DNA of 64,000 nt, taken from Hyphomicrobium zavarzinii ATCC 27496 (GTDB taxonomy: Bacteria; Pseudomonadota; Alphaproteobacteria; Rhizobiales; Hyphomicrobiaceae). The stretch is taken from positions 410,558 through 474,557 of the forward strand of contig NZ_KB911257.1 in the NCBI RefSeq assembly GCF_000383415.1, given 5' to 3'. Of this stretch, positions 1 through 64,000 are shown piece after piece. Under the pieces are notes generated by a model. It saw nothing but the letters and a program-made list of their open reading frames with translations, was not told where the DNA came from and searched no databases. The translations under genes were made by a program, and so were the position numbers. Positions within the stretch are counted from its first letter, which is position 1, and every line of letters begins with the position of its first letter.

Positions 1-578
1 GTTCCGCAGCTGCTGTGCACCGAGAACTTATTGTCACGGCTGCCCACTGCGGCTACCACCGTGACACCAAAGCGTACTCAACGAATGTGCTATTCGTGCA
101 GCAGTATTCACCGACATCGGCAGGTCGGCGGTTCGTCGTTTCCGAGATTATTGTGCCCGGAGATTGGCTCGACTCTGGATACGGATACACAGATCAGGCA
201 CTGATGCGCGTGCAGGGCAGCTTCGCTGAGCACTACGGAGTGGTACTTCGGCCTAACCCATCGTGGGTCTTGCCAGGCGGTCAGTTTGGCTATCCAGCAG
301 AGCGACCGTTCCCGGGGAATCGCATGTATTTCGTTTTCCCGGTCGAGCCTGGCAGCCCGGACCCAAACGATCTACTTACGGCGTCTATCTACTCGGATAT
401 GACCAAAGGGTCGAGCGGAGGGCCTTGGGTCGGAAATAATCCGCAGGGTCAGCTTGGCTACGTGTTTGGTCTTAACTCATATAAAAAATCGGGCGATAGC
501 GCCCGTATGTATTCGCCGTATTTTGATTTTCTTATGGGCGCCTTAATAAAATGTGCGCTCACTAAGCAGTGTTCATGA
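1..578 (+). CDS. Trypsin-like (S1/V8-type) serine protease, 5' end outside window
   Basis: This is the C-terminal part of a chymotrypsin-fold serine protease; the reading frame is open back to the window edge. The catalytic His sits in VTAAHC about 12 residues from the edge, the likely Asp in TDQALMRV, and the nucleophile Ser in GSSGGPW, so the triad is complete. In this family about 30-60 residues plus any signal peptide normally precede the His, so the true start lies upstream; a GTG at 15 is probably internal. The SSGGPW variant with a short C-terminal tail resembles V8/glutamyl-endopeptidase-type members, but specificity cannot be read from sequence alone. GC falls to about 43% over 481-540 (hand count), well below the neighbouring genes, and the gene lies on the 3' side of a tRNA-Arg. 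That fits recently acquired DNA. Confidence 0.8.
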   Translation, partial: SAAAVHRELIVTAAHCGYHRDTKAYSTNVLFVQQYSPTSAGRRFVVSEIIVPGDWLDSGYGYTDQALMRVQGSFAEHYGVVLRPNPSWVLPGGQFGYPAERPFPGNRMYFVFPVEPGSPDPNDLLTASIYSDMTKGSSGGPWVGNNPQGQLGYVFGLNSYKKSGDSARMYSPYFDFLMGALIKCALTKQCS

Positions 579-772
579 TCTTAATTTTGAGTAGCTGATT
601 CTCGACGAGTAATCTGAAAAAGTCGGAGTTGGATGCCTCTTGACTTCCGCTGCTGGCCCGAAGCGGACCCACACAGAATTTGCTAGCGCTGCCGCTGTCG
701 GTCGAAGAGCCGAACTTCTGCCGTCCAGATCACGGTTTGAGGGGAAAGTAGTCTGCAGCCCCAAGGGCCGGA

Positions 773-849
773 TGGCGCACCCGACAGGATTCGAACCTGT
801 GACCTCTGCCTTCGGAGGGCAGCACTCTATCCAGCTGAGCTACGGGTGC
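773..849 (-). tRNA. tRNA-Arg (anticodon CCG)
   Basis: Read on the minus strand this forms a complete cloverleaf. The acceptor arms GCACCCG/CGGGTGC pair fully, the D arm contains AGCTCAGCTGG, the anticodon stem CTGCC/GGCAG encloses loop CTCCGAA (anticodon CCG), and the T arm contains GTTCGAATC. The 3' CCA is encoded at 773-775. The 3' end faces the low-GC protease gene, the usual geometry for islands integrated at tRNA 3' ends. Confidence 0.95.
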
Positions 850-993
850 AGCGCGTCGACCGGTGCCGCAGGGGCGCCGGGAGGCTCCTGATAGCGCATT
901 CCGGGACGTGGGGCAAACGGCCTCTTGGCAGGCCGGGGAAGTTCATGCCCAGGGTGCTGACCAGCCCCCTCTTACCCCCTATATTGCCCCGCC

Positions 994-3993
994 ATGAGCG
1001 AAAACTCCTCCAAAACTCCCCGCGCCGCCGTCTGCTCCGTTCCCGAGGGCGAGCCCGTGCCGATCGTCAAGGGTAGCCACGTCTACCTCGTGGACGGCTC
1101 CGGCTACATTTTCCGCGCCTTCCACGCGCTGCCGCCCCTCACGCGGCCCTCGGACGGCCTGCCGGTGGGCGCGGTGCACGGCTTCGCAGCCATGCTGTGG
1201 AAACTCCTGGTCGAGACCAAGGCCGCGGAGGCCCCGACCCATCTCGCCGTCATCTTCGACGCCTCGGAGAAGACGTTCCGCAACGAGATCTACCAGGAGT
1301 ACAAGGCGCACCGCCCGCCCGCGCCGGAGGAGCTGGTGCCGCAGTTCCCGCTGATCCGCGAGGCCGTGGGGGCCTTCAACGTGGCCTGCATCGAGCAGCT
1401 CGGCTACGAGGCGGACGACCTGATCGCGACCTACGCCAAGCAGGTGGTGGACGCGGGGGGCGATGTCACCATCGTCTCGTCCGACAAGGACCTGATGCAG
1501 CTCGTGCGGCCCGGTGTCGTCATGTGGGACGGCATGAAGAACAAGAAGATCGGCCGCGACGAGGTGTTCGAGAAGTTCGGGGTGGCGCCGGAGAAAGTTG
1601 TGGACGTGCAGGCGCTGGCGGGCGACTCCACCGACAACGTGCCGGGCGTACCGGGCATCGGCGTGAAGACGGCGGCGGAGCTCATCACCTCATACGGCGA
1701 CCTCGACTCGCTGCTCGCAGCCGCCGGCTCGATCAAGCAGCCGAAGCGGCGCGAGAAGCTGATCGAGTTCGCCGAGCAGGCCCGCATCTCGCGCGCCCTC
1801 GTCACCCTCAAGGACGACGTGCCGGTGACCGTTCCCGTGGAGCAGACCGGCGTGCAGGATCCGAAGCCCGATGCCTTGCTCGGCTTCCTGCGCAAGATGG
1901 AGTTCTCGACGCTCACCAAGCGGATTTCCGAGAAGCTCGGCGTGGAGGTGCCCGCCGCACCCGCCGGCGAGGCCGTGGCGCCCGCGAAGTCTGCGCGCGG
2001 CGCGGCTACTCCGGCCGCCGGTAAGGACGGCGCCAGCCCCGAGGATCATGGCCCCGGGACGCCCGCCGCAGGCGCTGCTATTCATTCGGCGCGCATCGTC
2101 AAGGTGCCGTTCAACCGCTCCCAATACGAGACCGTCGTCACGCTCGACCGGCTCGCCTGGTGGATCGCCGCGGCCCGCGAGGCTGGCCGGGTCGCTTTCG
2201 ACATCGAGACCACCGCGCTCGACTGCATGACGTGCGATCTCGTGGGCTTCTCGCTGGCGGTTGCGCCGGGGAAGGCCTGCTATGTGCCGGTCGGTCACCG
2301 CGCCGCGACGGGCGGCTTCGATTTCGGCGACGGCGGGGGGCTTGTCCAGGCTCCTCTGCGCGAAGCGCTCGCACTCATCAAGCCGCTGCTCGAAGATCCG
2401 GCCGTTCTCAAGATCGGCCAGAACATCAAGTTCGATTGCCTGGTGATGAAGCGGCACGGTATCCGCGTGGCGGCCATCGACGACACCATGCTGATCTCCT
2501 ACGTGCTCGATGCGGGCCGGGGCGGTCACGGCATGGACGATCTCGCCTTGCGCCACCTCGGACACACCTGCCTCTCGTTCGACAAGGTGCTCGAGCATGC
2601 GCCCGGCGCCAAAAAGGCGGAGAAGACGTTCGCGCAGGTGCCGATCGACAAAGCGACCGAATACGCCGCCGAGGATGCGGACGTGACGCTGCGGCTCTGG
2701 CACAAGCTCAAGCCGCGGCTTGCGGCCGAGCATCTCGCCACCGTCTACGAGACGCTGGAACGCCCGCTGGTGCCGGTCATCGTCGGCATGGAGCATCACG
2801 GCATCCATGTGGACCGCAGCGTGCTCTCGCGGCTCTCCTCAACCTTCGCCCAGACGCTCGCCCGGCTCGAGGAGGAGATCAACGATCTCGTCGGGCACAA
2901 GTTCAACCTCGGCTCTCCGAAACAGCTCGGCGAGCTGTTGTTCGACCGTCTCCAGCTTCCCGGCGGCAAGCGCACCAAGAGCGGCCAGTGGGAGACGCGC
3001 GCGAGCCTGCTCGACGATCTGGCGGCGAACGAGGACGTGCCGGAGGAGGCACGCGGGCTGATCAACAAGATGCTCGAATGGCGCCAGCTCTCGAAGCTGC
3101 GCTCCACCTATACGGATGCGCTGCCCGCGTTCATCCATAGCGATACGGGGCGCATTCACACGAGCTATGCGCTCGCCTCCACCACGACGGGACGGCTCGC
3201 CTCGTCCGATCCCAACCTGCAGAACATCCCCATCCGCACCAAGGAAGGGCGCGAGATCCGCACCGCCTTCATCGCGGAGACGGGGAATACGCTGGTATCG
3301 GCGGACTATTCGCAGATCGAGCTGCGCGTGCTCGCCCACATCGCGGATATTCCGCAGTTGAAGCGCGCCTTCGCGGAAGGCCTCGACATTCACGCGATGA
3401 CGGCGTCGGAAATGTTCGGCGTGCCGGTGCAGGGAATGCCGGCGGAAGTGCGCCGGCGCGCGAAGGCGATCAACTTCGGCATCATCTACGGCATCTCCGC
3501 TTTCGGCCTCGCCAACCAGCTCGGCATCTCGCGCGAGGAGGCGGGCGCCTACATCAAGACCTACTTCGAACGCTTCCCCGGCATCCGCGATTACATGGAG
3601 GCCACGAAGAAGCAGGTCCACGACACGGGTTTCGTGGAGACGATCTTCGGGCGGCGCATTCACTATCCCGAGGTCAACACCAAGAACCCGTCGGTGCGCG
3701 GGTTCCTCGAGCGAGCGGCTATCAACGCGCCGATCCAGGGCAGCGCAGCCGATATCATTCGCCGGGCTATGATCCGCATGGAGGGCGCCCTCGACGCCGC
3801 CAAGCTGTCATCGGCGCGGATGCTGCTGCAGGTGCATGACGAACTGATCTTCGAGGTGGTGGCAGGCGAGGCGGACCGGCTGATCGGCGTGGCGCGCCGC
3901 GTGATGGAAAAAGCTGCGGAGCCAGCCGTGCACTTCTCGGTGCCGATCCACGTGGACGCGAAAGCCGCCGCGAACTGGGAAGCCGCGCATTAG
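994..3993 (+). CDS. polA: DNA polymerase I
   Basis: Repair and Okazaki-fragment-processing polymerase with all three enzymatic domains. A 5'-3' exonuclease (FEN) domain covers about residues 25-325. A 3'-5' proofreading domain covers about 385-590, with D403 and E405 in FDIETT intact, so editing should be active. The family A polymerase domain follows, with motif A DYSQIELRVLAH at about 771, motif B RRRAKAINFGIIYG, and motif C HDE at 948-950. At 999 residues it is longer than the E. coli enzyme (928), mainly because of an Ala/Pro/Gly-rich linker at about residues 315-370 between the two nuclease domains. The ATG at 994 begins a short polar leader before the FEN domain. It appears monocistronic. 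Confidence 0.97.
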   Translation: MSENSSKTPRAAVCSVPEGEPVPIVKGSHVYLVDGSGYIFRAFHALPPLTRPSDGLPVGAVHGFAAMLWKLLVETKAAEAPTHLAVIFDASEKTFRNEIYQEYKAHRPPAPEELVPQFPLIREAVGAFNVACIEQLGYEADDLIATYAKQVVDAGGDVTIVSSDKDLMQLVRPGVVMWDGMKNKKIGRDEVFEKFGVAPEKVVDVQALAGDSTDNVPGVPGIGVKTAAELITSYGDLDSLLAAAGSIKQPKRREKLIEFAEQARISRALVTLKDDVPVTVPVEQTGVQDPKPDALLGFLRKMEFSTLTKRISEKLGVEVPAAPAGEAVAPAKSARGAATPAAGKDGASPEDHGPGTPAAGAAIHSARIVKVPFNRSQYETVVTLDRLAWWIAAAREAGRVAFDIETTALDCMTCDLVGFSLAVAPGKACYVPVGHRAATGGFDFGDGGGLVQAPLREALALIKPLLEDPAVLKIGQNIKFDCLVMKRHGIRVAAIDDTMLISYVLDAGRGGHGMDDLALRHLGHTCLSFDKVLEHAPGAKKAEKTFAQVPIDKATEYAAEDADVTLRLWHKLKPRLAAEHLATVYETLERPLVPVIVGMEHHGIHVDRSVLSRLSSTFAQTLARLEEEINDLVGHKFNLGSPKQLGELLFDRLQLPGGKRTKSGQWETRASLLDDLAANEDVPEEARGLINKMLEWRQLSKLRSTYTDALPAFIHSDTGRIHTSYALASTTTGRLASSDPNLQNIPIRTKEGREIRTAFIAETGNTLVSADYSQIELRVLAHIADIPQLKRAFAEGLDIHAMTASEMFGVPVQGMPAEVRRRAKAINFGIIYGISAFGLANQLGISREEAGAYIKTYFERFPGIRDYMEATKKQVHDTGFVETIFGRRIHYPEVNTKNPSVRGFLERAAINAPIQGSAADIIRRAMIRMEGALDAAKLSSARMLLQVHDELIFEVVAGEADRLIGVARRVMEKAAEPAVHFSVPIHVDAKAAANWEAAH

Positions 3994-4055
3994 CTCTCGG
4001 CGTTGTCATCCGGGGGCGGGGGCGTCCGCGATCGCGACAACTTCTACTTGCGTGG

Positions 4056-4075
4056 ACCCCGACCTTCGTCGGGGT
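4056..4075. repeat. REP-like palindrome
   Basis: A perfect 8-bp stem ACCCCGAC/GTCGGGGT closes on a CTTC loop, flanked by TGG and GACG. Palindromes of the form GGACCCC-GAC...GTC-GGGGTGAC are dispersed extragenic repeats in many alphaproteobacterial genomes (general knowledge). It lies just 3' of polA and has no T-tract, so it is not a typical intrinsic terminator. Confidence 0.55.
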
Positions 4076-4087
4076 GACGTGGGTATT

Positions 4088-4268
4088 ATGAGCGACCTCA
4101 AACATCGGATGGCCGATGCAATCAAAAGAGAAAAGCGGCTGAAGGATTGGCGCCGTGCCTCGAAGGTTCCGGGTCATTGAGACGATGAACCCAGAATGGA
4201 GCGACCTGTTAGATCCAAGCTCGGGCATCAGTTTTGGCCCAGCGGATATCGCTCGGGAGACCTACTGA
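4088..4268 (+). pseudogene. Remnant of a small GIY-YIG (YhbQ/UvrC-like) endonuclease
   Basis: Only the C-terminal third of a COG2827-type GIY-YIG nuclease is recognisable. The first frame reads ADAIKREKRLKDWRRAS and then hits TGA at 4178-4180. The +1 frame continues with RFRVIETMNPEWSDLLD and ends at 4268. The two halves join into the usual family ending (REK..K.WRR..K...IE..NPEW.DL) if one extra base near 4166-4168 is removed, which indicates a single-base insertion. The N-terminal half with the catalytic GIY-YIG motif is absent; a REP-like palindrome lies at that point. The relic fills the polA-glnD gap and is almost certainly non-functional. Confidence 0.7.
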
Positions 4269-4300
4269 TTTTCGTGTCTTCGAACGGGGAGTTGAGGTGA

Positions 4301-7084
4301 TTATCCAGCTTCCGCGGGCGATGAGCCGGAAGCAGGCCCCTCGAGGATCGTGGTCAGGCGGTCCTTGATCGATTGCTGGCGGTTGTCACTCTCGATCTTC
4401 TTGCCCGTAAGATCGGTGACATAGAATACGTCCACCGCTTTCTCGCCGAAGGTGGTGATGTGGGCGGAGGCAATATCCAGCGAAAGGTCGGAGAGCGCGT
4501 TGGTCAGCTCGTAGAGAAGACCCGTGCGGTCGCGCCCCGTCACTTCGATCACCGTGAAGGCATCGGAGAGCGCGTTGTTGACGTAGACTTCCGGCGCGAC
4601 GGTGAAGGCTTCGACGCGAGGCGGGGCGGGGCGGCGCTTCTCCAACAGGGCGCGCACCCAGGTCTCTCCGCGCAGCAAGCGCTCGATGGTCTCCTCGATG
4701 CGGGTTGCGCGGCGCAGCTCGTCCTCGTCCTGGTCCATCTCGCGCGCGAGCAGGAAGGTGTCGAGCGCGAAGCCGTCGCGCGTGGTGGTGATGTGGGCGC
4801 CCGCGATATTGGCGCCGTTGGCCGCACACGCACCCGCGAACAGGGACAAGAGCCGCGGGTGGTTGGGCGCGAACACCGTGAGCTCGGTGATGGCGGTGAA
4901 GGCATCCGTCGCGTGCTCCGCCGCGAACGTCTTGCCCTCGCTCTCCGCCCGCCTCAACAGGCGCGCGTGATAGATCTGCCGCTTGGGCTCCGTGCGCAAC
5001 CAATAGTCCGGATAGTGCCGGCCGATGAAGCGATCCACGTCTTCGGCTGGCCAGTCCTTGAGCGCGGCACGCAGCTCCGCCTGCGCGTCGGCGACGATCG
5101 TGTCGCGCGGCACCTGCGTGTGCCCGCCTGAGAGCAACGGCTCGGTCTCGTAGTAGAGGGTGCGGAGAAGCTGGCCCTTCCAGCCGTTCCACACGCCGGG
5201 GCCGACGGCGCGAATGTCCGCGACCGACAGGAGAAGCAGCAGCTTCAGCCGCTCCGGGCTTTGCACGATGTCGGCGAAGTCGCGCACCGTCTTGGGATCC
5301 GAGATGTCGCGGCTCTGAGCCACGTTGCTCATGGTGAGATGCTGCTCGATGAGCCAGACGACAGTGTCGGTCTCGGCAGCCGAAAGGCCGAGACGCGGGC
5401 ACAGCTTGCGGGCGATGCGCGCGCCGACGAGTGAGTGGTCCTCGACGCGGCCCTTGCCGATGTCGTGCAGGAACGCGGCGATATAGAGCACGCGGCGGTT
5501 CTGAATGGTCTTGATCAGCTCGGTGGAGAGGGGGAGCTCGCCCGCCGATCCGCCACGCTCGATGTCCGTCAGCATGCCCACGGTGCGGATCAGATGCTCG
5601 TCCACCGTGTAGTGATGATACATGTTGAACTGCATCATCGCGACGACTTTGCCGAACTCCGGAATGAAGCGGCCGAGCACGCCCGCCTCGTTCATCCGCC
5701 TGAGCGTCGCCTCCGGACTCACGTGGCCGGTGAGCAGCTTCATGAAGATGCGGTTCGCCTCGGGATCCTCGCGCAGTTTGTCGTCGATGTAGCTGTAGGA
5801 GCGGCGCAGCTCGCGAATGGCGTTGGGATGCAGGAACGTGTTCGTGTTCTCCGCCTGGGCGAAGAAGCGGATCAGGTTCACGGGATCGCGCTTGAAAACG
5901 CCGGGATCGGCGATGTTCATGCGGCCGTTGTCGATGCGGAAATCCGTCTTCTCGCGAATCTGGCGTCTGAGCTTCCAGGTCATGGGATTGAGCAAGCCGT
6001 CGAACATCGGCGAGCTCTTCAACTGCTGCATTTCGAGCGCGGCGCAGAGAATGGTGGTGAGATCACCCACTTCCTTCGCGACGAGGAAGTAGTGCTTCAT
6101 GAAACGCTCCACCGCGCGCAGGCCGCTCTTGTCCTTGTAGCCGAGGCGCTCGGCGAGAACGGGCTGGATCTCGAAGCTCAGAAGCTCCTCGGCGCGGCCG
6201 GTGTAGAAGTGAAGGAAGCAACGCACGGTCCAGAGGAAGTCCTCGCACTGGCGGAAGGTCGCGACCTCTTTCTCGGTGAAGATGCCCTTGGCTACGCTGG
6301 TGGGGCCGACCTCATGACCCAGGAGATATTTCGAGAGCCAATGCAGCGTGTGCAGGTCGCGCAGGCCACCTTTCCCATCCTTGATGTTGGGCTCGACCTT
6401 ATAGCGGCTTTCGCCTGCGCGGCGGTGGCGCTCGGAGCGCTCGGCCATCTTGGCGTCGATGAAGGCTCGCTCCGACCCCTTGATCACCTCGTTGCGAAAC
6501 CGCTGCTCAAGCTCTGAGAAAAGCTGCTCGTCGCCCTGGATCAGCCACATGTCGAGCAGGGAAGTGCGAATGGTGGTGTCGGCCTGCGCCATCTTGAGGC
6601 ACTGGTCCACCGTGCGCGTGGCGTGGCCCACTTTGAAGCCGAGGTCCCACAGCATGTAGAGCATGTACTCGGCGACACTCTCGCCCCACGGCGTCTGCTT
6701 GTAAGGCAGCAGGAACAGGAGATCGATGTCGGAGCCCGGGGCCAGCAGCTCACGGCCGTAGCCGCCGGTCGCGACTACCGCCATGCGCTCGGCGTCGGAG
6801 GGATTGGTGGCGCGATAAACGTGGGCGACGGTGTAGTCGTAGAGCAACCGCACCAGCTCGTCCTGGAAGCGCGCGAGGCCCATGGCGCAGCGGCGGCCAT
6901 TGCCGTCCGCCTCGAGCTGAAGGCGCGCCGTGCCGCGCGCGGCCTTCACCAGAAGCTTCAGCCGGTCGAGCACCGCGGGCCGGGCTTCCGACGCACTGCC
7001 GTGGGCGTTGAACAGCGCCGTCAGCGTATGGCGCAGCTCCTGCGTGTCGAAATAGGGGGCGGGCGGAAACTGAGATACAGTCAT
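4301..7084 (-). CDS. glnD: Bifunctional [protein-PII] uridylyltransferase/uridylyl-removing enzyme
   Basis: Nitrogen sensor that uridylylates PII proteins at low glutamine and deuridylylates them at high glutamine. Domains in order: a nucleotidyltransferase domain with GGYGRELLAPGSDIDLLFL (metal-binding GSDID at about 117-121), a GlnD-specific helical domain, an HD hydrolase domain with HDIGKG at about 539-544, and two C-terminal ACT domains (about 740-820 and 850-920). The length of 927 residues is normal for alphaproteobacteria. The ATG overlaps the mutS stop codon as ATGA (7081-7084), so it is the translationally coupled second gene of a mutS-glnD operon. Both catalytic centres look intact. 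Confidence 0.96.
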   Translation of the reverse strand: MTVSQFPPAPYFDTQELRHTLTALFNAHGSASEARPAVLDRLKLLVKAARGTARLQLEADGNGRRCAMGLARFQDELVRLLYDYTVAHVYRATNPSDAERMAVVATGGYGRELLAPGSDIDLLFLLPYKQTPWGESVAEYMLYMLWDLGFKVGHATRTVDQCLKMAQADTTIRTSLLDMWLIQGDEQLFSELEQRFRNEVIKGSERAFIDAKMAERSERHRRAGESRYKVEPNIKDGKGGLRDLHTLHWLSKYLLGHEVGPTSVAKGIFTEKEVATFRQCEDFLWTVRCFLHFYTGRAEELLSFEIQPVLAERLGYKDKSGLRAVERFMKHYFLVAKEVGDLTTILCAALEMQQLKSSPMFDGLLNPMTWKLRRQIREKTDFRIDNGRMNIADPGVFKRDPVNLIRFFAQAENTNTFLHPNAIRELRRSYSYIDDKLREDPEANRIFMKLLTGHVSPEATLRRMNEAGVLGRFIPEFGKVVAMMQFNMYHHYTVDEHLIRTVGMLTDIERGGSAGELPLSTELIKTIQNRRVLYIAAFLHDIGKGRVEDHSLVGARIARKLCPRLGLSAAETDTVVWLIEQHLTMSNVAQSRDISDPKTVRDFADIVQSPERLKLLLLLSVADIRAVGPGVWNGWKGQLLRTLYYETEPLLSGGHTQVPRDTIVADAQAELRAALKDWPAEDVDRFIGRHYPDYWLRTEPKRQIYHARLLRRAESEGKTFAAEHATDAFTAITELTVFAPNHPRLLSLFAGACAANGANIAGAHITTTRDGFALDTFLLAREMDQDEDELRRATRIEETIERLLRGETWVRALLEKRRPAPPRVEAFTVAPEVYVNNALSDAFTVIEVTGRDRTGLLYELTNALSDLSLDIASAHITTFGEKAVDVFYVTDLTGKKIESDNRQQSIKDRLTTILEGPASGSSPAEAG

Positions 7085-9957
7085 TGGCGGGGCTCTTCGG
7101 ATCGAAGCTGCTTGAGGCGGTAGAGCGCCTCGAGCGCCGCCTTTGGGGATAGCTCATCAGGGTTCAGGTCGTCGAGCGCAACATCCAGGCGCGAAGGTCC
7201 GCGGCGCGCCGCCTCGCTCGCCGGGCGGGCGGCGGCGAACAGCGGCAGCTCCTCCAGCGGGCCGTTCCCTTGCCCGCGACGTCGGTCCGACTTTTCGAGC
7301 AGCGCCAGCACCTCGCGCGCCCGGGAGATGACGGGCGCGGGTAATCCCGCGAGCTTCGCGACCTGGATGCCATAGGAACGATCGGCCGCCCCCGCCTTCA
7401 CACGGTGCAGGAACACGATGTCGTCCTGCCATTCCTTCACGTCCATTGTGACGTTGGCGACGGAGGCGAGGCGCCCGGCGAGCGCGGTCAGCTCGTGGTA
7501 GTGGGTCGCGAAGAGGACGCGGGCGCGCGTTTCCTCGTGCAGGAACTCGACGGCGGCCCAGGCAATCGACAGGCCGTCAAAAGTCGCGGTGCCGCGCCCG
7601 ATTTCATCGAGGATCACGAGCGACCGCGACGTGGCCTGATTGAGGATAGCGGCCGTCTCCACCATCTCGACCATGAACGTGGAGCGGCCGCGTGCGAGAT
7701 CGTCGGCCGCACCCACGCGGCTGAAGACGCGATCGACGACGCCGATGTGCGCCTCGCTCGCCGGCACGAACGAGCCCATCTGCGCGAGGATGGCGATCAG
7801 GGCGTTCTGGCGCAGGAACGTGGACTTGCCCGCCATGTTCGGCCCCGTGACGAGCCAAATGCGCGCGTCCGGCATCTCGTCGAACCCCGGCGGGCGCTCG
7901 GCACCAGCGCGGCCGAGACGGCAATCATTGGCGACGAAGGGGCCGCCGCGTGCGCGTTTCAGCGCCTGCTCCACGACGGGATGGCGCCCACCCAAAATCT
8001 CGAAGGCCGTTCCGTCGTCCACTTTAGGGCGAACGTAACGCTCGTTGTGGGCGAGGTGGGCGAGGGCTGCGGTATGGTCCAGCTCGGCAAGCGCCGCCGC
8101 GATGTCGGAGAGCGTCCGCTCCTCCTTGGCCACCGCAGCCGCCAGCTCGTTGAACACGTCCTGCTCGATAGCCAAGGCGCGATCGGCGGCGGAGGCGATG
8201 CGGCCTTCGATCTCCGTCAGCTCGGCTGTCGTGAAGCGGACGGCGTTGGCCATGGTCTGGCGATGACGGAACGTACCGCTCAACGGCGGCTCCGTGAGCG
8301 GCTTGGCGTTGGCCTGCGTGACCTCGATGAAGTAGCCGAGAATGTTGTTGTGGCGGACCTTGAGCGTCTTGACGCCCGAGAGATCAACGTAGCGGGCTTC
8401 CAGCTCCGCCATCACGCGGCGGCTGTCGTCGCGGAGCTTCTGCGCCTCGTCCAGGCTCGCGCGAAAGCCCGGGCGCACGAAGCCGCCGTCGCGGCGCAGA
8501 TGCGGCGGCTCGTCGACGAGCGCGGCCGTGAGAAGCGCCAGGAGATCGGCGCCCTTTCCATCGATGCGCTTCAGGAGACGCGCGATCTCGTCGGGAAGGC
8601 CGATGGCGCCGGCCTTGGTCCGCAGATGAGACGCGGCCTCTTCGGCTGATGCAAGGCCCTGGCCGATGCTCGCCAGATCGCGCGGTCCGCCGCGGCCGAA
8701 GGCGAGGCGCGAGACGGCGCGCGCCAGATCCGGCGCGCCTTTGAGGGCATCGCGCACGGCCTCACGCACCGGCTCGTCCTCTACGAAAAACGCGACCGCA
8801 TCGAGCCGCTGCTCGATGGCGCGCGGATCGGAGAGCGGCGCGGCCAAGCGCGCGGCCAGCTCACGCGCGCCGGCGCCTGTCACCGTGCGGTCGATGGCAT
8901 CGAGCAGGCTTCCGGACTTGTCGCCCGATGTCGAGCGCACCAGTTCCAAGCTCGCGCGGCTCGCGGCGTCGATGGTGAGGGTTGCGCCGGTGCCCATGCG
9001 GCGAGGCGCGCGTACCACCGGCTTCTTGCCGATCTGCGTCAGCTCCACATAGCGCAGGACGGCTCCGATGGCAGCCAGCTCGGGTCGCGTGAAGGACCCG
9101 AACGCGCCGAGGTCGGACACGCCGAGCCGCGCCTTGAGATCGCGCTCGCCCGCGAGGCTGTCGAAAGAGGCGGCCGGGACGGGGGTCGCCGCGGCACCCG
9201 CGCGTCCGATCCAGGCTTTTACCTCGGCGTCCGCCATCAGGCCATCCGCGGCGATCACCTCGCCCGGTGCGAGCCGCACGAGCTCGCCCGGCAGGTCGCG
9301 TCCGCTGGACTCTCCCACCTCGAACTCGCCCGTCGAAATATCGAGCGAGGCGATGGCGACGAGCGCATCGGACCCGATGAGGGGCTCCTCCGCATCGGCG
9401 CCCGGCGCCCGGAACAGGGCGGTCAGATAGTTGCGGGAGCGCGCATCGAGAAGCGTATCCTCCGTCAGCGTGCCCGGCGTGACCAGGCGCACGACGTCGC
9501 GGCGCACGACGGCCTTCGCCCCGCGCTTCCTCGCTTCCGCCGGGTCCTCGAGCTGCTCGCAGACCGCGACGCGGAAGCCGAGCCGGATCAGACGCTGGAG
9601 ATATTCGTCGGCGCGATGGATCGGCACCCCGCACATGGGAATGTCCTGGCCGAGATGCTTGCCGCGCTTGGTGAGCACGATGCCCAGCGCCTGAGAAGCG
9701 ACCACGGCGTCGTCGAAGAACAGCTCGTAGAAATCGCCCATCCGGTACCAGAGGATGCTGTCCGGATTGGCCGTCTTGATCTCGAGGAACTGGGCCATGG
9801 AGGGCGTGGCCTCGCCGATGGCGGCGGCCGCGGGAAGCGTCGCGTCCTCACGCGGGGCGGGGGATGGCGCAGCCTCTGCGCCTGCATCCCCGCGGATCTC
9901 CGCCGGCCCGGCACCTGCCTGCTCGATGTCGTCCCGATGTCGTCTTCGACCCGCCAT
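7081..9957 (-). CDS. mutS: DNA mismatch repair protein MutS
   Basis: ATPase that recognises mismatches. The N-terminal clamp carries the mismatch-contacting GDFYELFFDDA motif. Connector, core/lever and clamp domains follow, then the ABC-type ATPase with Walker A TGPNMAGKST (about residues 700-712) and Walker B LVILDEIGRGTATFDG. The start is uncertain. I chose the ATG at 9957; a TTG lies 7 codons upstream, and an ATG at 9798 (MAQFLEIKTANPDS) sits right before the conserved domain. The intervening 53 residues are Ala/Pro-rich and may not be translated. The 3' end overlaps glnD by 4 nt. Confidence 0.95.
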   Translation of the reverse strand: MAGRRRHRDDIEQAGAGPAEIRGDAGAEAAPSPAPREDATLPAAAAIGEATPSMAQFLEIKTANPDSILWYRMGDFYELFFDDAVVASQALGIVLTKRGKHLGQDIPMCGVPIHRADEYLQRLIRLGFRVAVCEQLEDPAEARKRGAKAVVRRDVVRLVTPGTLTEDTLLDARSRNYLTALFRAPGADAEEPLIGSDALVAIASLDISTGEFEVGESSGRDLPGELVRLAPGEVIAADGLMADAEVKAWIGRAGAAATPVPAASFDSLAGERDLKARLGVSDLGAFGSFTRPELAAIGAVLRYVELTQIGKKPVVRAPRRMGTGATLTIDAASRASLELVRSTSGDKSGSLLDAIDRTVTGAGARELAARLAAPLSDPRAIEQRLDAVAFFVEDEPVREAVRDALKGAPDLARAVSRLAFGRGGPRDLASIGQGLASAEEAASHLRTKAGAIGLPDEIARLLKRIDGKGADLLALLTAALVDEPPHLRRDGGFVRPGFRASLDEAQKLRDDSRRVMAELEARYVDLSGVKTLKVRHNNILGYFIEVTQANAKPLTEPPLSGTFRHRQTMANAVRFTTAELTEIEGRIASAADRALAIEQDVFNELAAAVAKEERTLSDIAAALAELDHTAALAHLAHNERYVRPKVDDGTAFEILGGRHPVVEQALKRARGGPFVANDCRLGRAGAERPPGFDEMPDARIWLVTGPNMAGKSTFLRQNALIAILAQMGSFVPASEAHIGVVDRVFSRVGAADDLARGRSTFMVEMVETAAILNQATSRSLVILDEIGRGTATFDGLSIAWAAVEFLHEETRARVLFATHYHELTALAGRLASVANVTMDVKEWQDDIVFLHRVKAGAADRSYGIQVAKLAGLPAPVISRAREVLALLEKSDRRRGQGNGPLEELPLFAAARPASEAARRGPSRLDVALDDLNPDELSPKAALEALYRLKQLRSEEPRQ

Positions 9958-10085
9958 GCCGACGTCGCCAATCCCCAAGCGCCAAAGCCGTTCCCGGCCA
10001 ACGGATAGCCGGTTGCGCGCGAGATTGGAAACCCCGCGCGGCGGCGCGGGAGGAATTTCGTGGGGACCGTGGCTGGGAAGGGAGC

Positions 10086-11093
10086 CTAAACCTCGGCGGC
10101 AATGCGGCTTTTCAGCTCGTCCGGCGCGCCGAAGTGATCGAAATACCTAGGATCGATGTTCTCGACCGGCAGGATGACGAAGACGTCCGTGGTGCCGAAC
10201 TGGCGATCGATCACGGCGCCGTCGCCCACGAACGCGCCCAGCCGCAGATACCCCTTGATGAGAGGCGGCAGCGCCTTCAGCGCCTGCTTGGCGTCCACCT
10301 TATCGCGCGGAATGCGATCCATCGGCACGTACAGCTGATCGTGAGCCCGGCAGCGCCACTCGGGCGGGGCGAGGGCGTGGTGATGAAGGAAGCTCAAGGC
10401 CATCGCATGGGCGCCGGGATCAGTGCCCTCGAAGCTCGCGCAGCCGATCATCACGTCGACTTTGTGCTCGCGAATGTAGGTCCAGAGGCCATGCCAAAGC
10501 AGCTCCACCGAGCGCTTGGTGCGGTAGGGCCTCAGCACGCACGAGCGGCCGAGCTCCATGAACCGGTAGCGCGGCGACTTGGCGGCGATGAGGGGATCGA
10601 TGTCGTATTCGCTGGCGGTGTAGAACCCGAGGCTCCGCTGAGCCACCTCCTGGCGAAGCACGCGATAGGTGCCGACCACGTGCGGGCGGCGCGTTCGCGT
10701 CCAGGTTTCGCCGGCCATGGTGTCGGTCGAACGATCCTCGACGAGCAGATGGTCGCACACCGCGTCATAGGGATCCTGGTCGAGGCGGCGCATTCCGGCG
10801 ATCACGCTCGGTGTCGCGGACATTTCCTCGTAGAACACCTCGAAGCGCAGCCGCTGGGCGCGCAGGATGTCCTTGCGGCCCTGGGCGAGCCGGACTTCGA
10901 GGTTACCGATGCGGCCATAGACTTTCGCTTGCGGCTTGCGGACGAAGGGAAGCGCTTTGGAGCGGGCTTTCTCGTTCAGGGCCCGGAGGGCCAGCAGACC
11001 ACGAGGCGCCGCAGTGAAGAGGGGATTGTCCTGCAAACGTCCGGCGATGCGCTTCGTGATGTGACGCATCCTGGCCTGTCGTTCGATGCTCAT
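10086..11093 (-). CDS. olsB: GNAT-type L-ornithine N(alpha)-acyltransferase, OlsB-like
   Basis: Member of the hemolysin-like acyltransferase family (COG3176), which includes OlsB, the enzyme that acylates ornithine with 3-hydroxyacyl-ACP in the first step of ornithine-lipid synthesis. Conserved features are GNLEVRLAQGRKDILRAQ, LRFEVFYEEMSA, DAVCDHLLV and the later ELGRSCV segment. The ATG at 11093 is chosen because a purine-rich GGA lies about 8 nt upstream; in-frame alternatives are ATG 11123 and TTG 11144. With 335 residues it is somewhat longer than rhizobial OlsB. No olsA is adjacent. A broader hemolysin-family acyltransferase role remains possible. Confidence 0.78.
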   Translation of the reverse strand: MSIERQARMRHITKRIAGRLQDNPLFTAAPRGLLALRALNEKARSKALPFVRKPQAKVYGRIGNLEVRLAQGRKDILRAQRLRFEVFYEEMSATPSVIAGMRRLDQDPYDAVCDHLLVEDRSTDTMAGETWTRTRRPHVVGTYRVLRQEVAQRSLGFYTASEYDIDPLIAAKSPRYRFMELGRSCVLRPYRTKRSVELLWHGLWTYIREHKVDVMIGCASFEGTDPGAHAMALSFLHHHALAPPEWRCRAHDQLYVPMDRIPRDKVDAKQALKALPPLIKGYLRLGAFVGDGAVIDRQFGTTDVFVILPVENIDPRYFDHFGAPDELKSRIAAEV

Positions 11094-11182
11094 GGGGGTT
11101 CCGTCCAAGATCGGGGCCGGCATGTCGTCGGCGCGGTCACTCAAGCACGAATCGGAGACAATTTTGCGACGAATGGGCCGGA

Positions 11183-11419
11183 TCAGGAGGAGTGCGGAGG
11201 GCTCCTCGGAGCCGGCTCATCCAGCGAGCGAGCGGCTTCGACCGTCATCAGCGGCACGCCATGGCGGATCGGAAACGCCAGATTGGCCTTGGCGCTAATC
11301 AGCTCTCGCGCGGCACGATCGTAGGTGAGAGGGCCCTTGGTGAGAGGGCAGACAAGCAGCTCGAGCAGCTTGGGATCGGGCTCCCCGCTCGCGGCCTCGA
11401 TGGACGTTTCGTCGCTCAT
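11183..11419 (-). CDS. Trm112-like (UPF0434) small protein
   Basis: Small protein of 78 residues with the Trm112 signature: [14 protein letters not shown] near residue 20, then the strand [19 protein letters not shown]. In eukaryotes and archaea Trm112 activates methyltransferases; the bacterial YcaR-type role is not well defined. The family often carries Cys pairs, but only one Cys (LVCP) is seen here, so zinc binding is doubtful. A GAGG ribosome-binding site lies 5 nt before the ATG. It starts 7 nt after the LON-domain gene stop, so the two are probably co-transcribed. Confidence 0.85.
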
Positions 11420-11426
11420 GGCATCC

Positions 11427-12101
11427 TCACTGCAGCGTTCCGGAGCCGCCGCGCATGGCCTGCTCCATCTCAGCCAGCGCCACCAGCACGTCAGCCCTCG
11501 TCTTGAGATCGGCGGCCTCGAGAAGCGCCTGCTTTTCCTCCGGCCCGTAGGGGCACATCACGCACAGCGCGTTGATGAGGAACTCGCTCGGCGCGCGCTC
11601 GATCACGGACCAGTCGGTCTTGAGGTTGTTGCGCGCAAGATAGGATTTCAAAGCGCCGATGAGGCGGGCGCGGTCGATCTGCTCCTCGCCGAGGCCGCGT
11701 GTGAGATCGCCTGCGAAGCGGTCGTAGCTCACCGTGGCCGCGCGATAGGACTTGCCCGTCTCCGCCTCGCCCACAATCTCGAAGCGGGAGATGCCGGTGA
11801 TGGCGATGGCGAGGCGGCCGTCCTCCAGCTCCTGATAGCTCGTGATGCGTCCGGCTCCGCCGATGCGGCGCAGCTCGACCGTCTTGCCTGGCGGGCTCTC
11901 GTCCGAATCTCCGCCCGACGGCTGGACGATGCCGAGGATGCGCGAGCCGCTCATCACGTCGTCGATCATCTCGAGGTAGCGCGGCTCGAAAATGCTGAGC
12001 GGCAGGATCGACCCCGGCAGCAGAATGGCCCCCCGCAGTGGAAACAACGGCAGGCGTGAGGGGAGATCGGCAGGGTGCCGGTATTGATCGGCAAAGGCCA
12101 C
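11427..12101 (-). CDS. LON peptidase substrate-binding-domain protein
   Basis: Stand-alone LON N-terminal (substrate-recognition) domain without AAA or protease domains (COG2802). The signature [19 protein letters not shown] and [12 protein letters not shown] open the domain, and [20 protein letters not shown] follows. I place the start at GTG 12101 ([13 protein letters not shown]) because AGGAG lies about 8 nt upstream and it avoids overlap with cnoX; the frame stays open upstream but that part does not resemble the family. At 224 residues it matches the family length. In alphaproteobacteria it commonly sits between cnoX and the Trm112-like gene, as here. No catalytic function is known. Confidence 0.85.
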
Positions 12102-12243
12102 GAAACGGGCTCCTCGACTTCTAGGGACTCGGGTCTCAGGGCGAGACGCTTCAGGTAGGGAGAGATTCCGAAGGCATTCCGAGTGTTTTGGCAAGACCGA
12201 TGATTTCCGCATCCGGGCCTGCGCGGCCCGGCGCGATCCGGAT

Positions 12244-13158
12244 CTAACTGAACAGGATCGACGAAAGGCGGCGGCGGCCCTCGAGGGTGTGCTCGTCCTT
12301 GGGTCCCCACGCATCGAACAACTGAACGAGCTGCTTGCGGGCAGCCTGGTCGTTCCAGTTGCGATCGCGGCGAACGAGATCCAGGAGGTGCTCCAGCGCT
12401 TCCGGCTTCTTGCCGCGTGCGGCGAGAGCCACCGCCAGATCGAACCGCGTCTGATGGTCGGCGGGATTGGCAGCGAGGCGCTGCTCCAGCTCGGCGCTGT
12501 TGTCGGACTTGTCGGCCATCCTAGCGAGTTCGAGCGCCGCGCGGGCGCTCTGCACAGGCGCGCTGCCCTGCTTGTCGGGGGGCACGAGCGTCAGCGTCTG
12601 GGCGGCGCGGTCCACGTCGCCGCTCTTCAGATAGCAGCGGGCAAGGCCTGCGAGGGCCTGCGCGTTCTGCTGGTCCTCCTGAAGCACGGCCGCGAAAGCC
12701 TCGGCGGCGCTTTGCAGATCACCGGCTTCGAGCGCAGCTTCGGCTGCTTCGAGCACGCCCGCGATGTCGGCCTCGGCATCCTCGCCCAGAAGACGCTCGA
12801 TGAAGGCCCGCACGGCGCTCTCGGGCTGGGCGCCCATGAAGCCGTCGAGCGGGCGGCCGTCACGGAACGCATAAACCGTCGGCAGCGATTGAATGCGGAG
12901 CTGGCCCGCAATGGCCGGATGCTCGTCGGTGTTGATCTTCACCAGACGCACCTTGCCGGCGTAGCTCGTCACCACCTTCTCGATGATGGGGGTGAGCTGC
13001 TTGCAGGGGCCGCACCAGGCAGCCCAGAAATCGACCAGCACCAGCGCCTCGCGCGACGCTTCGATCACGTCCTTGCCGAAGCTTGCCGAAGTTCCGTCCT
13101 TGATCAGATCGCGAGCGGCCGGCGAAGCCCCGCCGGGCTTCAGTGCTCCCAAATCCAT
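12244..13158 (-). CDS. cnoX: Co-chaperone/thioredoxin-TPR protein CnoX (YbbN)
   Basis: An N-terminal thioredoxin domain (about residues 20-130) is followed by a TPR region (about 140-304). The redox motif WAAWCGPCKQL is complete. E. coli CnoX lacks a redox-active pair, whereas alphaproteobacterial forms such as the Caulobacter one keep CGPC and can reduce substrates (established). The TPR part mediates transfer of oxidatively damaged clients to GroEL and DnaK in characterised members. At 304 residues it has normal length. It is upstream of, and probably co-transcribed with, the LON-domain and Trm112-like genes. Confidence 0.9.
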   Translation of the reverse strand: MDLGALKPGGASPAARDLIKDGTSASFGKDVIEASREALVLVDFWAAWCGPCKQLTPIIEKVVTSYAGKVRLVKINTDEHPAIAGQLRIQSLPTVYAFRDGRPLDGFMGAQPESAVRAFIERLLGEDAEADIAGVLEAAEAALEAGDLQSAAEAFAAVLQEDQQNAQALAGLARCYLKSGDVDRAAQTLTLVPPDKQGSAPVQSARAALELARMADKSDNSAELEQRLAANPADHQTRFDLAVALAARGKKPEALEHLLDLVRRDRNWNDQAARKQLVQLFDAWGPKDEHTLEGRRRLSSILFS

Positions 13159-13383
13159 TCCTTCACTCCTCAGAGATCATGCGGGCGCTCCCAAGAGCTT
13201 CGCAGCCGCGTTTCAGCCTGACAATATGGTAAGCGGCACGACGACTTGCGACCCCGGCCCCGCTCTCGCCGCGGACTGAACCGCAATTGCGCCCGCCGCG
13301 CAATGTCCAAGGCCCTTTTTCCGTCCTTCGCTCGGCCGGGACGCCCATTTTTCGGCCGAGACCGAGATTTCGCTGGAAGACGC

Positions 13384-13412
13384 TTGCAAAGGCGCTTCGG
13401 TTAGGCAATAAG
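13384..13412 (+). promoter_or_regulatory. Possible promoter of tRNA-Gly
   Basis: TTGCAA at 13384-13389 and AATAAG at 13407-13412 are separated by 17 bp, about 44 nt before the mature tRNA. The -35 element matches well and the -10 poorly. An 8-bp hairpin (GCGCCTCG/CGAGGCGC, 13418-13436) lies between it and the tRNA and could belong to the precursor leader. Confidence 0.35.
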
Positions 13413-13455
13413 ACCGGGCGCCTCGCTTCGAGGCGCGATTTACCCCATTTCGGAC

Positions 13456-13530
13456 GCGGGCGTAGCTCAGGGGTAGAGCATCACGTTGCCAACGTGAGGG
13501 TCGTGAGTTCGAATCTCATCGCCCGCTCCA
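13456..13530 (+). tRNA. tRNA-Gly (anticodon GCC)
   Basis: Complete cloverleaf: acceptor GCGGGCG/CGCCCGC, D arm with AGCTCAGGGGTAGAGC, anticodon stem TCACG/CGTGA around loop TTGCCAA (anticodon GCC), T arm with GTTCGAATC, and encoded TCCA at the 3' end. A 7-bp hairpin CCCAGGC/GCCTGGG without a T-tract follows at 13559-13577. Confidence 0.95.
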
Positions 13531-13602
13531 TTCTTCCAGATTTGCTGACTTTGAAGCTCCCAGGCTGATCGCCTGGGCGGACGGCGTTCGTGCGGCCGGC
13601 CG

Positions 13603-14514
13603 TCACGGGGCGACCGAGACGGGGCCTTCGGGCGTTCCTGCCTGCGGAATGACCGGAGGCGAGGACGGCTGAGAGGTCGCGCCCGTTGGAATGCCCATGC
13701 GCGCCAGCACCTCCTCGCAGAGCTTGCGCAAGGCCTTGCCGGTCTCGCCCGGATACTTCGCGAAGTAGGACCGGTCGGGAGCGTGAAAGCGGGCAGCCTC
13801 CTGCAACGCGACGGCGCGCGGCACGACCTGATCGAAGCAACGGTTGTCCGGATTGCTGATCAGCCAGGCGTGGTAGTCCTCCTCGGTAGGAGAGCCGACA
13901 TCCTTCATGTTGACGAGCACGCCCATGTTCTCGGCAAAACCCATCTCAGGGTTCAGCGCCTTGAAGCGGCGGAAGACCTCGAGCCCGCACACCGACACGT
14001 AGTCGGCCTTGGTGGGCGATATGTGATAGTCCGCTTCGCGTAGCCAGCTTTCCGTCAACACGGAAAGGCCCGGCGGGCAGTCGATGAGAATGATGTCGAA
14101 CACGGAGCGCGCTTCTGCGAGCAGCGCGCCGATCACCTTGCGCAAGCGTCCGTGCAGGCTCTCCTTCGACACCTCGCGCTCGAACAACGTGAGCTGCATG
14201 TCGCTCGGGACGAGATAGACCGTGCGCGCGTCATCGACATCCGACACGTTCCTCACGACGAAGCGCGGCCAGTCGGCCTGCGCATCCTGCAGCACCCGCG
14301 CCACGAGGAAATCGACGATGGTGAGCCCGTTCTGCTGCAAGCGATGCAGATTGGGAATCGTCATCAGCATGCTGGAGACGGAAGCCTGGGAATCGCTATC
14401 GATCACCAGCACATTCTTGCCGTGATAGGCCGACAGCGTTTCGGCCAAAGCGAGCACAAGGGTCGACTTGCCGACGCCGCCCTTCGTGTTCATCACAGCG
14501 ATCGTATTGCGCAT
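13603..14514 (-). CDS. Orphan ParA-family ATPase
   Basis: Deviant Walker ATPase of the ParA/MinD superfamily. NTKGGVGKSTLVLALAETL contains the signature Lys, followed by VLVIDSDSQASVSSML and IILIDCPPGLSVLTE. The start ATG at 14514 puts the P-loop at residue 10, as usual; the frame is open further upstream. The C-terminus ends in a Pro/Ser/Gly-rich tail of about 30 residues. No ParB, chemotaxis, pilus or plasmid gene is adjacent, and the chromosomal parAB pair is 25 kb away with a clearly different sequence. It could position some other cellular cargo, but the cargo cannot be deduced. Confidence 0.8.
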   Translation of the reverse strand: MRNTIAVMNTKGGVGKSTLVLALAETLSAYHGKNVLVIDSDSQASVSSMLMTIPNLHRLQQNGLTIVDFLVARVLQDAQADWPRFVVRNVSDVDDARTVYLVPSDMQLTLFEREVSKESLHGRLRKVIGALLAEARSVFDIILIDCPPGLSVLTESWLREADYHISPTKADYVSVCGLEVFRRFKALNPEMGFAENMGVLVNMKDVGSPTEEDYHAWLISNPDNRCFDQVVPRAVALQEAARFHAPDRSYFAKYPGETGKALRKLCEEVLARMGIPTGATSQPSSPPVIPQAGTPEGPVSVAP

Positions 14515-14686
14515 GACGAAGAGAGGCCTCCCCTGCCTCAGATAGTCGCGTCGACATCCCCGCATCGTCCGATGTGCGTCGGGAATGTGGCAGCCTCGCG
14601 AAGCACGGCGGATTTTCTCACCGGCGCCCCGCACGGGCAGACCTGTGATACCAAACTGCCAGCCTCTTTCGTCAAGAGTTGATCAC

Positions 14687-15265
14687 TTACCAGCGGGTAC
14701 CGGCGCGCACCCACGCCGTGCCGCCTTCTCTCACGAGAACGCGTGCGCGCTCACGCGCCACGACAGGCGGATAGGCCACCACATAGCGCTCTGCGGGCCG
14801 CACCTCGATTGCGCGCTGGCGTACGCCGTAGACCGGCGGCGACACAACGCGCACGCGGCGGCCGGGACGCACGAGCACCTCGCGCGGCACGAGCTTCACC
14901 TCCGCCGGAACCGGCACCTTGCAGCGGCGCTCTCCGTAGGGGCCGTAGGTCGATTCCCAGCGATAGCCCGCGGGGCGAACGACGATCTCCTGCATCACGG
15001 TGCGCGTGACGGGCGGCGTCATCTCATAGCTGACACGTCCTGGTGCGATCATCACGCGCTCGGGCCGCACGACGACCACGGGCTCGGTTTCCACCACGCG
15101 GCGATAGCCGGGTTGCACAACCACATCCCGCTCCACGGTGCGATAGACATCCGGCAGGCGCACCTTGTCGTAGCATTCGCCGCCGCCGCGGCAGGCGAGG
15201 GCGGGGGAAGCGAGAGACGCAAGGGTGACAACGAAGGTGACGGCCGCAGTGCTACGCAATGACAT
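14687..15265 (-). CDS. Secreted Val/Arg/Pro-rich protein of unknown function
   Basis: A Sec-type signal peptide (MSLRSTAAVTFVVTLASLA, then SPALA|C) starts this 192-residue protein. The mature part is dominated by short strands of the form V-V-V-x-P or V-R-P followed by basic residues, for example ERDVVVQPGYRRVVE, EPVVVVRPERVMI, QEIVVRPAGYRW, REVLVRPGRRVRVV and RAIEVRPAERYVV. This gives an imperfect repeat of about 20-35 residues. Three Cys are present, two of them near the mature N-terminus (CRGGGEC). The composition suggests a beta-rich periplasmic or surface protein. I do not recognise a family. It is divergent from the lemA operon. Confidence 0.6.
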   Translation of the reverse strand: MSLRSTAAVTFVVTLASLASPALACRGGGECYDKVRLPDVYRTVERDVVVQPGYRRVVETEPVVVVRPERVMIAPGRVSYEMTPPVTRTVMQEIVVRPAGYRWESTYGPYGERRCKVPVPAEVKLVPREVLVRPGRRVRVVSPPVYGVRQRAIEVRPAERYVVAYPPVVARERARVLVREGGTAWVRAGTRW

Positions 15266-15476
15266 GAGAGAAAGGCTCCAGGGGTGGGAGCCACCATTGT
15301 AACCGATCCAGGCGCGGCGACCGCGTCCAAGGTCTTCGATTGGTTAAGTGCAACACCCTGAGAACGTAGCGGTTTTAATCAGTTTGAAGAGATCGGACCC
15401 GTGCTGTCGATTTCCCGGCGCCGCGCCATCTGCTAATCCTTGTAGCGATGTACCCCACCCTGACGAGGTTCCAGTC

Positions 15477-16100
15477 ATGACCCCCGCCCTCGCTTCCCGC
15501 ATCTCCCGCCCGCTGGCCCTGCTGACTGCCACACTCATGGCGCTCACGCTGGCCGGCTGCGGCATCAACAACATTCCCACCTACGAGCAGAGCGCCAAGG
15601 CCGCGTGGTCGGAGGTGCTGAACCAGTACAAGCGGCGCAGCGATCTCATCCCGAACCTCGTGGAGAGCGTGAAGGGCTTCGCCGAGCAGGAGCGCAAGGT
15701 GCTGACCGACGTGACGGAAGCCCGCGCGAAGGCCGTCAGCGTGCAGGTGCCCGCCGACATCCTCACCAACCCGGACGCGATGAAGCAATTCCAGGATGCG
15801 CAGAACACGCTGGGCGGCGCGCTGCGTCAGCTCCTCGCCGTGGTCGAGCGCTATCCGGACATCAAGTCGGGGCAGAACTTCCTGGCGCTGCAGAGCCAGC
15901 TCGAGGGCACCGAGAACCGCATCGCAATCGCGCGGCGCGACTACATCCAGGCCGTCCGCCAGTACAACACCGAGATCACGACTTTCCCGGGCCGCCTGTG
16001 GAAGTCGTTCCTCTATCCTTCGGCTGCCGTGATGGCGACGTTCGACATTCCGGCGGAAGAACAGAAGGCGCCTAAGGTCGATTTCGGCACGAGCAAGTGA
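15477..16100 (+). CDS. lemA: LemA family lipoprotein
   Basis: LemA-type coiled-coil membrane protein. The N-terminus carries a lipoprotein signal ending in the lipobox LAGC (cysteine at about residue 25). The family core follows: YEQSAKAAWSEVLNQYKRR, SDLIPNLVESVKGFA and ENRIAIARRDYIQAVRQYN. The ATG at 15477 is preceded by GAGG and starts directly at the signal; the frame is open upstream but that part is not protein-like. LemA is an established family of unclear biochemical role, usually paired with TPM-domain proteins, as here. The stop overlaps the next gene as GTGA. Confidence 0.9.
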   Translation: MTPALASRISRPLALLTATLMALTLAGCGINNIPTYEQSAKAAWSEVLNQYKRRSDLIPNLVESVKGFAEQERKVLTDVTEARAKAVSVQVPADILTNPDAMKQFQDAQNTLGGALRQLLAVVERYPDIKSGQNFLALQSQLEGTENRIAIARRDYIQAVRQYNTEITTFPGRLWKSFLYPSAAVMATFDIPAEEQKAPKVDFGTSK

Positions 16101-16927
16101 GCGCAAGAGCTGCCCGGCCCCTGATCGCTTCGTTCACGGCGGCGCTTTCAGCGCTCGCCGTGAGCGTGCTTCTGTGCGTGGCCGCTTACGGCGCTCCCAC
16201 CTTCCCGCAACTCACCGGACGCATCGTCGACGAAGCTGGGATCCTTTCGGCCGAGGATCGCAGCGCGCTCGAAGCCGAGCTCAAGGCACTCGAGGAAAAA
16301 TCGACCGACCAGCTCGTGGTGGTGACGGTGCCGTCGCTCCAGGGCTACGAGATCGAGGAGTTCGGCTATCAGCTCGGGCGTCACTGGGGCATCGGGCAGA
16401 AGGGCAAGGACAACGGCGTTCTGCTGATCGTCGCGCCGAACGATCGCAAGGTGAGGATAGAGGTCGGCCGCGGCCTCGAACCGCTCATGACCGACCTCAT
16501 GAGCAAGATCATCATCGAGAACGCGATCGTGCCGGAGTTTCGCCGCGGTAACTTCGGCGCGGGCATTCGCGCCGGCGTTCGCGACATCAAGGACACGCTG
16601 CTGGGCGATGCGGAGGAAGTGAAGGCGCGCGCGCGCGGGCTCGACAAGGGCGATGGGCCCGACTGGCTCGGCTTGCTGATCATCGCGTTCTGGATCGCGA
16701 TCTTCATCTACATCGTCTACGCGCAATCCCGCTACGCGGCGCAGGCCCCGCAGACGCTCGGCCGCGACCAGCGGCGGCGCGCGCGGCGCGGCCAAGACGG
16801 CGGGATCGTCATATTCCCGGGCGGCGCTTCCGACTCCTGGGGCGGCGGATGGTCCGGAGGTGGCGGTGGCGGCTGGTCGGGCGGCGGTGGTGATTTCGGC
16901 GGCGGCGGCGGTTCGGGAAGCTGGTAG
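16097..16927 (+). CDS. TPM-domain membrane protein (YgcG-like)
   Basis: Signal peptide (about residues 1-32), extracytoplasmic TPM domain (about 35-165) with LTGRIVDEAGILS and the GKDNGVLLIVAPNDRKVRIEVGRGLEPLMTD region split across it, one transmembrane helix (about 193-213, LGLLIIAFWIAIFIYIVYA), and a basic then Gly/Ser/Trp-rich tail of about 50 residues. It starts at GTG 16097 inside the lemA stop (GTGA), which implies coupled translation. TPM proteins have been linked to photosystem repair in plants; in bacteria the LemA-TPM pair is of unknown function. Confidence 0.88.
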   Translation: MSARAARPLIASFTAALSALAVSVLLCVAAYGAPTFPQLTGRIVDEAGILSAEDRSALEAELKALEEKSTDQLVVVTVPSLQGYEIEEFGYQLGRHWGIGQKGKDNGVLLIVAPNDRKVRIEVGRGLEPLMTDLMSKIIIENAIVPEFRRGNFGAGIRAGVRDIKDTLLGDAEEVKARARGLDKGDGPDWLGLLIIAFWIAIFIYIVYAQSRYAAQAPQTLGRDQRRRARRGQDGGIVIFPGGASDSWGGGWSGGGGGGWSGGGGDFGGGGGSGSW

Positions 16928-16944
16928 AGCAAGGATCGGGTCCG

Positions 16945-17571
16945 ATGGGACTTCTGTTTTCTGAGACGGACGAGCATCGCATCGCGGAAGCCATCACGCG
17001 TGCCGAGCGGCAGACGTCCGGCGAGATCGTGGCGGTGGTGGCATCCGAGAGCAGCACGTATCTCTACGCGCCGTTCCTGTGGGCATCCGTCATCGCGCTC
17101 CTCGTGCCGTGGCCGCTCATTCTCTGGACGTGGTGGCCCTCCGCCTGGATCTATCTCGCGCAGGTCGCGGCCTTCGCCCTCGTGCTCGCCGTCGCGCTGC
17201 CGCGTCCCGTTCGCTACTGGCTGGTGCCGCGGCGCATCAAGCGGCTTCGCGCGCACCGGCGCGCGCTCGAGCAGTTCGTCGCGCAAAACCTGCATACGAC
17301 CGCGGGGCGCACCGGCGTTCTGATCTTCATCTCGGTTGCCGAGCGGCACGCAGAAATTCTCGCCGACGCGGGCATCGAGGCGCGCGTGCCGAAAGGAACG
17401 TGGCAGGAGATCGTCACGCGCCTCACGGCTGCGTTCACGGCTAATCGCCACGCGGAGGGCTTCATTGCGGCCATCGAGGACGTGGGCGGGCATCTCGCCA
17501 CGCACTTTCCGCCCGGGTCGTGCGATGCCAACGAGCTGCCCGATCACCTCATCGTGCTGGACGCAAACTGA
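16945..17571 (+). CDS. Second TPM-domain membrane protein (COG3762-like)
   Basis: The 208-residue protein has a split TPM domain. The short N-terminal segment (ETDEHRIAEAITRAERQTSGEIVAVV) is followed by two transmembrane helices (about 48-90) and then by the remainder (RTGVLIFISVAERHAEILAD, AFTANRHAEGFIAAIEDVG). It begins 17 nt after the first TPM gene and completes a lemA-TPM-TPM operon. There is no signal peptide. No catalytic residues can be assigned. Confidence 0.82.
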   Translation: MGLLFSETDEHRIAEAITRAERQTSGEIVAVVASESSTYLYAPFLWASVIALLVPWPLILWTWWPSAWIYLAQVAAFALVLAVALPRPVRYWLVPRRIKRLRAHRRALEQFVAQNLHTTAGRTGVLIFISVAERHAEILADAGIEARVPKGTWQEIVTRLTAAFTANRHAEGFIAAIEDVGGHLATHFPPGSCDANELPDHLIVLDAN

Positions 17572-17599
17572 TCCGGCGGGCGCCGTTAAAACGCGCATC

Positions 17600-18577
17600 T
17601 CAGTCGAGGGTCAGCACGATTTTTCCAACTGCCTCGCGGCGGTCGAGTATTCCGATGGCTTCGCGGATCTTTTCCAGCGGGTAGGTGGCTTGAATGCGCG
17701 GATCGAGCTTGCCCTCCGCGACCCAGCGCAGAACCTCGATCATGTTGGCGCGATGACGCTCCGGGTGGCGGCGCACGGCCTCGCCCCAGAATACGCCAAT
17801 GGCGTCGGCTCCCTTCAGCATCAGCAGATTGAGCGGGATCTTCGGGATGTCACCGGCCGCAAAGCCGACGACGAGAAAACGCCCCTGCCATGCGAGCGCG
17901 CGGATCGCGGGCTCCGCATACTTGCCGCCGACGCAGTCGTAGACCACGTCCACGCCGCGACCGCCGGTCAGATCCTTCAATGCCTGCTTCAGATCGACCG
18001 CGTCGTAGTTCACTACGTCGTCGGCGCCGAGAGCCTTGCAGATTTCGAGCTTGTCGTCGGAGGACGCAGCGGCGATGACACGCGCGCCCAAGAGCTTGGC
18101 GACCTCTATCGCGGCTTGTCCCGCGCCGCCCGAAGCGCCGAGGATCGCGACGGTCTCGCCGGGCTTCACACGGCCGCGATCCTTGAGGCCGTGAATGGCC
18201 GTGCCGAAGGTGACGCTCACGGCCGAGGCGACGGGAAAGGAGACGGATGCGGGAACCGGGATCAGGCTTTCGGCCGCGATCACGATCTTCTCGCGCGCGC
18301 CGCCATAGCTGACCGCAGCCGCGACACGTTCGCCGGCCACGACGCCGGTCACACCCGGCCCCACGCGCTCCACCACGCCCGCGATCTCACCCGAGGGCGA
18401 GAAGGGAAGGGCGGGCTTGGTCTGGTATTTTCCCCGGGTGATCAAGGTGTCGAAGAAATTGAGCGCGGCGGCGTGGACACGCACCACGACTTCGCCGGGG
18501 CCGGCCTCCGGATCGGCAATCTCCTCCACGACCAGGGCCTCGGGGCCGTCTAGGCTCTTGCAAAGGGCCGCCTTCAT
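17600..18577 (-). CDS. NADPH:quinone oxidoreductase-family protein (zinc-independent MDR)
   Basis: Medium-chain dehydrogenase/reductase of the quinone-reductase branch. The GroES-like N-terminal domain contains HAAALNFFDTLITRGKY and FSPSGEIAGVVERVGPGV. The Rossmann domain carries the NADPH-binding motif VAILGASGGAGQAAIEVAK at about residue 143. The zinc ligands of alcohol dehydrogenases are absent, consistent with QOR/Qor2-like enzymes. The length of 325 residues is normal. It is divergently oriented from the downstream RNA methyltransferase gene. The substrate cannot be assigned. Confidence 0.88.
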   Translation of the reverse strand: MKAALCKSLDGPEALVVEEIADPEAGPGEVVVRVHAAALNFFDTLITRGKYQTKPALPFSPSGEIAGVVERVGPGVTGVVAGERVAAAVSYGGAREKIVIAAESLIPVPASVSFPVASAVSVTFGTAIHGLKDRGRVKPGETVAILGASGGAGQAAIEVAKLLGARVIAAASSDDKLEICKALGADDVVNYDAVDLKQALKDLTGGRGVDVVYDCVGGKYAEPAIRALAWQGRFLVVGFAAGDIPKIPLNLLMLKGADAIGVFWGEAVRRHPERHRANMIEVLRWVAEGKLDPRIQATYPLEKIREAIGILDRREAVGKIVLTLD

Positions 18578-18644
18578 GTGTGACCTCCCGGAACGAAATT
18601 CCGAGGATCTCTAACCGGAGACCTCTTTCAAGGCGAGCCTCTTC

Positions 18645-19202
18645 ATGACCACCCCTGCCTGGCCCCCCAAATCCCGCGGCTATTTCGCCATCGGCGCCGA
18701 ACGTTCGTCCAAGGCCCTGAACCTCGGCAACCTGATGCGCTCGGCGCACGCGTTCGGGGCACACTTCACGTTCACGATCGGGGCGCAATACCAGGCACTC
18801 GAGGCACGCGCCGACACCTCGAAGGGACATTGGCACCTGCCGCACTACAACTGGCAGACTGCGGGCGAGATGGTGCTACCCAAGGGCTGCAAACTCGTGG
18901 GGATCGAGCTTCTGGACGAGGCGGTGGCTCTGCCGAGCTTCCGTCATCCGCTGCAGGCCGCCTATATTCTCGGGCCGGAACGCGGCTCGCTGTCCGCGGA
19001 GGTTCTCGAGCGGTGCGATTTCACCGTCAAGATCCCGACCAGCTTTTGCGTCAACGTGGCGATGGCCGGGGCGATCGTGATGTACGACCGCGTGAAGAGC
19101 ATGGCGCACTTCGCGGAGCGGCCGGTCTCAGAAGGCGGACCCTCCGCAGTCTCCGGATCGGTTCGGACGGATGGTCACCGAAAGGGACGGACGGACGGGT
19201 GA
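18645..19202 (+). CDS. SPOUT (TrmH/SpoU)-family RNA methyltransferase
   Basis: Small 2'-O-methyltransferase of the SpoU type. The N-terminal motif ERSSKALNLGNLMRSAHAFG corresponds to the family's N-N-x-G-x-x-x-R region. AYILGPERGSLSAEV is motif 2 and VKIPTSFCVNVAMAGAIVMYDR is motif 3, including the SAM-binding knot. It lacks the extra N-terminal RNA-binding domain of RlmB and TrmH. The last 25 residues (Ser/Gly/Arg-rich) come from a short GGAC-type repeat near 19175-19200 and may not be conserved. The substrate is unknown. Confidence 0.85.
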   Translation: MTTPAWPPKSRGYFAIGAERSSKALNLGNLMRSAHAFGAHFTFTIGAQYQALEARADTSKGHWHLPHYNWQTAGEMVLPKGCKLVGIELLDEAVALPSFRHPLQAAYILGPERGSLSAEVLERCDFTVKIPTSFCVNVAMAGAIVMYDRVKSMAHFAERPVSEGGPSAVSGSVRTDGHRKGRTDG

Positions 19203-19267
19203 CAGGGTGGCGCCTCAACTCGTATAAGAGGCCAGATTCGTCAGAATAGGGGGCTGTCGATCCGCGC

Positions 19268-19792
19268 ATGACATCGTCTCATACGATCCCGACGCTCCTC
19301 TCCGGTCTGCTGCTTTTGTGGGCTCTTCCGGCCGGTGCGCAAACCGCGACCGAAGGCGCGCTCGAAACAGGAAAGTTCGGCGACTGGATCGTGCATCGCA
19401 ATGCCGGCGATGGCCCGAAGATCTGCTTTGCCGCCACACAGCCCAGGATCAAAGAACCCGCCGGCGCCAACCGGGCCAAGATCGTGCTCTATGTTTCCGC
19501 CTGGCCCAAGGAAGGCGTAAAGTCAGAGGTCTCGATCAAGCTCGGCTATCGCATCAAGCCGGACAGTCCGGTCGCGGTGACGGTCGGCACGGATTCGTTC
19601 CAGCTTTTCGCCGAGGAAGATCGGGCCTACGTCTCCGACGCCACGGAGGAGCTGAAGCTGATCGAAGCCATGAAGAAGGGATCGAAGCTCGTCGTTCAGG
19701 CAACGTCCAGCAAAGGCACGCAGACGACGGACACCTATTCTCTCAGCGGGCTCGGTCAGGCTCTCCAGGCGATCGCATCGGCGTGTCCGTGA
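19268..19792 (+). CDS. Invasion-associated locus B (IalB) family protein
   Basis: A signal peptide (LLSGLLLLWALPAGAQ) precedes a 150-residue IalB domain. Typical features are the early FGDWIVHRN, the CFAATQP Cys (partner Cys at the C-terminus, ASACP), IVLYVSAWPKEGVKSEVSIKLG split across the core, and the TQTTDTYSLSGLGQAL region near the end. Despite the name, IalB proteins are widespread in free-living alphaproteobacteria and no virulence role is implied. Confidence 0.87.
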   Translation: MTSSHTIPTLLSGLLLLWALPAGAQTATEGALETGKFGDWIVHRNAGDGPKICFAATQPRIKEPAGANRAKIVLYVSAWPKEGVKSEVSIKLGYRIKPDSPVAVTVGTDSFQLFAEEDRAYVSDATEELKLIEAMKKGSKLVVQATSSKGTQTTDTYSLSGLGQALQAIASACP

Positions 19793-19816
19793 GGCCTGCG
19801 CTCCAGGGCTTTCATG

Positions 19817-19867
19817 AGACCAATGATTCACGCTTCGGACTGATAGGGTCCGAAGCGATCATGGTCT
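19817..19867. terminator. Long hairpin between convergent ialB-like and smr-domain genes
   Basis: The inner stem CGCTTCGGAC/GTCCGAAGCG (19831-19840/19848-19857) is extended outwards by ATGAT/ATCAT and AGACC/GGTCT with one bulged base. It reaches into the stop codon of the smr-domain gene. There is no U-tract on either strand, so it may be a REP-type element or 3' end stabiliser as well as a bidirectional stop. Confidence 0.5.
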
Positions 19868-20501
19868 AGCGCACGCGATCCGGATTGCGGAGCTGCACGT
19901 AGATCGCGCCTTCGCCGCCGTGGGGGATGGCGGCAGTCGTAAAGCTCACCACCACGGCGCGCAGCTCGGGCTCTCCGAGCCACATCGGAACGTTGCGGCG
20001 CAGCACGCCGCGCTCGGACGATCCGAAAATATCGTCATCGCGCTGGGCCCGCGGTCCGCCTTTGCCGGTGATGACCAGCACCCAGCGCAGCCCGCGCCTG
20101 TATGCCGACATGAGAAAGTGGCGGAGCGCGACATGCGCCTCGTTCTGGCGCATGCCATGCAAGTCGATGCGCGCTTCGATCTCGATTTGCCCTTGGCGCA
20201 GACGGCGTGCCGACTTGCGATCGAACGTCATCAGCTCCGGCGGGGAGCGGGATGGCGCGGGCGGCGACGCAGATGTGGCGGCGTGTTTCGCGCCAGCGGT
20301 GTGGGGTTCTGCGTGAGATTTCTTTGCAGCCTTGCCTTTGGGCTCGAACAGCTCAAAGGCGTCCGGATCGAACACCGCATCCGCGAGGTGGCGCTGCTTC
20401 TTCACCTTCAAAGGCTCTAGACTCGAGGCGGTGTGCTCCCAGAAGGCTTCGTCCTCCTTCGTAAGATGGCGCCGGCGCGGCGGATGCGTCGGCTTCTTCA
20501 T
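19866..20501 (-). CDS. Smr-domain protein (DUF1439-free, MutS2-type Smr)
   Basis: The C-terminal Smr domain (about residues 110-211) carries the diagnostic IDLHGMRQNEAHVALRHFL (D-L-H-G) and VLVITGKGGPR (T-G-x-G) motifs of Smr nucleases. The N-terminal 100 residues are charged and Ala/Pro-rich. The start ATG at 20501 overlaps the mltA stop (ATGA), so the two genes are translationally coupled. In many alphaproteobacteria this gene follows Tim44-like and mltA genes, as it does here. Stand-alone Smr domains can nick DNA or cleave RNA; the role in this clade is not established. Confidence 0.88.
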   Translation of the reverse strand: MKKPTHPPRRRHLTKEDEAFWEHTASSLEPLKVKKQRHLADAVFDPDAFELFEPKGKAAKKSHAEPHTAGAKHAATSASPPAPSRSPPELMTFDRKSARRLRQGQIEIEARIDLHGMRQNEAHVALRHFLMSAYRRGLRWVLVITGKGGPRAQRDDDIFGSSERGVLRRNVPMWLGEPELRAVVVSFTTAAIPHGGEGAIYVQLRNPDRVR

Positions 20502-21628
20502 GGGAGCGGCTGCTCGTGCGGCAGCAGCACGAAAAAGCGGCCCGCATGCTTGGTCGTGCCCGCAAGCGCGCCCGCCTCCGTCCCGGAACCGAAATAGATG
20601 TCGCCGCGCTCTGGGCCCCTGATGGCCGAGCCCACGTCCTGGGCGATCATGAGGCGCGCAAAACCTTCCTCTCCTCCCCAGGGCTTCAAGTCGGGCGCCG
20701 TAACGAACACCGGCGTGCCGATGGCGTGGAAGCCGGTGTCGACGGCGAGGCTCCGGCCGCTCGACAGCGGGATCTCGAGCGCGCCGAGGGGGCCGTCGTC
20801 CTCGTTCTCGAGTTCGCGGAAGAAAATGAAGGACCGGTTCTCCTGCATGACGCGGCGGCCGCGCTCCGCATCGGCCGAAAGCCACACCTTGAGCGCATCG
20901 AGCGACATCTGGTCCGCCGTGAACTGACCCGCGTCGATGAGGTGGCGTCCGACGGAGGTATAGGGATGACCGTTCTTGCCGTCGTAAGTGATGCGCACGG
21001 TCGTGCCGTCCGGAAAGCGGATGCGGCCCGAGCCCTGAATGTGCATGAAGAATGTGTCGACAGGATCCGAAAGCCAGACCAGCTCCAGCCCCTGGCCTTC
21101 GAGCGCGCCGCCTTCGATCTCGGCCCGCGTCGCGTAGGGCTCGATGCCGCTCGCCGTCTTGCGCGCATGGGTGAGGCCGTCTGCGAGCGCGCCGCGCTCG
21201 GCTTCGCCCACGAGGTTCACCAGATCGGGCGGGCGGCGATAGACGGGAATGGAGAACGCCTCGGTTCGGGTTCGTGAGCCCGGAAGGACCGGCTCATAAT
21301 AGCCGGTGAGCAACCCCCCGGCCCCGCGGTGCTCGACCCGGTGGGGGACGAAGCTCTCTTCGAAGAAGGCACGAGCCCCGGCCGCTGTCGTAATGCCGGC
21401 GGCACGATCCGCGGCCCGGCGGACGGCGGCGACAAGCGCTTCATCGGCTGTCCTGGTCTTGCCGGATGCAACGCCGGCCGGCCGCTCGAAAGCCTTTGCG
21501 GACCGGATGAACGCCTTGAACGCCGCCAGGTGATCATCCGCCTCCCAGCCCGGCAGATCCGAAAAGCGGAGGGGCACGAGCCGCAAATCCGGCAAGGCCT
21601 GCTCAGACGATTGTGCTCCAAGCGGCAT
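20498..21628 (-). CDS. mltA: Membrane-bound lytic murein transglycosylase A
   Basis: Peptidoglycan lytic transglycosylase producing 1,6-anhydromuropeptides. The MltA domain is recognised by GLLTGYYEPVLPGSRTRT, FFMHIQGSGRIRFPDG and GKNGHPYTSVGRHLI. The C-terminal 3D domain contains FARLMIAQDVGSAIRG and GDIYFGSG, with the catalytic Asp in IAQD. No clear signal peptide is visible from the chosen start (21628), so either export uses an unseen upstream start or the N-terminus is unusual. Part of the Tim44-like/mltA/smr operon. Confidence 0.9.
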   Translation of the reverse strand: MPLGAQSSEQALPDLRLVPLRFSDLPGWEADDHLAAFKAFIRSAKAFERPAGVASGKTRTADEALVAAVRRAADRAAGITTAAGARAFFEESFVPHRVEHRGAGGLLTGYYEPVLPGSRTRTEAFSIPVYRRPPDLVNLVGEAERGALADGLTHARKTASGIEPYATRAEIEGGALEGQGLELVWLSDPVDTFFMHIQGSGRIRFPDGTTVRITYDGKNGHPYTSVGRHLIDAGQFTADQMSLDALKVWLSADAERGRRVMQENRSFIFFRELENEDDGPLGALEIPLSSGRSLAVDTGFHAIGTPVFVTAPDLKPWGGEEGFARLMIAQDVGSAIRGPERGDIYFGSGTEAGALAGTTKHAGRFFVLLPHEQPLP

Positions 21629-21672
21629 GGTCGGTCGTTCGGCTCAGACGGACGTCGTTCAGATTCGCGGGA

Positions 21673-22419
21673 TCAATTCGGCGCCTGGGTGCCGACCAGC
21701 TTCCAGTTCAGATTTCTCCGGGCATCCTTCGTGGAGATGTCGCGGGAGAACGTCCAGATGTCGGTGACGTCCTTGATGCGGGAGTCGTCCCCGTCGATGA
21801 TGGTGCCAGCCTTGTCGCGCGTGGCGCTGATCAGCTGGCTCACGAAGCGCACCGTGATGCTGGCGACGCCCTTGGGGCTCACCTCGGCTTCCAGGATGTC
21901 TGCCTTGTTGATGCCGACGAAGCTCTGGTCGATAACCTGTCCGCGCTGCTCACGCTCGGTGATCGCCCGGTTGAAGCTATCCAGAACGTCCGCGCTCAGG
22001 AGATCACGCAACATGCGCCGGTTGCCCTCGGCGAAGGCCGTGACGATCATCTCGTAGGCCTGACGCGCGCCGCGCAGGAAGTGGTCCGGATCGAACTTCG
22101 GATCGAGCTTCAGGATGTCCATCATCCGGGTGGCGAGCGCGGTATCCTCGCCGGCGAACGACTTGATGCGGGCCTCGACCTCGGCCACGGAGACGGCGGC
22201 ATCCGCCGGCTCCACGTCCCGATCGCGGCGGGGCAACGTCACCACCTTGTCGGACTGCGATTGAGCCGCGGTTTTCTGCATGCTGGCTTCGCGCCTGCGC
22301 TGCTCGATCCGCGTATCCTCGTCACCGGTCTTGCGGCCGAGAACGCTCCTCAGCTTCACGATCGCGACAATGGCAACGATGAGGGAGAGAAGCGTCAGAA
22401 GATTGATTTCGCCATTCAT
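21673..22419 (-). CDS. Tim44-like (TimA) membrane protein
   Basis: The N-terminal transmembrane helix (INLLTLLSLIVAIVAIVKL) is followed by a charged linker and a Tim44/MBA1-like domain from about residue 100 (FLRGARQAYEMIVTAFAEG; LSADVLDSFNRAI; ITVRFVSQLISATRD; DIWTFSRDI). The start ATG at 22419 is preceded by AGGAAG at a proper distance and begins directly before the membrane helix. Mitochondrial Tim44 tethers the import motor; the bacterial homologue is membrane-bound and its role is less clear. It is the first gene of the operon with mltA and smr. Confidence 0.88.
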   Translation of the reverse strand: MNGEINLLTLLSLIVAIVAIVKLRSVLGRKTGDEDTRIEQRRREASMQKTAAQSQSDKVVTLPRRDRDVEPADAAVSVAEVEARIKSFAGEDTALATRMMDILKLDPKFDPDHFLRGARQAYEMIVTAFAEGNRRMLRDLLSADVLDSFNRAITEREQRGQVIDQSFVGINKADILEAEVSPKGVASITVRFVSQLISATRDKAGTIIDGDDSRIKDVTDIWTFSRDISTKDARRNLNWKLVGTQAPN

Positions 22420-22758
22420 TATCTGCAGCTTCCTGGCAAGGCCCACGCAACATGGGGCGTTTGCCCTGATGTAAGATCGCTCTTGAAGTTCGTCCAGGCG
22501 TGCCAAATCCGGGCCGCGAGGAAAACCGCAGGCGGAGGCACACTCATCATGTCGCTCAACTTAGGCCACAACGTGGGAGAAGCCAACATTCTTGCGGTCA
22601 GAACCACGTGAGAGGGCCAAGTTCGGGACATTGGCCGATTGCCGCGCCGCCCTCTCCGTGATAGCCAGCTTGCCGTTCACGATATCCCTTGTGTCAGAAC
22701 GGCGCGGGTCCCCGCCCGGATCGGCACGCCCTCAACATAAATCGAAAGCTTACCGACT
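22420..22758. other. Divergent intergenic region, Tim44-like/secB
   Basis: It holds the promoters of two divergent genes. I see no RNA gene, no convincing reading frame and no strong repeat. In many related genomes a small fxsA gene lies here; I do not find one. Confidence 0.5.
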
Positions 22759-23268
22759 ATGGCAGACAAGACCAAAGGCAGTCCTCCAGCCTCCGATGGC
22801 GGCGATCAGCAGGCACAACAGCCGATCGAGGCCCAGGTCGTCGGCCAGTTCATCAAGGATCTCTCGTTCGAGAACCCGAGCATCGGCAAGCTTCTGGAGG
22901 GCCCCTCCGAGACCCCGAACATCAAGCTCGAGATCAACGTCGCCGCCAAGCGGCTGCAGCAGCCCGAACTCTACGAGAGCGCCATCGACTTCAAGGCCGT
23001 CGCCTCCACCAAGGACGGTACGATCTACGATCTCGAAATCGTCTATGCGGGCCTGTTCCGGCTCCGGAACATCCCGGAGCAGGCGCTGGAGCCGTTTCTG
23101 CTGATCAACTGCCCGACGCTGATCTTCCCGTTCCTGCGCCGTCTCGTGGCCGACATCACGCGCGAGGGCGGTTTCCCGCCTCTGCTGCTCGACCCCATCG
23201 ATTTCGCGCAGCTCTTCGTGCGCCGCAAGCAGGAGATGGCGGCGTCGGCCTCCGGCAAGCCGAACTGA
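22759..23268 (+). CDS. secB: Protein-export chaperone SecB
   Basis: Tetrameric chaperone that keeps preproteins unfolded and hands them to SecA. The SecB fold signature is complete: QFIKDLSFENPS near residue 30, PNIKLEINVAAK, YDLEIVYAGLFRL, LLINCPTLIFPFLRRLVADITREGG split across about 120-145, and DPIDFAQLF near the end. At 169 residues it has a slightly longer N-terminus than E. coli SecB. It is divergent from the Tim44-like operon, a standard alphaproteobacterial arrangement. Confidence 0.96.
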   Translation: MADKTKGSPPASDGGDQQAQQPIEAQVVGQFIKDLSFENPSIGKLLEGPSETPNIKLEINVAAKRLQQPELYESAIDFKAVASTKDGTIYDLEIVYAGLFRLRNIPEQALEPFLLINCPTLIFPFLRRLVADITREGGFPPLLLDPIDFAQLFVRRKQEMAASASGKPN

Positions 23269-23294
23269 TCTAGATCTGCTGACCCAGATCTTTC

Positions 23295-23322
23295 CGCTTC
23301 AGGCCCGAAAGGGTCTGAAGCG
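23295..23322. terminator. Hairpin between convergent secB and dnaQ
   Basis: CGCTTCAGGCCC and GGGTCTGAAGCG form a 12-bp stem with one G-T pair and a GAAA tetraloop. It lacks a U-tract. Its position between converging stops suggests bidirectional termination or mRNA 3' end protection. It shares the CGCTTC/GAAGCG base with the hairpin at 19831-19857. Confidence 0.55.
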
Positions 23323-23327
23323 CCTGC

Positions 23328-24050
23328 TCAGGATTTCGCCGCGTCGTCCGGGGCGAAATAGCGCTTCCAGAGGGCCTTGGGACCCAGCGTCTCGACGAAG
23401 GCCCGATGGGCGGCGATCAGCTCCGCCGTGAGCCGCGGCTCCAGCGGCACGGGCCGCGGGCCGCGTATGGCCACACCGTTCACTTGCGCCCCGCGACCGG
23501 CACGGCCTCTTTCGGCTTGCAGTCCGAAGCTCGCCTGCCGCTCACCCAACAGCTCGACATAGACCTCGGCCAGCAGCAGGGAGTCCATCAAGGCGCCGTG
23601 CTTGATGCGCTTCGAGTTGTCGATACCATAGCGCTTGCAGAGCGCATCGAGGCTGTTGGGGCCGGCGGGATGCTTGCGCCTAGCGAGCTGAAGCGTATCG
23701 ACCACGCGGCTCATCGAGATGGCCGGGTGTTTCAGACGCTCGAGCTCCATGTTCAGGAAGCCCACGTCGAAGGTCGCATTGTGAATGACGAGAGCATCCT
23801 GGCCGATGAACTCGAGGAACTCGCCAGCTACCTTCGAGAAGACCGGCTTATCGACCAGAAACGCGGTCGAGATGCCATGCACTGCCTCGGCCTCCGCCGG
23901 AACGGAGCGCTCGGGATTGATGAAGCGATGGAACTCCTGCCCGGTCGGGATGCGGTTGACCAGCTCGATGCAGCCGATCTCGATGAGACGGTCGCCCTTG
24001 CGCGGATCGAGGCCGGTGGTTTCGGTATCGAGAACAATCTCGCGGAGCAT
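23328..24050 (-). CDS. dnaQ: DNA polymerase III epsilon subunit (proofreading exonuclease)
   Basis: DEDDh 3'-5' exonuclease. Exo I is VLDTETTGLDP (D and E at residues 7 and 9), Exo II is HNATFDVGFLNMEL (about 97), and Exo III is HGALMDSLLLAEVY (about 160), with the general-base His present. At 240 residues it includes the C-terminal tail expected for contact with the alpha subunit. It is the last gene of the ppsR-maf-aroE-coaE-dnaQ operon, with a gap of about 100 nt after coaE. Confidence 0.95.
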   Translation of the reverse strand: MLREIVLDTETTGLDPRKGDRLIEIGCIELVNRIPTGQEFHRFINPERSVPAEAEAVHGISTAFLVDKPVFSKVAGEFLEFIGQDALVIHNATFDVGFLNMELERLKHPAISMSRVVDTLQLARRKHPAGPNSLDALCKRYGIDNSKRIKHGALMDSLLLAEVYVELLGERQASFGLQAERGRAGRGAQVNGVAIRGPRPVPLEPRLTAELIAAHRAFVETLGPKALWKRYFAPDDAAKS

Positions 24051-24152
24051 TGAGGAGCTTTCACATCGAACGCGAGACTGGGATGACCGAATACATAAAT
24101 TCGCTTGTCCGGCTCGGGGCCTTTCAGGCGACGCCTGGCGTGGCGATGATGC

Positions 24153-24770
24153 TTATCGCCAATGGCGCGCGTAGGCGTCGGCCGGCATCGAGCGCAATGC
24201 GGAGAGAATAGCATCGACCTGGGCCTCGCTGTCGGCAAGGGTGCCCCCCGTATCCACAACGAAATCGGCCCGATGCCGCTTCATGGAATCCGGCATCTGC
24301 CGCTCGAGCAGAGCGTCAAGCCGTTCGTCCGTCATGCCGGGGCGTTCGAGAACGCGGGCTCGCTGAAGATGCCCGGGCGCCGAAACCACGACGACCGCAT
24401 CCACCTGTGCATCCAGCTCCGTTTCGAGGAGCAGGGGGATTTCCAGTACGGCCACCTTGTCGCCCCGGGCAGCCGCGGCCCGGAGGAAATCCTGCTCCCC
24501 CTTGCGAACGAGCGGGTGCACGATCTTCTCCAGGATGCGAAAGCGCTCCGCATTGTTGGCGAGCACGGCCGCAAGGCGCGCCCTGTCGACGCGGCCATCG
24601 GCAGTCGTGCCGGGGAACGCCGCCTCGATCCTGGAAACCGCCTCGCCCGCATAGAGGCGATGGACCTCCGCGTCCGCATCGAACACCGCTATCCCCCGCT
24701 CGCGGAACATGGCCGCGATCGTGGATTTACCCATGCCGATGGATCCTGTGAGGCCGAGGATCTGCATCAC
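24153..24770 (-). CDS. coaE: Dephospho-CoA kinase
   Basis: Last step of CoA synthesis: 3'-phosphorylation of dephospho-CoA. The P-loop GLTGSIGMGKST is at residues 6-17, FDADAEVHRLY holds the catalytic Asp, and LEKIVHPLVRK with VLEIPLLLET are family blocks. Starts at ATG 24770, overlapping the aroE stop as ATGA; a second ATG follows immediately. A length of 205 residues is typical. Confidence 0.95.
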   Translation of the reverse strand: MMQILGLTGSIGMGKSTIAAMFRERGIAVFDADAEVHRLYAGEAVSRIEAAFPGTTADGRVDRARLAAVLANNAERFRILEKIVHPLVRKGEQDFLRAAAARGDKVAVLEIPLLLETELDAQVDAVVVVSAPGHLQRARVLERPGMTDERLDALLERQMPDSMKRHRADFVVDTGGTLADSEAQVDAILSALRSMPADAYARHWR

Positions 24771-25597
24771 ACGGCCTCAATGTCGGCGGCGATCAGATCA
24801 TAGAGCTCGTCAGTGACCTCCGGGCGCAAGCCAAACCATTTTTCGAATCCCGGCACGGCCTGGTGCAAGAGCATGCCGAGACCATCGACCGTGCGCAGTC
24901 CATGGCGGCGCGCCTCACGAATGAAAGCGGTCTCGAGCGGAACGTAGACGATGTCGGACACGATGCAATCAGGGTGAAAATCGGTGAAGTCCATGTCCAG
25001 GCTGCCAGCGCCCTTGAGACCGACAGAGGTCGTGTTGACCAAAACGGCGGCCTCCGTTGACGCGCGGGAGCGCTGGTCCCACGGCAGAACTTTCACGCGC
25101 GGTCCGAAAGTCTGCGCGAGGGCTTCGGCGCGTTCGACAGACCTATTGAAGATGCGGACTTCCGGCACGCCAGCCTCGAGAAATCCGTAGACGATGGCGC
25201 GGGCGGCGCCACCGGCTCCCAGAATGGAAACCGGCGCGTCGCGACGGCCCCAGTCTTCGGCTTCACGTCCGAGATAGGTCATGTAGCCATAGGTGTCGGT
25301 GTTGGCGGCGCAGAGACAGCCGTCTTCGAGCCACAGCGTGTTGGCGGCGCCGACAGCGATCGCGGACGCATCGCGGTTGGCTGCGAGACGGAAAGCGGCT
25401 TCCTTATGAGGAATGGTGACATTGCAGCCAGCCAGCCCTTCGGCTGCGAGCCCGTTGAGGAACGCTTCGATTTCGCCGGGAGACACCGCGCGCTTGGTGT
25501 AGGTGCCGTCAATCCCGTAGTGCTTCAGCCAATAGCCATGGATGATGGGCGAGCGCGAATGCTCGATGGGCCAGCCGATGACGCATGCGTGTTTCAT
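24767..25597 (-). CDS. aroE: Shikimate dehydrogenase (NADP+)
   Basis: Reduces 3-dehydroshikimate in the aromatic amino-acid pathway. The substrate-binding domain shows CVIGWPIEHSRSPIIH (family pattern G-x-P-x-x-H-S-x-S-P-x-x-H) and NVTIPHKEAAF with the catalytic Lys. The NADP domain contains SILGAGGAARAIVYGF (G-A-G-G-A). ATGA overlaps join it both to maf upstream and coaE downstream. Confidence 0.95.
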   Translation of the reverse strand: MKHACVIGWPIEHSRSPIIHGYWLKHYGIDGTYTKRAVSPGEIEAFLNGLAAEGLAGCNVTIPHKEAAFRLAANRDASAIAVGAANTLWLEDGCLCAANTDTYGYMTYLGREAEDWGRRDAPVSILGAGGAARAIVYGFLEAGVPEVRIFNRSVERAEALAQTFGPRVKVLPWDQRSRASTEAAVLVNTTSVGLKGAGSLDMDFTDFHPDCIVSDIVYVPLETAFIREARRHGLRTVDGLGMLLHQAVPGFEKWFGLRPEVTDELYDLIAADIEAV

Positions 25598-26208
25598 GTG
25601 GCGAGCATCCCCCGGCGCCGCAACTCGTGCAACACGGGCAGCAGCGGAAGGCCCAAGATGGTGCTGTGGTCACCCTCGACGTTTTCGAACAGTTGCACTG
25701 CCGGTCCCTCGATCTGATAGGCGCCGACAGAGGTGAGCACCACGCCGCCAGCGCGCGCGAGGTAGCTGTCGAGGGCGGCTTCGCTGAAGGCGCGCATCGT
25801 CAAATGCGCGGTCTCGACATCCTTCCAGAGCACCACGCCGTTCGCGGCCAAGGCGGTCGCCGAGTGCAGGGCGTGCGTCTTTCCGCGAAGCGCGCGCAGG
25901 CAATCGCGGGCCTCGGCAATCGACTTTGGCTTCTCGAACACCACGCCTTCGAACGAGAGAACCTGGTCGGCACCGATTACGAGCGCACCCGGATCTTGCA
26001 TGCTCACCGCTAACGCCTTTTGCTCAGCGAGCGTGAGCGCGATCTCTTCGTGGGAGACGGCCGGGACCGCGGCGAGCAGACGGCCGCGAATGGCCGCTTC
26101 GTCCACATCCGCGGCGCGGACCTCGAAATCTACGCCGGCCGACGCCAGAAGTGCGCGTCGTGTGGCGCTGCCGGATGCGAGGACAAGCCTCGGCTTATCA
26201 GCTGTCAT
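25594..26208 (-). CDS. Maf/YceF-like nucleotide pyrophosphatase
   Basis: Maf-family house-cleaning nucleoside triphosphate pyrophosphatase. The signature LVLASGSATRRALLA is at residues 8-22, with VIGADQVLSF (about 76) and the later GVVLTSVGAYQIEG block. Position in the ppsR-maf-aroE operon is standard. Its start overlaps the end of ppsR by 11 nt. Whether it prefers m7GTP or dTTP/UTP-type substrates cannot be settled by eye. Confidence 0.93.
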   Translation of the reverse strand: MTADKPRLVLASGSATRRALLASAGVDFEVRAADVDEAAIRGRLLAAVPAVSHEEIALTLAEQKALAVSMQDPGALVIGADQVLSFEGVVFEKPKSIAEARDCLRALRGKTHALHSATALAANGVVLWKDVETAHLTMRAFSEAALDSYLARAGGVVLTSVGAYQIEGPAVQLFENVEGDHSTILGLPLLPVLHELRRRGMLAT

Positions 26209-27088
26209 GGTTCGATCCGGCGCTCGATTCAGCGGTCGCGTCGTCGGAGTTCACCTCGAGCTCGCCTGCTTTCTTATCCTGCAGGAGGCGGATGATGGTG
26301 GCGGCCGTTTCCTCCACCGAACGGCGGGTGACATCGATCACCGGCCACCCATGCTTGGCGCAGATCTTCCGGGTGTGGGCGATCTCGGCGGCGATTCGGC
26401 TTCGGTCCACATAGTCGTCGAGATCCCGGTCCGCGAGGAGGAGCGCGCGGTTGCGGCGAACCTCGGCGATGCGATCCGGGCTCGCGATCAGGCAGACCAC
26501 GAAAGCGGAATGCTGGCCCGCGATCTCCTCCGGGAAGGGAAGCGACGGCACGATCGGAACGTTGGCCGTCTTGTATCCGCGCTGGGCGAGATAGATGCTG
26601 GTCGGCGTTTTCGAGGTGCGCGAGATGCCGAGCAGGATGATGTCCGCCTCGTTGAGATCCGTCGGCAGACGGCCGTCGTCGTGCGCCATCGTAAAGTTGA
26701 GCGCGTCGATGCGGCGGAAGTAGTCGGCGTCGAGGACGTGCTGGCCCGCGACCGTCGGCGTCTGAGGCGCGCCCAGGTAAGACTCGAACACCTGCATGAT
26801 GGGCTGCAGCACGGCGAGGCAGGGAACCTTCAGCTCCTTGCAGCGCTGCTCGAGCTCCGCGATCAGCGTGAGGTTCACGATCGTATAGAGAACGATGCCC
26901 GGCGCCTGCTCGATCTCCTGCAACACGCGCTTCAACTGCCGCGCGTTGCGCACCAGCGGATGCACGTGCTCGATGGGGCGGATCTGCGCATACTGGACGG
27001 ACGCGGCCTTGGCGATGGTAGTCAGCGTCTCACCGGTCGAATCCGAGACGAGATGAAGATGGAAGTAGCTCGGCTGGCTGTTGGCCAT
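26198..27088 (-). CDS. ppsR: Phosphoenolpyruvate synthase/pyruvate phosphate dikinase regulator (DUF299, RP001)
   Basis: Bifunctional ADP-dependent kinase/phosphorylase that controls PEP synthase or PPDK. FHLHLVSDSTGETL opens the protein, and the nucleotide-binding loop is GISRTSKTPTSIYLAQRGYK (about residues 150-170). At 296 residues it is slightly longer than usual because of an acidic, Ser-rich C-terminal tail. This gene is the RP001 homologue that in Caulobacter and Rickettsia flanks the chromosomal origin opposite hemE; hemE is divergent from it here as well. Confidence 0.94.
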   Translation of the reverse strand: MANSQPSYFHLHLVSDSTGETLTTIAKAASVQYAQIRPIEHVHPLVRNARQLKRVLQEIEQAPGIVLYTIVNLTLIAELEQRCKELKVPCLAVLQPIMQVFESYLGAPQTPTVAGQHVLDADYFRRIDALNFTMAHDDGRLPTDLNEADIILLGISRTSKTPTSIYLAQRGYKTANVPIVPSLPFPEEIAGQHSAFVVCLIASPDRIAEVRRNRALLLADRDLDDYVDRSRIAAEIAHTRKICAKHGWPVIDVTRRSVEETAATIIRLLQDKKAGELEVNSDDATAESSAGSNHDS

Positions 27089-27502
27089 CTGTGGATCAAG
27101 AGCCTTCTTGTTCTGTGGGTCGGGAGGCGGCTCGGCTGTCGCTGTGGGTTCGGGGCGAGTTGTCCACGGGGATACCCCGAATATGCGCGATGTGAACTGT
27201 TTTTCTCACGAGTCCAGGCCGGCTGTTGATTGCCGTGTCTTCGACACTCCCTCATTCGTAATCAACACGGTATCCCCAGCGCACGGGAGCAATGGCGCCG
27301 GGGCAAGTGGTTGACTCTCATCGCGTGTTCCGGGCCTAGTGGCACCCTGTCCCCGCGGCACGCAACAGATTGCGTGGTCGTTCGTTCCTGGGGCAAAAGG
27401 CAGGGGACAGACGTGGGACAAGGCCGCCATGCCCGAAACTCACGCCCCTAATAGCAATAACAACAACTAGAAGACTCTTAGTTATTTATTGAAGGGAAGG
27501 TT
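27089..27502. other. Candidate chromosomal replication origin (oriC)
   Basis: This 414-bp gap lies between divergent ppsR (RP001) and hemE, the location of oriC in Caulobacter crescentus and Rickettsia (established). DnaA-box-like sites are clustered at the ppsR side: TGATCCACA on the minus strand at 27090-27098 (identical to the Caulobacter G-box), TGTGGGTCG at 27114-27122, TGTGGGTTC at 27143-27151 and TTGTCCACG at 27160-27168. GGGGATACC (27168-27176) and GGTATCCCC (27269-27277) form an inverted pair. An AT-rich stretch at about 27449-27493, next to hemE, is a candidate unwinding element. No reading frame here looks real. Confidence 0.65.
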
Positions 27503-28570
27503 ATGGCCGACAGCGCGGAGCGTGGGACGAAGGCGGTTGCCGAGCGGCGGTTTCTGAAACCGTTCAAGGGAGAGGTGCTCGACGTTCCTCCGATCTGGCT
27601 CATGCGACAGGCAGGGCGCTATCTTCCGGAGTACAAGGCCACGCGCGCGGAAGCGGGGAGTTTTCTCAAGCTCTGCTATACGCCGAAGCTGGCGGCCGAG
27701 GTGACGTTGCAGCCGATCCGGCGCTACGGGTTCGATGCGGCCATTCTGTTCTCGGATATTCTGGTGGTGCCGGATGCGCTGGGCCAGGGTGTGCGGTTCG
27801 AGGAGGGCGAGGGGCCGAAGCTCGATCCTGTGCGCTCGGCCGGAGATCTGAAGCGGCTCGATCTTGCGGCGACATCTTCGAAATTCAGCCTCGTTTGCGA
27901 AACGGTTGCCCGGCTGCGGCAGGATTTGCCGGCCGAGACGGCGCTGATCGGGTTCTGCGGCGCTCCCTGGACGGTCGCGACCTACATGGTGCAGGGGGAA
28001 GGCTCGACGGATCAGGCGGAAGCGCGGCTCTGGGCCTATCGCGATCCAGAGGGGTTCGAGCAATTGATCGACCTCTTGGTGACGGCCTCGATCGACTATC
28101 TCGATCAACAAGTTAAGGCGGGTGCCGATTGCCTGCAGATTTTCGATACCTGGGCGGGCGCGCTGCCGGATGATGAGTTCGACCGCTGGGTGGTGGCGCC
28201 GACGCGCGCGATCCGCGAGGCGATCAAGGATCTACATCCCGATATTCCGGTGATCGGCTTCCCGCGCGGGGCGGGTGCGACGGCGGTTTGGTACGTGTCG
28301 GAGACAGGGGTGGACGGCATCGGGTGCGACACGGCGACGCCGCCGTTCGTGATGAGCGAGGCGTTCGACGAGGAGGACGTGGTGATCCAGGGCAACCTCG
28401 ATCCCCTGCTTCTGGTCGCGGGCGGCGAGCGGCTCGACGAGCGTGTGGATGAGATCCTTGATCTCATGCGGGACAAGAGATTCATCTTCAACCTGGGCCA
28501 TGGAATCGTGCCACAAACGCCGCCGGAAAACGTCGGGCGGCTGGTCGAGCGCGTGCGGGCGAAACGTTAA
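27503..28570 (+). CDS. hemE: Uroporphyrinogen decarboxylase
   Basis: Decarboxylates four acetate side chains of uroporphyrinogen III to give coproporphyrinogen III. Family blocks: PPIWLMRQAGRYLPEY (about residue 27; the Arg residues bind substrate), FSDILVVPDALGQGV with the catalytic Asp, GFCGAPWTVATYMVQG, and FNLGHGIVPQTPPENV at the end. A strong GAAGG ribosome-binding site precedes the ATG. It is the first gene of the hemE-hemJ-rho block. Confidence 0.96.
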   Translation: MADSAERGTKAVAERRFLKPFKGEVLDVPPIWLMRQAGRYLPEYKATRAEAGSFLKLCYTPKLAAEVTLQPIRRYGFDAAILFSDILVVPDALGQGVRFEEGEGPKLDPVRSAGDLKRLDLAATSSKFSLVCETVARLRQDLPAETALIGFCGAPWTVATYMVQGEGSTDQAEARLWAYRDPEGFEQLIDLLVTASIDYLDQQVKAGADCLQIFDTWAGALPDDEFDRWVVAPTRAIREAIKDLHPDIPVIGFPRGAGATAVWYVSETGVDGIGCDTATPPFVMSEAFDEEDVVIQGNLDPLLLVAGGERLDERVDEILDLMRDKRFIFNLGHGIVPQTPPENVGRLVERVRAKR

Positions 28571-28602
28571 GGTTTTGATTTATCTCTAAATTGCGGGTGG
28601 TG

Positions 28603-29133
28603 ATGGTTGAAGCCAGCAGACAGGATGCTTCTCCCGGAATGCGGGCGGCGGTGGCGCTGGTCGTTACGGCGGCGCTTGGTGTCGCGGCAGCGGTGATCGC
28701 CGGGCCGGCGGCCTATCTCTGGCTGAAGGCGGTGCATGTGATTGCCATCATTTCCTGGATGGCCGGCATGCTCTACCTGCCGCGCCTCTTCATCTACCAC
28801 TGCGATGCGCAGCCCGGCTCGCAGATGTCGGAGACGTTCAAGGTGATGGAGCGGCGGCTGCTCAGGATCATCATCAATCCGGCCATGATCATCGCCTGGG
28901 TGATCGGCCTTTGGCTCGCCTGGCAGGGTGGGTTTTTCCAGTCGGGCTGGCTACACGCCAAACTGGCGCTGGCGCTGGGGCTTTCCGGGGTTCATGGTTA
29001 CTTTTCTGCCGCCGTGCGCAGGTTTGCCGAGGATCGCAACACGGTGACGGCGCGCCAGTGGCGGATGTGGAACGAAGTGCCGACAGTACTGATGATCGGT
29101 ATTGTCATTCTGGTGATCGTGAAACCGTTTTAG
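28603..29133 (+). CDS. hemJ: Protoporphyrinogen IX oxidase HemJ
   Basis: Membrane-embedded protoporphyrinogen oxidase of the HemJ type, acting two steps after HemE. The essential His is in LKAVHVIAIISWMAGMLYLPRLF and the conserved Lys in HAKLALALGLSGVHGYF. Four to five transmembrane segments are visible. The ATG at 28603 is preferred; an in-frame TTG at 28591 is possible. The protein carries about 25 extra N-terminal residues, including an additional hydrophobic segment, compared with short HemJ forms. Confidence 0.92.
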   Translation: MVEASRQDASPGMRAAVALVVTAALGVAAAVIAGPAAYLWLKAVHVIAIISWMAGMLYLPRLFIYHCDAQPGSQMSETFKVMERRLLRIIINPAMIIAWVIGLWLAWQGGFFQSGWLHAKLALALGLSGVHGYFSAAVRRFAEDRNTVTARQWRMWNEVPTVLMIGIVILVIVKPF

Positions 29134-29356
29134 GATTTTTGCGTTTCACTCGGGACCTTCCGCTTGTCGAATTCGTTTGCTATATAGGGGTTAGATCGAA
29201 TCGGCTCCTGGTCTCTCCGGCCAGAGAGTAGGCTGCACAGCGCACCTCGCTGTCGCCAAACGGCGCGGCTCTCCCAGCCACCACCCACATTCCCCACCCC
29301 AGGCCCGGCACTGCCCTCTCCCACCTTGTCTGCCGTGGCCGCCATGGAGCGGTTTC

Positions 29357-30622
<1,266 letters not shown>

Positions 30623-30627
30623 GATGC

Positions 30628-30655
30628 AAAGGCCGCGGTTTCCGCGGCCTTTTTT
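30628..30655 (+). terminator. Intrinsic terminator after rho
   Basis: AAAGGCCGCGG and CCGCGGCCTTT form an 11-bp stem around a TTT loop, continued by a T-tract, 6 nt after the rho stop. Confidence 0.9.
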
Positions 30656-30679
30656 GTCGGTCTGCTCCGATCTTTCATG

Positions 30680-30710
30680 AAAAAGGGCCGCTCTCGAAGC
30701 GGCCCTTTCT
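30680..30710 (-). terminator. Intrinsic terminator for the sterol-desaturase-like gene
   Basis: AAAGGGCCGCT and AGCGGCCCTTT form an 11-bp stem with a CTCGA loop. On the minus strand it is followed by a run of five T, so it serves the gene ending at 30736; it may also back up rho termination. Confidence 0.85.
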
Positions 30711-30735
30711 GCATTGCGGACTTGTATATCGACCG

Positions 30736-31674
30736 CTACTCGGCGGCGTCGTGGATGGCGCGGGCCTGTGCGGCGGCCGTCACCGGCCGCTGAGGCTGGC
30801 CGTTGCCGGGCTTGTAGTGGATCGGAAACAGAACCTGCTCCATGTAGCCCTTGGGGAACTCCGGCACCTCGTCGATGCCCATGTCCTTCGCGGTGATCGG
30901 ACGCGGCGGCTCCGCATGGAAGGTGCCGAGCATGCGATCCCAGATGGTGAGGAACAGCCCGAAGTTGCAGTCGCCCTCCTTGCCCCAGTTCACGTGATGC
31001 AGGTGGTGGATCTGGCCGATCGAGAGGTGGTTGCGGAACGGTCCCAACGCGTAGGCCACATTCGAGTGCTGGATGATGAGCTGCACCGAGATGGCAAAGC
31101 CGAGCAGGAGCGCCACGTGGACCGGCATACCGGCGATGGCGAGCGGAGCCGTACCCAGCACGAGGTCCACGACCTGGTGCAACGGGTGGCGAACCAGGCC
31201 ATTGAAGCCATAGAGGCGGGAGACACCGTGATGCACCGCATGCAGACGCCAGAGGAATGAGAAGCGGTGGCTCAGGTAGTGCAGGAACATCAGGGCGAAG
31301 TCTGCCAGCACCATGGCCATCAGAAGCTGCGCCCACACCGGCCAATCCCGCGGCCAGATACCGGCGTTGAGGCCGCCCGAGAATAGCCAGCCCATCAGCG
31401 GAATGGTGAGGATGCCGTTGAGGTTCTGCATCTCGTAAACGATGGCATGGATGACGTTGGTCTTCTCGTCACCGTGCGACTCGTTCCACTCGTCGTACCA
31501 GGGAAGAATACGCTCCGCGACAAAGGCGGCACCGATCGCGATCAGCATCAGAAGCGCGATCCACGCGTAGGAATGTCCGTTGGTCACGACGTAATAGGCG
31601 GCGCCGTTCAGACCGAAGAACATGAACGGGAAATACCCGTACCGCACCAGATTACGTAGAAATCCAGACGTCAT
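30736..31674 (-). CDS. Sterol desaturase/fatty-acid hydroxylase superfamily protein
   Basis: Integral-membrane di-iron oxygenase. Histidine boxes are FLHYLSHR, WRLHAVHHGV and IHHLHHVNWG, the H-x3-H, H-x2-HH and HHxHH pattern of the superfamily. Four or more hydrophobic segments occur between residues 12 and 220. Substrates of bacterial members include hopanoids, carotenoids and lipid A chains; nothing nearby decides this one. The C-terminal 40 residues are polar. The gene interrupts the usual rho-mnmE neighbourhood, reading against both. Confidence 0.85.
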   Translation of the reverse strand: MTSGFLRNLVRYGYFPFMFFGLNGAAYYVVTNGHSYAWIALLMLIAIGAAFVAERILPWYDEWNESHGDEKTNVIHAIVYEMQNLNGILTIPLMGWLFSGGLNAGIWPRDWPVWAQLLMAMVLADFALMFLHYLSHRFSFLWRLHAVHHGVSRLYGFNGLVRHPLHQVVDLVLGTAPLAIAGMPVHVALLLGFAISVQLIIQHSNVAYALGPFRNHLSIGQIHHLHHVNWGKEGDCNFGLFLTIWDRMLGTFHAEPPRPITAKDMGIDEVPEFPKGYMEQVLFPIHYKPGNGQPQRPVTAAAQARAIHDAAE

Positions 31675-31806
31675 TGGAACCTCGTCATCAATCCTTCCGG
31701 CATTTCATACGCTTGCAACAGTACGCGTGGCTTGTATGAAGCCTAACTGTGGTAAACGCGGATTTCACACCATTTTTTGTCATTGTACTCGTAAGAAAAC
31801 TTGATC

Positions 31807-33837
<2,031 letters not shown>

Positions 33838-33930
33838 GGTAGGGTCCTGTCGCTTCTTGTCCTGTGTCTCAGATGAGCGCGCACAGCACGAAGACGTTCC
33901 GATTCATTTCTTACGGTGCCGAGACTAGCC

Positions 33931-35277
33931 ATGGCCCAATCCTCAGAGCCAACCATTTTCGCGCTGGCCAGCGCACCGGGGCGTGCGGGGGTCGCGGTGG
34001 TGCGCATCTCCGGGAGCGGTGCCGGGCGGGTGATCGACTTCATGGCCGGTCCGCGCGCGGAAGCGCGCCGCGCCGTGGGGCGCTTCGTCCGTCATCCTGA
34101 AAGCGGCGAGAAGCTGGACCGCGGCGTGGTGATCTGGTTACCCGGACCCAAGAGCTTCACCGGCGAGGATGTGGCGGAGCTTCACCTGCACGGCGGACGG
34201 GCGGTGGTGGACGCGGTGCTCTCGGCGCTGTCCATCATGCCGGGATTGCGGATGGCCGAGCCCGGCGAGTTTGCGCGCCGCGCGTTCGAGGCGGGGAAGC
34301 TCGATCTCGCGGAGGTGGAGGGGCTTGCCGATCTCATCGATGCCGAGACGGAGGGGCAACGCCGGCAGGCTCTCGCCCAGGCCTCGGGTGTGCTGTCGGA
34401 TCTCTACGACGGGTGGCGCGCCAGCCTGATCGAGGCGCTTGGTCTCATCGAAGCAGGGCTCGATTTCGCCGATGAAGGCGACATCGGCGCCAAGACGTTC
34501 ACCGATGCACGAGCCATCATCCAGGTGCTCGCGCGTTCGGTGAACCATCACCTCGAGGATGGTCATCGCGGAGAGATCCTGCGCCACGGGTTTCGGGTGG
34601 CGCTCACGGGCCCGCCCAACGCCGGGAAGTCGAGTCTCCTGAATGCGCTGGCGCGGCGCGACGTGGCGATCGTTTCTGCCGAAGCCGGGACGACCCGCGA
34701 CGTCGTCGAAGCGCGGCTCGATCTCGGCGGCCTCCCTGTGATCGTCTCGGATACGGCGGGCTTCCGGGATGCGGAGGGGGCCATCGAGCGGGAAGGCATG
34801 CGGCGGAGCAAGGCGGTGGCGGAGGCGGCCGACCTGGTGCTGTGGCTGACCGATGCGACCGAGCCGCAGACCTTGCTGCCGCCGGACCTCGCGGCCGTAG
34901 CCGACCGGACGCTGCTCGTGCTCAACAAGATCGATCTCCTGCCTGGCGGTGAGGCGCCTGCCTTGCCCGACGACATGGTGCCGCTTTCGGTGGAGACGGG
35001 CGCGGGTGTCACGGAGCTCATCGAGCGCCTTACGGTGATCGCTCGCGAGCGGATCGGTCACCAGGAGGAGCCCGCGCTCACACAGGTCCGTCACCGGAAG
35101 CTCGTCGAGGCGTGCCGGGACAATCTCGATGCGTTCCTGCTGGGTTCACCGGATGAGGTTGAGCTTCGCGCGGAGGATCTGCGCCGTGCGGCGGATGCGC
35201 TGGGGCGCATCACCGGACGGGTGGACGTGGAGGACGTGCTGGATCACATCTTCGGCCGTTTCTGTATCGGGAAATGA
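33931..35277 (+). CDS. mnmE: tRNA uridine-5-carboxymethylaminomethyl(34) synthesis GTPase
   Basis: Works with MnmG to modify U34 of several tRNAs. The N-terminal tetrahydrofolate-binding domain begins TIFALASAPGRAGVAVVRIS, a helical domain follows, and the embedded G domain has GPPNAGKSSLLNALA (about 225), TTRDVV, DTAGFRDAEG and LNKID. The protein ends with the essential Cys in FCIGK. The ATG at 33931 is preferred over GTG at 33916 because the conserved domain starts directly after it. Length 448 residues. Confidence 0.96.
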   Translation: MAQSSEPTIFALASAPGRAGVAVVRISGSGAGRVIDFMAGPRAEARRAVGRFVRHPESGEKLDRGVVIWLPGPKSFTGEDVAELHLHGGRAVVDAVLSALSIMPGLRMAEPGEFARRAFEAGKLDLAEVEGLADLIDAETEGQRRQALAQASGVLSDLYDGWRASLIEALGLIEAGLDFADEGDIGAKTFTDARAIIQVLARSVNHHLEDGHRGEILRHGFRVALTGPPNAGKSSLLNALARRDVAIVSAEAGTTRDVVEARLDLGGLPVIVSDTAGFRDAEGAIEREGMRRSKAVAEAADLVLWLTDATEPQTLLPPDLAAVADRTLLVLNKIDLLPGGEAPALPDDMVPLSVETGAGVTELIERLTVIARERIGHQEEPALTQVRHRKLVEACRDNLDAFLLGSPDEVELRAEDLRRAADALGRITGRVDVEDVLDHIFGRFCIGK

Positions 35278-35297
35278 GCGCGCATTTCGGCATGAAG

Positions 35298-35313
35298 TGT
35301 TTCACGTGAATCC
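35298..35313. promoter_or_regulatory. parS-like site 1
   Basis: TGTTTCACGTGAATCC matches the universal ParB site TGTTTCACGTGAAACA except for the 3' end (AATCC in place of AAACA). First of five same-oriented copies downstream of mnmE. Confidence 0.75.
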
Positions 35314-35417
35314 TCCGGTTCCGGATAATGAATATCCGGTGGACGGTTCAGAAAGGCGCGTCGATGCCGGAGCATTTGGTCCGGAATTTCCGGTGGTGAT
35401 GGATTTTCGGCACGGAA

Positions 35418-35433
35418 TGTTTCACGTGAATCC
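35418..35433. promoter_or_regulatory. parS-like site 2
   Basis: TGTTTCACGTGAATCC, identical to site 1 and starting 120 bp after it. The site runs directly into five tandem copies of TCCG (35431-35450). Confidence 0.75.
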
Positions 35434-35450
35434 GTCCGTCCGTCCGTCCG
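35431..35450. repeat. Tetranucleotide repeat (TCCG)5
   Basis: Five perfect tandem TCCG units begin at the last three bases of parS-like site 2. It is non-coding. Such repeats can vary in number by slippage. Confidence 0.85.
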
Positions 35451-35543
35451 GGCTTGAGCGCGTGCGCGCTGCCGGATCGTGCACGCGCATCGGAGACGCG
35501 GTTGCTGTTTGTCGTGCCGCCGGATGCTTCGTCCGGCATAATT

Positions 35544-35559
35544 TGTTTCACGTGAATCC
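35544..35559. promoter_or_regulatory. parS-like site 3
   Basis: TGTTTCACGTGAATCC, identical to sites 1 and 2, starting 126 bp after site 2. Confidence 0.75.
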
Positions 35560-35584
35560 ATTTTTCCGGCGAAACGGCATCCAA

Positions 35585-35600
35585 TGTTTCACGTGAATCC
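35585..35600. promoter_or_regulatory. parS-like site 4
   Basis: TGTTTCACGTGAATCC, identical to sites 1-3, starting 41 bp after site 3. Confidence 0.75.
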
Positions 35601-35636
35601 AAAATTGCGCGTTTCGCGCCGACATGCGGCACGCGA

Positions 35637-35652
35637 TGTTTCACGTGAATCA
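35637..35652. promoter_or_regulatory. parS-like site 5
   Basis: TGTTTCACGTGAATCA, starting 52 bp after site 4. It ends 11 bp before the stop codon of the convergent lipoprotein gene. Only the final base differs from the other four copies. Confidence 0.75.
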
Positions 35653-35663
35653 TCGAAACGGCT

Positions 35664-36107
35664 CTATCGGCTGACGAGGCCGGACATGATTTCGGAGTTG
35701 GATGCCAGCGCCGACATGCCCGGGTCCTCCTCGGCGGCCGGGGCGGTGCGGGCGATCTGTCCCTTTGGCTGGCAGCGCTCCTTCGCCAGAGTGAGGAGGT
35801 ATTCGTTGCGCTGGGAGAGTGCGCGCGCCTCCTGTCCCGCTGCGTCCTGAAAGTCGAGGCCGAGCCAGGCGGGCCAGGCCATGAAGCCGACGATCCCGGC
35901 GGTGACGTTCTGCCCGAACTTCCACTGCTGCTCGGTGGCCAGATCGGAGATCTTCTGGTTGTTGACCTTGGTCTCTGCCGCGATCTGGTCGCAAGCTATG
36001 CTGCGGTCGGTGGCATGGAAGAGGGGCGGGATCTGCGGTGCGCGCCCGGCGCAGGCGCCGAGCGTGAGGGTGAGCAACGCAATGCTTCCCGCTTGGTACT
36101 TCGACAT
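35664..36107 (-). CDS. Small lipoprotein of unknown function
   Basis: The 147-residue product starts with a lipoprotein signal MSKYQAGSIALLTLTLGAC with lipobox LGAC (Cys 19). A helical segment (CDQIAAETKVNNQKISDLA) is followed by a short hydrophobic stretch (TAGIVGFMAWPAWLGLDFQ) and a second helix with RNEYLLTLAKERC. This resembles small entry-exclusion or inner-membrane lipoproteins often seen as singletons in alphaproteobacteria, but I cannot name the family. The frame is open upstream to 36500, but the ATG at 36107 is the only start giving a proper signal. It lies between mnmE and mnmG, against their direction. Confidence 0.7.
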   Translation of the reverse strand: MSKYQAGSIALLTLTLGACAGRAPQIPPLFHATDRSIACDQIAAETKVNNQKISDLATEQQWKFGQNVTAGIVGFMAWPAWLGLDFQDAAGQEARALSQRNEYLLTLAKERCQPKGQIARTAPAAEEDPGMSALASNSEIMSGLVSR

Positions 36108-36336
36108 CGATAGCCCCCCGACAATCGCGACGGGGCTAGCCTGCGGGTGACAAAGTGGCGCCGGCAAGATCGGTGCGGCATAGACCTGTGCGTTGTCCTC
36201 CGTATCCACATGAAATGGGGCGGAGGCGTTCGGAGAAGGGAGCCTGCGACAGGGATGCGGGTCGCTTTGACCGTGGAGCCACCCTCCTGTATCTCTCCGC
36301 CATTGTTGCAGGCGCGCAGGATTGGGTGATCGGCAG

Positions 36337-38211
36337 ATGGCCGAGAGAAGCTTCGACGTGATCGTTGTCGGTGGCGGCCACGCGGGTGTGGAAGCCGCGG
36401 CTGCGGCCGCGCGCATGGGCGCCTCGGTGGCGCTCGTCACCCACCGTTTCGAGACCATCGGCGAGATGTCGTGCAATCCGGCTATCGGCGGTCTCGGCAA
36501 AGGTCATCTCGTGCGGGAGATCGATGCGCTCGACGGGCTCATGGGGCGCGTCGCGGACGCGGCAGGCATTCAATTCCGCCTTCTCAATCGTTCGAAGGGA
36601 CCGGCGGTGCAGGGGCCGCGCGCGCAGGCCGACCGGGCGCTCTATCGGGCGGCGATGCAGCAGGCAATCCGGGAGACCGGTGGTCTTGTGGTCATCGAAG
36701 GCGCGGTCGAGGACCTGGTGGTGACTGGCGATGTGGTCGGCGGGATCATCACCCAGACGGGCGAGCGAATGCTGGCCGGTTCCGTGGTGTTGACGACTGG
36801 AACATTTCTCAATGGTCTCATCCACTTAGGAGATCAGACTCATCCGGCTGGACGGGTGGGTGACGCGCCCGCGCTGAAGCTCTCCGAGCGCCTCTATGGG
36901 CTGGGGCTCAAGATGGGCCGTCTCAAGACCGGCACGCCAGCGCGGCTCGATCGCCGGTCGATCGACTGGGATGGTCTTCCGCAGCAGGAGGCGGATGCCG
37001 ATCCGGTGCCGTTCTCTTTTCTGACGAACGCAATCACCAATCCGCAAGTGACGTGCGCGATCACCACAACCAGCGAGGCGACGCACGCGATCATACGCGC
37101 CAATCTCGCGCGTTCGCCCATGTACTCCGGGCAAATCGCCTCGCGCGGTCCCCGCTATTGCCCGTCGATCGAGGACAAGGTGGTGCGGTTCGCCGACCGC
37201 AGCGCGCATCAAGTGTTCCTGGAGCCGGAAGGCCTCGATGACGACACCGTCTATCCGAACGGGGTCTCGACGTCGCTTCCAGCCGATGTTCAGGAGGCTT
37301 TTCTCAAGACACTTCCGGGACTTGAGAAGGTTGTCCTCAAGCGTCCAGGCTATGCGATCGAGTACGACTACGTCGATCCCCGCGAGCTTCTGCCGACTCT
37401 CGAGACCAAGCGGCTCAAGCGACTTTTCCTTGCGGGGCAGATCAACGGCACGACGGGATATGAGGAGGCGGGCGCGCAAGGCTTGGCCGCCGGCATCAAT
37501 GCTGCGCTCGTTGCGGCAGGGGGCGTGCGTACGTTCGTCGTGTCGCGCGCGGATGCCTATCTGGGCGTCATGATCGACGATCTCGTCACGCGGGGGGTCA
37601 CCGAGCCCTATCGCATGTTCACGTCGCGGGCCGAGTATCGTTTGCGGCTTCGCGCAGACAATGCAGATCAACGACTTACGCCAATGGGCGAACAAATCGG
37701 CTGTGTGACCTCGTTACGTTCACGGTCGTATTCCAATAAAAACAAGATGTTATCAGAAATAGCTAATGTTCTTTCTCAAAAAACGCTCACACCGACAGAA
37801 GCGGAACGAAACGGAATCGAAATCAACAAGGACGGAAGGCGGCGAAACGCGTTCGAGCTTCTCTCTTATCCTGACATGACTTTCTGCCGCTTGGCTGAGA
37901 TTTGGCCTGAGCTGGCGAATTTCGATCCGGCGCTTGCGGCTCAGACAGAAATTGACGCTCGGTACGACTCCTATGTGCGCCGGCAGGAGGCGGACGTGGC
38001 GGCGCTCAAAAAGGACGAGGCCATCGCCATTCCGGCGTCTTTTGATTATGCAACTCTGCCGAGTCTCAAGGCAGAGCTTCGGGCGAAGCTCGAAGCGCAG
38101 CGGCCGGCTACGCTGGCCCAGGCCGGAAAGATCGAGGGCATGACGCCGGCTGCGCTCATGCTCATTCTGGCCACGCTCAAGAAGCAAATTCCGCGGAAAC
38201 GCGCGTCATGA
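36337..38211 (+). CDS. mnmG: tRNA uridine-5-carboxymethylaminomethyl(34) synthesis enzyme MnmG (GidA)
   Basis: FAD protein that forms the MnmE-MnmG complex for U34 modification. The dinucleotide-binding motif [20 protein letters not shown] is at residues 7-26. Signature blocks are [36 protein letters not shown], and the later [12 protein letters not shown]-like [17 protein letters not shown]. It ends with the helical MnmE-binding domain. ATG 36337 is preferred over an in-frame TTG at 36322. A patch at 37741-37800 (near residues 469-488) drops to about 35% GC (hand count). The stop overlaps rsmG as ATGA. Confidence 0.96.
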
Positions 38212-38882
38212 CAGCGGCTTCGGGGGCTTCCGGCCGGATCGACACGGCGGAGGCGTTTCAGGGCGCCTTTGCCGTTTCACGTGAAACGATAGACCGGCTT
38301 CGCACCTACGAGGCGCTGCTCAGGAGCTGGCAAAAAGTCATCAATCTGGTTTCGCCTACGACCCTGGACGAAATCTGGCACCGGCATTTTGTGGATTCGG
38401 CCCAGCTTCTGGCGTTCGCGCCCGAGGGAGCAAAAAACTGGCTCGATCTGGGCTCGGGCGGCGGCTTTCCGGGTCTCGTGCTGGCAATTTTGCTCGCGGA
38501 GAAAAATTCCGACGCCCGAATGACCCTGGTCGAGTCCGATACGCGCAAGGCGGCTTTCCTCGGCGAGGTGGCCCGGAAAACGGGGCTTGCTGTGGAGATT
38601 CGCGGGGAGCGGATCGAAAAGTCCGCGACTCAGGCTAAGTCTCAGATAAAAGACGTGATCACGGCGCGTGCGCTGGCGCCTTTGCCGAAGCTTCTGGGGC
38701 TCGTTCAGCCGTTTTTTTCTCCCCAGACCGTGGCCTTGTTTCCTAAAGGCCGGGACGCGGAGGCGGAAGTCAGCGAGGCAGAACGGCAGTTCGCCTTCGA
38801 TTACACGCTTGCTCCGAGCCTGACGGACGCTCAGGCGCGCATTGTGATAGTGCGAAATTTGGCTTTGAGGACGGAGGGTTAG
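38208..38882 (+). CDS. rsmG: 16S rRNA (guanine(527)-N(7))-methyltransferase
   Basis: SAM-dependent methyltransferase for G527 of 16S rRNA (GidB). The SAM-binding block [21 protein letters not shown] is intact, followed by [38 protein letters not shown] is the substrate-side motif. Overlaps mnmG by 4 nt. A perfect palindromic parS occupies the codons for residues VSRET near position 23, so the N-terminal sequence is constrained by both functions. Length 224 residues. Confidence 0.95.
38273..38288. promoter_or_regulatory. parS site (perfect palindrome) within rsmG
   Basis: CGTTTCACGTGAAACG is a perfect 16-bp palindrome containing GTTTCACGTGAAAC, the core recognised by chromosomal ParB proteins across bacteria. 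It is about 600 bp upstream of parA and 2.6 kb from the five imperfect sites. Confidence 0.9.
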
Positions 38883-38886
38883 ACCC

Positions 38887-39711
38887 GTGACTGGCCTCGG
38901 TACGAAACTTAGGGCGCTGGCGGTCGCCAATCAGAAGGGCGGCGTCGGCAAGACCACGACAGCGATCAATTTGGGCACGGCGCTGGCCGCGATCGGCGAG
39001 CGCGTGCTTGTTATCGACCTCGATCCGCAGGGAAACGCCTCGACCGGCCTCGGCGTGCCGCCGGAAGCGCGGACGCGGACATCTTATGATGCCGTAATGG
39101 GCACGGTTAGCCTCTCGGAAGCGGCGGTTCAGACTGCAATTCCTGGACTTTTTGTCGTTCCGGCGAACTCGGACCTAGTGGGTCTCGAATCGGATCTCTC
39201 GGGCGATGTGAGCCGTGCTTACAAGCTTCGCGACGCGGTGGCAGCGCTGGCCGCGCAATCTCGCGGCAAGCCGGCCGATCAGGCCTTCAAATACGTACTG
39301 ATCGACTGTCCGCCCTCGCTCAACATCCTGACTTTGAACGCGCTGGCTGCCGCGGATGCCGTTTTGGTACCCGTGCAGTGCGAATTTTTCGCGCTGGAAG
39401 GTATTTCTCAGCTCAAGGACACGATCGACCAGATCCGCGCGACGCTCAATCCGAGCCTGGAAATCCAAGGCGTCGTGCTGACCATGCATGACGCGCGGAC
39501 CACGCTTTCGCGCGAAGTCGCGGACGAAGTCCGGGCCTTCTTCGGCCCCAAGGTCTACGAATCCGTGATTCCGCGAAATACGCGGGTCGCGGAGGCCCCG
39601 TCGCACGGCAAGCCGATCCTGCTTTACGATTACGATTGCGCCGGGAGCCAAGCCTATATCCGTCTCGCGACCGAGATCATCGAGCGCGAACGTCAAACCA
39701 AAGCCGCGTAA
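38887..39711 (+). CDS. parA: Chromosome partitioning ATPase ParA
   Basis: Segregation ATPase acting with ParB and parS. NQKGGVGKTTTAINLGTALA is the deviant Walker A (residues 15-34), VLVIDLDPQGNASTGLG is switch I, and VLIDCPPSLNILTLNAL is Walker B. The short N-terminus is typical of chromosomal rather than plasmid ParA. It starts at GTG 38887, 4 nt after the rsmG stop. Length 274 residues. Confidence 0.96.
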   Translation: MTGLGTKLRALAVANQKGGVGKTTTAINLGTALAAIGERVLVIDLDPQGNASTGLGVPPEARTRTSYDAVMGTVSLSEAAVQTAIPGLFVVPANSDLVGLESDLSGDVSRAYKLRDAVAALAAQSRGKPADQAFKYVLIDCPPSLNILTLNALAAADAVLVPVQCEFFALEGISQLKDTIDQIRATLNPSLEIQGVVLTMHDARTTLSREVADEVRAFFGPKVYESVIPRNTRVAEAPSHGKPILLYDYDCAGSQAYIRLATEIIERERQTKAA

Positions 39712-39800
39712 TGGCCTCTAAAACATAAGTTTTTCGTCGTGCTTCGTACTGTGTAGTCGGGAGCGGTACGGAAAGCACCCGGGAGAAAACAGGTCAGGTC

Positions 39801-40691
39801 ATGAATTCAGCGCTACCGAAAAGCCGGCTGGGCCGGGGGTTGGCCTCTCTCATTGGGGAATCGCCGCAGGCGCATCCGCGTTTGCCTGCTGAGGGCGAGC
39901 AGCGGCTTGCGCCGGTTGAACAGCTTCGGAGCGGGCGGTTCAATCCGCGCAAGGATTTCGCCGAGCAGGATCTGGCGGAACTCGCTGAATCGATCCGAAC
40001 CAAGGGCTTGGTTCAGCCGATTGTCGTGCGACCGCACCCCGAGGACATGCAGGCTTTCGAGATCGTGGCCGGCGAGCGGCGCTGGCGCGCGTCGCAGAAG
40101 GCCGGCCTGCATATGGTCCCGATCATTGTGCGGGATCTTTCGGACCGCGAGGTTCTCGAACTTGCGATTATCGAAAATGTCCAGCGCGCGGATCTCAACG
40201 CCATCGAAGAGGCGAACGGCTATCGCGAGCTGATCGAGCGGTTCGACTACAGCCAGGAGCAGGTGTCCGAAATCATCGGCAAGAGCCGGAGCCACGTGGC
40301 CAACACGTTGCGGCTGCTCAGGCTTCCGGATTCAGTTCAGGCTTACGTGCAGGAGGGAAAGCTCACTGCCGGGCATGCCCGCGCCCTCGTGGGCCGGGAC
40401 GACGCCGAGGCGCTCGCCCAGCGGATTTTGGAACAGGACCTCAACGTCCGCGAAGCGGAAGCGCTGGTTCAGGCCGGGCCGATTGGCGTGCCGGGCAATA
40501 CGGGTGCGAAGAAGGTTCGAGAGAAGGATCCGGATACAAAAGCCTTCGAGAAAGAGCTGGCGGACTCCCTTGGGCTCAAGGTGGAGGTCAAGCGCGGCTC
40601 GGGCGAGAGCGGAAATCTGGTCATCAAGTACGGCAACTTCGACCAGCTCGACTATATTCGTATGCGCCTGATAGGCATGCCGGGCGGTTGA
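39801..40691 (+). CDS. parB: Chromosome partitioning protein ParB
   Basis: CTP-dependent DNA clamp that loads at parS. The N-terminal ParA-interacting peptide is KSRLGRGLASLIGE. The CTPase domain contains VAGERRWRASQKAGL and IENVQRADLNAIEEA, the parS-reading helix-turn-helix is EQVSEIIGKSRSHVANTLRL, and a dimerisation domain ends the protein. It follows parA after about 90 nt. The parS-like sites of this window are its likely targets. Length 296 residues. Confidence 0.97.
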   Translation: MNSALPKSRLGRGLASLIGESPQAHPRLPAEGEQRLAPVEQLRSGRFNPRKDFAEQDLAELAESIRTKGLVQPIVVRPHPEDMQAFEIVAGERRWRASQKAGLHMVPIIVRDLSDREVLELAIIENVQRADLNAIEEANGYRELIERFDYSQEQVSEIIGKSRSHVANTLRLLRLPDSVQAYVQEGKLTAGHARALVGRDDAEALAQRILEQDLNVREAEALVQAGPIGVPGNTGAKKVREKDPDTKAFEKELADSLGLKVEVKRGSGESGNLVIKYGNFDQLDYIRMRLIGMPGG

Positions 40692-40867
40692 GCCGTGACG
40701 TCGAGGTCGGCCGCGGGACTAGGTCCAAATTGGGCGGCTGCGACGGCAGACTTGTTGCGGTGGAGCGTGGCAGTTCTTCTCGGGCCGTGGCCCGGCGTTT
40801 TCCTATTTCGCATTTCCGGGCTCGAACCTCTTGATTTCGATCCTGAAATGCTCTGGGGTTCTTCGCC

Positions 40868-41191
40868 ATGAGCACCGATATTCTTTTCCGGCTGGCGGAG
40901 ACGATCCGCGCCCGCCGTTCCGAATCCGCGGAAAAATCCTACACGCGCCAGCTCCTGCTGGCCGGGCCTGAGCGTTGCGCCAAGAAGCTCGGCGAGGAAG
41001 CGGTCGAGACCGTTATCGCGGGCGTTAGCCAAAGCGACGAAGCGCTGCGTGCGGAAGCAGCCGATTTGCTTTATCACTTGCTGGTGTTGCTCGAAGCGCG
41101 CGGCGTTGCTCTTGAAGATGTCCTGGCCGTTCTGCAAAGCCGCACCGTCCAGTCTGGACTTGCTGAAAAAGCATCCAGAAATTCTTCGTGA
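40868..41191 (+). CDS. hisE: Phosphoribosyl-ATP pyrophosphatase
   Basis: Second step of histidine synthesis: hydrolysis of PR-ATP to PR-AMP and PPi. MazG-like helical fold of 107 residues, with [15 protein letters not shown] (metal-binding E-x-x-E) and [17 protein letters not shown] (E-x-x-D). The usual hisB-hisH-hisA-hisF neighbours are not upstream here; parB is. Its stop overlaps coaA as GTGA. Confidence 0.92.
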
Positions 41192-42261
41192 GTGTTGTCC
41201 TGCCTTCAGAATTCTTTGGAGAAGCCGCAAGGCTTCCTGGTGATCCGCAAATGAGTATGGCGCGGGATACTGCGGCGGCACGAGAGACGGGGCGCCTCGA
41301 GCTCGTCGGGGCGCCCGGAAAAGACATCCAATTCTCTCCTTATCGTGTTTTTACCCGCGAGGAGTGGGCCAGGCTTCGCGCCGACACGCCCATGACGCTG
41401 GCGCCCCAGGAGCTCGAGCTTCTGTCGGGTCTGCTCGAGGAGCTCAGCGTTGAAGAGGTGGAGACGATTTATCTTCCCCTCTCCCGCCTCCTCAATCTCT
41501 ACGTGGCGGCGGCGCAGAAGCTTCATGCGGTCAGCTCGACGTTTCTCGGCCGGACCGACTGCAAAGTGCCCTTCATCATCGGTGTGGCGGGGTCGGTTGC
41601 GGTCGGTAAGAGCACGACCGCCCGCGTGCTCAAGGCGCTGCTCGCGCGCTGGCCGGACCATCCGCGCGTCGACCTTATCACGACAGATGGATTTCTGTTT
41701 CCCAACAAAGAGTTGGAAGCGCGAGATCTGATGAACCGGAAAGGCTTTCCGGAGAGCTTCGATACCACGCGGCTGTTGAAGTTCCTGGCGGATGTGAAGA
41801 GCGGCAAGGAGCGCATCGAGGCGCCGGTCTACTCGCATTTCCACTACGACATCATCTCCGGTCAGAAGATCGTAGTCGAGCGTCCGGATATCCTGATCGT
41901 CGAGGGGCTTAACGTGCTGCAGCCCGCCACGTTCGAGCGGGGCAGTGAGGCGGGTCCTTATGTTTCGGATTTCATCGACTTCTCGATCTTCATCGATGCG
42001 GATCCGAGCCTAATCGAGACATGGTACCTGGAGCGCTTCATGCGGCTCCGGAGCACGGCGTTTCGCGATCCAGCTTCCTTTTTCCATCGCTACGTCACGC
42101 TCACGCACGACAACGCCGTGGCGCGGGCGCTCGAGATTTGGCGCTCGATCAACCTCAAGAACCTCTCCGAGAATATCCTGCCGACGCGGCCGCGGGCCCG
42201 GCTGATTCTGCGCAAATCGCAAGATCACAGCGTCAGTACGGTGGCGCTTCGGAAGCTCTGA
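41188..42261 (+). CDS. coaA: Type I pantothenate kinase
   Basis: First committed step of CoA synthesis. The P-loop [20 protein letters not shown] starts near residue 129, and [27 protein letters not shown] and [11 protein letters not shown] follow. The GTG at 41188 lies within the hisE stop (GTGA), suggesting coupled translation; ATG codons at 41251 and 41257 are alternatives because the first 30 residues are not conserved. CoaE, the last enzyme of this pathway, is also encoded in this window. Confidence 0.95.
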
Positions 42262-42433
42262 TGCCCGAGATGATTCGCGCTCTTTTGCCGCTGTTGCATT
42301 GCGATAGTGGATGTCCGCACGCCTAAACATTGGGCTACGGACCGTTTGCCTACGCTATTTTTCGAGAAAAATGTCCCCGTGTGCCCGCGACTTGAGGGCT
42401 CCCGACCTAAATCGGGAAGTTTTCCCTCTAGAC

Positions 42434-42450
42434 TTGCTGCGTCGCAGCAA
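42434..42450. promoter_or_regulatory. 17-bp palindrome, possible PhaR-type operator
   Basis: TTGCTGCGTCGCAGCAA is a perfect palindrome about one central base, containing CTGC-N3-GCAG. That matches the operator described for the polyhydroxyalkanoate regulator PhaR in Paracoccus. It lies about 48 bp before the start of the small PepSY-like gene. Related TGC...GCA palindromes precede the phasin gene. Confidence 0.5.
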
Positions 42451-42498
42451 CAAAATAAGGGAAAGTTTCTCGGTTCTTAGCTCACAAGGAGACACACT

Positions 42499-42753
42499 AT
42501 GAAGCGCATTCTCGCTGCCGCAGCCGCTCTCGCCCTTTGCTCGGGCGCTGCTCTCGCCGACGACAAGCCGACTGCCGACGAGGCCGCAAAGATCAAGGCC
42601 GCCGTTGCCGATTGGGGCTGCGAAGGCGGCGAGTACGAAAAGGAGACCGAGGGCACGGGTGTGTTCGAGGCCGAGGACGTGAAGTGCAAGCAGGGTCAGT
42701 ACGACTTCCGTCTCGACAAGGACTTCAAGGTATTCGTGATCACGAAGGACTAA
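42499..42753 (+). CDS. Small secreted PepSY-like protein
   Basis: This 84-residue product has a clear signal peptide (MKRILAAAAALALCSGAALA|DD). The mature 63 residues (ADEAAKIKAAVADWGCEGGE, then KETEGTGVFEAEDVKCKQG, then YDFRLDKDFKVFVITKD) fit the small periplasmic PepSY-like family, with two Cys that could form a disulfide. A strong AAGGAG site lies before the ATG. Ends just before a strong terminator, so it is monocistronic. Function unknown; PepSY modules often inhibit or bind other proteins. Confidence 0.75.
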   Translation: MKRILAAAAALALCSGAALADDKPTADEAAKIKAAVADWGCEGGEYEKETEGTGVFEAEDVKCKQGQYDFRLDKDFKVFVITKD

Positions 42754-42774
42754 TACGTCCCTTCGACTGAATTC

Positions 42775-42810
42775 AAAGGGCGCCTCTCCTTGAAGAGGCG
42801 CCCTTTTTAT
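42775..42810. terminator. Bidirectional intrinsic terminator
   Basis: AAAGGGCGCCTCT and AGAGGCGCCCTTT form a 13-bp perfect stem with a CCTTGA loop and T-tract on the plus strand. It separates the convergent PepSY-like gene and leuB. Confidence 0.9.
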
Positions 42811-42839
42811 TTGCGGATCACGCTGCTCTGCGGCTTCGA

Positions 42840-43955
42840 TCAGGCCGTAAGAGTTTCGAGCTTGCCCAGGATCGCGGCGCCCATTTCCGAGGTGCCGACC
42901 TGGCGCATGCTGGGCTGCATGATGTCGCCGGTGCGATAGCCGTCTGAGAGCACGGCGGCGATGGCCTTATCGATGAGGTCGGCTTCATCGGACATTCCGC
43001 ACGAGTAGCGGAGCGCCATGCCGAAGCTCGCGATGGTGGCGATCGGGTTCGCAAGGCCCTTGCCGGCGATGTCAGGGGCCGAGCCGTGGACCGGCTCATA
43101 GAGAGCGAGGCGCTTGCCGGTCTTCTCGTCGGCGGCGCCGAGGGACGCGGACGGCAGCATCCCGAGCGAGCCGGTCATCATGGCGGCTTCGTCCGACAGC
43201 ACGTCGCCGAACAGATTGTCGGTGACGATGACGTCGAACTGCTTCGGATTGCGGATGAGCTGCATGGCGCAGTTGTCGGCCAGGATGTGCTCGAGCTTTA
43301 CGTCCGGGGCGTAAGACTTGTGGGTGGCGGTCACCACCTCGTTCCAGAGCACGCCGGTCTTCATCACGTTGCGCTTCTCTGCGGAATGGACCTTGTTCGA
43401 GCGCTTGCGGGCGAGGTCGAAGGCGACCTTCGCGATGCGCTCGATCTCGCGCGTCGTGTAGAGCTGGGTGTCGACGGCGCGCTTCTGGCCGTCCTCAAGA
43501 GTGACGATCTCCTTCGGCTCGCCGAAATAGACGCCGCCGGTCAGCTCGCGCACGATCATGATGTCGAGGCCTTCCACCAGCTCGCGCTTGAGGGAGGAGG
43601 CATCGGCAAGCGCCGGATAGCAGATCGCAGGGCGGAGATTGGCGAAGAGATCCAGATCCTTGCGGAGACGGAGCAGGCCAGCCTCGGGGCGGACGGCATA
43701 GGGAACCTTGTCCCACTTGGGGCCGCCCACGGCGCCGAAGATCACGGCATCGGAGGCTTTGGCCTTGGCGATGCAGTCGTCGGTGACGGCGACGCCGTGC
43801 TTGTCGTAGGCCGAGCCGCCGACGAGGTCGCTCTGGGTCTCGAACTTGTGCTTGCTGCTCGTCTTGTTGAAGAACGCGATGATGCGCTCGACCTCGGCCA
43901 TGGTCTCGATGCCGATGCCGTCACCCGGGAGAAGAAGCAGCTTGTGCGTCGTCAT
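42840..43955 (-). CDS. leuB: 3-isopropylmalate dehydrogenase
   Basis: Leucine biosynthesis: NAD-dependent oxidative decarboxylation of 3-isopropylmalate. [20 protein letters not shown] opens the protein, [11 protein letters not shown] marks the substrate loop, [20 protein letters not shown] binds the metal, and [19 protein letters not shown] binds NAD. The ATG at 43955 gives 371 residues, the normal length. The frame is open upstream but that part is unrelated. No leuCD is in the window. Confidence 0.96.
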
Positions 43956-44095
43956 GATGAAAGAGGTTCCGTCAAAAAGGTGGGATTTCGCTGGCGCGGT
44001 ACTAGCGCGATGGCGGATAGGCGGCAAGCCGCACATGCGGGGGGCGGTCATTAACCCTCGCGCCCGGACAGACATCGAGCAGGATGCGAGGGGTC

Positions 44096-44722
44096 TCAGC
44101 CGATGAAGGGAATGTCGAGAAAAAGGGAAAAGCCGTTGATGGTCATGAAGGTGCCGAGAGCACCCATCACCGCGCTCGTGATCAGCAGCGTCGAGCCACC
44201 GGAGATGATGGCTACACCGCCCAGCACGATGGCGATCTGCAGCAACGCCTCGCCATAGTCGAAATAGGGATCCTGGCGCATGGCAACGTCTCGCTCGGCT
44301 TCGAGCGCCTTGCCGCGGTTGAACAGCTCGTCGAGCCCTTCGTTGGTCTTGGGATTCGAGGTGAGCTCTGCGTCGATCTTCTTGTAGTCGGCGATCTTTG
44401 CTTCGATGGCGGCGCGTGCCTCGGCCGTGAGCGCGGGATTGCTCAGCACCGTCAGCTCGAGCTGGTCAACCTCGAGACGCAAGGTGTGGCGGCGCATGTT
44501 CTTCGCCTGGAAGAAGCCCCAGACATTGGTCGCCTCGATGTTCTTGAGGGTCGCTTCCTTGGATGCGTTGCCGCCGCCCATGGAACAGATGGCGAGAATT
44601 ACGGCGAGAACGCCGATGTAGACGCCAATCCAACGGTCGCGGTCGCGCTGATTTTCGTCGCCTGCTTCGCGGCCGAGATCATCCCAGACCACTATCGCGG
44701 CCCTCCGAGCGAACGAGCTCAC
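44096..44722 (-). CDS. DUF4337-type membrane protein
   Basis: One N-terminal transmembrane helix ([20 protein letters not shown], about residues 33-52), a cytoplasmic or periplasmic helical region with [20 protein letters not shown], and two C-terminal hydrophobic helices (about 160-205). This layout matches DUF4337 proteins of unknown function. The chosen ATG gives a 44-nt overlap with gpmA; a GTG at 44692 reduces the overlap to 14 nt and may be the true start. Probably co-transcribed with gpmA and dapB. Confidence 0.75.
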
Positions 44723-45326
44723 GATACTCCGCGACGTCGCCGGTATCGGTCATGCGGTAGACCTGCGGGGCGGCCGTTGCAAGCTCGCGATCGAGGATCT
44801 GGTGCTCGTCCAGCTTTTCGAGGTGCATGATCAGGGCGCGCAGAGAATTTCCGTGCGCGGCGATAATGACGTTCTTGCCGGCGGCGACGTGCGGCCAGAT
44901 CACATTGCGATAGTAAGGCTGCACGCGGGCTGCCGTGTCCTTGAGGCTCTCGCCGCCCGGCGGGGGCGTGTCGTAGCTGCGGCGCCAGGCGAGCACCTGC
45001 TCTTCGCCCCACTTGGCGCGGGCTTCTTCCTTGTTGAGGCCGGACAGCTCGCCGTAGTCGCGCTCGTTGAGAGCGGCGTCCTCGATCACTTCCGGTGTCG
45101 GCCCGCCGATCTCACCCAGGATGATATCCAGCGTATGCTGAGCGCGTTTCAGCTTGCTGGTGAAGGCGATGTCGAAGCGAAGTCCTTCGGACTTCAGAAC
45201 GCGACCGGCCCAGCAGGCTTCGATCACGCCCTTGTCCGTCAGATCCGGATTACGAATTCCGGTGAAAATGTTCTTCTTGTTCCATTCGCTTTCGCCATGC
45301 CGCACGAGCACAAGTCGGTTCGTCAT
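44679..45326 (-). CDS. gpmA: 2,3-bisphosphoglycerate-dependent phosphoglycerate mutase
   Basis: Interconverts 3- and 2-phosphoglycerate. [20 protein letters not shown] carries the phosphorylated His (residue 9). [18 protein letters not shown] is the substrate loop, and [16 protein letters not shown] holds the second His. The ATG at 45326 is chosen; 12 further in-frame residues upstream are not conserved. Length 215 residues. Confidence 0.95.
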
Positions 45327-45367
45327 GGACCCAATCCGTTTCGTTCTTTGCAGCGTCGACATTTCGT

Positions 45368-46174
45368 CTAAAGCCCCAATACATCGCTCATGTTGAACAG
45401 GCCCGGACCTTTGCCCTGGCCCCAGAGCGCCGCCTTGACGGCGCCACGCGCGAAAATGCTACGGTCGGCGGCGCGATGCGTGATCTCTATCCGCTCGCCT
45501 TCGCCGGCAAATACCACCGTATGATCGCCGACTACGGTGCCGCCGCGCAGGGTGGCGAAACCGATGTCGCCACGGCGGCGCGGGCCGGTGTGGCCGTCCC
45601 TCGATCTTACGCTGTGTGTCTTGAGATCGATTCCTCGCCCTTCGGCCGCTGCGGCCCCCAGCATCAAAGCCGTGCCGGATGGGGCGTCGACCTTCTGGCG
45701 GTGATGCATCTCGACGATCTCGATGTCGAAATCAGCGTCGAGGGCTTCCGAGATGCGCCGCGTGATGGCCGTCAGCAGATTGACGCCGAGGCTCATGTTG
45801 CCTGCCTTGATGACCGTAGCGTGGCGGGCGGCCGCTTTTATCGCGGCTTCATCGCTTTCGCTGAGGCCTGTGGTGCCGATGACGTGCACGATGCGGGCGT
45901 TCGCGGCGAGCCCGGCCATCTCGATGGTGGCGGCGGGAATCGTGAAGTCGATCACGGCGTCGCTCTTGGCGGCGGCCTCCAACGGATCGGAGGAGACGGC
46001 CACGCCCAATGGCGCAAGTCCGGCGAGTGTGCCGACGTCGGATCCGATGTGGGGAGAGCCTGGGGGTTCGGTGCCGGCGCTCACGATGCAGCCCGGGGTG
46101 GCAGAGACCACGCGGACGAGCTCGCGGCCCATGCGGCCGGCCACTCCCGTCACGGCGATTTTGATCTCGCTCAT
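45368..46174 (-). CDS. dapB: 4-hydroxy-tetrahydrodipicolinate reductase
   Basis: Diaminopimelate/lysine pathway reductase. The Rossmann motif is [19 protein letters not shown], and the catalytic block is [20 protein letters not shown], with the His pair and Lys intact. [17 protein letters not shown] is another family block. The start ATG at 46174 gives 268 residues. asd and dapF, which act before and after it in the pathway, are also in the window, but at separate loci. Confidence 0.95.
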
Positions 46175-46379
46175 CACAACCTCGCGGGTTCGATTGGGCG
46201 CCGATATAGCAATGGAGGGGGCTGAGAGGAAGTGCGGCTCTTGTGTCGGGGGCAGGTTCTCAACTGCGGCAGAGGTCCGGCAACCGCGGAAGGGGCGTCT
46301 TCGCCATTTTGTCCCGGATTTTGGCCATGATGGCGTGTAGAACGGGGGACTTCCAGGTTTGTCAGCCCACGGGGTTAAG

Positions 46380-46955
46380 ATGGCCTTCCGCCCGGCCTGT
46401 CTGACCATATCGATCATCGTACTTTGGTACGGTGGGGCTCATGCCGTGCAGCAAGTGAAAAGTCTCTACACCGCAATTGACCTCGCGGCGTGCCGAACGG
46501 TTGCGGGCGCGCGCCACAAGCCGGCGCGGCTTTGCGAGGGGCTGCCCGGCTATCCGGTCTATGTGGCGGAGGGCAAACGGGGCGTCTATCTCAGTGTCGG
46601 GCCAAATGCGGCCGAGCGGCGCGCCGCTCAACAAACGCTGAAAGCTTTCAATACTTTGTCGGACAAGAGCGGCAACCGCTCGACGGTGGAGTGGCGCTTT
46701 GTCGTGCGCAACGAGAAACCGGTGCCGTACGCGACGATCGTCCGTTACTTCACGCAAGGCACGGGTGGCGCGGGCGAGGTGCTGGTGGTCGCGCGGGTGA
46801 CGGAGCGCGAAACCTGCCACATCGCCTATGTGGATGCGCTGGCGACGCCGGATGCGATCGTGCTCGCGCGCAAGATCGCCGATACGAAAGCGCGGTCCGG
46901 AACCTGTCCGGCGGAACCTTCGGTACAAGGGCTTACGGGGCGCAGCCCGATGTGA
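46380..46955 (+). CDS. Secreted protein of unknown function
   Basis: The 191-residue product starts with a probable signal peptide ([22 protein letters not shown]). The mature part is a mixed alpha/beta sequence with [14 protein letters not shown] near the start, a Gly-rich [19 protein letters not shown] block, and [19 protein letters not shown] with [10 protein letters not shown] near the end; four Cys could form two disulfides. I do not recognise a named family. It is divergent from dapB and convergent with the GNAT gene. Confidence 0.7.
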
Positions 46956-46962
46956 GGAGCGG

Positions 46963-47475
46963 TCAGGAGGACCAGGCGAACGCGATCTTTTCGAGCTTCT
47001 GGTCGCCGATTGTCTCGAAGGCCTGCTTCACGGGGCGTCCGCCCCGGCGCCAGTAAAAATCCGTCGCCATGGTGTTCTGAGCGAGAGCCCAGACGATTAG
47101 ACCTTTGAGACGCCGTTGATCGAGGCTGTGACGGCAGGCCTCGAACAGATGCTCGCCGAGGCCCAATCCTTGATGGACCGGCGCGATATAGAGCTCGTAG
47201 ATCTCGCCTTGATAGGGGCCGCGTGTGCGCGAGAAGCCGAGCGTGGCATAGCCGACGATGGCTCCGGACTTTTCAAGCACGATGAGGCTGTCGCCACTGC
47301 GAATGACGCTCGTCCACCATTCGGCACCGCGGCGGCGGATCATGTTTTCGAGGTGGAGATGCGGGATGATCCCGCGATAGGCCTGCTGCCAAGATTGCGA
47401 GAAAGTCTCGGCGACGGACGTGGCGTCGGCGAGCTTGCCTTTCCGGATCTTGATATCGGAACGCGACCCTAACAT
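46963..47475 (-). CDS. GNAT-family N-acetyltransferase
   Basis: Acetyl-CoA-binding GNAT fold of 170 residues. Motif A is IYELYIAPVHQGLGLGEHLFE (Q-x-x-G-x-G pyrophosphate loop is QGLGLG) near residues 92-110, followed by LKGLIVWALAQNTMATDFYWRRGG (motif B region split across it). The substrate is unknown. It ends 7 bp from the convergent secreted-protein gene. Confidence 0.88.
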   Translation of the reverse strand: MLGSRSDIKIRKGKLADATSVAETFSQSWQQAYRGIIPHLHLENMIRRRGAEWWTSVIRSGDSLIVLEKSGAIVGYATLGFSRTRGPYQGEIYELYIAPVHQGLGLGEHLFEACRHSLDQRRLKGLIVWALAQNTMATDFYWRRGGRPVKQAFETIGDQKLEKIAFAWSS

Positions 47476-47550
47476 CCCTTCACTATAGCGCTTATTTCGG
47501 AGGGCGGAAGGCTATCCGGGGTGAGGTTCAGAAAAAAACCAGAAGGCGCC

Positions 47551-47585
47551 AGCAAAACGCCCGGCGATCGAAATCGCCGGGCGTT
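47551..47585 (-). terminator. Intrinsic terminator of the phasin gene
   Basis: AACGCCCGGCGAT and ATCGCCGGGCGTT form a 13-bp perfect stem with a 4-nt loop. On the minus strand it is followed by TTTT. It lies 56 bp after the phasin stop. Confidence 0.88.
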
Positions 47586-47640
47586 GCTCATGTCTCAACC
47601 GTCTTCTGCGTGCTGCGATCAGCACGAGCCGATCCGAAGA

Positions 47641-48093
47641 TCAGCCGGCCTTCTTGATCTGCTCGAAGGTCTTCGTGGCAGCCGAGTTCAGGCTGTCGAG
47701 GGTCTGCTGTGCAACCTTGGTCGAGAGCTCGAACAGCTCCTTCGACTGGGCGCCGGCAGTGGTGAACTGCTGCTGCACGAACACCGTCTGAAGACGAAGG
47801 AACTCGGGCAGCGTCTTGGCGCGAGCGAGAGCCTCGGCGGCCTGGAAGACAGCTTCCGTGTTGGTCTCGGTGTTCTTGAGGACCTTGTCGCTGAGCGACT
47901 TGGCGCCGGCCTGGGCAGTGACGATCACTTCCTCGATGACCTTCACGCCGTCCTTCGCGACGGTGTTGAACTTGCCGTAGGTCTCGCGGGCCTTGGAAAC
48001 GCTGTCCTCGGCGATGGCCTGGACCTGGTCCGGGATGCGGGCTTCCTTGGCGGCAGAGAAGAACTCTTGGGTCTGGCGGGCGAAATCGTTCAC
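47641..48093 (-). CDS. Phasin family protein
   Basis: A 150-residue, entirely helical protein with QTQEFFSAAKEARIPDQVQA at the start, AKDGVKVIEEVIVTAQAGA and EFLRLQTVFVQQQFTTAGAQ in the middle, the pattern of alphaproteobacterial Phasin_2 proteins that coat polyhydroxyalkanoate granules. It starts at GTG 48093 with AGGAG 8 nt upstream. A strong terminator and operator-like palindromes in its promoter (48220-48252) suggest a highly expressed, regulated single gene. PHA synthesis genes are not in the window. Confidence 0.9.
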   Translation of the reverse strand: MNDFARQTQEFFSAAKEARIPDQVQAIAEDSVSKARETYGKFNTVAKDGVKVIEEVIVTAQAGAKSLSDKVLKNTETNTEAVFQAAEALARAKTLPEFLRLQTVFVQQQFTTAGAQSKELFELSTKVAQQTLDSLNSAATKTFEQIKKAG

Positions 48094-48219
48094 GGGGGGC
48101 TCCTATGGGAAAATGTATGCGGCTAATTGCGAGTCAGGGCGCGGCCGGATCGGACTGCGAAAAATGAATGTGCGAACCGGTGCGTCCAAGCTTGTGATGC
48201 GTAACATAGCAGAGAATTA

Positions 48220-48252
48220 TTGCAGTGCAACATGAAAAAATGTTGCTTCGCA
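48220..48252. promoter_or_regulatory. Operator-like palindromes upstream of the phasin gene
   Basis: TTGCAGTGCAA (48220-48230) and TGCTTCGCA (48244-48252) are two short TGC...GCA palindromes; GCAACAT and ATGTTGC (48227-48233, 48240-48246) also form an inverted repeat around AAAAA-rich DNA. PhaR-type regulators bind TGC/GCA palindromes before phasin genes (established in Paracoccus). About 130-170 bp before the GTG start. Confidence 0.5.
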
Positions 48253-48375
48253 GTAAGCGCCTCTGACCCATATCTGGCTTGGGTTAACGCGGTCCGCACG
48301 GCGTTAAGGAAAGCGGCGGAGTCAGGGATTGTTTCGCACATGCGAAATATTCGTGACGGTTCATTCTCTTAGGCG

Positions 48376-49713
48376 CTAAAGGCTTGGGAAAAGGTCGCGG
48401 TACCCCATGGCGGCGCGATCGAAGAGAATGTCGCGGGGCTCCAGCTTGCGGGCCAGCGCGAGCCCCTCCAACGACCGGCACCGCGACAAAGCGACATAGG
48501 CTTGTCCGTGGGCGAAGGTGCCCCGGCCGAGATCGATATACACGTTTTCGAGAGTGAGACCCTGCGCCTTGTGGATTGTGAGCGCCCAGGCGAGCCGCAC
48601 GGGGAACTGTTTGAACGTACCGGCTACGGTGCCGACGATCTTCTCCTGATCCTTGTCGTAGGCGTAGCGGCGCTGCTCCCAGCTCGCGGGCTCCAGCTCG
48701 TGCTCCCGGCCGCCGACCTCGATGAAGACTTTTTTCTCCTCGAGGCGGGAAATGCGCGCGATGGTCCCGTTCACCCAGCGGCGGTCGGGGTCGTTGCGGA
48801 GGAGAATAATCTTTGCGCCGGCCTTGAGAGTGAGCGCGGTGTCGGTCGGTTGTGACGCCTGCGTGAAATCTCCTGTTATTCCAGCGTCATAGGTGTGCGC
48901 CCTGCCGGGAAGCGCGTCGAGATAGGCGGTATTGATGCGATGGGCGGCCGCGTTCGTCGGGGTGAGGATGACGAATTTTTCTCCCTCGCTCAGGGTGCGT
49001 ATGGGAGCCACGCGCTCGTTCAGTTGGGAGAGGTCGTCCTCGTCGGCCTCGCCATCGCGGATGCGGTTCAAGACGGAGATGAGGCCTTCATCACTCTGGC
49101 GGAACACCTGAGTGAGCTCGAGGCGGGTGGTGCCCGCGCCTTCGTTCAAGGCCGGGACCGAGAAGAAGAAAGGACCTCCGAACTCCGACTCGAGATGCTG
49201 GGCGACCTCCACCTCCTGCACGACCGGCGGAAGCTGATGCAAGTCGCCGAACAGTATGAGGCGCACGCCGCCGAAGGGCTCGCGGGGGCGCCCGCGGTTG
49301 ACGCGCAAAGACTGGTCGATGGCCCACATCAAGTCCGAGCGGACCATCGAGACCTCGTCGATGACGAGATACTTGAGCTTGCGCATGATGGTGCCGTTCC
49401 GGCTCCGCCGGATGTCCTCGAGGCGGAGGAGGCGGGGCGGCAGGCCGAAGAAGGAATGAATGGTCTGCCCGCCGACGTTGACGGCGGCGAGCCCGGTGGG
49501 GGCCAGCACCACCATCTCGGAGTCGACGGCGTTGCGAAGTCCCCGCAGCAGCGTGGATTTTCCGGTTCCGGCGCGGCCGGTGACGAACAGGTGGCCGCTG
49601 TCCTCGCGCACGAACGCTAGCGCGGTGCGGTACTCGTCGGTCGGGGTGATGCCTTCCGGCCAGAGACCAGCATCGGCGGGATCGGGGATCAGGGCTGGCG
49701 AGTGGGGCGGCAC
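48376..49713 (-). CDS. Pif1/RecD-like SF1B helicase
   Basis: ATP-dependent 5'-3' DNA helicase family. Motif I is FVTGRAGTGKSTLLRGL (about residues 44-60), Ia VLAPTGLAAVNVGGQTIHSFF split after A, II VIDEVSMVRSDL, III LILFGDLHQLPPV, V/VI LAWALTIHKAQGLTLENVYI and AYVALSRCRSLEG. All ATPase motifs are intact. There is no start ATG; I prefer GTG 49713, 6 nt after AAAGG, over TTG 49719. Bacterial stand-alone Pif1-like enzymes are accessory helicases, probably for replication-fork maintenance. Confidence 0.88.
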   Translation of the reverse strand: MPPHSPALIPDPADAGLWPEGITPTDEYRTALAFVREDSGHLFVTGRAGTGKSTLLRGLRNAVDSEMVVLAPTGLAAVNVGGQTIHSFFGLPPRLLRLEDIRRSRNGTIMRKLKYLVIDEVSMVRSDLMWAIDQSLRVNRGRPREPFGGVRLILFGDLHQLPPVVQEVEVAQHLESEFGGPFFFSVPALNEGAGTTRLELTQVFRQSDEGLISVLNRIRDGEADEDDLSQLNERVAPIRTLSEGEKFVILTPTNAAAHRINTAYLDALPGRAHTYDAGITGDFTQASQPTDTALTLKAGAKIILLRNDPDRRWVNGTIARISRLEEKKVFIEVGGREHELEPASWEQRRYAYDKDQEKIVGTVAGTFKQFPVRLAWALTIHKAQGLTLENVYIDLGRGTFAHGQAYVALSRCRSLEGLALARKLEPRDILFDRAAMGYRDLFPSL

Positions 49714-50132
49714 GGGCAACCTTTTGATGGCGACGGGTTCCGACCTAAGGCGATGCTCGCCCTCGTGTCAAAGAACGGTGTGGGTTTTCCCGTCCGGTGG
49801 CGGATTTGGCGTGTGCCGCTGCAATCCGTGAGCCTGTCTGAGCGCCGGCCTCCGCCGGTGTGACGCAGGTTTGGGGCAACCGGTCTCCTTATTGGAACAT
49901 CATCCTGGCGCTGGGACGGAGCTAAGTTTCGCGGGGCGGCCAGGAGCCAGAGACATCAGGAACTGAGCAAACACTTCCGAGGCGGCCGCCATTACGACGA
50001 AATGGTCCTTGAAAGGGGGGGCTGGCGCGCGTAAGTGAAGCCCGCCGTCGGATTTTTTCCGACGCGTTCTCAAGCCACCGCCGGAATTTGTCGTCGTCGA
50101 CCCTCCGGCGGTTCAATAGGGACTCCTGAGCC
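49714..50132. other. Divergent intergenic region, Pif1-like gene/asd
   Basis: It contains promoters for both directions and the asd leader. Two inverted repeats lie close to asd: GTCGGA/TCCGAC around a T6 core (50047-50063), and ACCGCCGGA/TCCGGCGGT with an 18-nt loop (50077-50112), 20 bp before the asd ATG. No convincing gene; a 70-codon minus-strand frame at 49922-50134 overlaps the asd start and has no recognisable features. Confidence 0.5.
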
Positions 50133-51161
50133 ATGGGCTACAAAGTTGCTGTCGTGGGTGCGACCGGTAACGTCGGCCGCGAGATGATGAACGTGCTCAC
50201 CGAGCGCCGGTTTCCGGCTGACGAGATCTTTGCGATCGCGTCGCGCCGCTCGCTCGGCACCGAAGTTTCGTGCGGCGACCAGACGCTCAAATGCCAGGAT
50301 CTCGAGCAGTTCGATTTCTCGAAAGTCGACATCTGCCTGATGTCGGCCGGCTCCGCCGTGTCCAAGGAGTGGAGCCCGAAGATCGGCGCCAAGGGCGCCG
50401 TGGTGATCGATAACTCATCGTACTGGCGCTATGACCAGGACGTGCCGCTGATCGTGCCCGAAGTGAACGCCGACGCGATTTCCGGCTTCGCCAAGAAGAA
50501 TATCATCGCCAACCCCAACTGCTCGACCGCGCAGATGGTGGTGGCGCTGAAGCCGCTGCACGATGCCGCCAAGATCAAGCGCGTTGTGGTTTCGACCTAC
50601 CAGTCCGTGTCGGGCGCCGGCAAGGATGCGATGGACGAGCTGTGGGCGCAGACCAAGGCCAAGTACGTGCCCGGCCAGGACGTGGAGCCGAACAAGTTCC
50701 CCAAGCAGATCGCCTTCAACTGCATTCCTCATATCGACGTCTTCATGGAAGACGGGTTCACGAAAGAGGAATGGAAGATGGTCGCCGAGACCAAGAAGAT
50801 CATGGACCCGAAGATCAAGCTCACGGCCACGTGCGTGCGCGTGCCGGTGTTCGTCGGTCATTCGGAGTCGGTCAACATCGAGTTCGAGCGTCCGATCTCG
50901 GCTGACGAAGCGCGCGAGATCCTGCGTGATGCGCCGGGCGTGCTGGTGGTCGACAAGCGCGAGCCTGGCGGCTACGTGACGCCGGTCGAAGCTGCCGGCG
51001 AGTATGCCACCTACGTGTCGCGCATCCGCGAGGACACCACCGTCGAGAACGGTCTCGCGCTTTGGATCGTTGCGGACAACCTGCTCAAGGGCGCCGCGCT
51101 CAACGCAGTGCAGATTGCCGAGACGCTGATCAGCCGCAATCTGCTGAAGGCCGCCGCCTGA
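50133..51161 (+). CDS. asd: Aspartate-semialdehyde dehydrogenase
   Basis: NADPH-dependent reduction of aspartyl phosphate, the branch point to lysine/DAP, threonine and methionine. The Rossmann motif is KVAVVGATGNVGREMMNVL. The catalytic Cys is in IANPNCSTAQMVVALKPL (about residue 129), STYQSVSGAGKDAMDELW follows, and VPVFVGHSESVNIEFE contains the substrate-binding His. A length of 342 residues is standard. Confidence 0.96.
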   Translation: MGYKVAVVGATGNVGREMMNVLTERRFPADEIFAIASRRSLGTEVSCGDQTLKCQDLEQFDFSKVDICLMSAGSAVSKEWSPKIGAKGAVVIDNSSYWRYDQDVPLIVPEVNADAISGFAKKNIIANPNCSTAQMVVALKPLHDAAKIKRVVVSTYQSVSGAGKDAMDELWAQTKAKYVPGQDVEPNKFPKQIAFNCIPHIDVFMEDGFTKEEWKMVAETKKIMDPKIKLTATCVRVPVFVGHSESVNIEFERPISADEAREILRDAPGVLVVDKREPGGYVTPVEAAGEYATYVSRIREDTTVENGLALWIVADNLLKGAALNAVQIAETLISRNLLKAAA

Positions 51162-51188
51162 GCAGGTTCGGGTCGTTTCAGAACTGCC

Positions 51189-51222
51189 AAGGGCGCGTGG
51201 AGTGATCCGCGCGCCCTTTGTG
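51189..51222 (+). terminator. Intrinsic terminator after asd
   Basis: AAGGGCGCG and CGCGCCCTT form a 9-bp stem with a 12-nt loop, followed by TGTGTTTT, 28 bp after the asd stop and before the convergent yciB gene. Confidence 0.75.
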
Positions 51223-51268
51223 TTTTCGAACTTGCGAGGATGAGCGAGGTGTGCGCGGAGGCGCTGGG

Positions 51269-51865
51269 CTATTCGCCCGCCGTGTCCTTGTTCAGCGCGT
51301 GGCGTTGAAGGAGCCCGACCTGCGAGATGGCGAAGGCCATTGTGATCGGCATGATGCCGAAGACCTTGAACGTCACCCATTGGTCGGTGGTCAGCAGGCG
51401 CCACGCGAACTCGTTCAGGATGGCGAGGAACACGAAGAAGCAGGCCCAGCGAAAGGTGAGCTTCCTCCAGCCTTCGTCATCGAGCGAGAACACGTCTCCG
51501 AACAGGTAGCTGAGCAGGGATTTCTTGAAGAAGAGGCCGCCGAACAGGACGGCGGCGAAGATGCTGTTCACGATGGTCGGCTTGAGCTTGATGAAAAGCT
51601 CATCCTGCAGCCAGAGCGTGAGGCCGCCGAACACGAGCACCACCACGCCGGAGACCAGAGGCATCACCGGAACGCGGCCGAACAGGAAGCGCGAGGCGAT
51701 GAGGGATGCTGCCGTGGCCGCGATGAAGCAGCCGGTGCCCCAGAAGATTCCGGCCCGCGAATTGACGATGAAAAACACCACGAGCGGGCCGAGCTCGACG
51801 AGGAACTTCATGAGCTGCTGAGAGCCGCTTTCCTGTGTTCCGGTCTTCATTTCCGTCTGGCTCAT
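51269..51865 (-). CDS. yciB: Inner-membrane septation protein YciB (IspZ), copy 1
   Basis: A polytopic protein of 198 residues with five or six transmembrane helices. The family signature FLVELGPLVVFFIVNSRAGI is near residue 20, PVMPLVSGVVVLVFGGLTLWLQ follows, FIKLKPTIVNSIFAAVLFGG is the third block, and WRKLTFRWACFFVFLAILNE lies near the end. YciB proteins affect cell-envelope homeostasis and septation. A second, diverged copy lies immediately upstream on the same strand. Confidence 0.9.
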   Translation of the reverse strand: MSQTEMKTGTQESGSQQLMKFLVELGPLVVFFIVNSRAGIFWGTGCFIAATAASLIASRFLFGRVPVMPLVSGVVVLVFGGLTLWLQDELFIKLKPTIVNSIFAAVLFGGLFFKKSLLSYLFGDVFSLDDEGWRKLTFRWACFFVFLAILNEFAWRLLTTDQWVTFKVFGIMPITMAFAISQVGLLQRHALNKDTAGE

Positions 51866-51974
51866 GACTCTCAGTCCGCTGTCCGCTCGCAGGTTTCACT
51901 CGTGTGACCATAGACGGCCATGGTGGCAAAAGAAACGCTGGCCGCTCCGGACCTGTCGCCGGTCTGCGCGCCGC

Positions 51975-52583
51975 TCAAAGGTGGTGCTTGCTCATCCACT
52001 TGGTCAGTAGCCACGCGTAGAGGCCGCTCATCGGCAAAACGATGAAAAGCTTGAAGGCGATCCAGATGTCCACGCCGTTCATGGCGTGACCGAAGATCGT
52101 ATAGACGTGATCGTCCTTGAAGCTGACGCGCACCACCTCGTTCAGCACCGCCGTGAACAGGAAGAACCAGGCGAAGCTGCGGGTGAAGGTGTCCCACCCT
52201 TCCTTGGTGTAGTGGAACGTCTTCTCGAACACGTACTGGAAGAAATTGCGGTTCGTCCAAAGGCCGATGAACAGGAAGCCCGCGAACAGTGCGTTGAAGA
52301 TGGTGACCTTGATCTGCACCCACATGGGATCGTGCGTGATCAGCGTCAGGGCGCCGAAGACGATCGTGACCGTCGAGGCGATCAGCGGGAAAATCGGCGG
52401 CCTGCGGAACATGTAGATCATGGCCACGATGGCGAGCAGCGTGGTGAGGATCAGGGCCCAGGTGCCCGCGTTGATGCCGTAGGCCGCGTTGACCACGAAC
52501 ATCGTCACGAGTGGTCCGAACTCGCTCAGGATGTTGACGGTCTGCTCGGCGTTGAACGGATAGAGGCGCTTGCGGGGGCTCAT
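51975..52583 (-). CDS. yciB: YciB/IspZ-like septation protein, copy 2
   Basis: The 202-residue paralogue has the same helix layout as copy 1: ILSEFGPLVTMFVVNAAYGI, FPLIASTVTIVFGALTLITH, WVQIKVTIFNALFAGFLFIG and WDTFTRSFAWFFLFTAVLNE align to it throughout, but identity by eye is only about a quarter to a third. The family Lys-Pro of KLKPTI is changed to IKVTI here, and the C-terminus differs, so it may have a distinct role. Between ftsY and copy 1, same strand. Confidence 0.85.
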   Translation of the reverse strand: MSPRKRLYPFNAEQTVNILSEFGPLVTMFVVNAAYGINAGTWALILTTLLAIVAMIYMFRRPPIFPLIASTVTIVFGALTLITHDPMWVQIKVTIFNALFAGFLFIGLWTNRNFFQYVFEKTFHYTKEGWDTFTRSFAWFFLFTAVLNEVVRVSFKDDHVYTIFGHAMNGVDIWIAFKLFIVLPMSGLYAWLLTKWMSKHHL

Positions 52584-52662
52584 GATCGCTCGGTGACCTT
52601 CGGTTTATTTTCTTAGTGCCACATCGCCAGGCGCATTGCTCCCGGCCGTTGCAGCTCAAGTT

Positions 52663-53763
52663 TCAAATTTCGGCAATGGCGCGTGCATAGTCCTTGGCAG
52701 AGAAAGATTGCAAATCGTCGACACCTTCGCCGACGCCGATCGCGTGAACGGGCAGGGCGTGCTTGGCGGCAATGGCGACCAGGATGCCACCGCGGGCGGT
52801 GCCGTCCAGCTTGGTCATTACGAGGCCGGTGACGCCTGCCCGATCGCGGAACACCTCGACCTGTTGCATGGCGTTCTGGCCGGTGGTGGCGTCAAGCACC
52901 AGGATGACGTCATGGGGCGCGGTGGGATCCACCTTGCGCATGACGCGGACCACCTTCTCCAGCTCGGCCATGAGGCCTTCCTTATTCTGAAGCCGCCCGG
53001 CGGTGTCGACGAGAAGCACGTCGAACTTGCCTTCCTGCGCGTCTTTCAGGGCGTCGAAGGCGAGGCCGGAGGCATCCGATCCCACATCGCGGGCGAGCAC
53101 GGGCACGCCGGTGCGCTCGCCCCAGACCTTGAGCTGGTCGATCGCGGCGGCGCGGAAGGTGTCGCCGGCGGCCAGCATAACGCGGCGCCCCTCGCGGGTG
53201 AGCTTCGCGGCGAGCTTGCCGATGGTGGTCGTCTTGCCGCTGCCGTTCACGCCGAGCACGAGCACGACGTGAGGTTTGCGCGTCTCGTCAATGACGAGCG
53301 GACGGGCCACGGGCTCCAGCACACGCGCGACTTCCTCGGCCAGGGTCTCGCGGATCTCCTCGCTCGAGATCTCCTTGTCGAAACGGCCCTTGGCGAGCGC
53401 GGTGGTGATCCGGCTCGATGTTTCGATGCCGAGGTCTGCGGCGAGCAGGACTTCCTCGAGCTCGTCGAGCGTGTCCTGGTCGAGCTTCCGCTTCGTGACG
53501 AGGCCGGTGATGCTTTCGGTGAGGCGTGAGGACGTTTTGGAAAGGCCCGATTTCAGGCGCTCGAACCAGCCCTTGCGCTGAGGCGGCTCGGGGGTGACGG
53601 CGGCGACGGGTGGTTCGCTCTTCTCTTCCGGCGCAGGTGCGGGCTCCGCGCGGGCCGTGGCCTCGCTCGCCTGTTCGTCGGAGGGCGGCGGAGAAGGCTC
53701 GTTCGAGGAGCCGCCCAGCCAGCGGCCAAAAAAGCCCTTCTTCTTCGGTTCGTTCGTGCTCAC
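52663..53763 (-). CDS. ftsY: Signal recognition particle receptor FtsY
   Basis: SRP receptor GTPase that docks ribosome-nascent-chain complexes at the membrane. The acidic, Pro-rich N-terminal A domain (about residues 1-75) is followed by the N domain and G domain, with G1 LGVNGSGKTTTIGKLA, RAAAIDQLKVWGERTGVPV, G3 DTAGRLQNKE and G4 TKLDGTARGG. GTG 53763 is the likely start because it overlaps the mtaB stop (GTGA) and is followed directly by the basic membrane-binding NEPKKKGFFGRWL. 366 residues. Ffh, its partner, is encoded 5 kb away. Confidence 0.95.
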   Translation of the reverse strand: MSTNEPKKKGFFGRWLGGSSNEPSPPPSDEQASEATARAEPAPAPEEKSEPPVAAVTPEPPQRKGWFERLKSGLSKTSSRLTESITGLVTKRKLDQDTLDELEEVLLAADLGIETSSRITTALAKGRFDKEISSEEIRETLAEEVARVLEPVARPLVIDETRKPHVVLVLGVNGSGKTTTIGKLAAKLTREGRRVMLAAGDTFRAAAIDQLKVWGERTGVPVLARDVGSDASGLAFDALKDAQEGKFDVLLVDTAGRLQNKEGLMAELEKVVRVMRKVDPTAPHDVILVLDATTGQNAMQQVEVFRDRAGVTGLVMTKLDGTARGGILVAIAAKHALPVHAIGVGEGVDDLQSFSAKDYARAIAEI

Positions 53764-55016
53764 GAGAGGACCATTCCAGTCAGGCGGCGCCCATCGTTTG
53801 GACCAAGCGTGGCCCAATGAAAGGTGCCGATCGGCGCTTCGCGATCGACGCGCACCTCCGCATACTGCGGCGTGCGCCCGGTGTCGCTGCGCTCCATGAG
53901 AATTTCAATGCGCTCGCCCTGCTGGCGATCGAGAAAGCGGGCGTGAGCGCGCTCTCCCTCCCGGCGCAGGCGCGCGGCGCGCTCTTTGACTGCCGCGCGA
54001 TCGACCTGCGGCATGCGAGCCGCAGGTGTGCCCTTGCGTGGCGAGAAAGGAAATACGTGGAGATACGTGAGGCCGCAGTCCGCCACGAGATCGAGCGTGT
54101 TTTCGAACATGGGCTCGGTCTCGGTCGGAAAGCCGGCGATGAGATCGGCGCCGAATACCATGTCGGGCCTCAAGCGGCGCGCTTCCTCGCAGAAGCGGAT
54201 CGCATCGTCGCGCAAGTGACGGCGCTTCATGCGCTTCAGGATGAGATCGTCTCCGGCCTGCAGCGAGAGATGAAGATAGGGCATGAGCCGCGGCTCGGTG
54301 GCGATGGCGTCGAGCAAATGCTCGTCGGCTTCGATCTGATCGATGGAGGAGAGGCGGAGGCGGCGCAGCTCCGGCACGTGCGTGAGCACCTGCTTCACCA
54401 GGCGGCCGAGCGACATGCGCCCGGGAAGGTCGGCGCCGTAGGAGGTTATGTCGACGCCGGTGAGGACGATCTCGGGGTACCCGGCTTCGACCAGCTTGCG
54501 GACCTGGGCGACGACCTCACCTGCCGGGACCGAGCGGGACGGGCCGCGTCCCATGGGAATGATGCAGAATGTGCAGCGGTGATCGCAGCCGTTCTGAATC
54601 TGCACGAAGGCGTGGGCGCGCGAGCCGAAGCGGTCAATCATGTGGAGCGCGGTGTCCTTCACGCTCATGATGTCGTTGACGGCGACCTGCTCCAGCGCGT
54701 CCGTTGCGAGCGCATGGAAGGTGTTGGCGTCGAGCTTCTCGGCATTGCCGACGACGTGGTCCACGCCCTCGATCTCGGCAAAGCGCTCGGGCTCGATCTG
54801 GGCGGCGCAGCCGGTGACGATGAGGCGCGCCTCGGGATGATCGCGGCGCAGCTTGCGGATCGTCTGCTTCGCTTGGCTCACGGCCTCGCCCGTGACTGCG
54901 CACGTGTTGACGATCACGCACTCGCCGAGGCCGGCCGCGGCAGCGTGGCGGCGCATGACTTCGGACTCGTAGGCGTTGAGGCGGCAGCCAAGCGTAACGA
55001 TCAGGGGTTCGGGCAT
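53760..55016 (-). CDS. mtaB: tRNA (N6-threonylcarbamoyladenosine(37)-C2)-methylthiotransferase
   Basis: Radical-SAM enzyme that converts t6A37 to ms2t6A37. The N-terminal UPF0004 domain has three cluster Cys (TLGCRLNAYES, VNTCAVTGEA, IVTGCAAQ). The radical-SAM motif is NGCDHRCTFCIIPMGRGPSRS (shown here in two parts: NGCDHRCTFC and IIPMGRGPSRS), and a C-terminal TRAM-like domain follows. All six Cys are intact. ATG 55016 is chosen; GTG 55019 directly precedes it. Its stop overlaps ftsY, and dapF is 39 nt upstream: a dapF-mtaB-ftsY operon, common in alphaproteobacteria. Confidence 0.95.
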   Translation of the reverse strand: MPEPLIVTLGCRLNAYESEVMRRHAAAAGLGECVIVNTCAVTGEAVSQAKQTIRKLRRDHPEARLIVTGCAAQIEPERFAEIEGVDHVVGNAEKLDANTFHALATDALEQVAVNDIMSVKDTALHMIDRFGSRAHAFVQIQNGCDHRCTFCIIPMGRGPSRSVPAGEVVAQVRKLVEAGYPEIVLTGVDITSYGADLPGRMSLGRLVKQVLTHVPELRRLRLSSIDQIEADEHLLDAIATEPRLMPYLHLSLQAGDDLILKRMKRRHLRDDAIRFCEEARRLRPDMVFGADLIAGFPTETEPMFENTLDLVADCGLTYLHVFPFSPRKGTPAARMPQVDRAAVKERAARLRREGERAHARFLDRQQGERIEILMERSDTGRTPQYAEVRVDREAPIGTFHWATLGPNDGRRLTGMVLS

Positions 55017-55055
55017 CACGTTATGGGAGCTTTGGCACTGAAGCTTCTGGGCTGA

Positions 55056-55961
55056 TTAGGGCAAACGGCCTTCGGGAACAAGGCAGGGCTGCCCCTTAGC
55101 CGCTGCGGCAAGCTCGGCTTCCAGGATGCCCTCGTGCTCCATCTCCACCGGACCTGTCATGAGAATGTGGTTGTTCGGGGCCCATTCTATGGTCAATGGG
55201 CCGCCGGGCAGGGTGACGGTGACCTTGCGCTCGGTCAGCTTCTTGCGCATGGCGGAAACGGCGGAGGCGCAGGCGGCGGTGCCGCAGGCGCGCGTCAGGC
55301 CGGTGCCGCGCTCCCAGGTGCGGATCTTCATCGTGGTGGGAGAGGTGACCTCGGCGAGACTCACGTTCACCCGCTCGGGGAAGAGGGGGTGGTTTTCGAT
55401 CAGCGGGCCGAAACGGCCGAGATCGTAAGTCTCTACCGGCCGATCGACCCAGAATACCACGTGGGGATTCCCGACGTTCACCACCGAAGGGGAATGCAGG
55501 ACCGGCTTCTCGATCGGGCCGATCTGCAGCTCGATGGCGCGGGTGTCGTGGAACTTCTCCGCGAGCGGAATCTCGTCCCAGCCGAAACGCGGCTCGCCCA
55601 TGTCCACCGTGATTGCGCTCATGTCCTTCACGGACACGGCGAGGATTCCGGCGCGCGTCTCGAAGTTGAAGTGCGTCTTGCCGCTGAGCCCGCGCTCCAG
55701 CCAGCCGATGCAGCGAGTGCCGTTGCCGCAGGCGGAGGATTCGGATCCGTCCGTGTTGAAAATCAACACGTAGGCTTCCGTATCCGCGGTGCGCGGGGGA
55801 TAGAGCACCATCATCTGGTCAAAGGCGGTCTTCGGGTTTTCCGCGACAGCCTTGATCTCGGCGGGCTTCAGGCTCGAAGCCCCATCGCGAAGATCGAGAA
55901 CGACGATCTCGTTGCCGAGTCCGTTCATCTTTACATAGCGGTGGGGAGTTGGCGCGCTCAT
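55056..55961 (-). CDS. dapF: Diaminopimelate epimerase
   Basis: Interconverts LL- and meso-diaminopimelate for lysine and peptidoglycan. The cofactor-independent two-base mechanism uses Cys pairs: first in GSESSACGNGTRCIGWL (about residue 80) and second in GTGLTRACGTAACASAVSA (about 225). Both are intact. KMNGLGNEIVVLDLRDG opens the fold. ATG 55961 gives 301 residues. First gene of the dapF-mtaB-ftsY operon. Confidence 0.96.
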   Translation of the reverse strand: MSAPTPHRYVKMNGLGNEIVVLDLRDGASSLKPAEIKAVAENPKTAFDQMMVLYPPRTADTEAYVLIFNTDGSESSACGNGTRCIGWLERGLSGKTHFNFETRAGILAVSVKDMSAITVDMGEPRFGWDEIPLAEKFHDTRAIELQIGPIEKPVLHSPSVVNVGNPHVVFWVDRPVETYDLGRFGPLIENHPLFPERVNVSLAEVTSPTTMKIRTWERGTGLTRACGTAACASAVSAMRKKLTERKVTVTLPGGPLTIEWAPNNHILMTGPVEMEHEGILEAELAAAAKGQPCLVPEGRLP

Positions 55962-56115
55962 GGGCCGACTATATGGGCGAAGCGGCGTCAAAAGACAATT
56001 GATGCGGGCACGTGGCGGGCGTGCGGCGTGACAAATGCGGCTCCGACCCCTTCGGCATCCCGTGTCGGCTTCCTAAATAGGGCGGATACCCGTTTCGAAT
56101 TCCTAAGAGGTGTTC

Positions 56116-57249
56116 ATGAGCTTTCGACTGGCCGTTTCCGCTCCCCTTTTGTTCCTGATGGCCACGCCTGTGTTTGCCGTGCAGACCAATTCTCCTGAAG
56201 CGTCAAAGACTCCCATCAAGCTCACGACAGTGGCCGAGGGGCTCGAGAACCCGTGGGGTCTCCAGTTTCTTCCCGATGGCCGGTATCTGGTCACCGAGCG
56301 GCCGGGGCGGTTGAGAGTGGTCGAGAAGGACGGAAAGCTCAGTCCGCCAATCAAAGGTGTGCCGGAAGTCTATGCCCAGGGCCAGGGCGGCCTGCTCGAC
56401 GTGGCGCTCGCGTCCGATTTTGCCGAAAGCGGCCGCCTCTTTCTCTCCTATGCGGAGCCCAGGGGTGAAGGAAAGGCGGGCACCAGCGTGGCGCGCGCCA
56501 AGCTCGTTCTCGGTCCCGAAGGTGGCGAACTGCAGGACGTCACGGTGATCTTCCGGCAGGAGCCGGCCATCGTGAGCCCCAATCACTTCGGCTCGCGCAT
56601 CGTGGTCACGCCGGAGGGCACGCTGTTCGTCACGACAGGCGATCGCTTCAAGGCACGGCCGGAAGCGCAGAATCCCGCGAGCACCGTGGGCAAGGTGGTT
56701 CACATCACCGCCGACGGCGCGCCGGTTTCCGAAAAGCCCGTGAAGGATGGATGGGACCCGAAGGTGTGGTCCATCGGCCATCGCAACATGCAGGGCGCCA
56801 CCTATGACGCGGCGGCCAAGCGGCTCTGGACGATCGAGCACGGGGCGCAGGGCGGCGATGAGCTCAATCATCCTGAGGCCGGAAAGAACTATGGGTGGGC
56901 CGTCATCACCTACGGCAAGGATTACTCGGGCGAGAAGATCGGCGAGGGCACGTCGAAGCCGGGGATGGAGCAGCCCGTGTACTACTGGGACCCGTCGATC
57001 GCGGTGTCGGGTCTTGCGCTCTACACGGGCGATCTCTTTCCGGAGTGGAAGGGCAACCTGCTCGTTGGCAGCCTCAAGTTCATGCAGGTGCAGCGTCTCG
57101 TGCTGAAGGACGGCGAGGTGATCGCACACGAGGTGCTGGCCGATGACATCGGCGAGCGGGTGCGCGACGTGCGGCAGGGGCCGGAGGGCGCCGTCTATGT
57201 GCTGACGGACGATTCCAACGGACGCCTCGTGCGCATCGAGCCGAAGTAG
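56116..57249 (+). CDS. PQQ-dependent sugar dehydrogenase (YliI-type aldose dehydrogenase)
   Basis: Soluble periplasmic six-bladed beta-propeller of the glucose/sorbosone dehydrogenase family. The signal peptide is MSFRLAVSAPLLFLMATPVFA. Family blocks include ENPWGLQFLPDGRYLVTERP, QGQGGLLDVALASDFAESG, GDRFKARPEAQNP, WSIGHRNMQGATYD and WTIEHGAQGGDELNHPEAGK with NYGWAVITYG. The ATG at 56116 follows AGAGG at 5 nt, better than GTG at 56110. These enzymes bind PQQ and Ca2+; PQQ synthesis genes are not in the window. The true substrate is not evident. Confidence 0.88.
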   Translation: MSFRLAVSAPLLFLMATPVFAVQTNSPEASKTPIKLTTVAEGLENPWGLQFLPDGRYLVTERPGRLRVVEKDGKLSPPIKGVPEVYAQGQGGLLDVALASDFAESGRLFLSYAEPRGEGKAGTSVARAKLVLGPEGGELQDVTVIFRQEPAIVSPNHFGSRIVVTPEGTLFVTTGDRFKARPEAQNPASTVGKVVHITADGAPVSEKPVKDGWDPKVWSIGHRNMQGATYDAAAKRLWTIEHGAQGGDELNHPEAGKNYGWAVITYGKDYSGEKIGEGTSKPGMEQPVYYWDPSIAVSGLALYTGDLFPEWKGNLLVGSLKFMQVQRLVLKDGEVIAHEVLADDIGERVRDVRQGPEGAVYVLTDDSNGRLVRIEPK

Positions 57250-57276
57250 GCGGTCTTTTTCCTCATGGGAGGCCGG

Positions 57277-57307
57277 AAGGGCAGCGGTGGCGCTGCCCTT
57301 CATTTTT
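57277..57307 (+). terminator. Intrinsic terminator after the sugar dehydrogenase gene
   Basis: AAGGGCAGCG and CGCTGCCCTT form a 10-bp stem around GTGG, followed by CATTTTT. It lies between convergent genes and reaches the stop codon of the EF-hand gene. Confidence 0.85.
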
Positions 57308-57803
57308 AGCGGCGCGGGATGGTCTGATCCGAGGTGCCGCCGTCGTCCTTGGGCTTCACCTTGTCGATGCCGTGCACCTGCACGGTCTCGGTGCGGTCGA
57401 TCTGACAGTCCTGGTTGCGGTCGAGGAGCTTGAAGGCGACGTTGGGCTTGCCCGTCATTTCCTCGAGCGTCACCCGGCCATCGCCGTTGGCGTCGTAGTA
57501 GGCGATATTGGCGATCTCGAAGAGACGGTCGCTTTTGACCAGCGTTTGATATTCCTGGGCGTCGAGGGCGCCGTCACCGTTGGCGTCGGCCTCTCGGAAC
57601 GAGGTGGTGATGTACTGGGTCCACTCCTCGCAGGTGACGGTTCCGTTCTTGTCGAGGTCCCAGGTCTGCGCCGCGCCGATGAACGTGCGGTCGAAATCGT
57701 TGGTCTTGGCGAACGGATTGCCGCCTGAGGCGCAACCACCGGCCGCGACGGCCGATGCCAGAGCCAAGCCCGATAGCGCGCTTAAAGCGCGTCTCTGCAA
57801 CAT
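57306..57803 (-). CDS. EF-hand calcium-binding lipoprotein
   Basis: The 165-residue product has a lipoprotein signal ending AAGGC (Cys about 24). Four EF-hand loops follow: DLDKNGTVTCEE, DANGDGALDAQE, DANGDGRVTLEE and DRNQDCQIDRTE. The first three have the acidic residues at positions 1, 3, 5 and 12 expected for Ca2+; the fourth has Cys at loop position 6 in place of Gly. It is anchored probably in the outer membrane and faces the periplasm. Convergent with a gene for a Ca2+-requiring periplasmic dehydrogenase; a functional link is only suggestive. Confidence 0.85.
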   Translation of the reverse strand: MLQRRALSALSGLALASAVAAGGCASGGNPFAKTNDFDRTFIGAAQTWDLDKNGTVTCEEWTQYITTSFREADANGDGALDAQEYQTLVKSDRLFEIANIAYYDANGDGRVTLEEMTGKPNVAFKLLDRNQDCQIDRTETVQVHGIDKVKPKDDGGTSDQTIPRR

Positions 57804-58220
57804 ATGAGTCCTCCCCCTGGGGGTTCCCGGCCCCGTATCCCCGGGAATTCGTCTTCCCTGGGCTTAGATCTGTGCGGAATTATGGTTTGCCCGCGGTCCC
57901 CCTGACAATCCGTCAGGGTCCCGTGCCCACATTTTAAGGCCGAGTCGGTGAGGCAAGGCGTCGCGCCGGGCCGCCGTCCACCGGTTAATGGACTGAGCGT
58001 TGACAGTGGGCGCCTGATCGGTGATGGTGCCGCCAAATTCCGATGGCCCTGTTTTTCAGAGCCGCCGCCCTGCACATGGCCCACTTTTGGGACTTACGAT
58101 CCGGTCCGGACCCCGAGGTTCGGCGCGATCTTGGTCCAAAGGAGCCGGGAGGCAGGGGGGTCCACACCCGACAGCGCGTCGCGCCCTCGGGTGCGTTTCC
58201 CGTTTTGCAGAAAGGTTTCG
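57804..58220. other. Divergent intergenic region, EF-hand gene/ffh
   Basis: Two hairpins are seen: TTCCCGG/CCGGGAA (57824-57847), in the leader of the EF-hand gene, and CCCTGAC/GTCAGGG with a 5-nt loop (57900-57918). No tRNA or SRP RNA core (GGAAGCAGCC-type) was found. The in-frame extension of ffh back to 57948 has no conserved content and is not taken as coding. Confidence 0.5.
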
Positions 58221-59780
58221 ATGTTTCAATCGCTGTCAGACCGGCTGGGTCAAGTTTTCGAGAAGCTCACCAAACGCGGTGCGCTGACCGAGAACGACGT
58301 CTCCGAGGCGATGCGAGAAGTGCGCCGCTCGCTGATCGAGGCCGACGTGGCACTCGACGTGGTCCGCGATTTCATCGATCGGGTGAAGACCAAAGCTATC
58401 GGCCAGGAGGTTCTGCGCTCGGTCACGCCCGGCCAGATGGTCGTCAAGATCGTCAACGACGAGCTGGTGCGGACGCTGGGCTCGGATGCGCAGCCGATCG
58501 ATCTTCATGCCGCCCCGCCGGTTGCCATTCTGATGGCCGGTCTGCAGGGTTCCGGCAAGACGACCACCACGGCCAAGATCGCCTGGCGGCTCAAGAACCG
58601 CGACAAGAAGAAAGTGCTGATGGCGTCGCTCGACACGCGCCGTCCCGCGGCGCAGGAGCAGCTTCGCGTGCTCGGCGAGCAGACCGAGGTTCCCACGCTG
58701 CCGATCATCGCCGGGCAGACGCCGATCCAGATCGCCAAGCGTGCGATGGAGGCGGCGCGTCTCGGCGGCTATGACGTGGTGCTGCTCGACACCGCTGGCC
58801 GCACCACGCTCGACGAGGAGCTGATGGTCGAGGTGGCGGAGGTCAAAGCCGCCACGCAGCCGCACGAGATCCTGCTCGTGCTCGACAGCCTCACCGGCCA
58901 GGACGCCGTCAACACGGCCAAGGCCTTCGACAGCCGTCTCGGAATCACCGGCACCGTGCTGACGCGCGCCGACGGCGATGGCCGCGGCGGCGCGGCGCTT
59001 TCGATGCGCGCTGTCACCGGCAAGCCGATCAAGCTGCTCGGTACCGGCGAAAAGTGGGACGCGCTCGAAGACTTCGATCCGCAGCGTGTTGCCGGCCGCA
59101 TCCTCGGCATGGGCGACATCGTCGGCCTCGTCGAGAAGGCGGCGCAGACGATCGACGTCGAGAAAGCGAAGTCGATCGCCCAGAAGATGAAGAAGGGCGA
59201 GTTCGATCTCGAGGATCTCGCCGAGCAGCTCGCGCAGATGGAGAAGATCGGCGGCATGGGTGGCGTGCTCGGCATGCTGCCCGGCATCGGCAAGATGAAG
59301 GCGCAGATCAATGAAGCCGGTCTCGAAAAGGATCTCAAGCGCCAGCGCGCGATCATCTCGTCGATGACGCCGAAGGAGCGCCGCCAGCCCAAGGTTCTGG
59401 ATGCCAAGCGCAAGCGGCGCATCGCGGCCGGGTCCGGCACCAGGGTCGAGGACATCAACAAGCTGCTGAAGCAGCACCGGCAGATGGCCGACATGATGAA
59501 GGCCATGGGCAAGAACCGGGGGATGATGTCGCGCATGTTCGGCATGGGCGGCGGTGGCGGGCCGTCCGAGGCCGAGATCGCTCAAATGCAGGGCGAGCTC
59601 GCCAAGCTCGATCCGAAGGCGCTCGAGCAGTTGCCGGCCGATCTCAAGGATGCATTGCCGAAAGGATTGCCAGGGCTTGGAGGCGGCGGTGTTCCGCGGC
59701 TGCCGGGTCTTGGTGGCGGTTTGCCCGGACTTGGCGGGCAGCTTCCGAAATTCCCCGGTTTCCCGGGGAAGAAGAAATAG
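58221..59780 (+). CDS. ffh: Signal recognition particle protein Ffh
   Basis: GTPase that binds signal sequences and SRP RNA. N domain from [21 protein letters not shown] domain with G1 [45 protein letters not shown] and [13 protein letters not shown]; Met-rich M domain from about residue 330 ([38 protein letters not shown] and [19 protein letters not shown]), ending in a Gly/Pro/Leu-rich tail. ATG 58221 is the family start, with AGAAAGG upstream. 519 residues. Followed by rpsP, as in most proteobacteria. Confidence 0.96.
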
Positions 59781-59877
59781 CGAATCCGGCAGCGACCACG
59801 GGCTCCGGATTTTCATCCGAGGCGCCGGCGAGCTGCCAAACCAAAACTCGATACGAAAGAAGAAAGGACTTCATTCC

Positions 59878-60249
59878 ATGTCAGCCAGGATCCGTCTTTC
59901 GCGCGGTGGCGCCAAGAAGCGGCCCTACTACTACATCGTCGTCGCGCACAGCGCCTCTCCGCGCGATGGGCGCTACATCGAGCAGATCGGCACCTTCGAT
60001 CCGATGCTCAAGAAGGACAACCCGGAGCGGGTGAAGCTGAACCTCGACCGCTGCAAGCACTGGATCTCGGTTGGCGCGCAGCCGACCGACCGCGTCGAGC
60101 GCCTGTTCGACGGCGCCGGGCTTCTGAAGCGCGAAGCTCGCAACAACCCGCAGAAGTCGCAGCCGAAGAAGAAGGCTCAGGAGCGCGCTGCCGCCAAGGC
60201 GAAGGCCGCCGAGGAAGCTGCCGCCGCTGCTGCGGGCGGCGACGCGTAA
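59878..60249 (+). CDS. rpsP: 30S ribosomal protein S16
   Basis: The 123-residue protein begins [20 protein letters not shown], the family signature. [11 protein letters not shown] and [17 protein letters not shown] complete the S16 core (about residues 1-85). A Lys/Ala-rich tail of about 35 residues is typical of alphaproteobacterial S16. AGAAAGGA lies upstream of the ATG. It sits about 97 nt after ffh, and a strong terminator-like hairpin follows at 60283, separating it from rimM. Confidence 0.96.
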
Positions 60250-60282
60250 GAGACGGCACCGTCTTAGCGCCGATATCTTCAG

Positions 60283-60325
60283 CACGGGCGTCCGGCCGTA
60301 TGGGCCGGGCGCCCGTGTGCGTTTT
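60283..60325 (+). terminator. Probable intrinsic terminator after rpsP
   Basis: CACGGGCG/CGCCCGTG (60283-60290, 60310-60317) encloses CCGGCC/GGCCGG, giving a very stable hairpin followed by TGCGTTTT. Confidence 0.75.
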
Positions 60326-60571
60326 GCTGGCCCACGGGCCCAAAGCTGCCGCTGCAATTCAGCATCAGTGACGAACTTGTTGCGGGTCCCTACCCGCCTG
60401 GGTGTCGCAGGGAAGCGCGAATTGTCATAGTTTTGAGATCAAGGCCGTCGTGGTCGAGGTGGGTCGGCGGCCCGTCTGTGCGGCAAAGGCTCTTGGGGGC
60501 AGGGGCGGCCGGTTGGCCGGCGCAAGTCCGGAAAACCGGGTGTTTCTGCGAAACATTCGGGGACTTTTTCG
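60326..60571. other. Intergenic region, rpsP/small protein
   Basis: Together with the terminator this makes a 322-bp gap. In many related genomes a chorismate mutase gene lies between rpsP and rimM; none is recognisable here. No RNA gene or repeat is seen. Confidence 0.45.
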
Positions 60572-60754
60572 ATGACATTGAGATCCAATCTCAGCGAGGC
60601 CGAGGCGGCCTGGTGGGATCGGCGTAACGAGGTGCTGGTCCAGGGGACCGCCCTTATGAGTGAGAAGCCCGACACCGATACGTGGACGAGGAAAGAGCGG
60701 CGGCTCTGGCTCTACGCGCTCGCGATCGGCAACCGGATCGAGCGGCTGCAATAG
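60572..60754 (+). CDS. Small hypothetical protein (60 aa)
   Basis: The 60-residue frame LRSNLSEAEAAWWDRRNEVL...ERRLWLYALAIGNRIERLQ has GC-rich third codon positions throughout and a plausible helical, charged composition with four Trp, so it looks like a real gene rather than chance. It begins with ATG 60572, with only a weak GGGGAC ribosome-binding site. I recognise no family. It may be co-transcribed with the following genes up to rimM. Confidence 0.5.
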   Translation: MTLRSNLSEAEAAWWDRRNEVLVQGTALMSEKPDTDTWTRKERRLWLYALAIGNRIERLQ

Positions 60755-60962
60755 CCCATCCGGGTTTTCCCTTGCCAGCCTTGGCGTCGCTCCTCGCGAT
60801 TTAAGGATGCGAGGAGGTGATGGCTCTCGCGCCTGCAATCCGTGGTAGTTTAAGTCTCGCCGAGACAATCGGCCGTCTGACATTTGTCAGGCGCGCGGGC
60901 GCGGCAGCGTTTCGCATTCATTCCGGCACGAATAACGAGCAGCAATTTGTTGGGCTGACGCG

Positions 60963-61340
60963 ATGCTCGACGAAGGCGTTTACGGATTGCGTTTCGATCT
61001 TCTCCCAAGCGAAGGCGACGCTGGAGCAGGCCTGAGCGCCTGCGGCGACGGGCTCGCCGTTCTTCGCGGCGGACAGATTCTCGGCTCCGATCGCTACGGG
61101 GGTGTCTTCAAGGGATGCTACCGGTATGATGCCGTTCGCGGCGAGGCGCTCGTCGAGGTGCGGCTGGCGGTTCCTCCGAACGGGGTGCTGCTTACGGGGC
61201 TCGAAGCAGGGCCCGAGGGGGCCTTCGTCGATGTGTCGGGGCGCTTCCAGCCGCCCAGGCCGGTCTCGTCCGCAGTGGTGGACGTGTCCGGCGTTCCCAT
61301 GGCGGTCGAACTGCGGTTCGTCGGCCCTCTCAAGCGTTGA
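60963..61340 (+). CDS. Small protein, possibly GrlR-like fold
   Basis: This 125-residue product has no signal peptide. MLDEGVYGLRFDLLPSEGDA is followed by GDGLAVLRGGQILGSDRYGG and FKGCYRYDAVRGEALVEVRL. The pattern D-G-x-Y-x-x-x-F, then G-x-G-x-x-V, then G-G-D/S-x-x-Y-x-G-x-Y resembles the GrlR-type small regulator fold, first described as a type III secretion repressor but widespread elsewhere. This is a by-eye similarity, not a confirmed assignment. The gene ends 22 nt before rimM and is probably in its transcription unit. Confidence 0.55.
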   Translation: MLDEGVYGLRFDLLPSEGDAGAGLSACGDGLAVLRGGQILGSDRYGGVFKGCYRYDAVRGEALVEVRLAVPPNGVLLTGLEAGPEGAFVDVSGRFQPPRPVSSAVVDVSGVPMAVELRFVGPLKR

Positions 61341-61362
61341 AAACAGATAACGGCATTGATCG

Positions 61363-61953
61363 ATGACGCAGGACGGCGGCGCGGGTGAGCGCAAATCGGT
61401 GCGGCGCGTGCTGCTCGGGCATGTGATGGGCGCTCACGGGATTCGGGGCGCGGTGCTGGTGCGCAGCCATACGGGCGACCCCGAAGCGATCGGCGACTAT
61501 GGTCCGCTCGAGAGCGAGGACGGCAATGCGCGGTTCGTGCTTACGGTCGAGGGCGGCACGCAGAAGGGTCTCATCTGCCGCATCGACGGCGTGAAAGACC
61601 GCACGGCCGCCGAGAAGCTCAAGGGCGTCTCGCTCTACGTTCCGCGCGACCGGCTGCCACCCGCGGAGGAGGGCGAATACTACTACGCCGACCTCGTCGG
61701 GCTGGCCGCTGTGACGGAGCAAGGCGCTGCGCTGGGCACGGTGGTGGCGGTTCTCAATTTTGGGGCTGGTGACATTCTCGAGGTTCGCCCCGAAGGCAAG
61801 AGCCGCACAGAGCTCTATCCGATGACCGAGCAAGTCGTGCTGCGCGTGGATCTCGACGGCGGCACCATCGTGCTGTCACCTCCCGAAGAGGTGAATGCTG
61901 GCGATGAAGGGGCCGCGGAAGCGAACGAGGGAGAGGGGCAGGAGGACGCGTAA
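61363..61953 (+). CDS. rimM: 16S rRNA processing protein RimM
   Basis: Ribosome maturation factor for the 30S head. The RimM N-terminal domain starts LLGHVMGAHGIRGAVLVRSH, with YVPRDRLPPAEEGEYYYADL leading into the PRC-barrel domain (LVGLAAVTEQGAALGTVVAV and DILEVRP). The C-terminus is an acidic tail (VNAGDEGAAEANEGEGQED). 196 residues. trmD, which normally follows, is absent here: the next gene is on the other strand. Confidence 0.93.
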   Translation: MTQDGGAGERKSVRRVLLGHVMGAHGIRGAVLVRSHTGDPEAIGDYGPLESEDGNARFVLTVEGGTQKGLICRIDGVKDRTAAEKLKGVSLYVPRDRLPPAEEGEYYYADLVGLAAVTEQGAALGTVVAVLNFGAGDILEVRPEGKSRTELYPMTEQVVLRVDLDGGTIVLSPPEEVNAGDEGAAEANEGEGQEDA

Positions 61954-61961
61954 CGTGCGCG

Positions 61962-63224
61962 TCACAGCCGCTCGGATTTGAAGAGCCGTGGCAGATCGCC
62001 AGTGAGGCCAGCCGCTTCCGACACGAGACGGCGCTTGAGGGCCGGCATCCGGTCCACGAGGCCGAGGCCAAAGTCGCGGGCGGCCCGCACCAGAAGCGCG
62101 TCGTTCGAGAACAGACGGTTCAGGCCATCGAAAGCCGCGGCGGAGAGGGCCGAGTCGAACCGGCGCCAGCGCTCGTAGCGGCCGAGCGTTTCCAGGTTGC
62201 CCGGATCCAGTCCGATGCGGAGCGTATCGACGACGATCTCGCTCAAGGCGGCGACATCGCGGAAGGCGAGGTTCACGCCCTGCCCAGCGATCGGATGAAC
62301 TCCATGGGCGGCATCACCGAGCAGCGCGAAGCGCGGCGCCACGTAAGCGCGTGCGAGGTGCATTTCGAGCGGCCATGCCTGGCGCGGTCCCGCAAGCGAA
62401 AGCTTGCCAAGGCGGCCGGCGACGCGCGTCTCGATCTCGGCGAGAAAGCCCTCGTCGTCGAGCGCCAGGATGCGCTTGGCCTCGTTCTCCTCCTCGCTCC
62501 AGGTGAGGCAGGCGCGGTTTCCAGGAAGCGGCAAAATCGCAAACGGACCGCCCGGCAGGAAGTGCTGCACGGCATGGCCGTTGTGCGGGCGCTCATGGGC
62601 AATGGTGGTGACGATTGCCGTCTGGCCATAACGCCAGCCGATGGTTTTGATGCCTGCGCCGTCACGGGAGGCGGAACGGCGTCCTTCAGCGCCGACGAGC
62701 AGCGCGGCGGCGATCGTGCTTCCATCGCGGAGTGTGACGGCGACGGCGCTGCCCGTATCGGTGAAGCTCGCAATCTCGCCTGGCACGATAAAGGTCAGGC
62801 TGGGGTCGGATGCGACGGAGCGATAGAGCGCCTGCTCGAGCGCCGTCGCGGGGACAATGTAGCTCGCGGGCTCGGCGCTGCCGGTCCCGCGCGCCTGATC
62901 GAGGTGGTTGTCGTATTTCAGCAGCACGGGGCGGATGCCGGCCTCGAGGCTCGAGTCCGTGATCTCGATCTCGCTCACGGGTTGCGCGGCAGCAGCCACG
63001 TCTTTCCAGATGCCGAGCGTGTCGAGCATGCGCTGTGCGCCTGCGGACAGGGCGAAGGCGCGGGCGTCGGGCAGAGGCGTGCCGGTGCGAGCTGTGCGAT
63101 CGACGATGGCGATGCGAATTTCGTTTCCAAGCGCGGAGAGCAACGTGCGCGCGAAGGCGAGGCCAGCGAAGCTCGCGCCGGAGATCACAATGTCAAAACG
63201 TCGTGTCGCGTGCGTTTCGGCCAT
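61962..63224 (-). CDS. UbiH/UbiF/Coq6-type FAD monooxygenase
   Basis: Flavin hydroxylase family for ubiquinone ring hydroxylation. FDIVISGASFAGLAFARTLL is the (slightly atypical) N-terminal dinucleotide motif, where the first Gly of G-x-G is followed by A-S instead of G-G. ARAFALSAGAQRMLDTLGIW is the second block, and LLGDAAHGVHPIAGQGVNLAF is the diagnostic FAD/UbiH motif (DAAH-x-x-x-P-x-x-GQG-x-N). The family contains several position-specific hydroxylases (UbiH, UbiF, UbiI, UbiL, UbiM), which cannot be separated by eye. 420 residues. It converges on rimM with a gap of 8 nt. Confidence 0.9.
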   Translation of the reverse strand: MAETHATRRFDIVISGASFAGLAFARTLLSALGNEIRIAIVDRTARTGTPLPDARAFALSAGAQRMLDTLGIWKDVAAAAQPVSEIEITDSSLEAGIRPVLLKYDNHLDQARGTGSAEPASYIVPATALEQALYRSVASDPSLTFIVPGEIASFTDTGSAVAVTLRDGSTIAAALLVGAEGRRSASRDGAGIKTIGWRYGQTAIVTTIAHERPHNGHAVQHFLPGGPFAILPLPGNRACLTWSEEENEAKRILALDDEGFLAEIETRVAGRLGKLSLAGPRQAWPLEMHLARAYVAPRFALLGDAAHGVHPIAGQGVNLAFRDVAALSEIVVDTLRIGLDPGNLETLGRYERWRRFDSALSAAAFDGLNRLFSNDALLVRAARDFGLGLVDRMPALKRRLVSEAAGLTGDLPRLFKSERL

Positions 63225-63348
63225 TGGCCCCCGCGGGGTTGTGAGGCGGGCGGAGGGCCAGCCTGCTACAGTTGGTTGCCTTGACCCATCCGGTCCGGCA
63301 GCCCATCGTCCGTCCCGCCGTGGTTAGCATCTTTTGCGGGGAGTCTCC

Positions 63349-64000
63349 ATGTCTGCAGGTCAAGAGCAACCGTGCCGTGCGCTTGCCGGCCTGCTCGACA
63401 TTCTCAATCTCGAGCCGCTGGAGCTCAATCTGTTTCGCGGGTTCACGCCGCAGGTGGGGTGGCGGCGCGTCTATGGCGGGCAGGTGCTCGGGCAGGCGCT
63501 GGTCGCGGCAGGGCGTACCGTGGCCGAGGCGCGGTCGATCCACTCTCTGCACGGCGACTTCCTGCTGGCGGGAGACCCCTCCCATCCGATCCTCTACGAG
63601 GTCGAGCGGACGCGTGACGGCGGCAGCTTCACCACCCGGCGGGTGAAGGCGATCCAGCACGGGCAGGCGATCTTCACCATGAGCGTTTCCTTCCACAAGG
63701 ACGAGGAGGGCTATGAGCATGCGCTCACCATGCCGGACGTGCCGCCGCCCGAGGCTCTGCCCTCCGTCAAGGAGCTGATGGCGCAGCTCATCGACACGCT
63801 GCCGGAAAACATGCGCAGCTATTGGCAGCGCGAGAACCCGATCGAGCTGAGGCCGGTGGACGTCTCGCGCTACCTCAGCCGGGATCCGCAGCGCCCCGTG
63901 CAGCAGCACATCTGGCTCAAGGCCAATGGGCCGCTGCCGGACGATGCACGGCTCCACCAGTGCGTGCTCGCCTACGCTTCCGATTTCACGCTGCTCGACA
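63349..64000 (+). CDS. tesB: Acyl-CoA thioesterase II, 3' end outside window
   Basis: Double-hotdog thioesterase, about 217 residues visible of an expected 285-290. LLDILNLEPLELNLFRGFTP opens the fold. VYGGQVLGQALVAAGRTV and SIHSLHGDFLLAGDP form the first hotdog, with GSFTTRRVKAIQHGQAIFTM following. The second hotdog begins near QQHIWLKANG and reaches CVLAYASDFTLLD at the window edge, where the catalytic Asp (SDFTLLD) is visible. It starts at ATG 63349 and is divergent from the flavin hydroxylase gene. Confidence 0.93.
   Translation, partial: MSAGQEQPCRALAGLLDILNLEPLELNLFRGFTPQVGWRRVYGGQVLGQALVAAGRTVAEARSIHSLHGDFLLAGDPSHPILYEVERTRDGGSFTTRRVKAIQHGQAIFTMSVSFHKDEEGYEHALTMPDVPPPEALPSVKELMAQLIDTLPENMRSYWQRENPIELRPVDVSRYLSRDPQRPVQQHIWLKANGPLPDDARLHQCVLAYASDFTLLD

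Follow-up and report, generated by a model that had tools for sequence, protein, structure and literature searches.

The locus raises the question of why five parS-like sites lying together after mnmE should all deviate from the perfect palindrome at the same base and on the same strand. In the window (the whole 64-kb stretch of DNA that was analysed), a pattern search re-found all five copies of TGTTTCACGTGAATC described by a sequence-only reading (starts 35298, 35418, 35544, 35585 and 35637), every one on the plus strand and with the same single change. The perfect palindrome, which had been placed near 38273, is found at 38274-38287, inside rsmG.

An array of parS-like sites after mnmE

The features of the locus are as follows.

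33916-35277, plus strand: mnmE (trmE), Pfam TrmE_N and MnmE_helical; ends 21 bp before site 1
35299-35312, plus strand: candidate asymmetric parS site 1, GTTTCACGTGAATC; GAATC at 35308-35312, CGGCA at 35288-35292
35419-35432, plus strand: candidate asymmetric parS site 2; GAATC at 35428-35432, CGGCA at the same offset as in site 1
35545-35558, plus strand: candidate asymmetric parS site 3; GAATC at 35554-35558, CGGCA at the same offset as in site 1
35586-35599, plus strand: candidate asymmetric parS site 4; GAATC at 35595-35599, CGGCA at the same offset as in site 1
35638-35651, plus strand: candidate asymmetric parS site 5; GAATC at 35647-35651, CGGCA at the same offset as in site 1
35664-36107, minus strand: 147-aa ORF converging on the array, without a Pfam match
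36322-38211, plus strand: mnmG (gidA), Pfam match
38208-38882, plus strand: rsmG (gidB), Pfam match
38274-38287, no strand assigned: perfect palindromic parS GTTTCACGTGAAAC, inside rsmG, by sequence match
38887-39711, plus strand: parA, AAA_31 and CbiA; named from the match and from its position before parB
39801-40691, plus strand: parB, ParB_N, HTH_ParB and ParB_C; recognition-helix region GKSRSHVANTLRLLRLP, residue 174 is Arg

hemE and rho are located upstream, and the order then runs mnmE, array, ORF, mnmG, rsmG, parA and parB. The array lies within the 386 bp that separate mnmE from the converging ORF at their 3' ends; the start codon of this ORF was picked by eye within a longer listed reading frame (35664-36500). 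If this 147-aa ORF is a gene, the array is placed between two converging 3' ends and so does not look like a promoter. Its distance to parA (38887) is 3.2-3.6 kb, in agreement with the approximately 3 kb to parAB given earlier, and hemE (27503) is 7.8 kb away. Two DnaA box patterns had no match in the 64-kb window. Known RNA elements were also considered for the array and discarded, as an RNA scan of the window gave two tRNAs and one ffh sRNA, all of them elsewhere.

Each of the five spacer copies differs from GTTTCACGTGAAAC by one mismatch and is therefore close to the consensus of chromosomal parS. The half GTTTCAC is intact, and the other half carries T2>A on its own strand, which reads AATC as written. 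Since one half is changed, the perfect dyad symmetry of chromosomal parS is missing from the array sites. This makes them a poorer fit to the consensus; function is still possible, because imperfect parS sites are known. In Caulobacter crescentus the second half, GTGAAA, is the part conserved among the parS sites, so unequal halves have a precedent there (PMC5815017; the comparison is with the figure legend of that article and not with individual site sequences).

With up to three mismatches, 12 matches to parS were found in the window (reverse-strand readings of near-palindromes are counted too) against a mean of 1.02 and a maximum of 4 in 100 shuffles. Scattering of the 15-mer over the genome had been named as something that would speak against the sequence-only reading. 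No such scattering was found: in the whole genome (4.65 Mb, 15 contigs) the exact 14-mer is confined to the five copies after mnmE, with three isolated one-mismatch sites elsewhere.

The flanks of the five copies had been described as unrelated, which is wrong: CGGCA stands exactly five bases before TGTTTC in all of them. Over the 43 exact copies of the genus (eight genomes), flank information peaks at positions -11 to -7, where the best column reaches 37/43, and position -1 is T in 38/43. Positions +15 to +18 give a weaker signal (C at +15 in 27 of the 43 copies), and positions -6 to -3 hold little information. In another genus (g10; L070 and L200) the register of CGGCA is filled by GGTTAA, seen in nine copies from two genomes. 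An upstream block comparable to CGGCA or GGTTAA was absent from the remaining groups compared. Common descent and an additional protein contact are both possible explanations of the CGGCA block.

Some regularity is also seen in the spacing. Neighbouring variant sites recur at 41-44 bp, about four helical turns, in L010-L013, L042, L191, L192 and in the window (35545-35599). In other genera, one perfect site and four or five AATC sites are packed into about 300 bases (L067 1420-1664, L070 1501-1759, L071 1501-1789).

Distribution of the variant in the genus, order and class

A search of related genomes near mnmE, as had been proposed along with the sequence-only reading, placed 42 of the 43 exact genus copies within 2 kb after mnmE, the remaining one being in rsmG of L013; L010-L013 and L042 were assigned to the genus partly through site spacings identical to those of same-genus genomes, and the 43 copies are related by shared ancestry, so that they are not independent counts. 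When up to two mismatches were allowed, the 2-kb interval after mnmE yielded, over the eight genus genomes, one additional degenerate copy (L010), in which AATC is kept, and no perfect site. The parS in rsmG is perfect in all seven genus loci that reach rsmG.

In the family, the variant is present in 55 of 103 genomes, and the reversed control pattern had no match in any of the 103. The other two bases at the changed position account for 10 sites in 8/103 genomes, all of them AAGC. The symmetric palindrome with both halves changed was found in 0/103. Of the 110 genomes of the order sample, 52 carry the variant, representing 37 of 75 genera; about 3.5 chance copies are expected over the 110 genomes. 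Among the 127 variant copies listed for the order, the distance to parB is at most 20 kb for 118 and at most 8 kb for 103. The genome and order counts thus give the clustering near parAB and the origin that is characteristic of chromosomal parS, the position of oriC itself being a candidate one. A chance origin of the array was rejected on the shuffle counts, the genome-wide specificity and the recurrence in the family.

For a comparison with other orders, parB loci were taken from 100 of the 138 class genomes with a ParB match, mostly the better matches, and one of them (L106) was reassigned to the order set; that set comprises L106 and the best 20 of 108 ParB-matching genomes outside the family, and is biased towards the kin of the window. 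The 99 loci of other orders carry 190 perfect sites; among their 26 single-mismatch sites, T4>C accounts for 15 and this variant for 3. The 21 loci of this order carry 36 perfect and 40 single-mismatch sites, and 30 of these 40 are this variant; the difference in share gives a Fisher p of 6e-7, with kinship ignored. In 36 MnmE relatives of mixed orders, 51 perfect and 60 single-mismatch sites were found, the variant making up 50 of the 60. Twenty shuffled palindromes had 4 near-matches altogether in the 100 class loci. Genome, genus and order counts together support the earlier view of the deviation as one conserved by lineage in parS-like sites of the origin region.

In four loci of the order (L209, L210, L216 and L219), an altered centre, GTTTCACATGAAAC or its complement, occurs where others carry the perfect parS.

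The common orientation, to which the sequence-only reading attached possible importance, holds within the genus, where 43 copies have the same direction as mnmE and none the opposite one. It does not extend further. Ten other family loci (L193-L202), selected for carrying the variant, give same and opposite counts of 5/23, the order sample gives 13/15, and MnmE relatives from outside the genus give 16/6, the two variant sites of L204 being left out for want of an MnmE match in that locus. Same-strand orientation as a general rule was rejected on these counts. Overall, what had been observed from the sequence alone is partly confirmed, and its interpretation is supported in part.

The cognate ParB and the methylation motif

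The window encodes a ParB with the helix that reads parS: HTH_ParB is present, and GKSR, Asn168, Arg194 and Gly191 are conserved. Its recognition-helix region is near-identical across the groups compared, and one known DNA-contact position differs, residue 174 (40320-40322 in the window). It corresponds to Caulobacter residue 184 by counting from GKSR (160-163 here, 170-173 in Caulobacter) rather than by alignment. All 37 scored loci of this order (21 order loci and 16 of the 17 family and genus loci) have Lys or Arg at 174, as compared with 3 of 100 in other orders (the 99 class loci and L183, which was added because it bears the variant). Lys at 179 or 184 is described as permissive in PMC7383237, according to which the phosphates contacted by the corresponding lysines of Noc are those of guanine -5 and thymine 2. 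It is thymine 2 that is changed in the array sites. A basic residue 174 beside the changed base would therefore fit the idea that the ParB of this clade tolerates AATC.

Eight of the 21 order loci have Lys or Arg at 174 without the variant, which suggests that the residue may be permissive and is insufficient by itself; the three Lys/Arg loci of other orders also lack the variant. The basic residue probably arose once, at the level of the clade, and its link with the variant may then amount to one phylogenetic event.

The change from GAAAC to GAATC has another consequence, overlooked earlier: it creates GANTC, the CcrM site. By hand count, T2>A is the only one of the 21 possible single changes of the half-site that yields GANTC. 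Between mnmE and mnmG the only GANTCs are the five in the array sites, the total for the 64-kb window being 100. The genome encodes one CcrM-like protein (N6_N4_Mtase and RAMA), and in a set of 14 control genomes a RAMA match was obtained for Caulobacter only. Thus, both the motif and a CcrM-like gene expected for a CcrM-regulated site are present in this genome.

Degenerate copies that combine the variant base with a second mismatch keep GANTC in 12/12 cases, four of them as GAGTC; this retention is a weak indication, since a second mismatch would destroy GANTC at no more than 3 of the 13 other positions (about 4% by hand arithmetic), and homologous pairs account for several of the copies. 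The pattern GTTTCACGTGABWC had 12 matches in the 110 order genomes (9 GAGTC, 1 GATTC and 2 GAGAC). Within 20 kb of parB there are 8 GAGTC from five genera versus 2 GAGAC from one genus, the genera being counted by eye. At even odds this difference is not significant (p is 0.055 when sites are counted and 0.11 when genera are, 5 to 1). With a one-in-four prior, which we chose because perfect sites offer two halves to mutate, p is 0.0004 for sites and 0.005 for genera. The uniqueness of the single change, the GANTCs of the spacer and the counts of degenerate copies and of GAGTC and GAGAC are few, and they tend to favour selection for GANTC.

No association of the variant with CcrM is seen across the class. 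A CcrM match was obtained in 292 of 387 class genomes, and the variant is present in 10/292 with CcrM and 3/95 without, so a class-wide link was rejected. The variant lies 3.4 kb from parB in G170 and 75 bp from a perfect parS in G408, both genomes having no CcrM match, and in G399 it is the only parS-like site in 20 kb. G399 and G408 are counted as lacking CcrM from their absence among the matches; of the 95 genomes lacking a match, 20 are named. Some of the 13 class copies, such as that of G399, may be chance copies. In the CcrM-bearing genomes of other orders the variant is rare, and all six genomes of this order within the class sample have CcrM. CcrM alone does not account for the variant, and the ParB of this order may be a precondition for it.

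Origin and possible role of the asymmetric sites

The asymmetric form could be purely a matter of ParB specificity, with A at position 2 preferred or tolerated in one half-site and GANTC a functionless by-product. We regard this as quite possible, if somewhat short of probable. It agrees with the Lys or Arg at 174 in all 37 order loci, with the lack of a class-wide link between the variant and CcrM and with GTTTCACGTGAGAC, a variant without GANTC that two genomes of a single genus carry about 1.1 kb from the start of parB. However, free tolerance should also give changes in both halves, seen in none of the 103 family genomes. Moreover, changes of the N position near parB mostly accompany the base that makes GANTC (the 8 GAGTC and 2 GAGAC, p 0.055 at even odds), and in the genus AATC is retained by the spacer sites and the perfect form by the rsmG site.

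Copying by descent, whereby slippage or recombination multiplied a single variant site within the spacer and its form and orientation were inherited without selection on the base, would account for several properties of the genus: the common CGGCA, the weaker shared bases at +15 to +18, the recurring 41-44 bp spacings and the uniform orientation. We nevertheless hold it to be unlikely, as most other flank columns are low in information while the 14-mer is common to all 43 copies (it was also the search key), the scan allowing two mismatches added a single degenerate copy after mnmE (that of L010), again with AATC, and other genera have the variant between different flanks. Tandem slippage as the sole cause is also unlikely from the flank comparison. 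Very improbable, in our opinion, is an operator or promoter element of some other DNA-binding protein that merely resembles parS. A lineage-specific element at a fixed distance before the site (CGGCA here, GGTTAA in g10) could be taken for part of such an operator, but the array has converging gene ends on either side, provided that the 147-aa ORF is a gene, and the copies co-locate with parB across the order.

Judging from the sequence comparisons, the array most likely consists of auxiliary parS sites that are asymmetric and on whose form selection acts in this order. The sites would be candidate ParB nucleation sites, additional to the perfect parS of rsmG. The intact half GTTTCAC would supply the specific ParB contact, and the changed half may be accepted by the ParB of this order through the basic residue 174. 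The altered form is probably maintained by selection and not a product of mere drift, the likeliest reason being that it sets a CcrM site, GANTC, within the predicted ParB footprint. In such a case the spacer sites, unlike the site in rsmG, could differ between hemimethylated new DNA and fully methylated DNA. We tentatively propose that the auxiliary centromere sites of Hyphomicrobiales are methylation-sensitive, with the CcrM motif in one ParB half-site causing ParB loading to differ between hemimethylated (new) and fully methylated (old) origins; this is a possibility and not our firm expectation. ParB preference and CcrM-sensitive loading are mutually compatible as reasons for the variant.

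As in the alphaproteobacterial chromosomal systems described in PMC5815017 and PMC6650430, several ParB sites would be present near the origin and parAB; Hyphomonas neptunium is described as having two consensus-matching sites upstream of parAB (PMC6650430). Unlike Caulobacter and H. neptunium as described in these articles, one substitution is common to every spacer copy and to the 43 genus copies here. It also creates GANTC, a motif that individual Caulobacter sites might carry as well. The half-parS sites of Pseudomonas aeruginosa (PMC10419367) offer a likeness in that ParB is described as binding with one arm alone. They are single arms spread genome-wide, whereas those of the array are almost complete and are restricted to the origin region. 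GANTC close to partition sites is reported for repABC replicons, namely the 3parS of Paracoccus pAMI4 (PMC9040568) and ori2 of A. tumefaciens (PMC11514494), and a link with the cell cycle or partitioning is proposed there. There GANTC is near parS or in repABC promoters, and here it is inside chromosomal parS-like sites. In PMC5172544 the parS locus of C. crescentus, with its GANTCs, was used for comparison; the motif is described there at the level of the locus and might or might not lie within a parS. The exact string GTTTCACGTGAATC was not found in the open-licence literature, and the matches listed from open-licence main texts include no report of GANTC within a chromosomal parS.

To our knowledge, it is not settled for ParABS bacteria how origin segregation is tied to the replication state. 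A parS with a cell-cycle methylation motif in its predicted ParB footprint, present in 52 of 110 order genomes, would give a direct test of this tie. The co-occurring ParB residue offers a second, independent test, of the co-evolution of ParB specificity and its sites. If loading is indeed methylation-sensitive, the replication state would be reflected in how many parS sites are active, with the perfect site in rsmG active at all times, and the changed base with its CcrM motif may connect segregation to replication.
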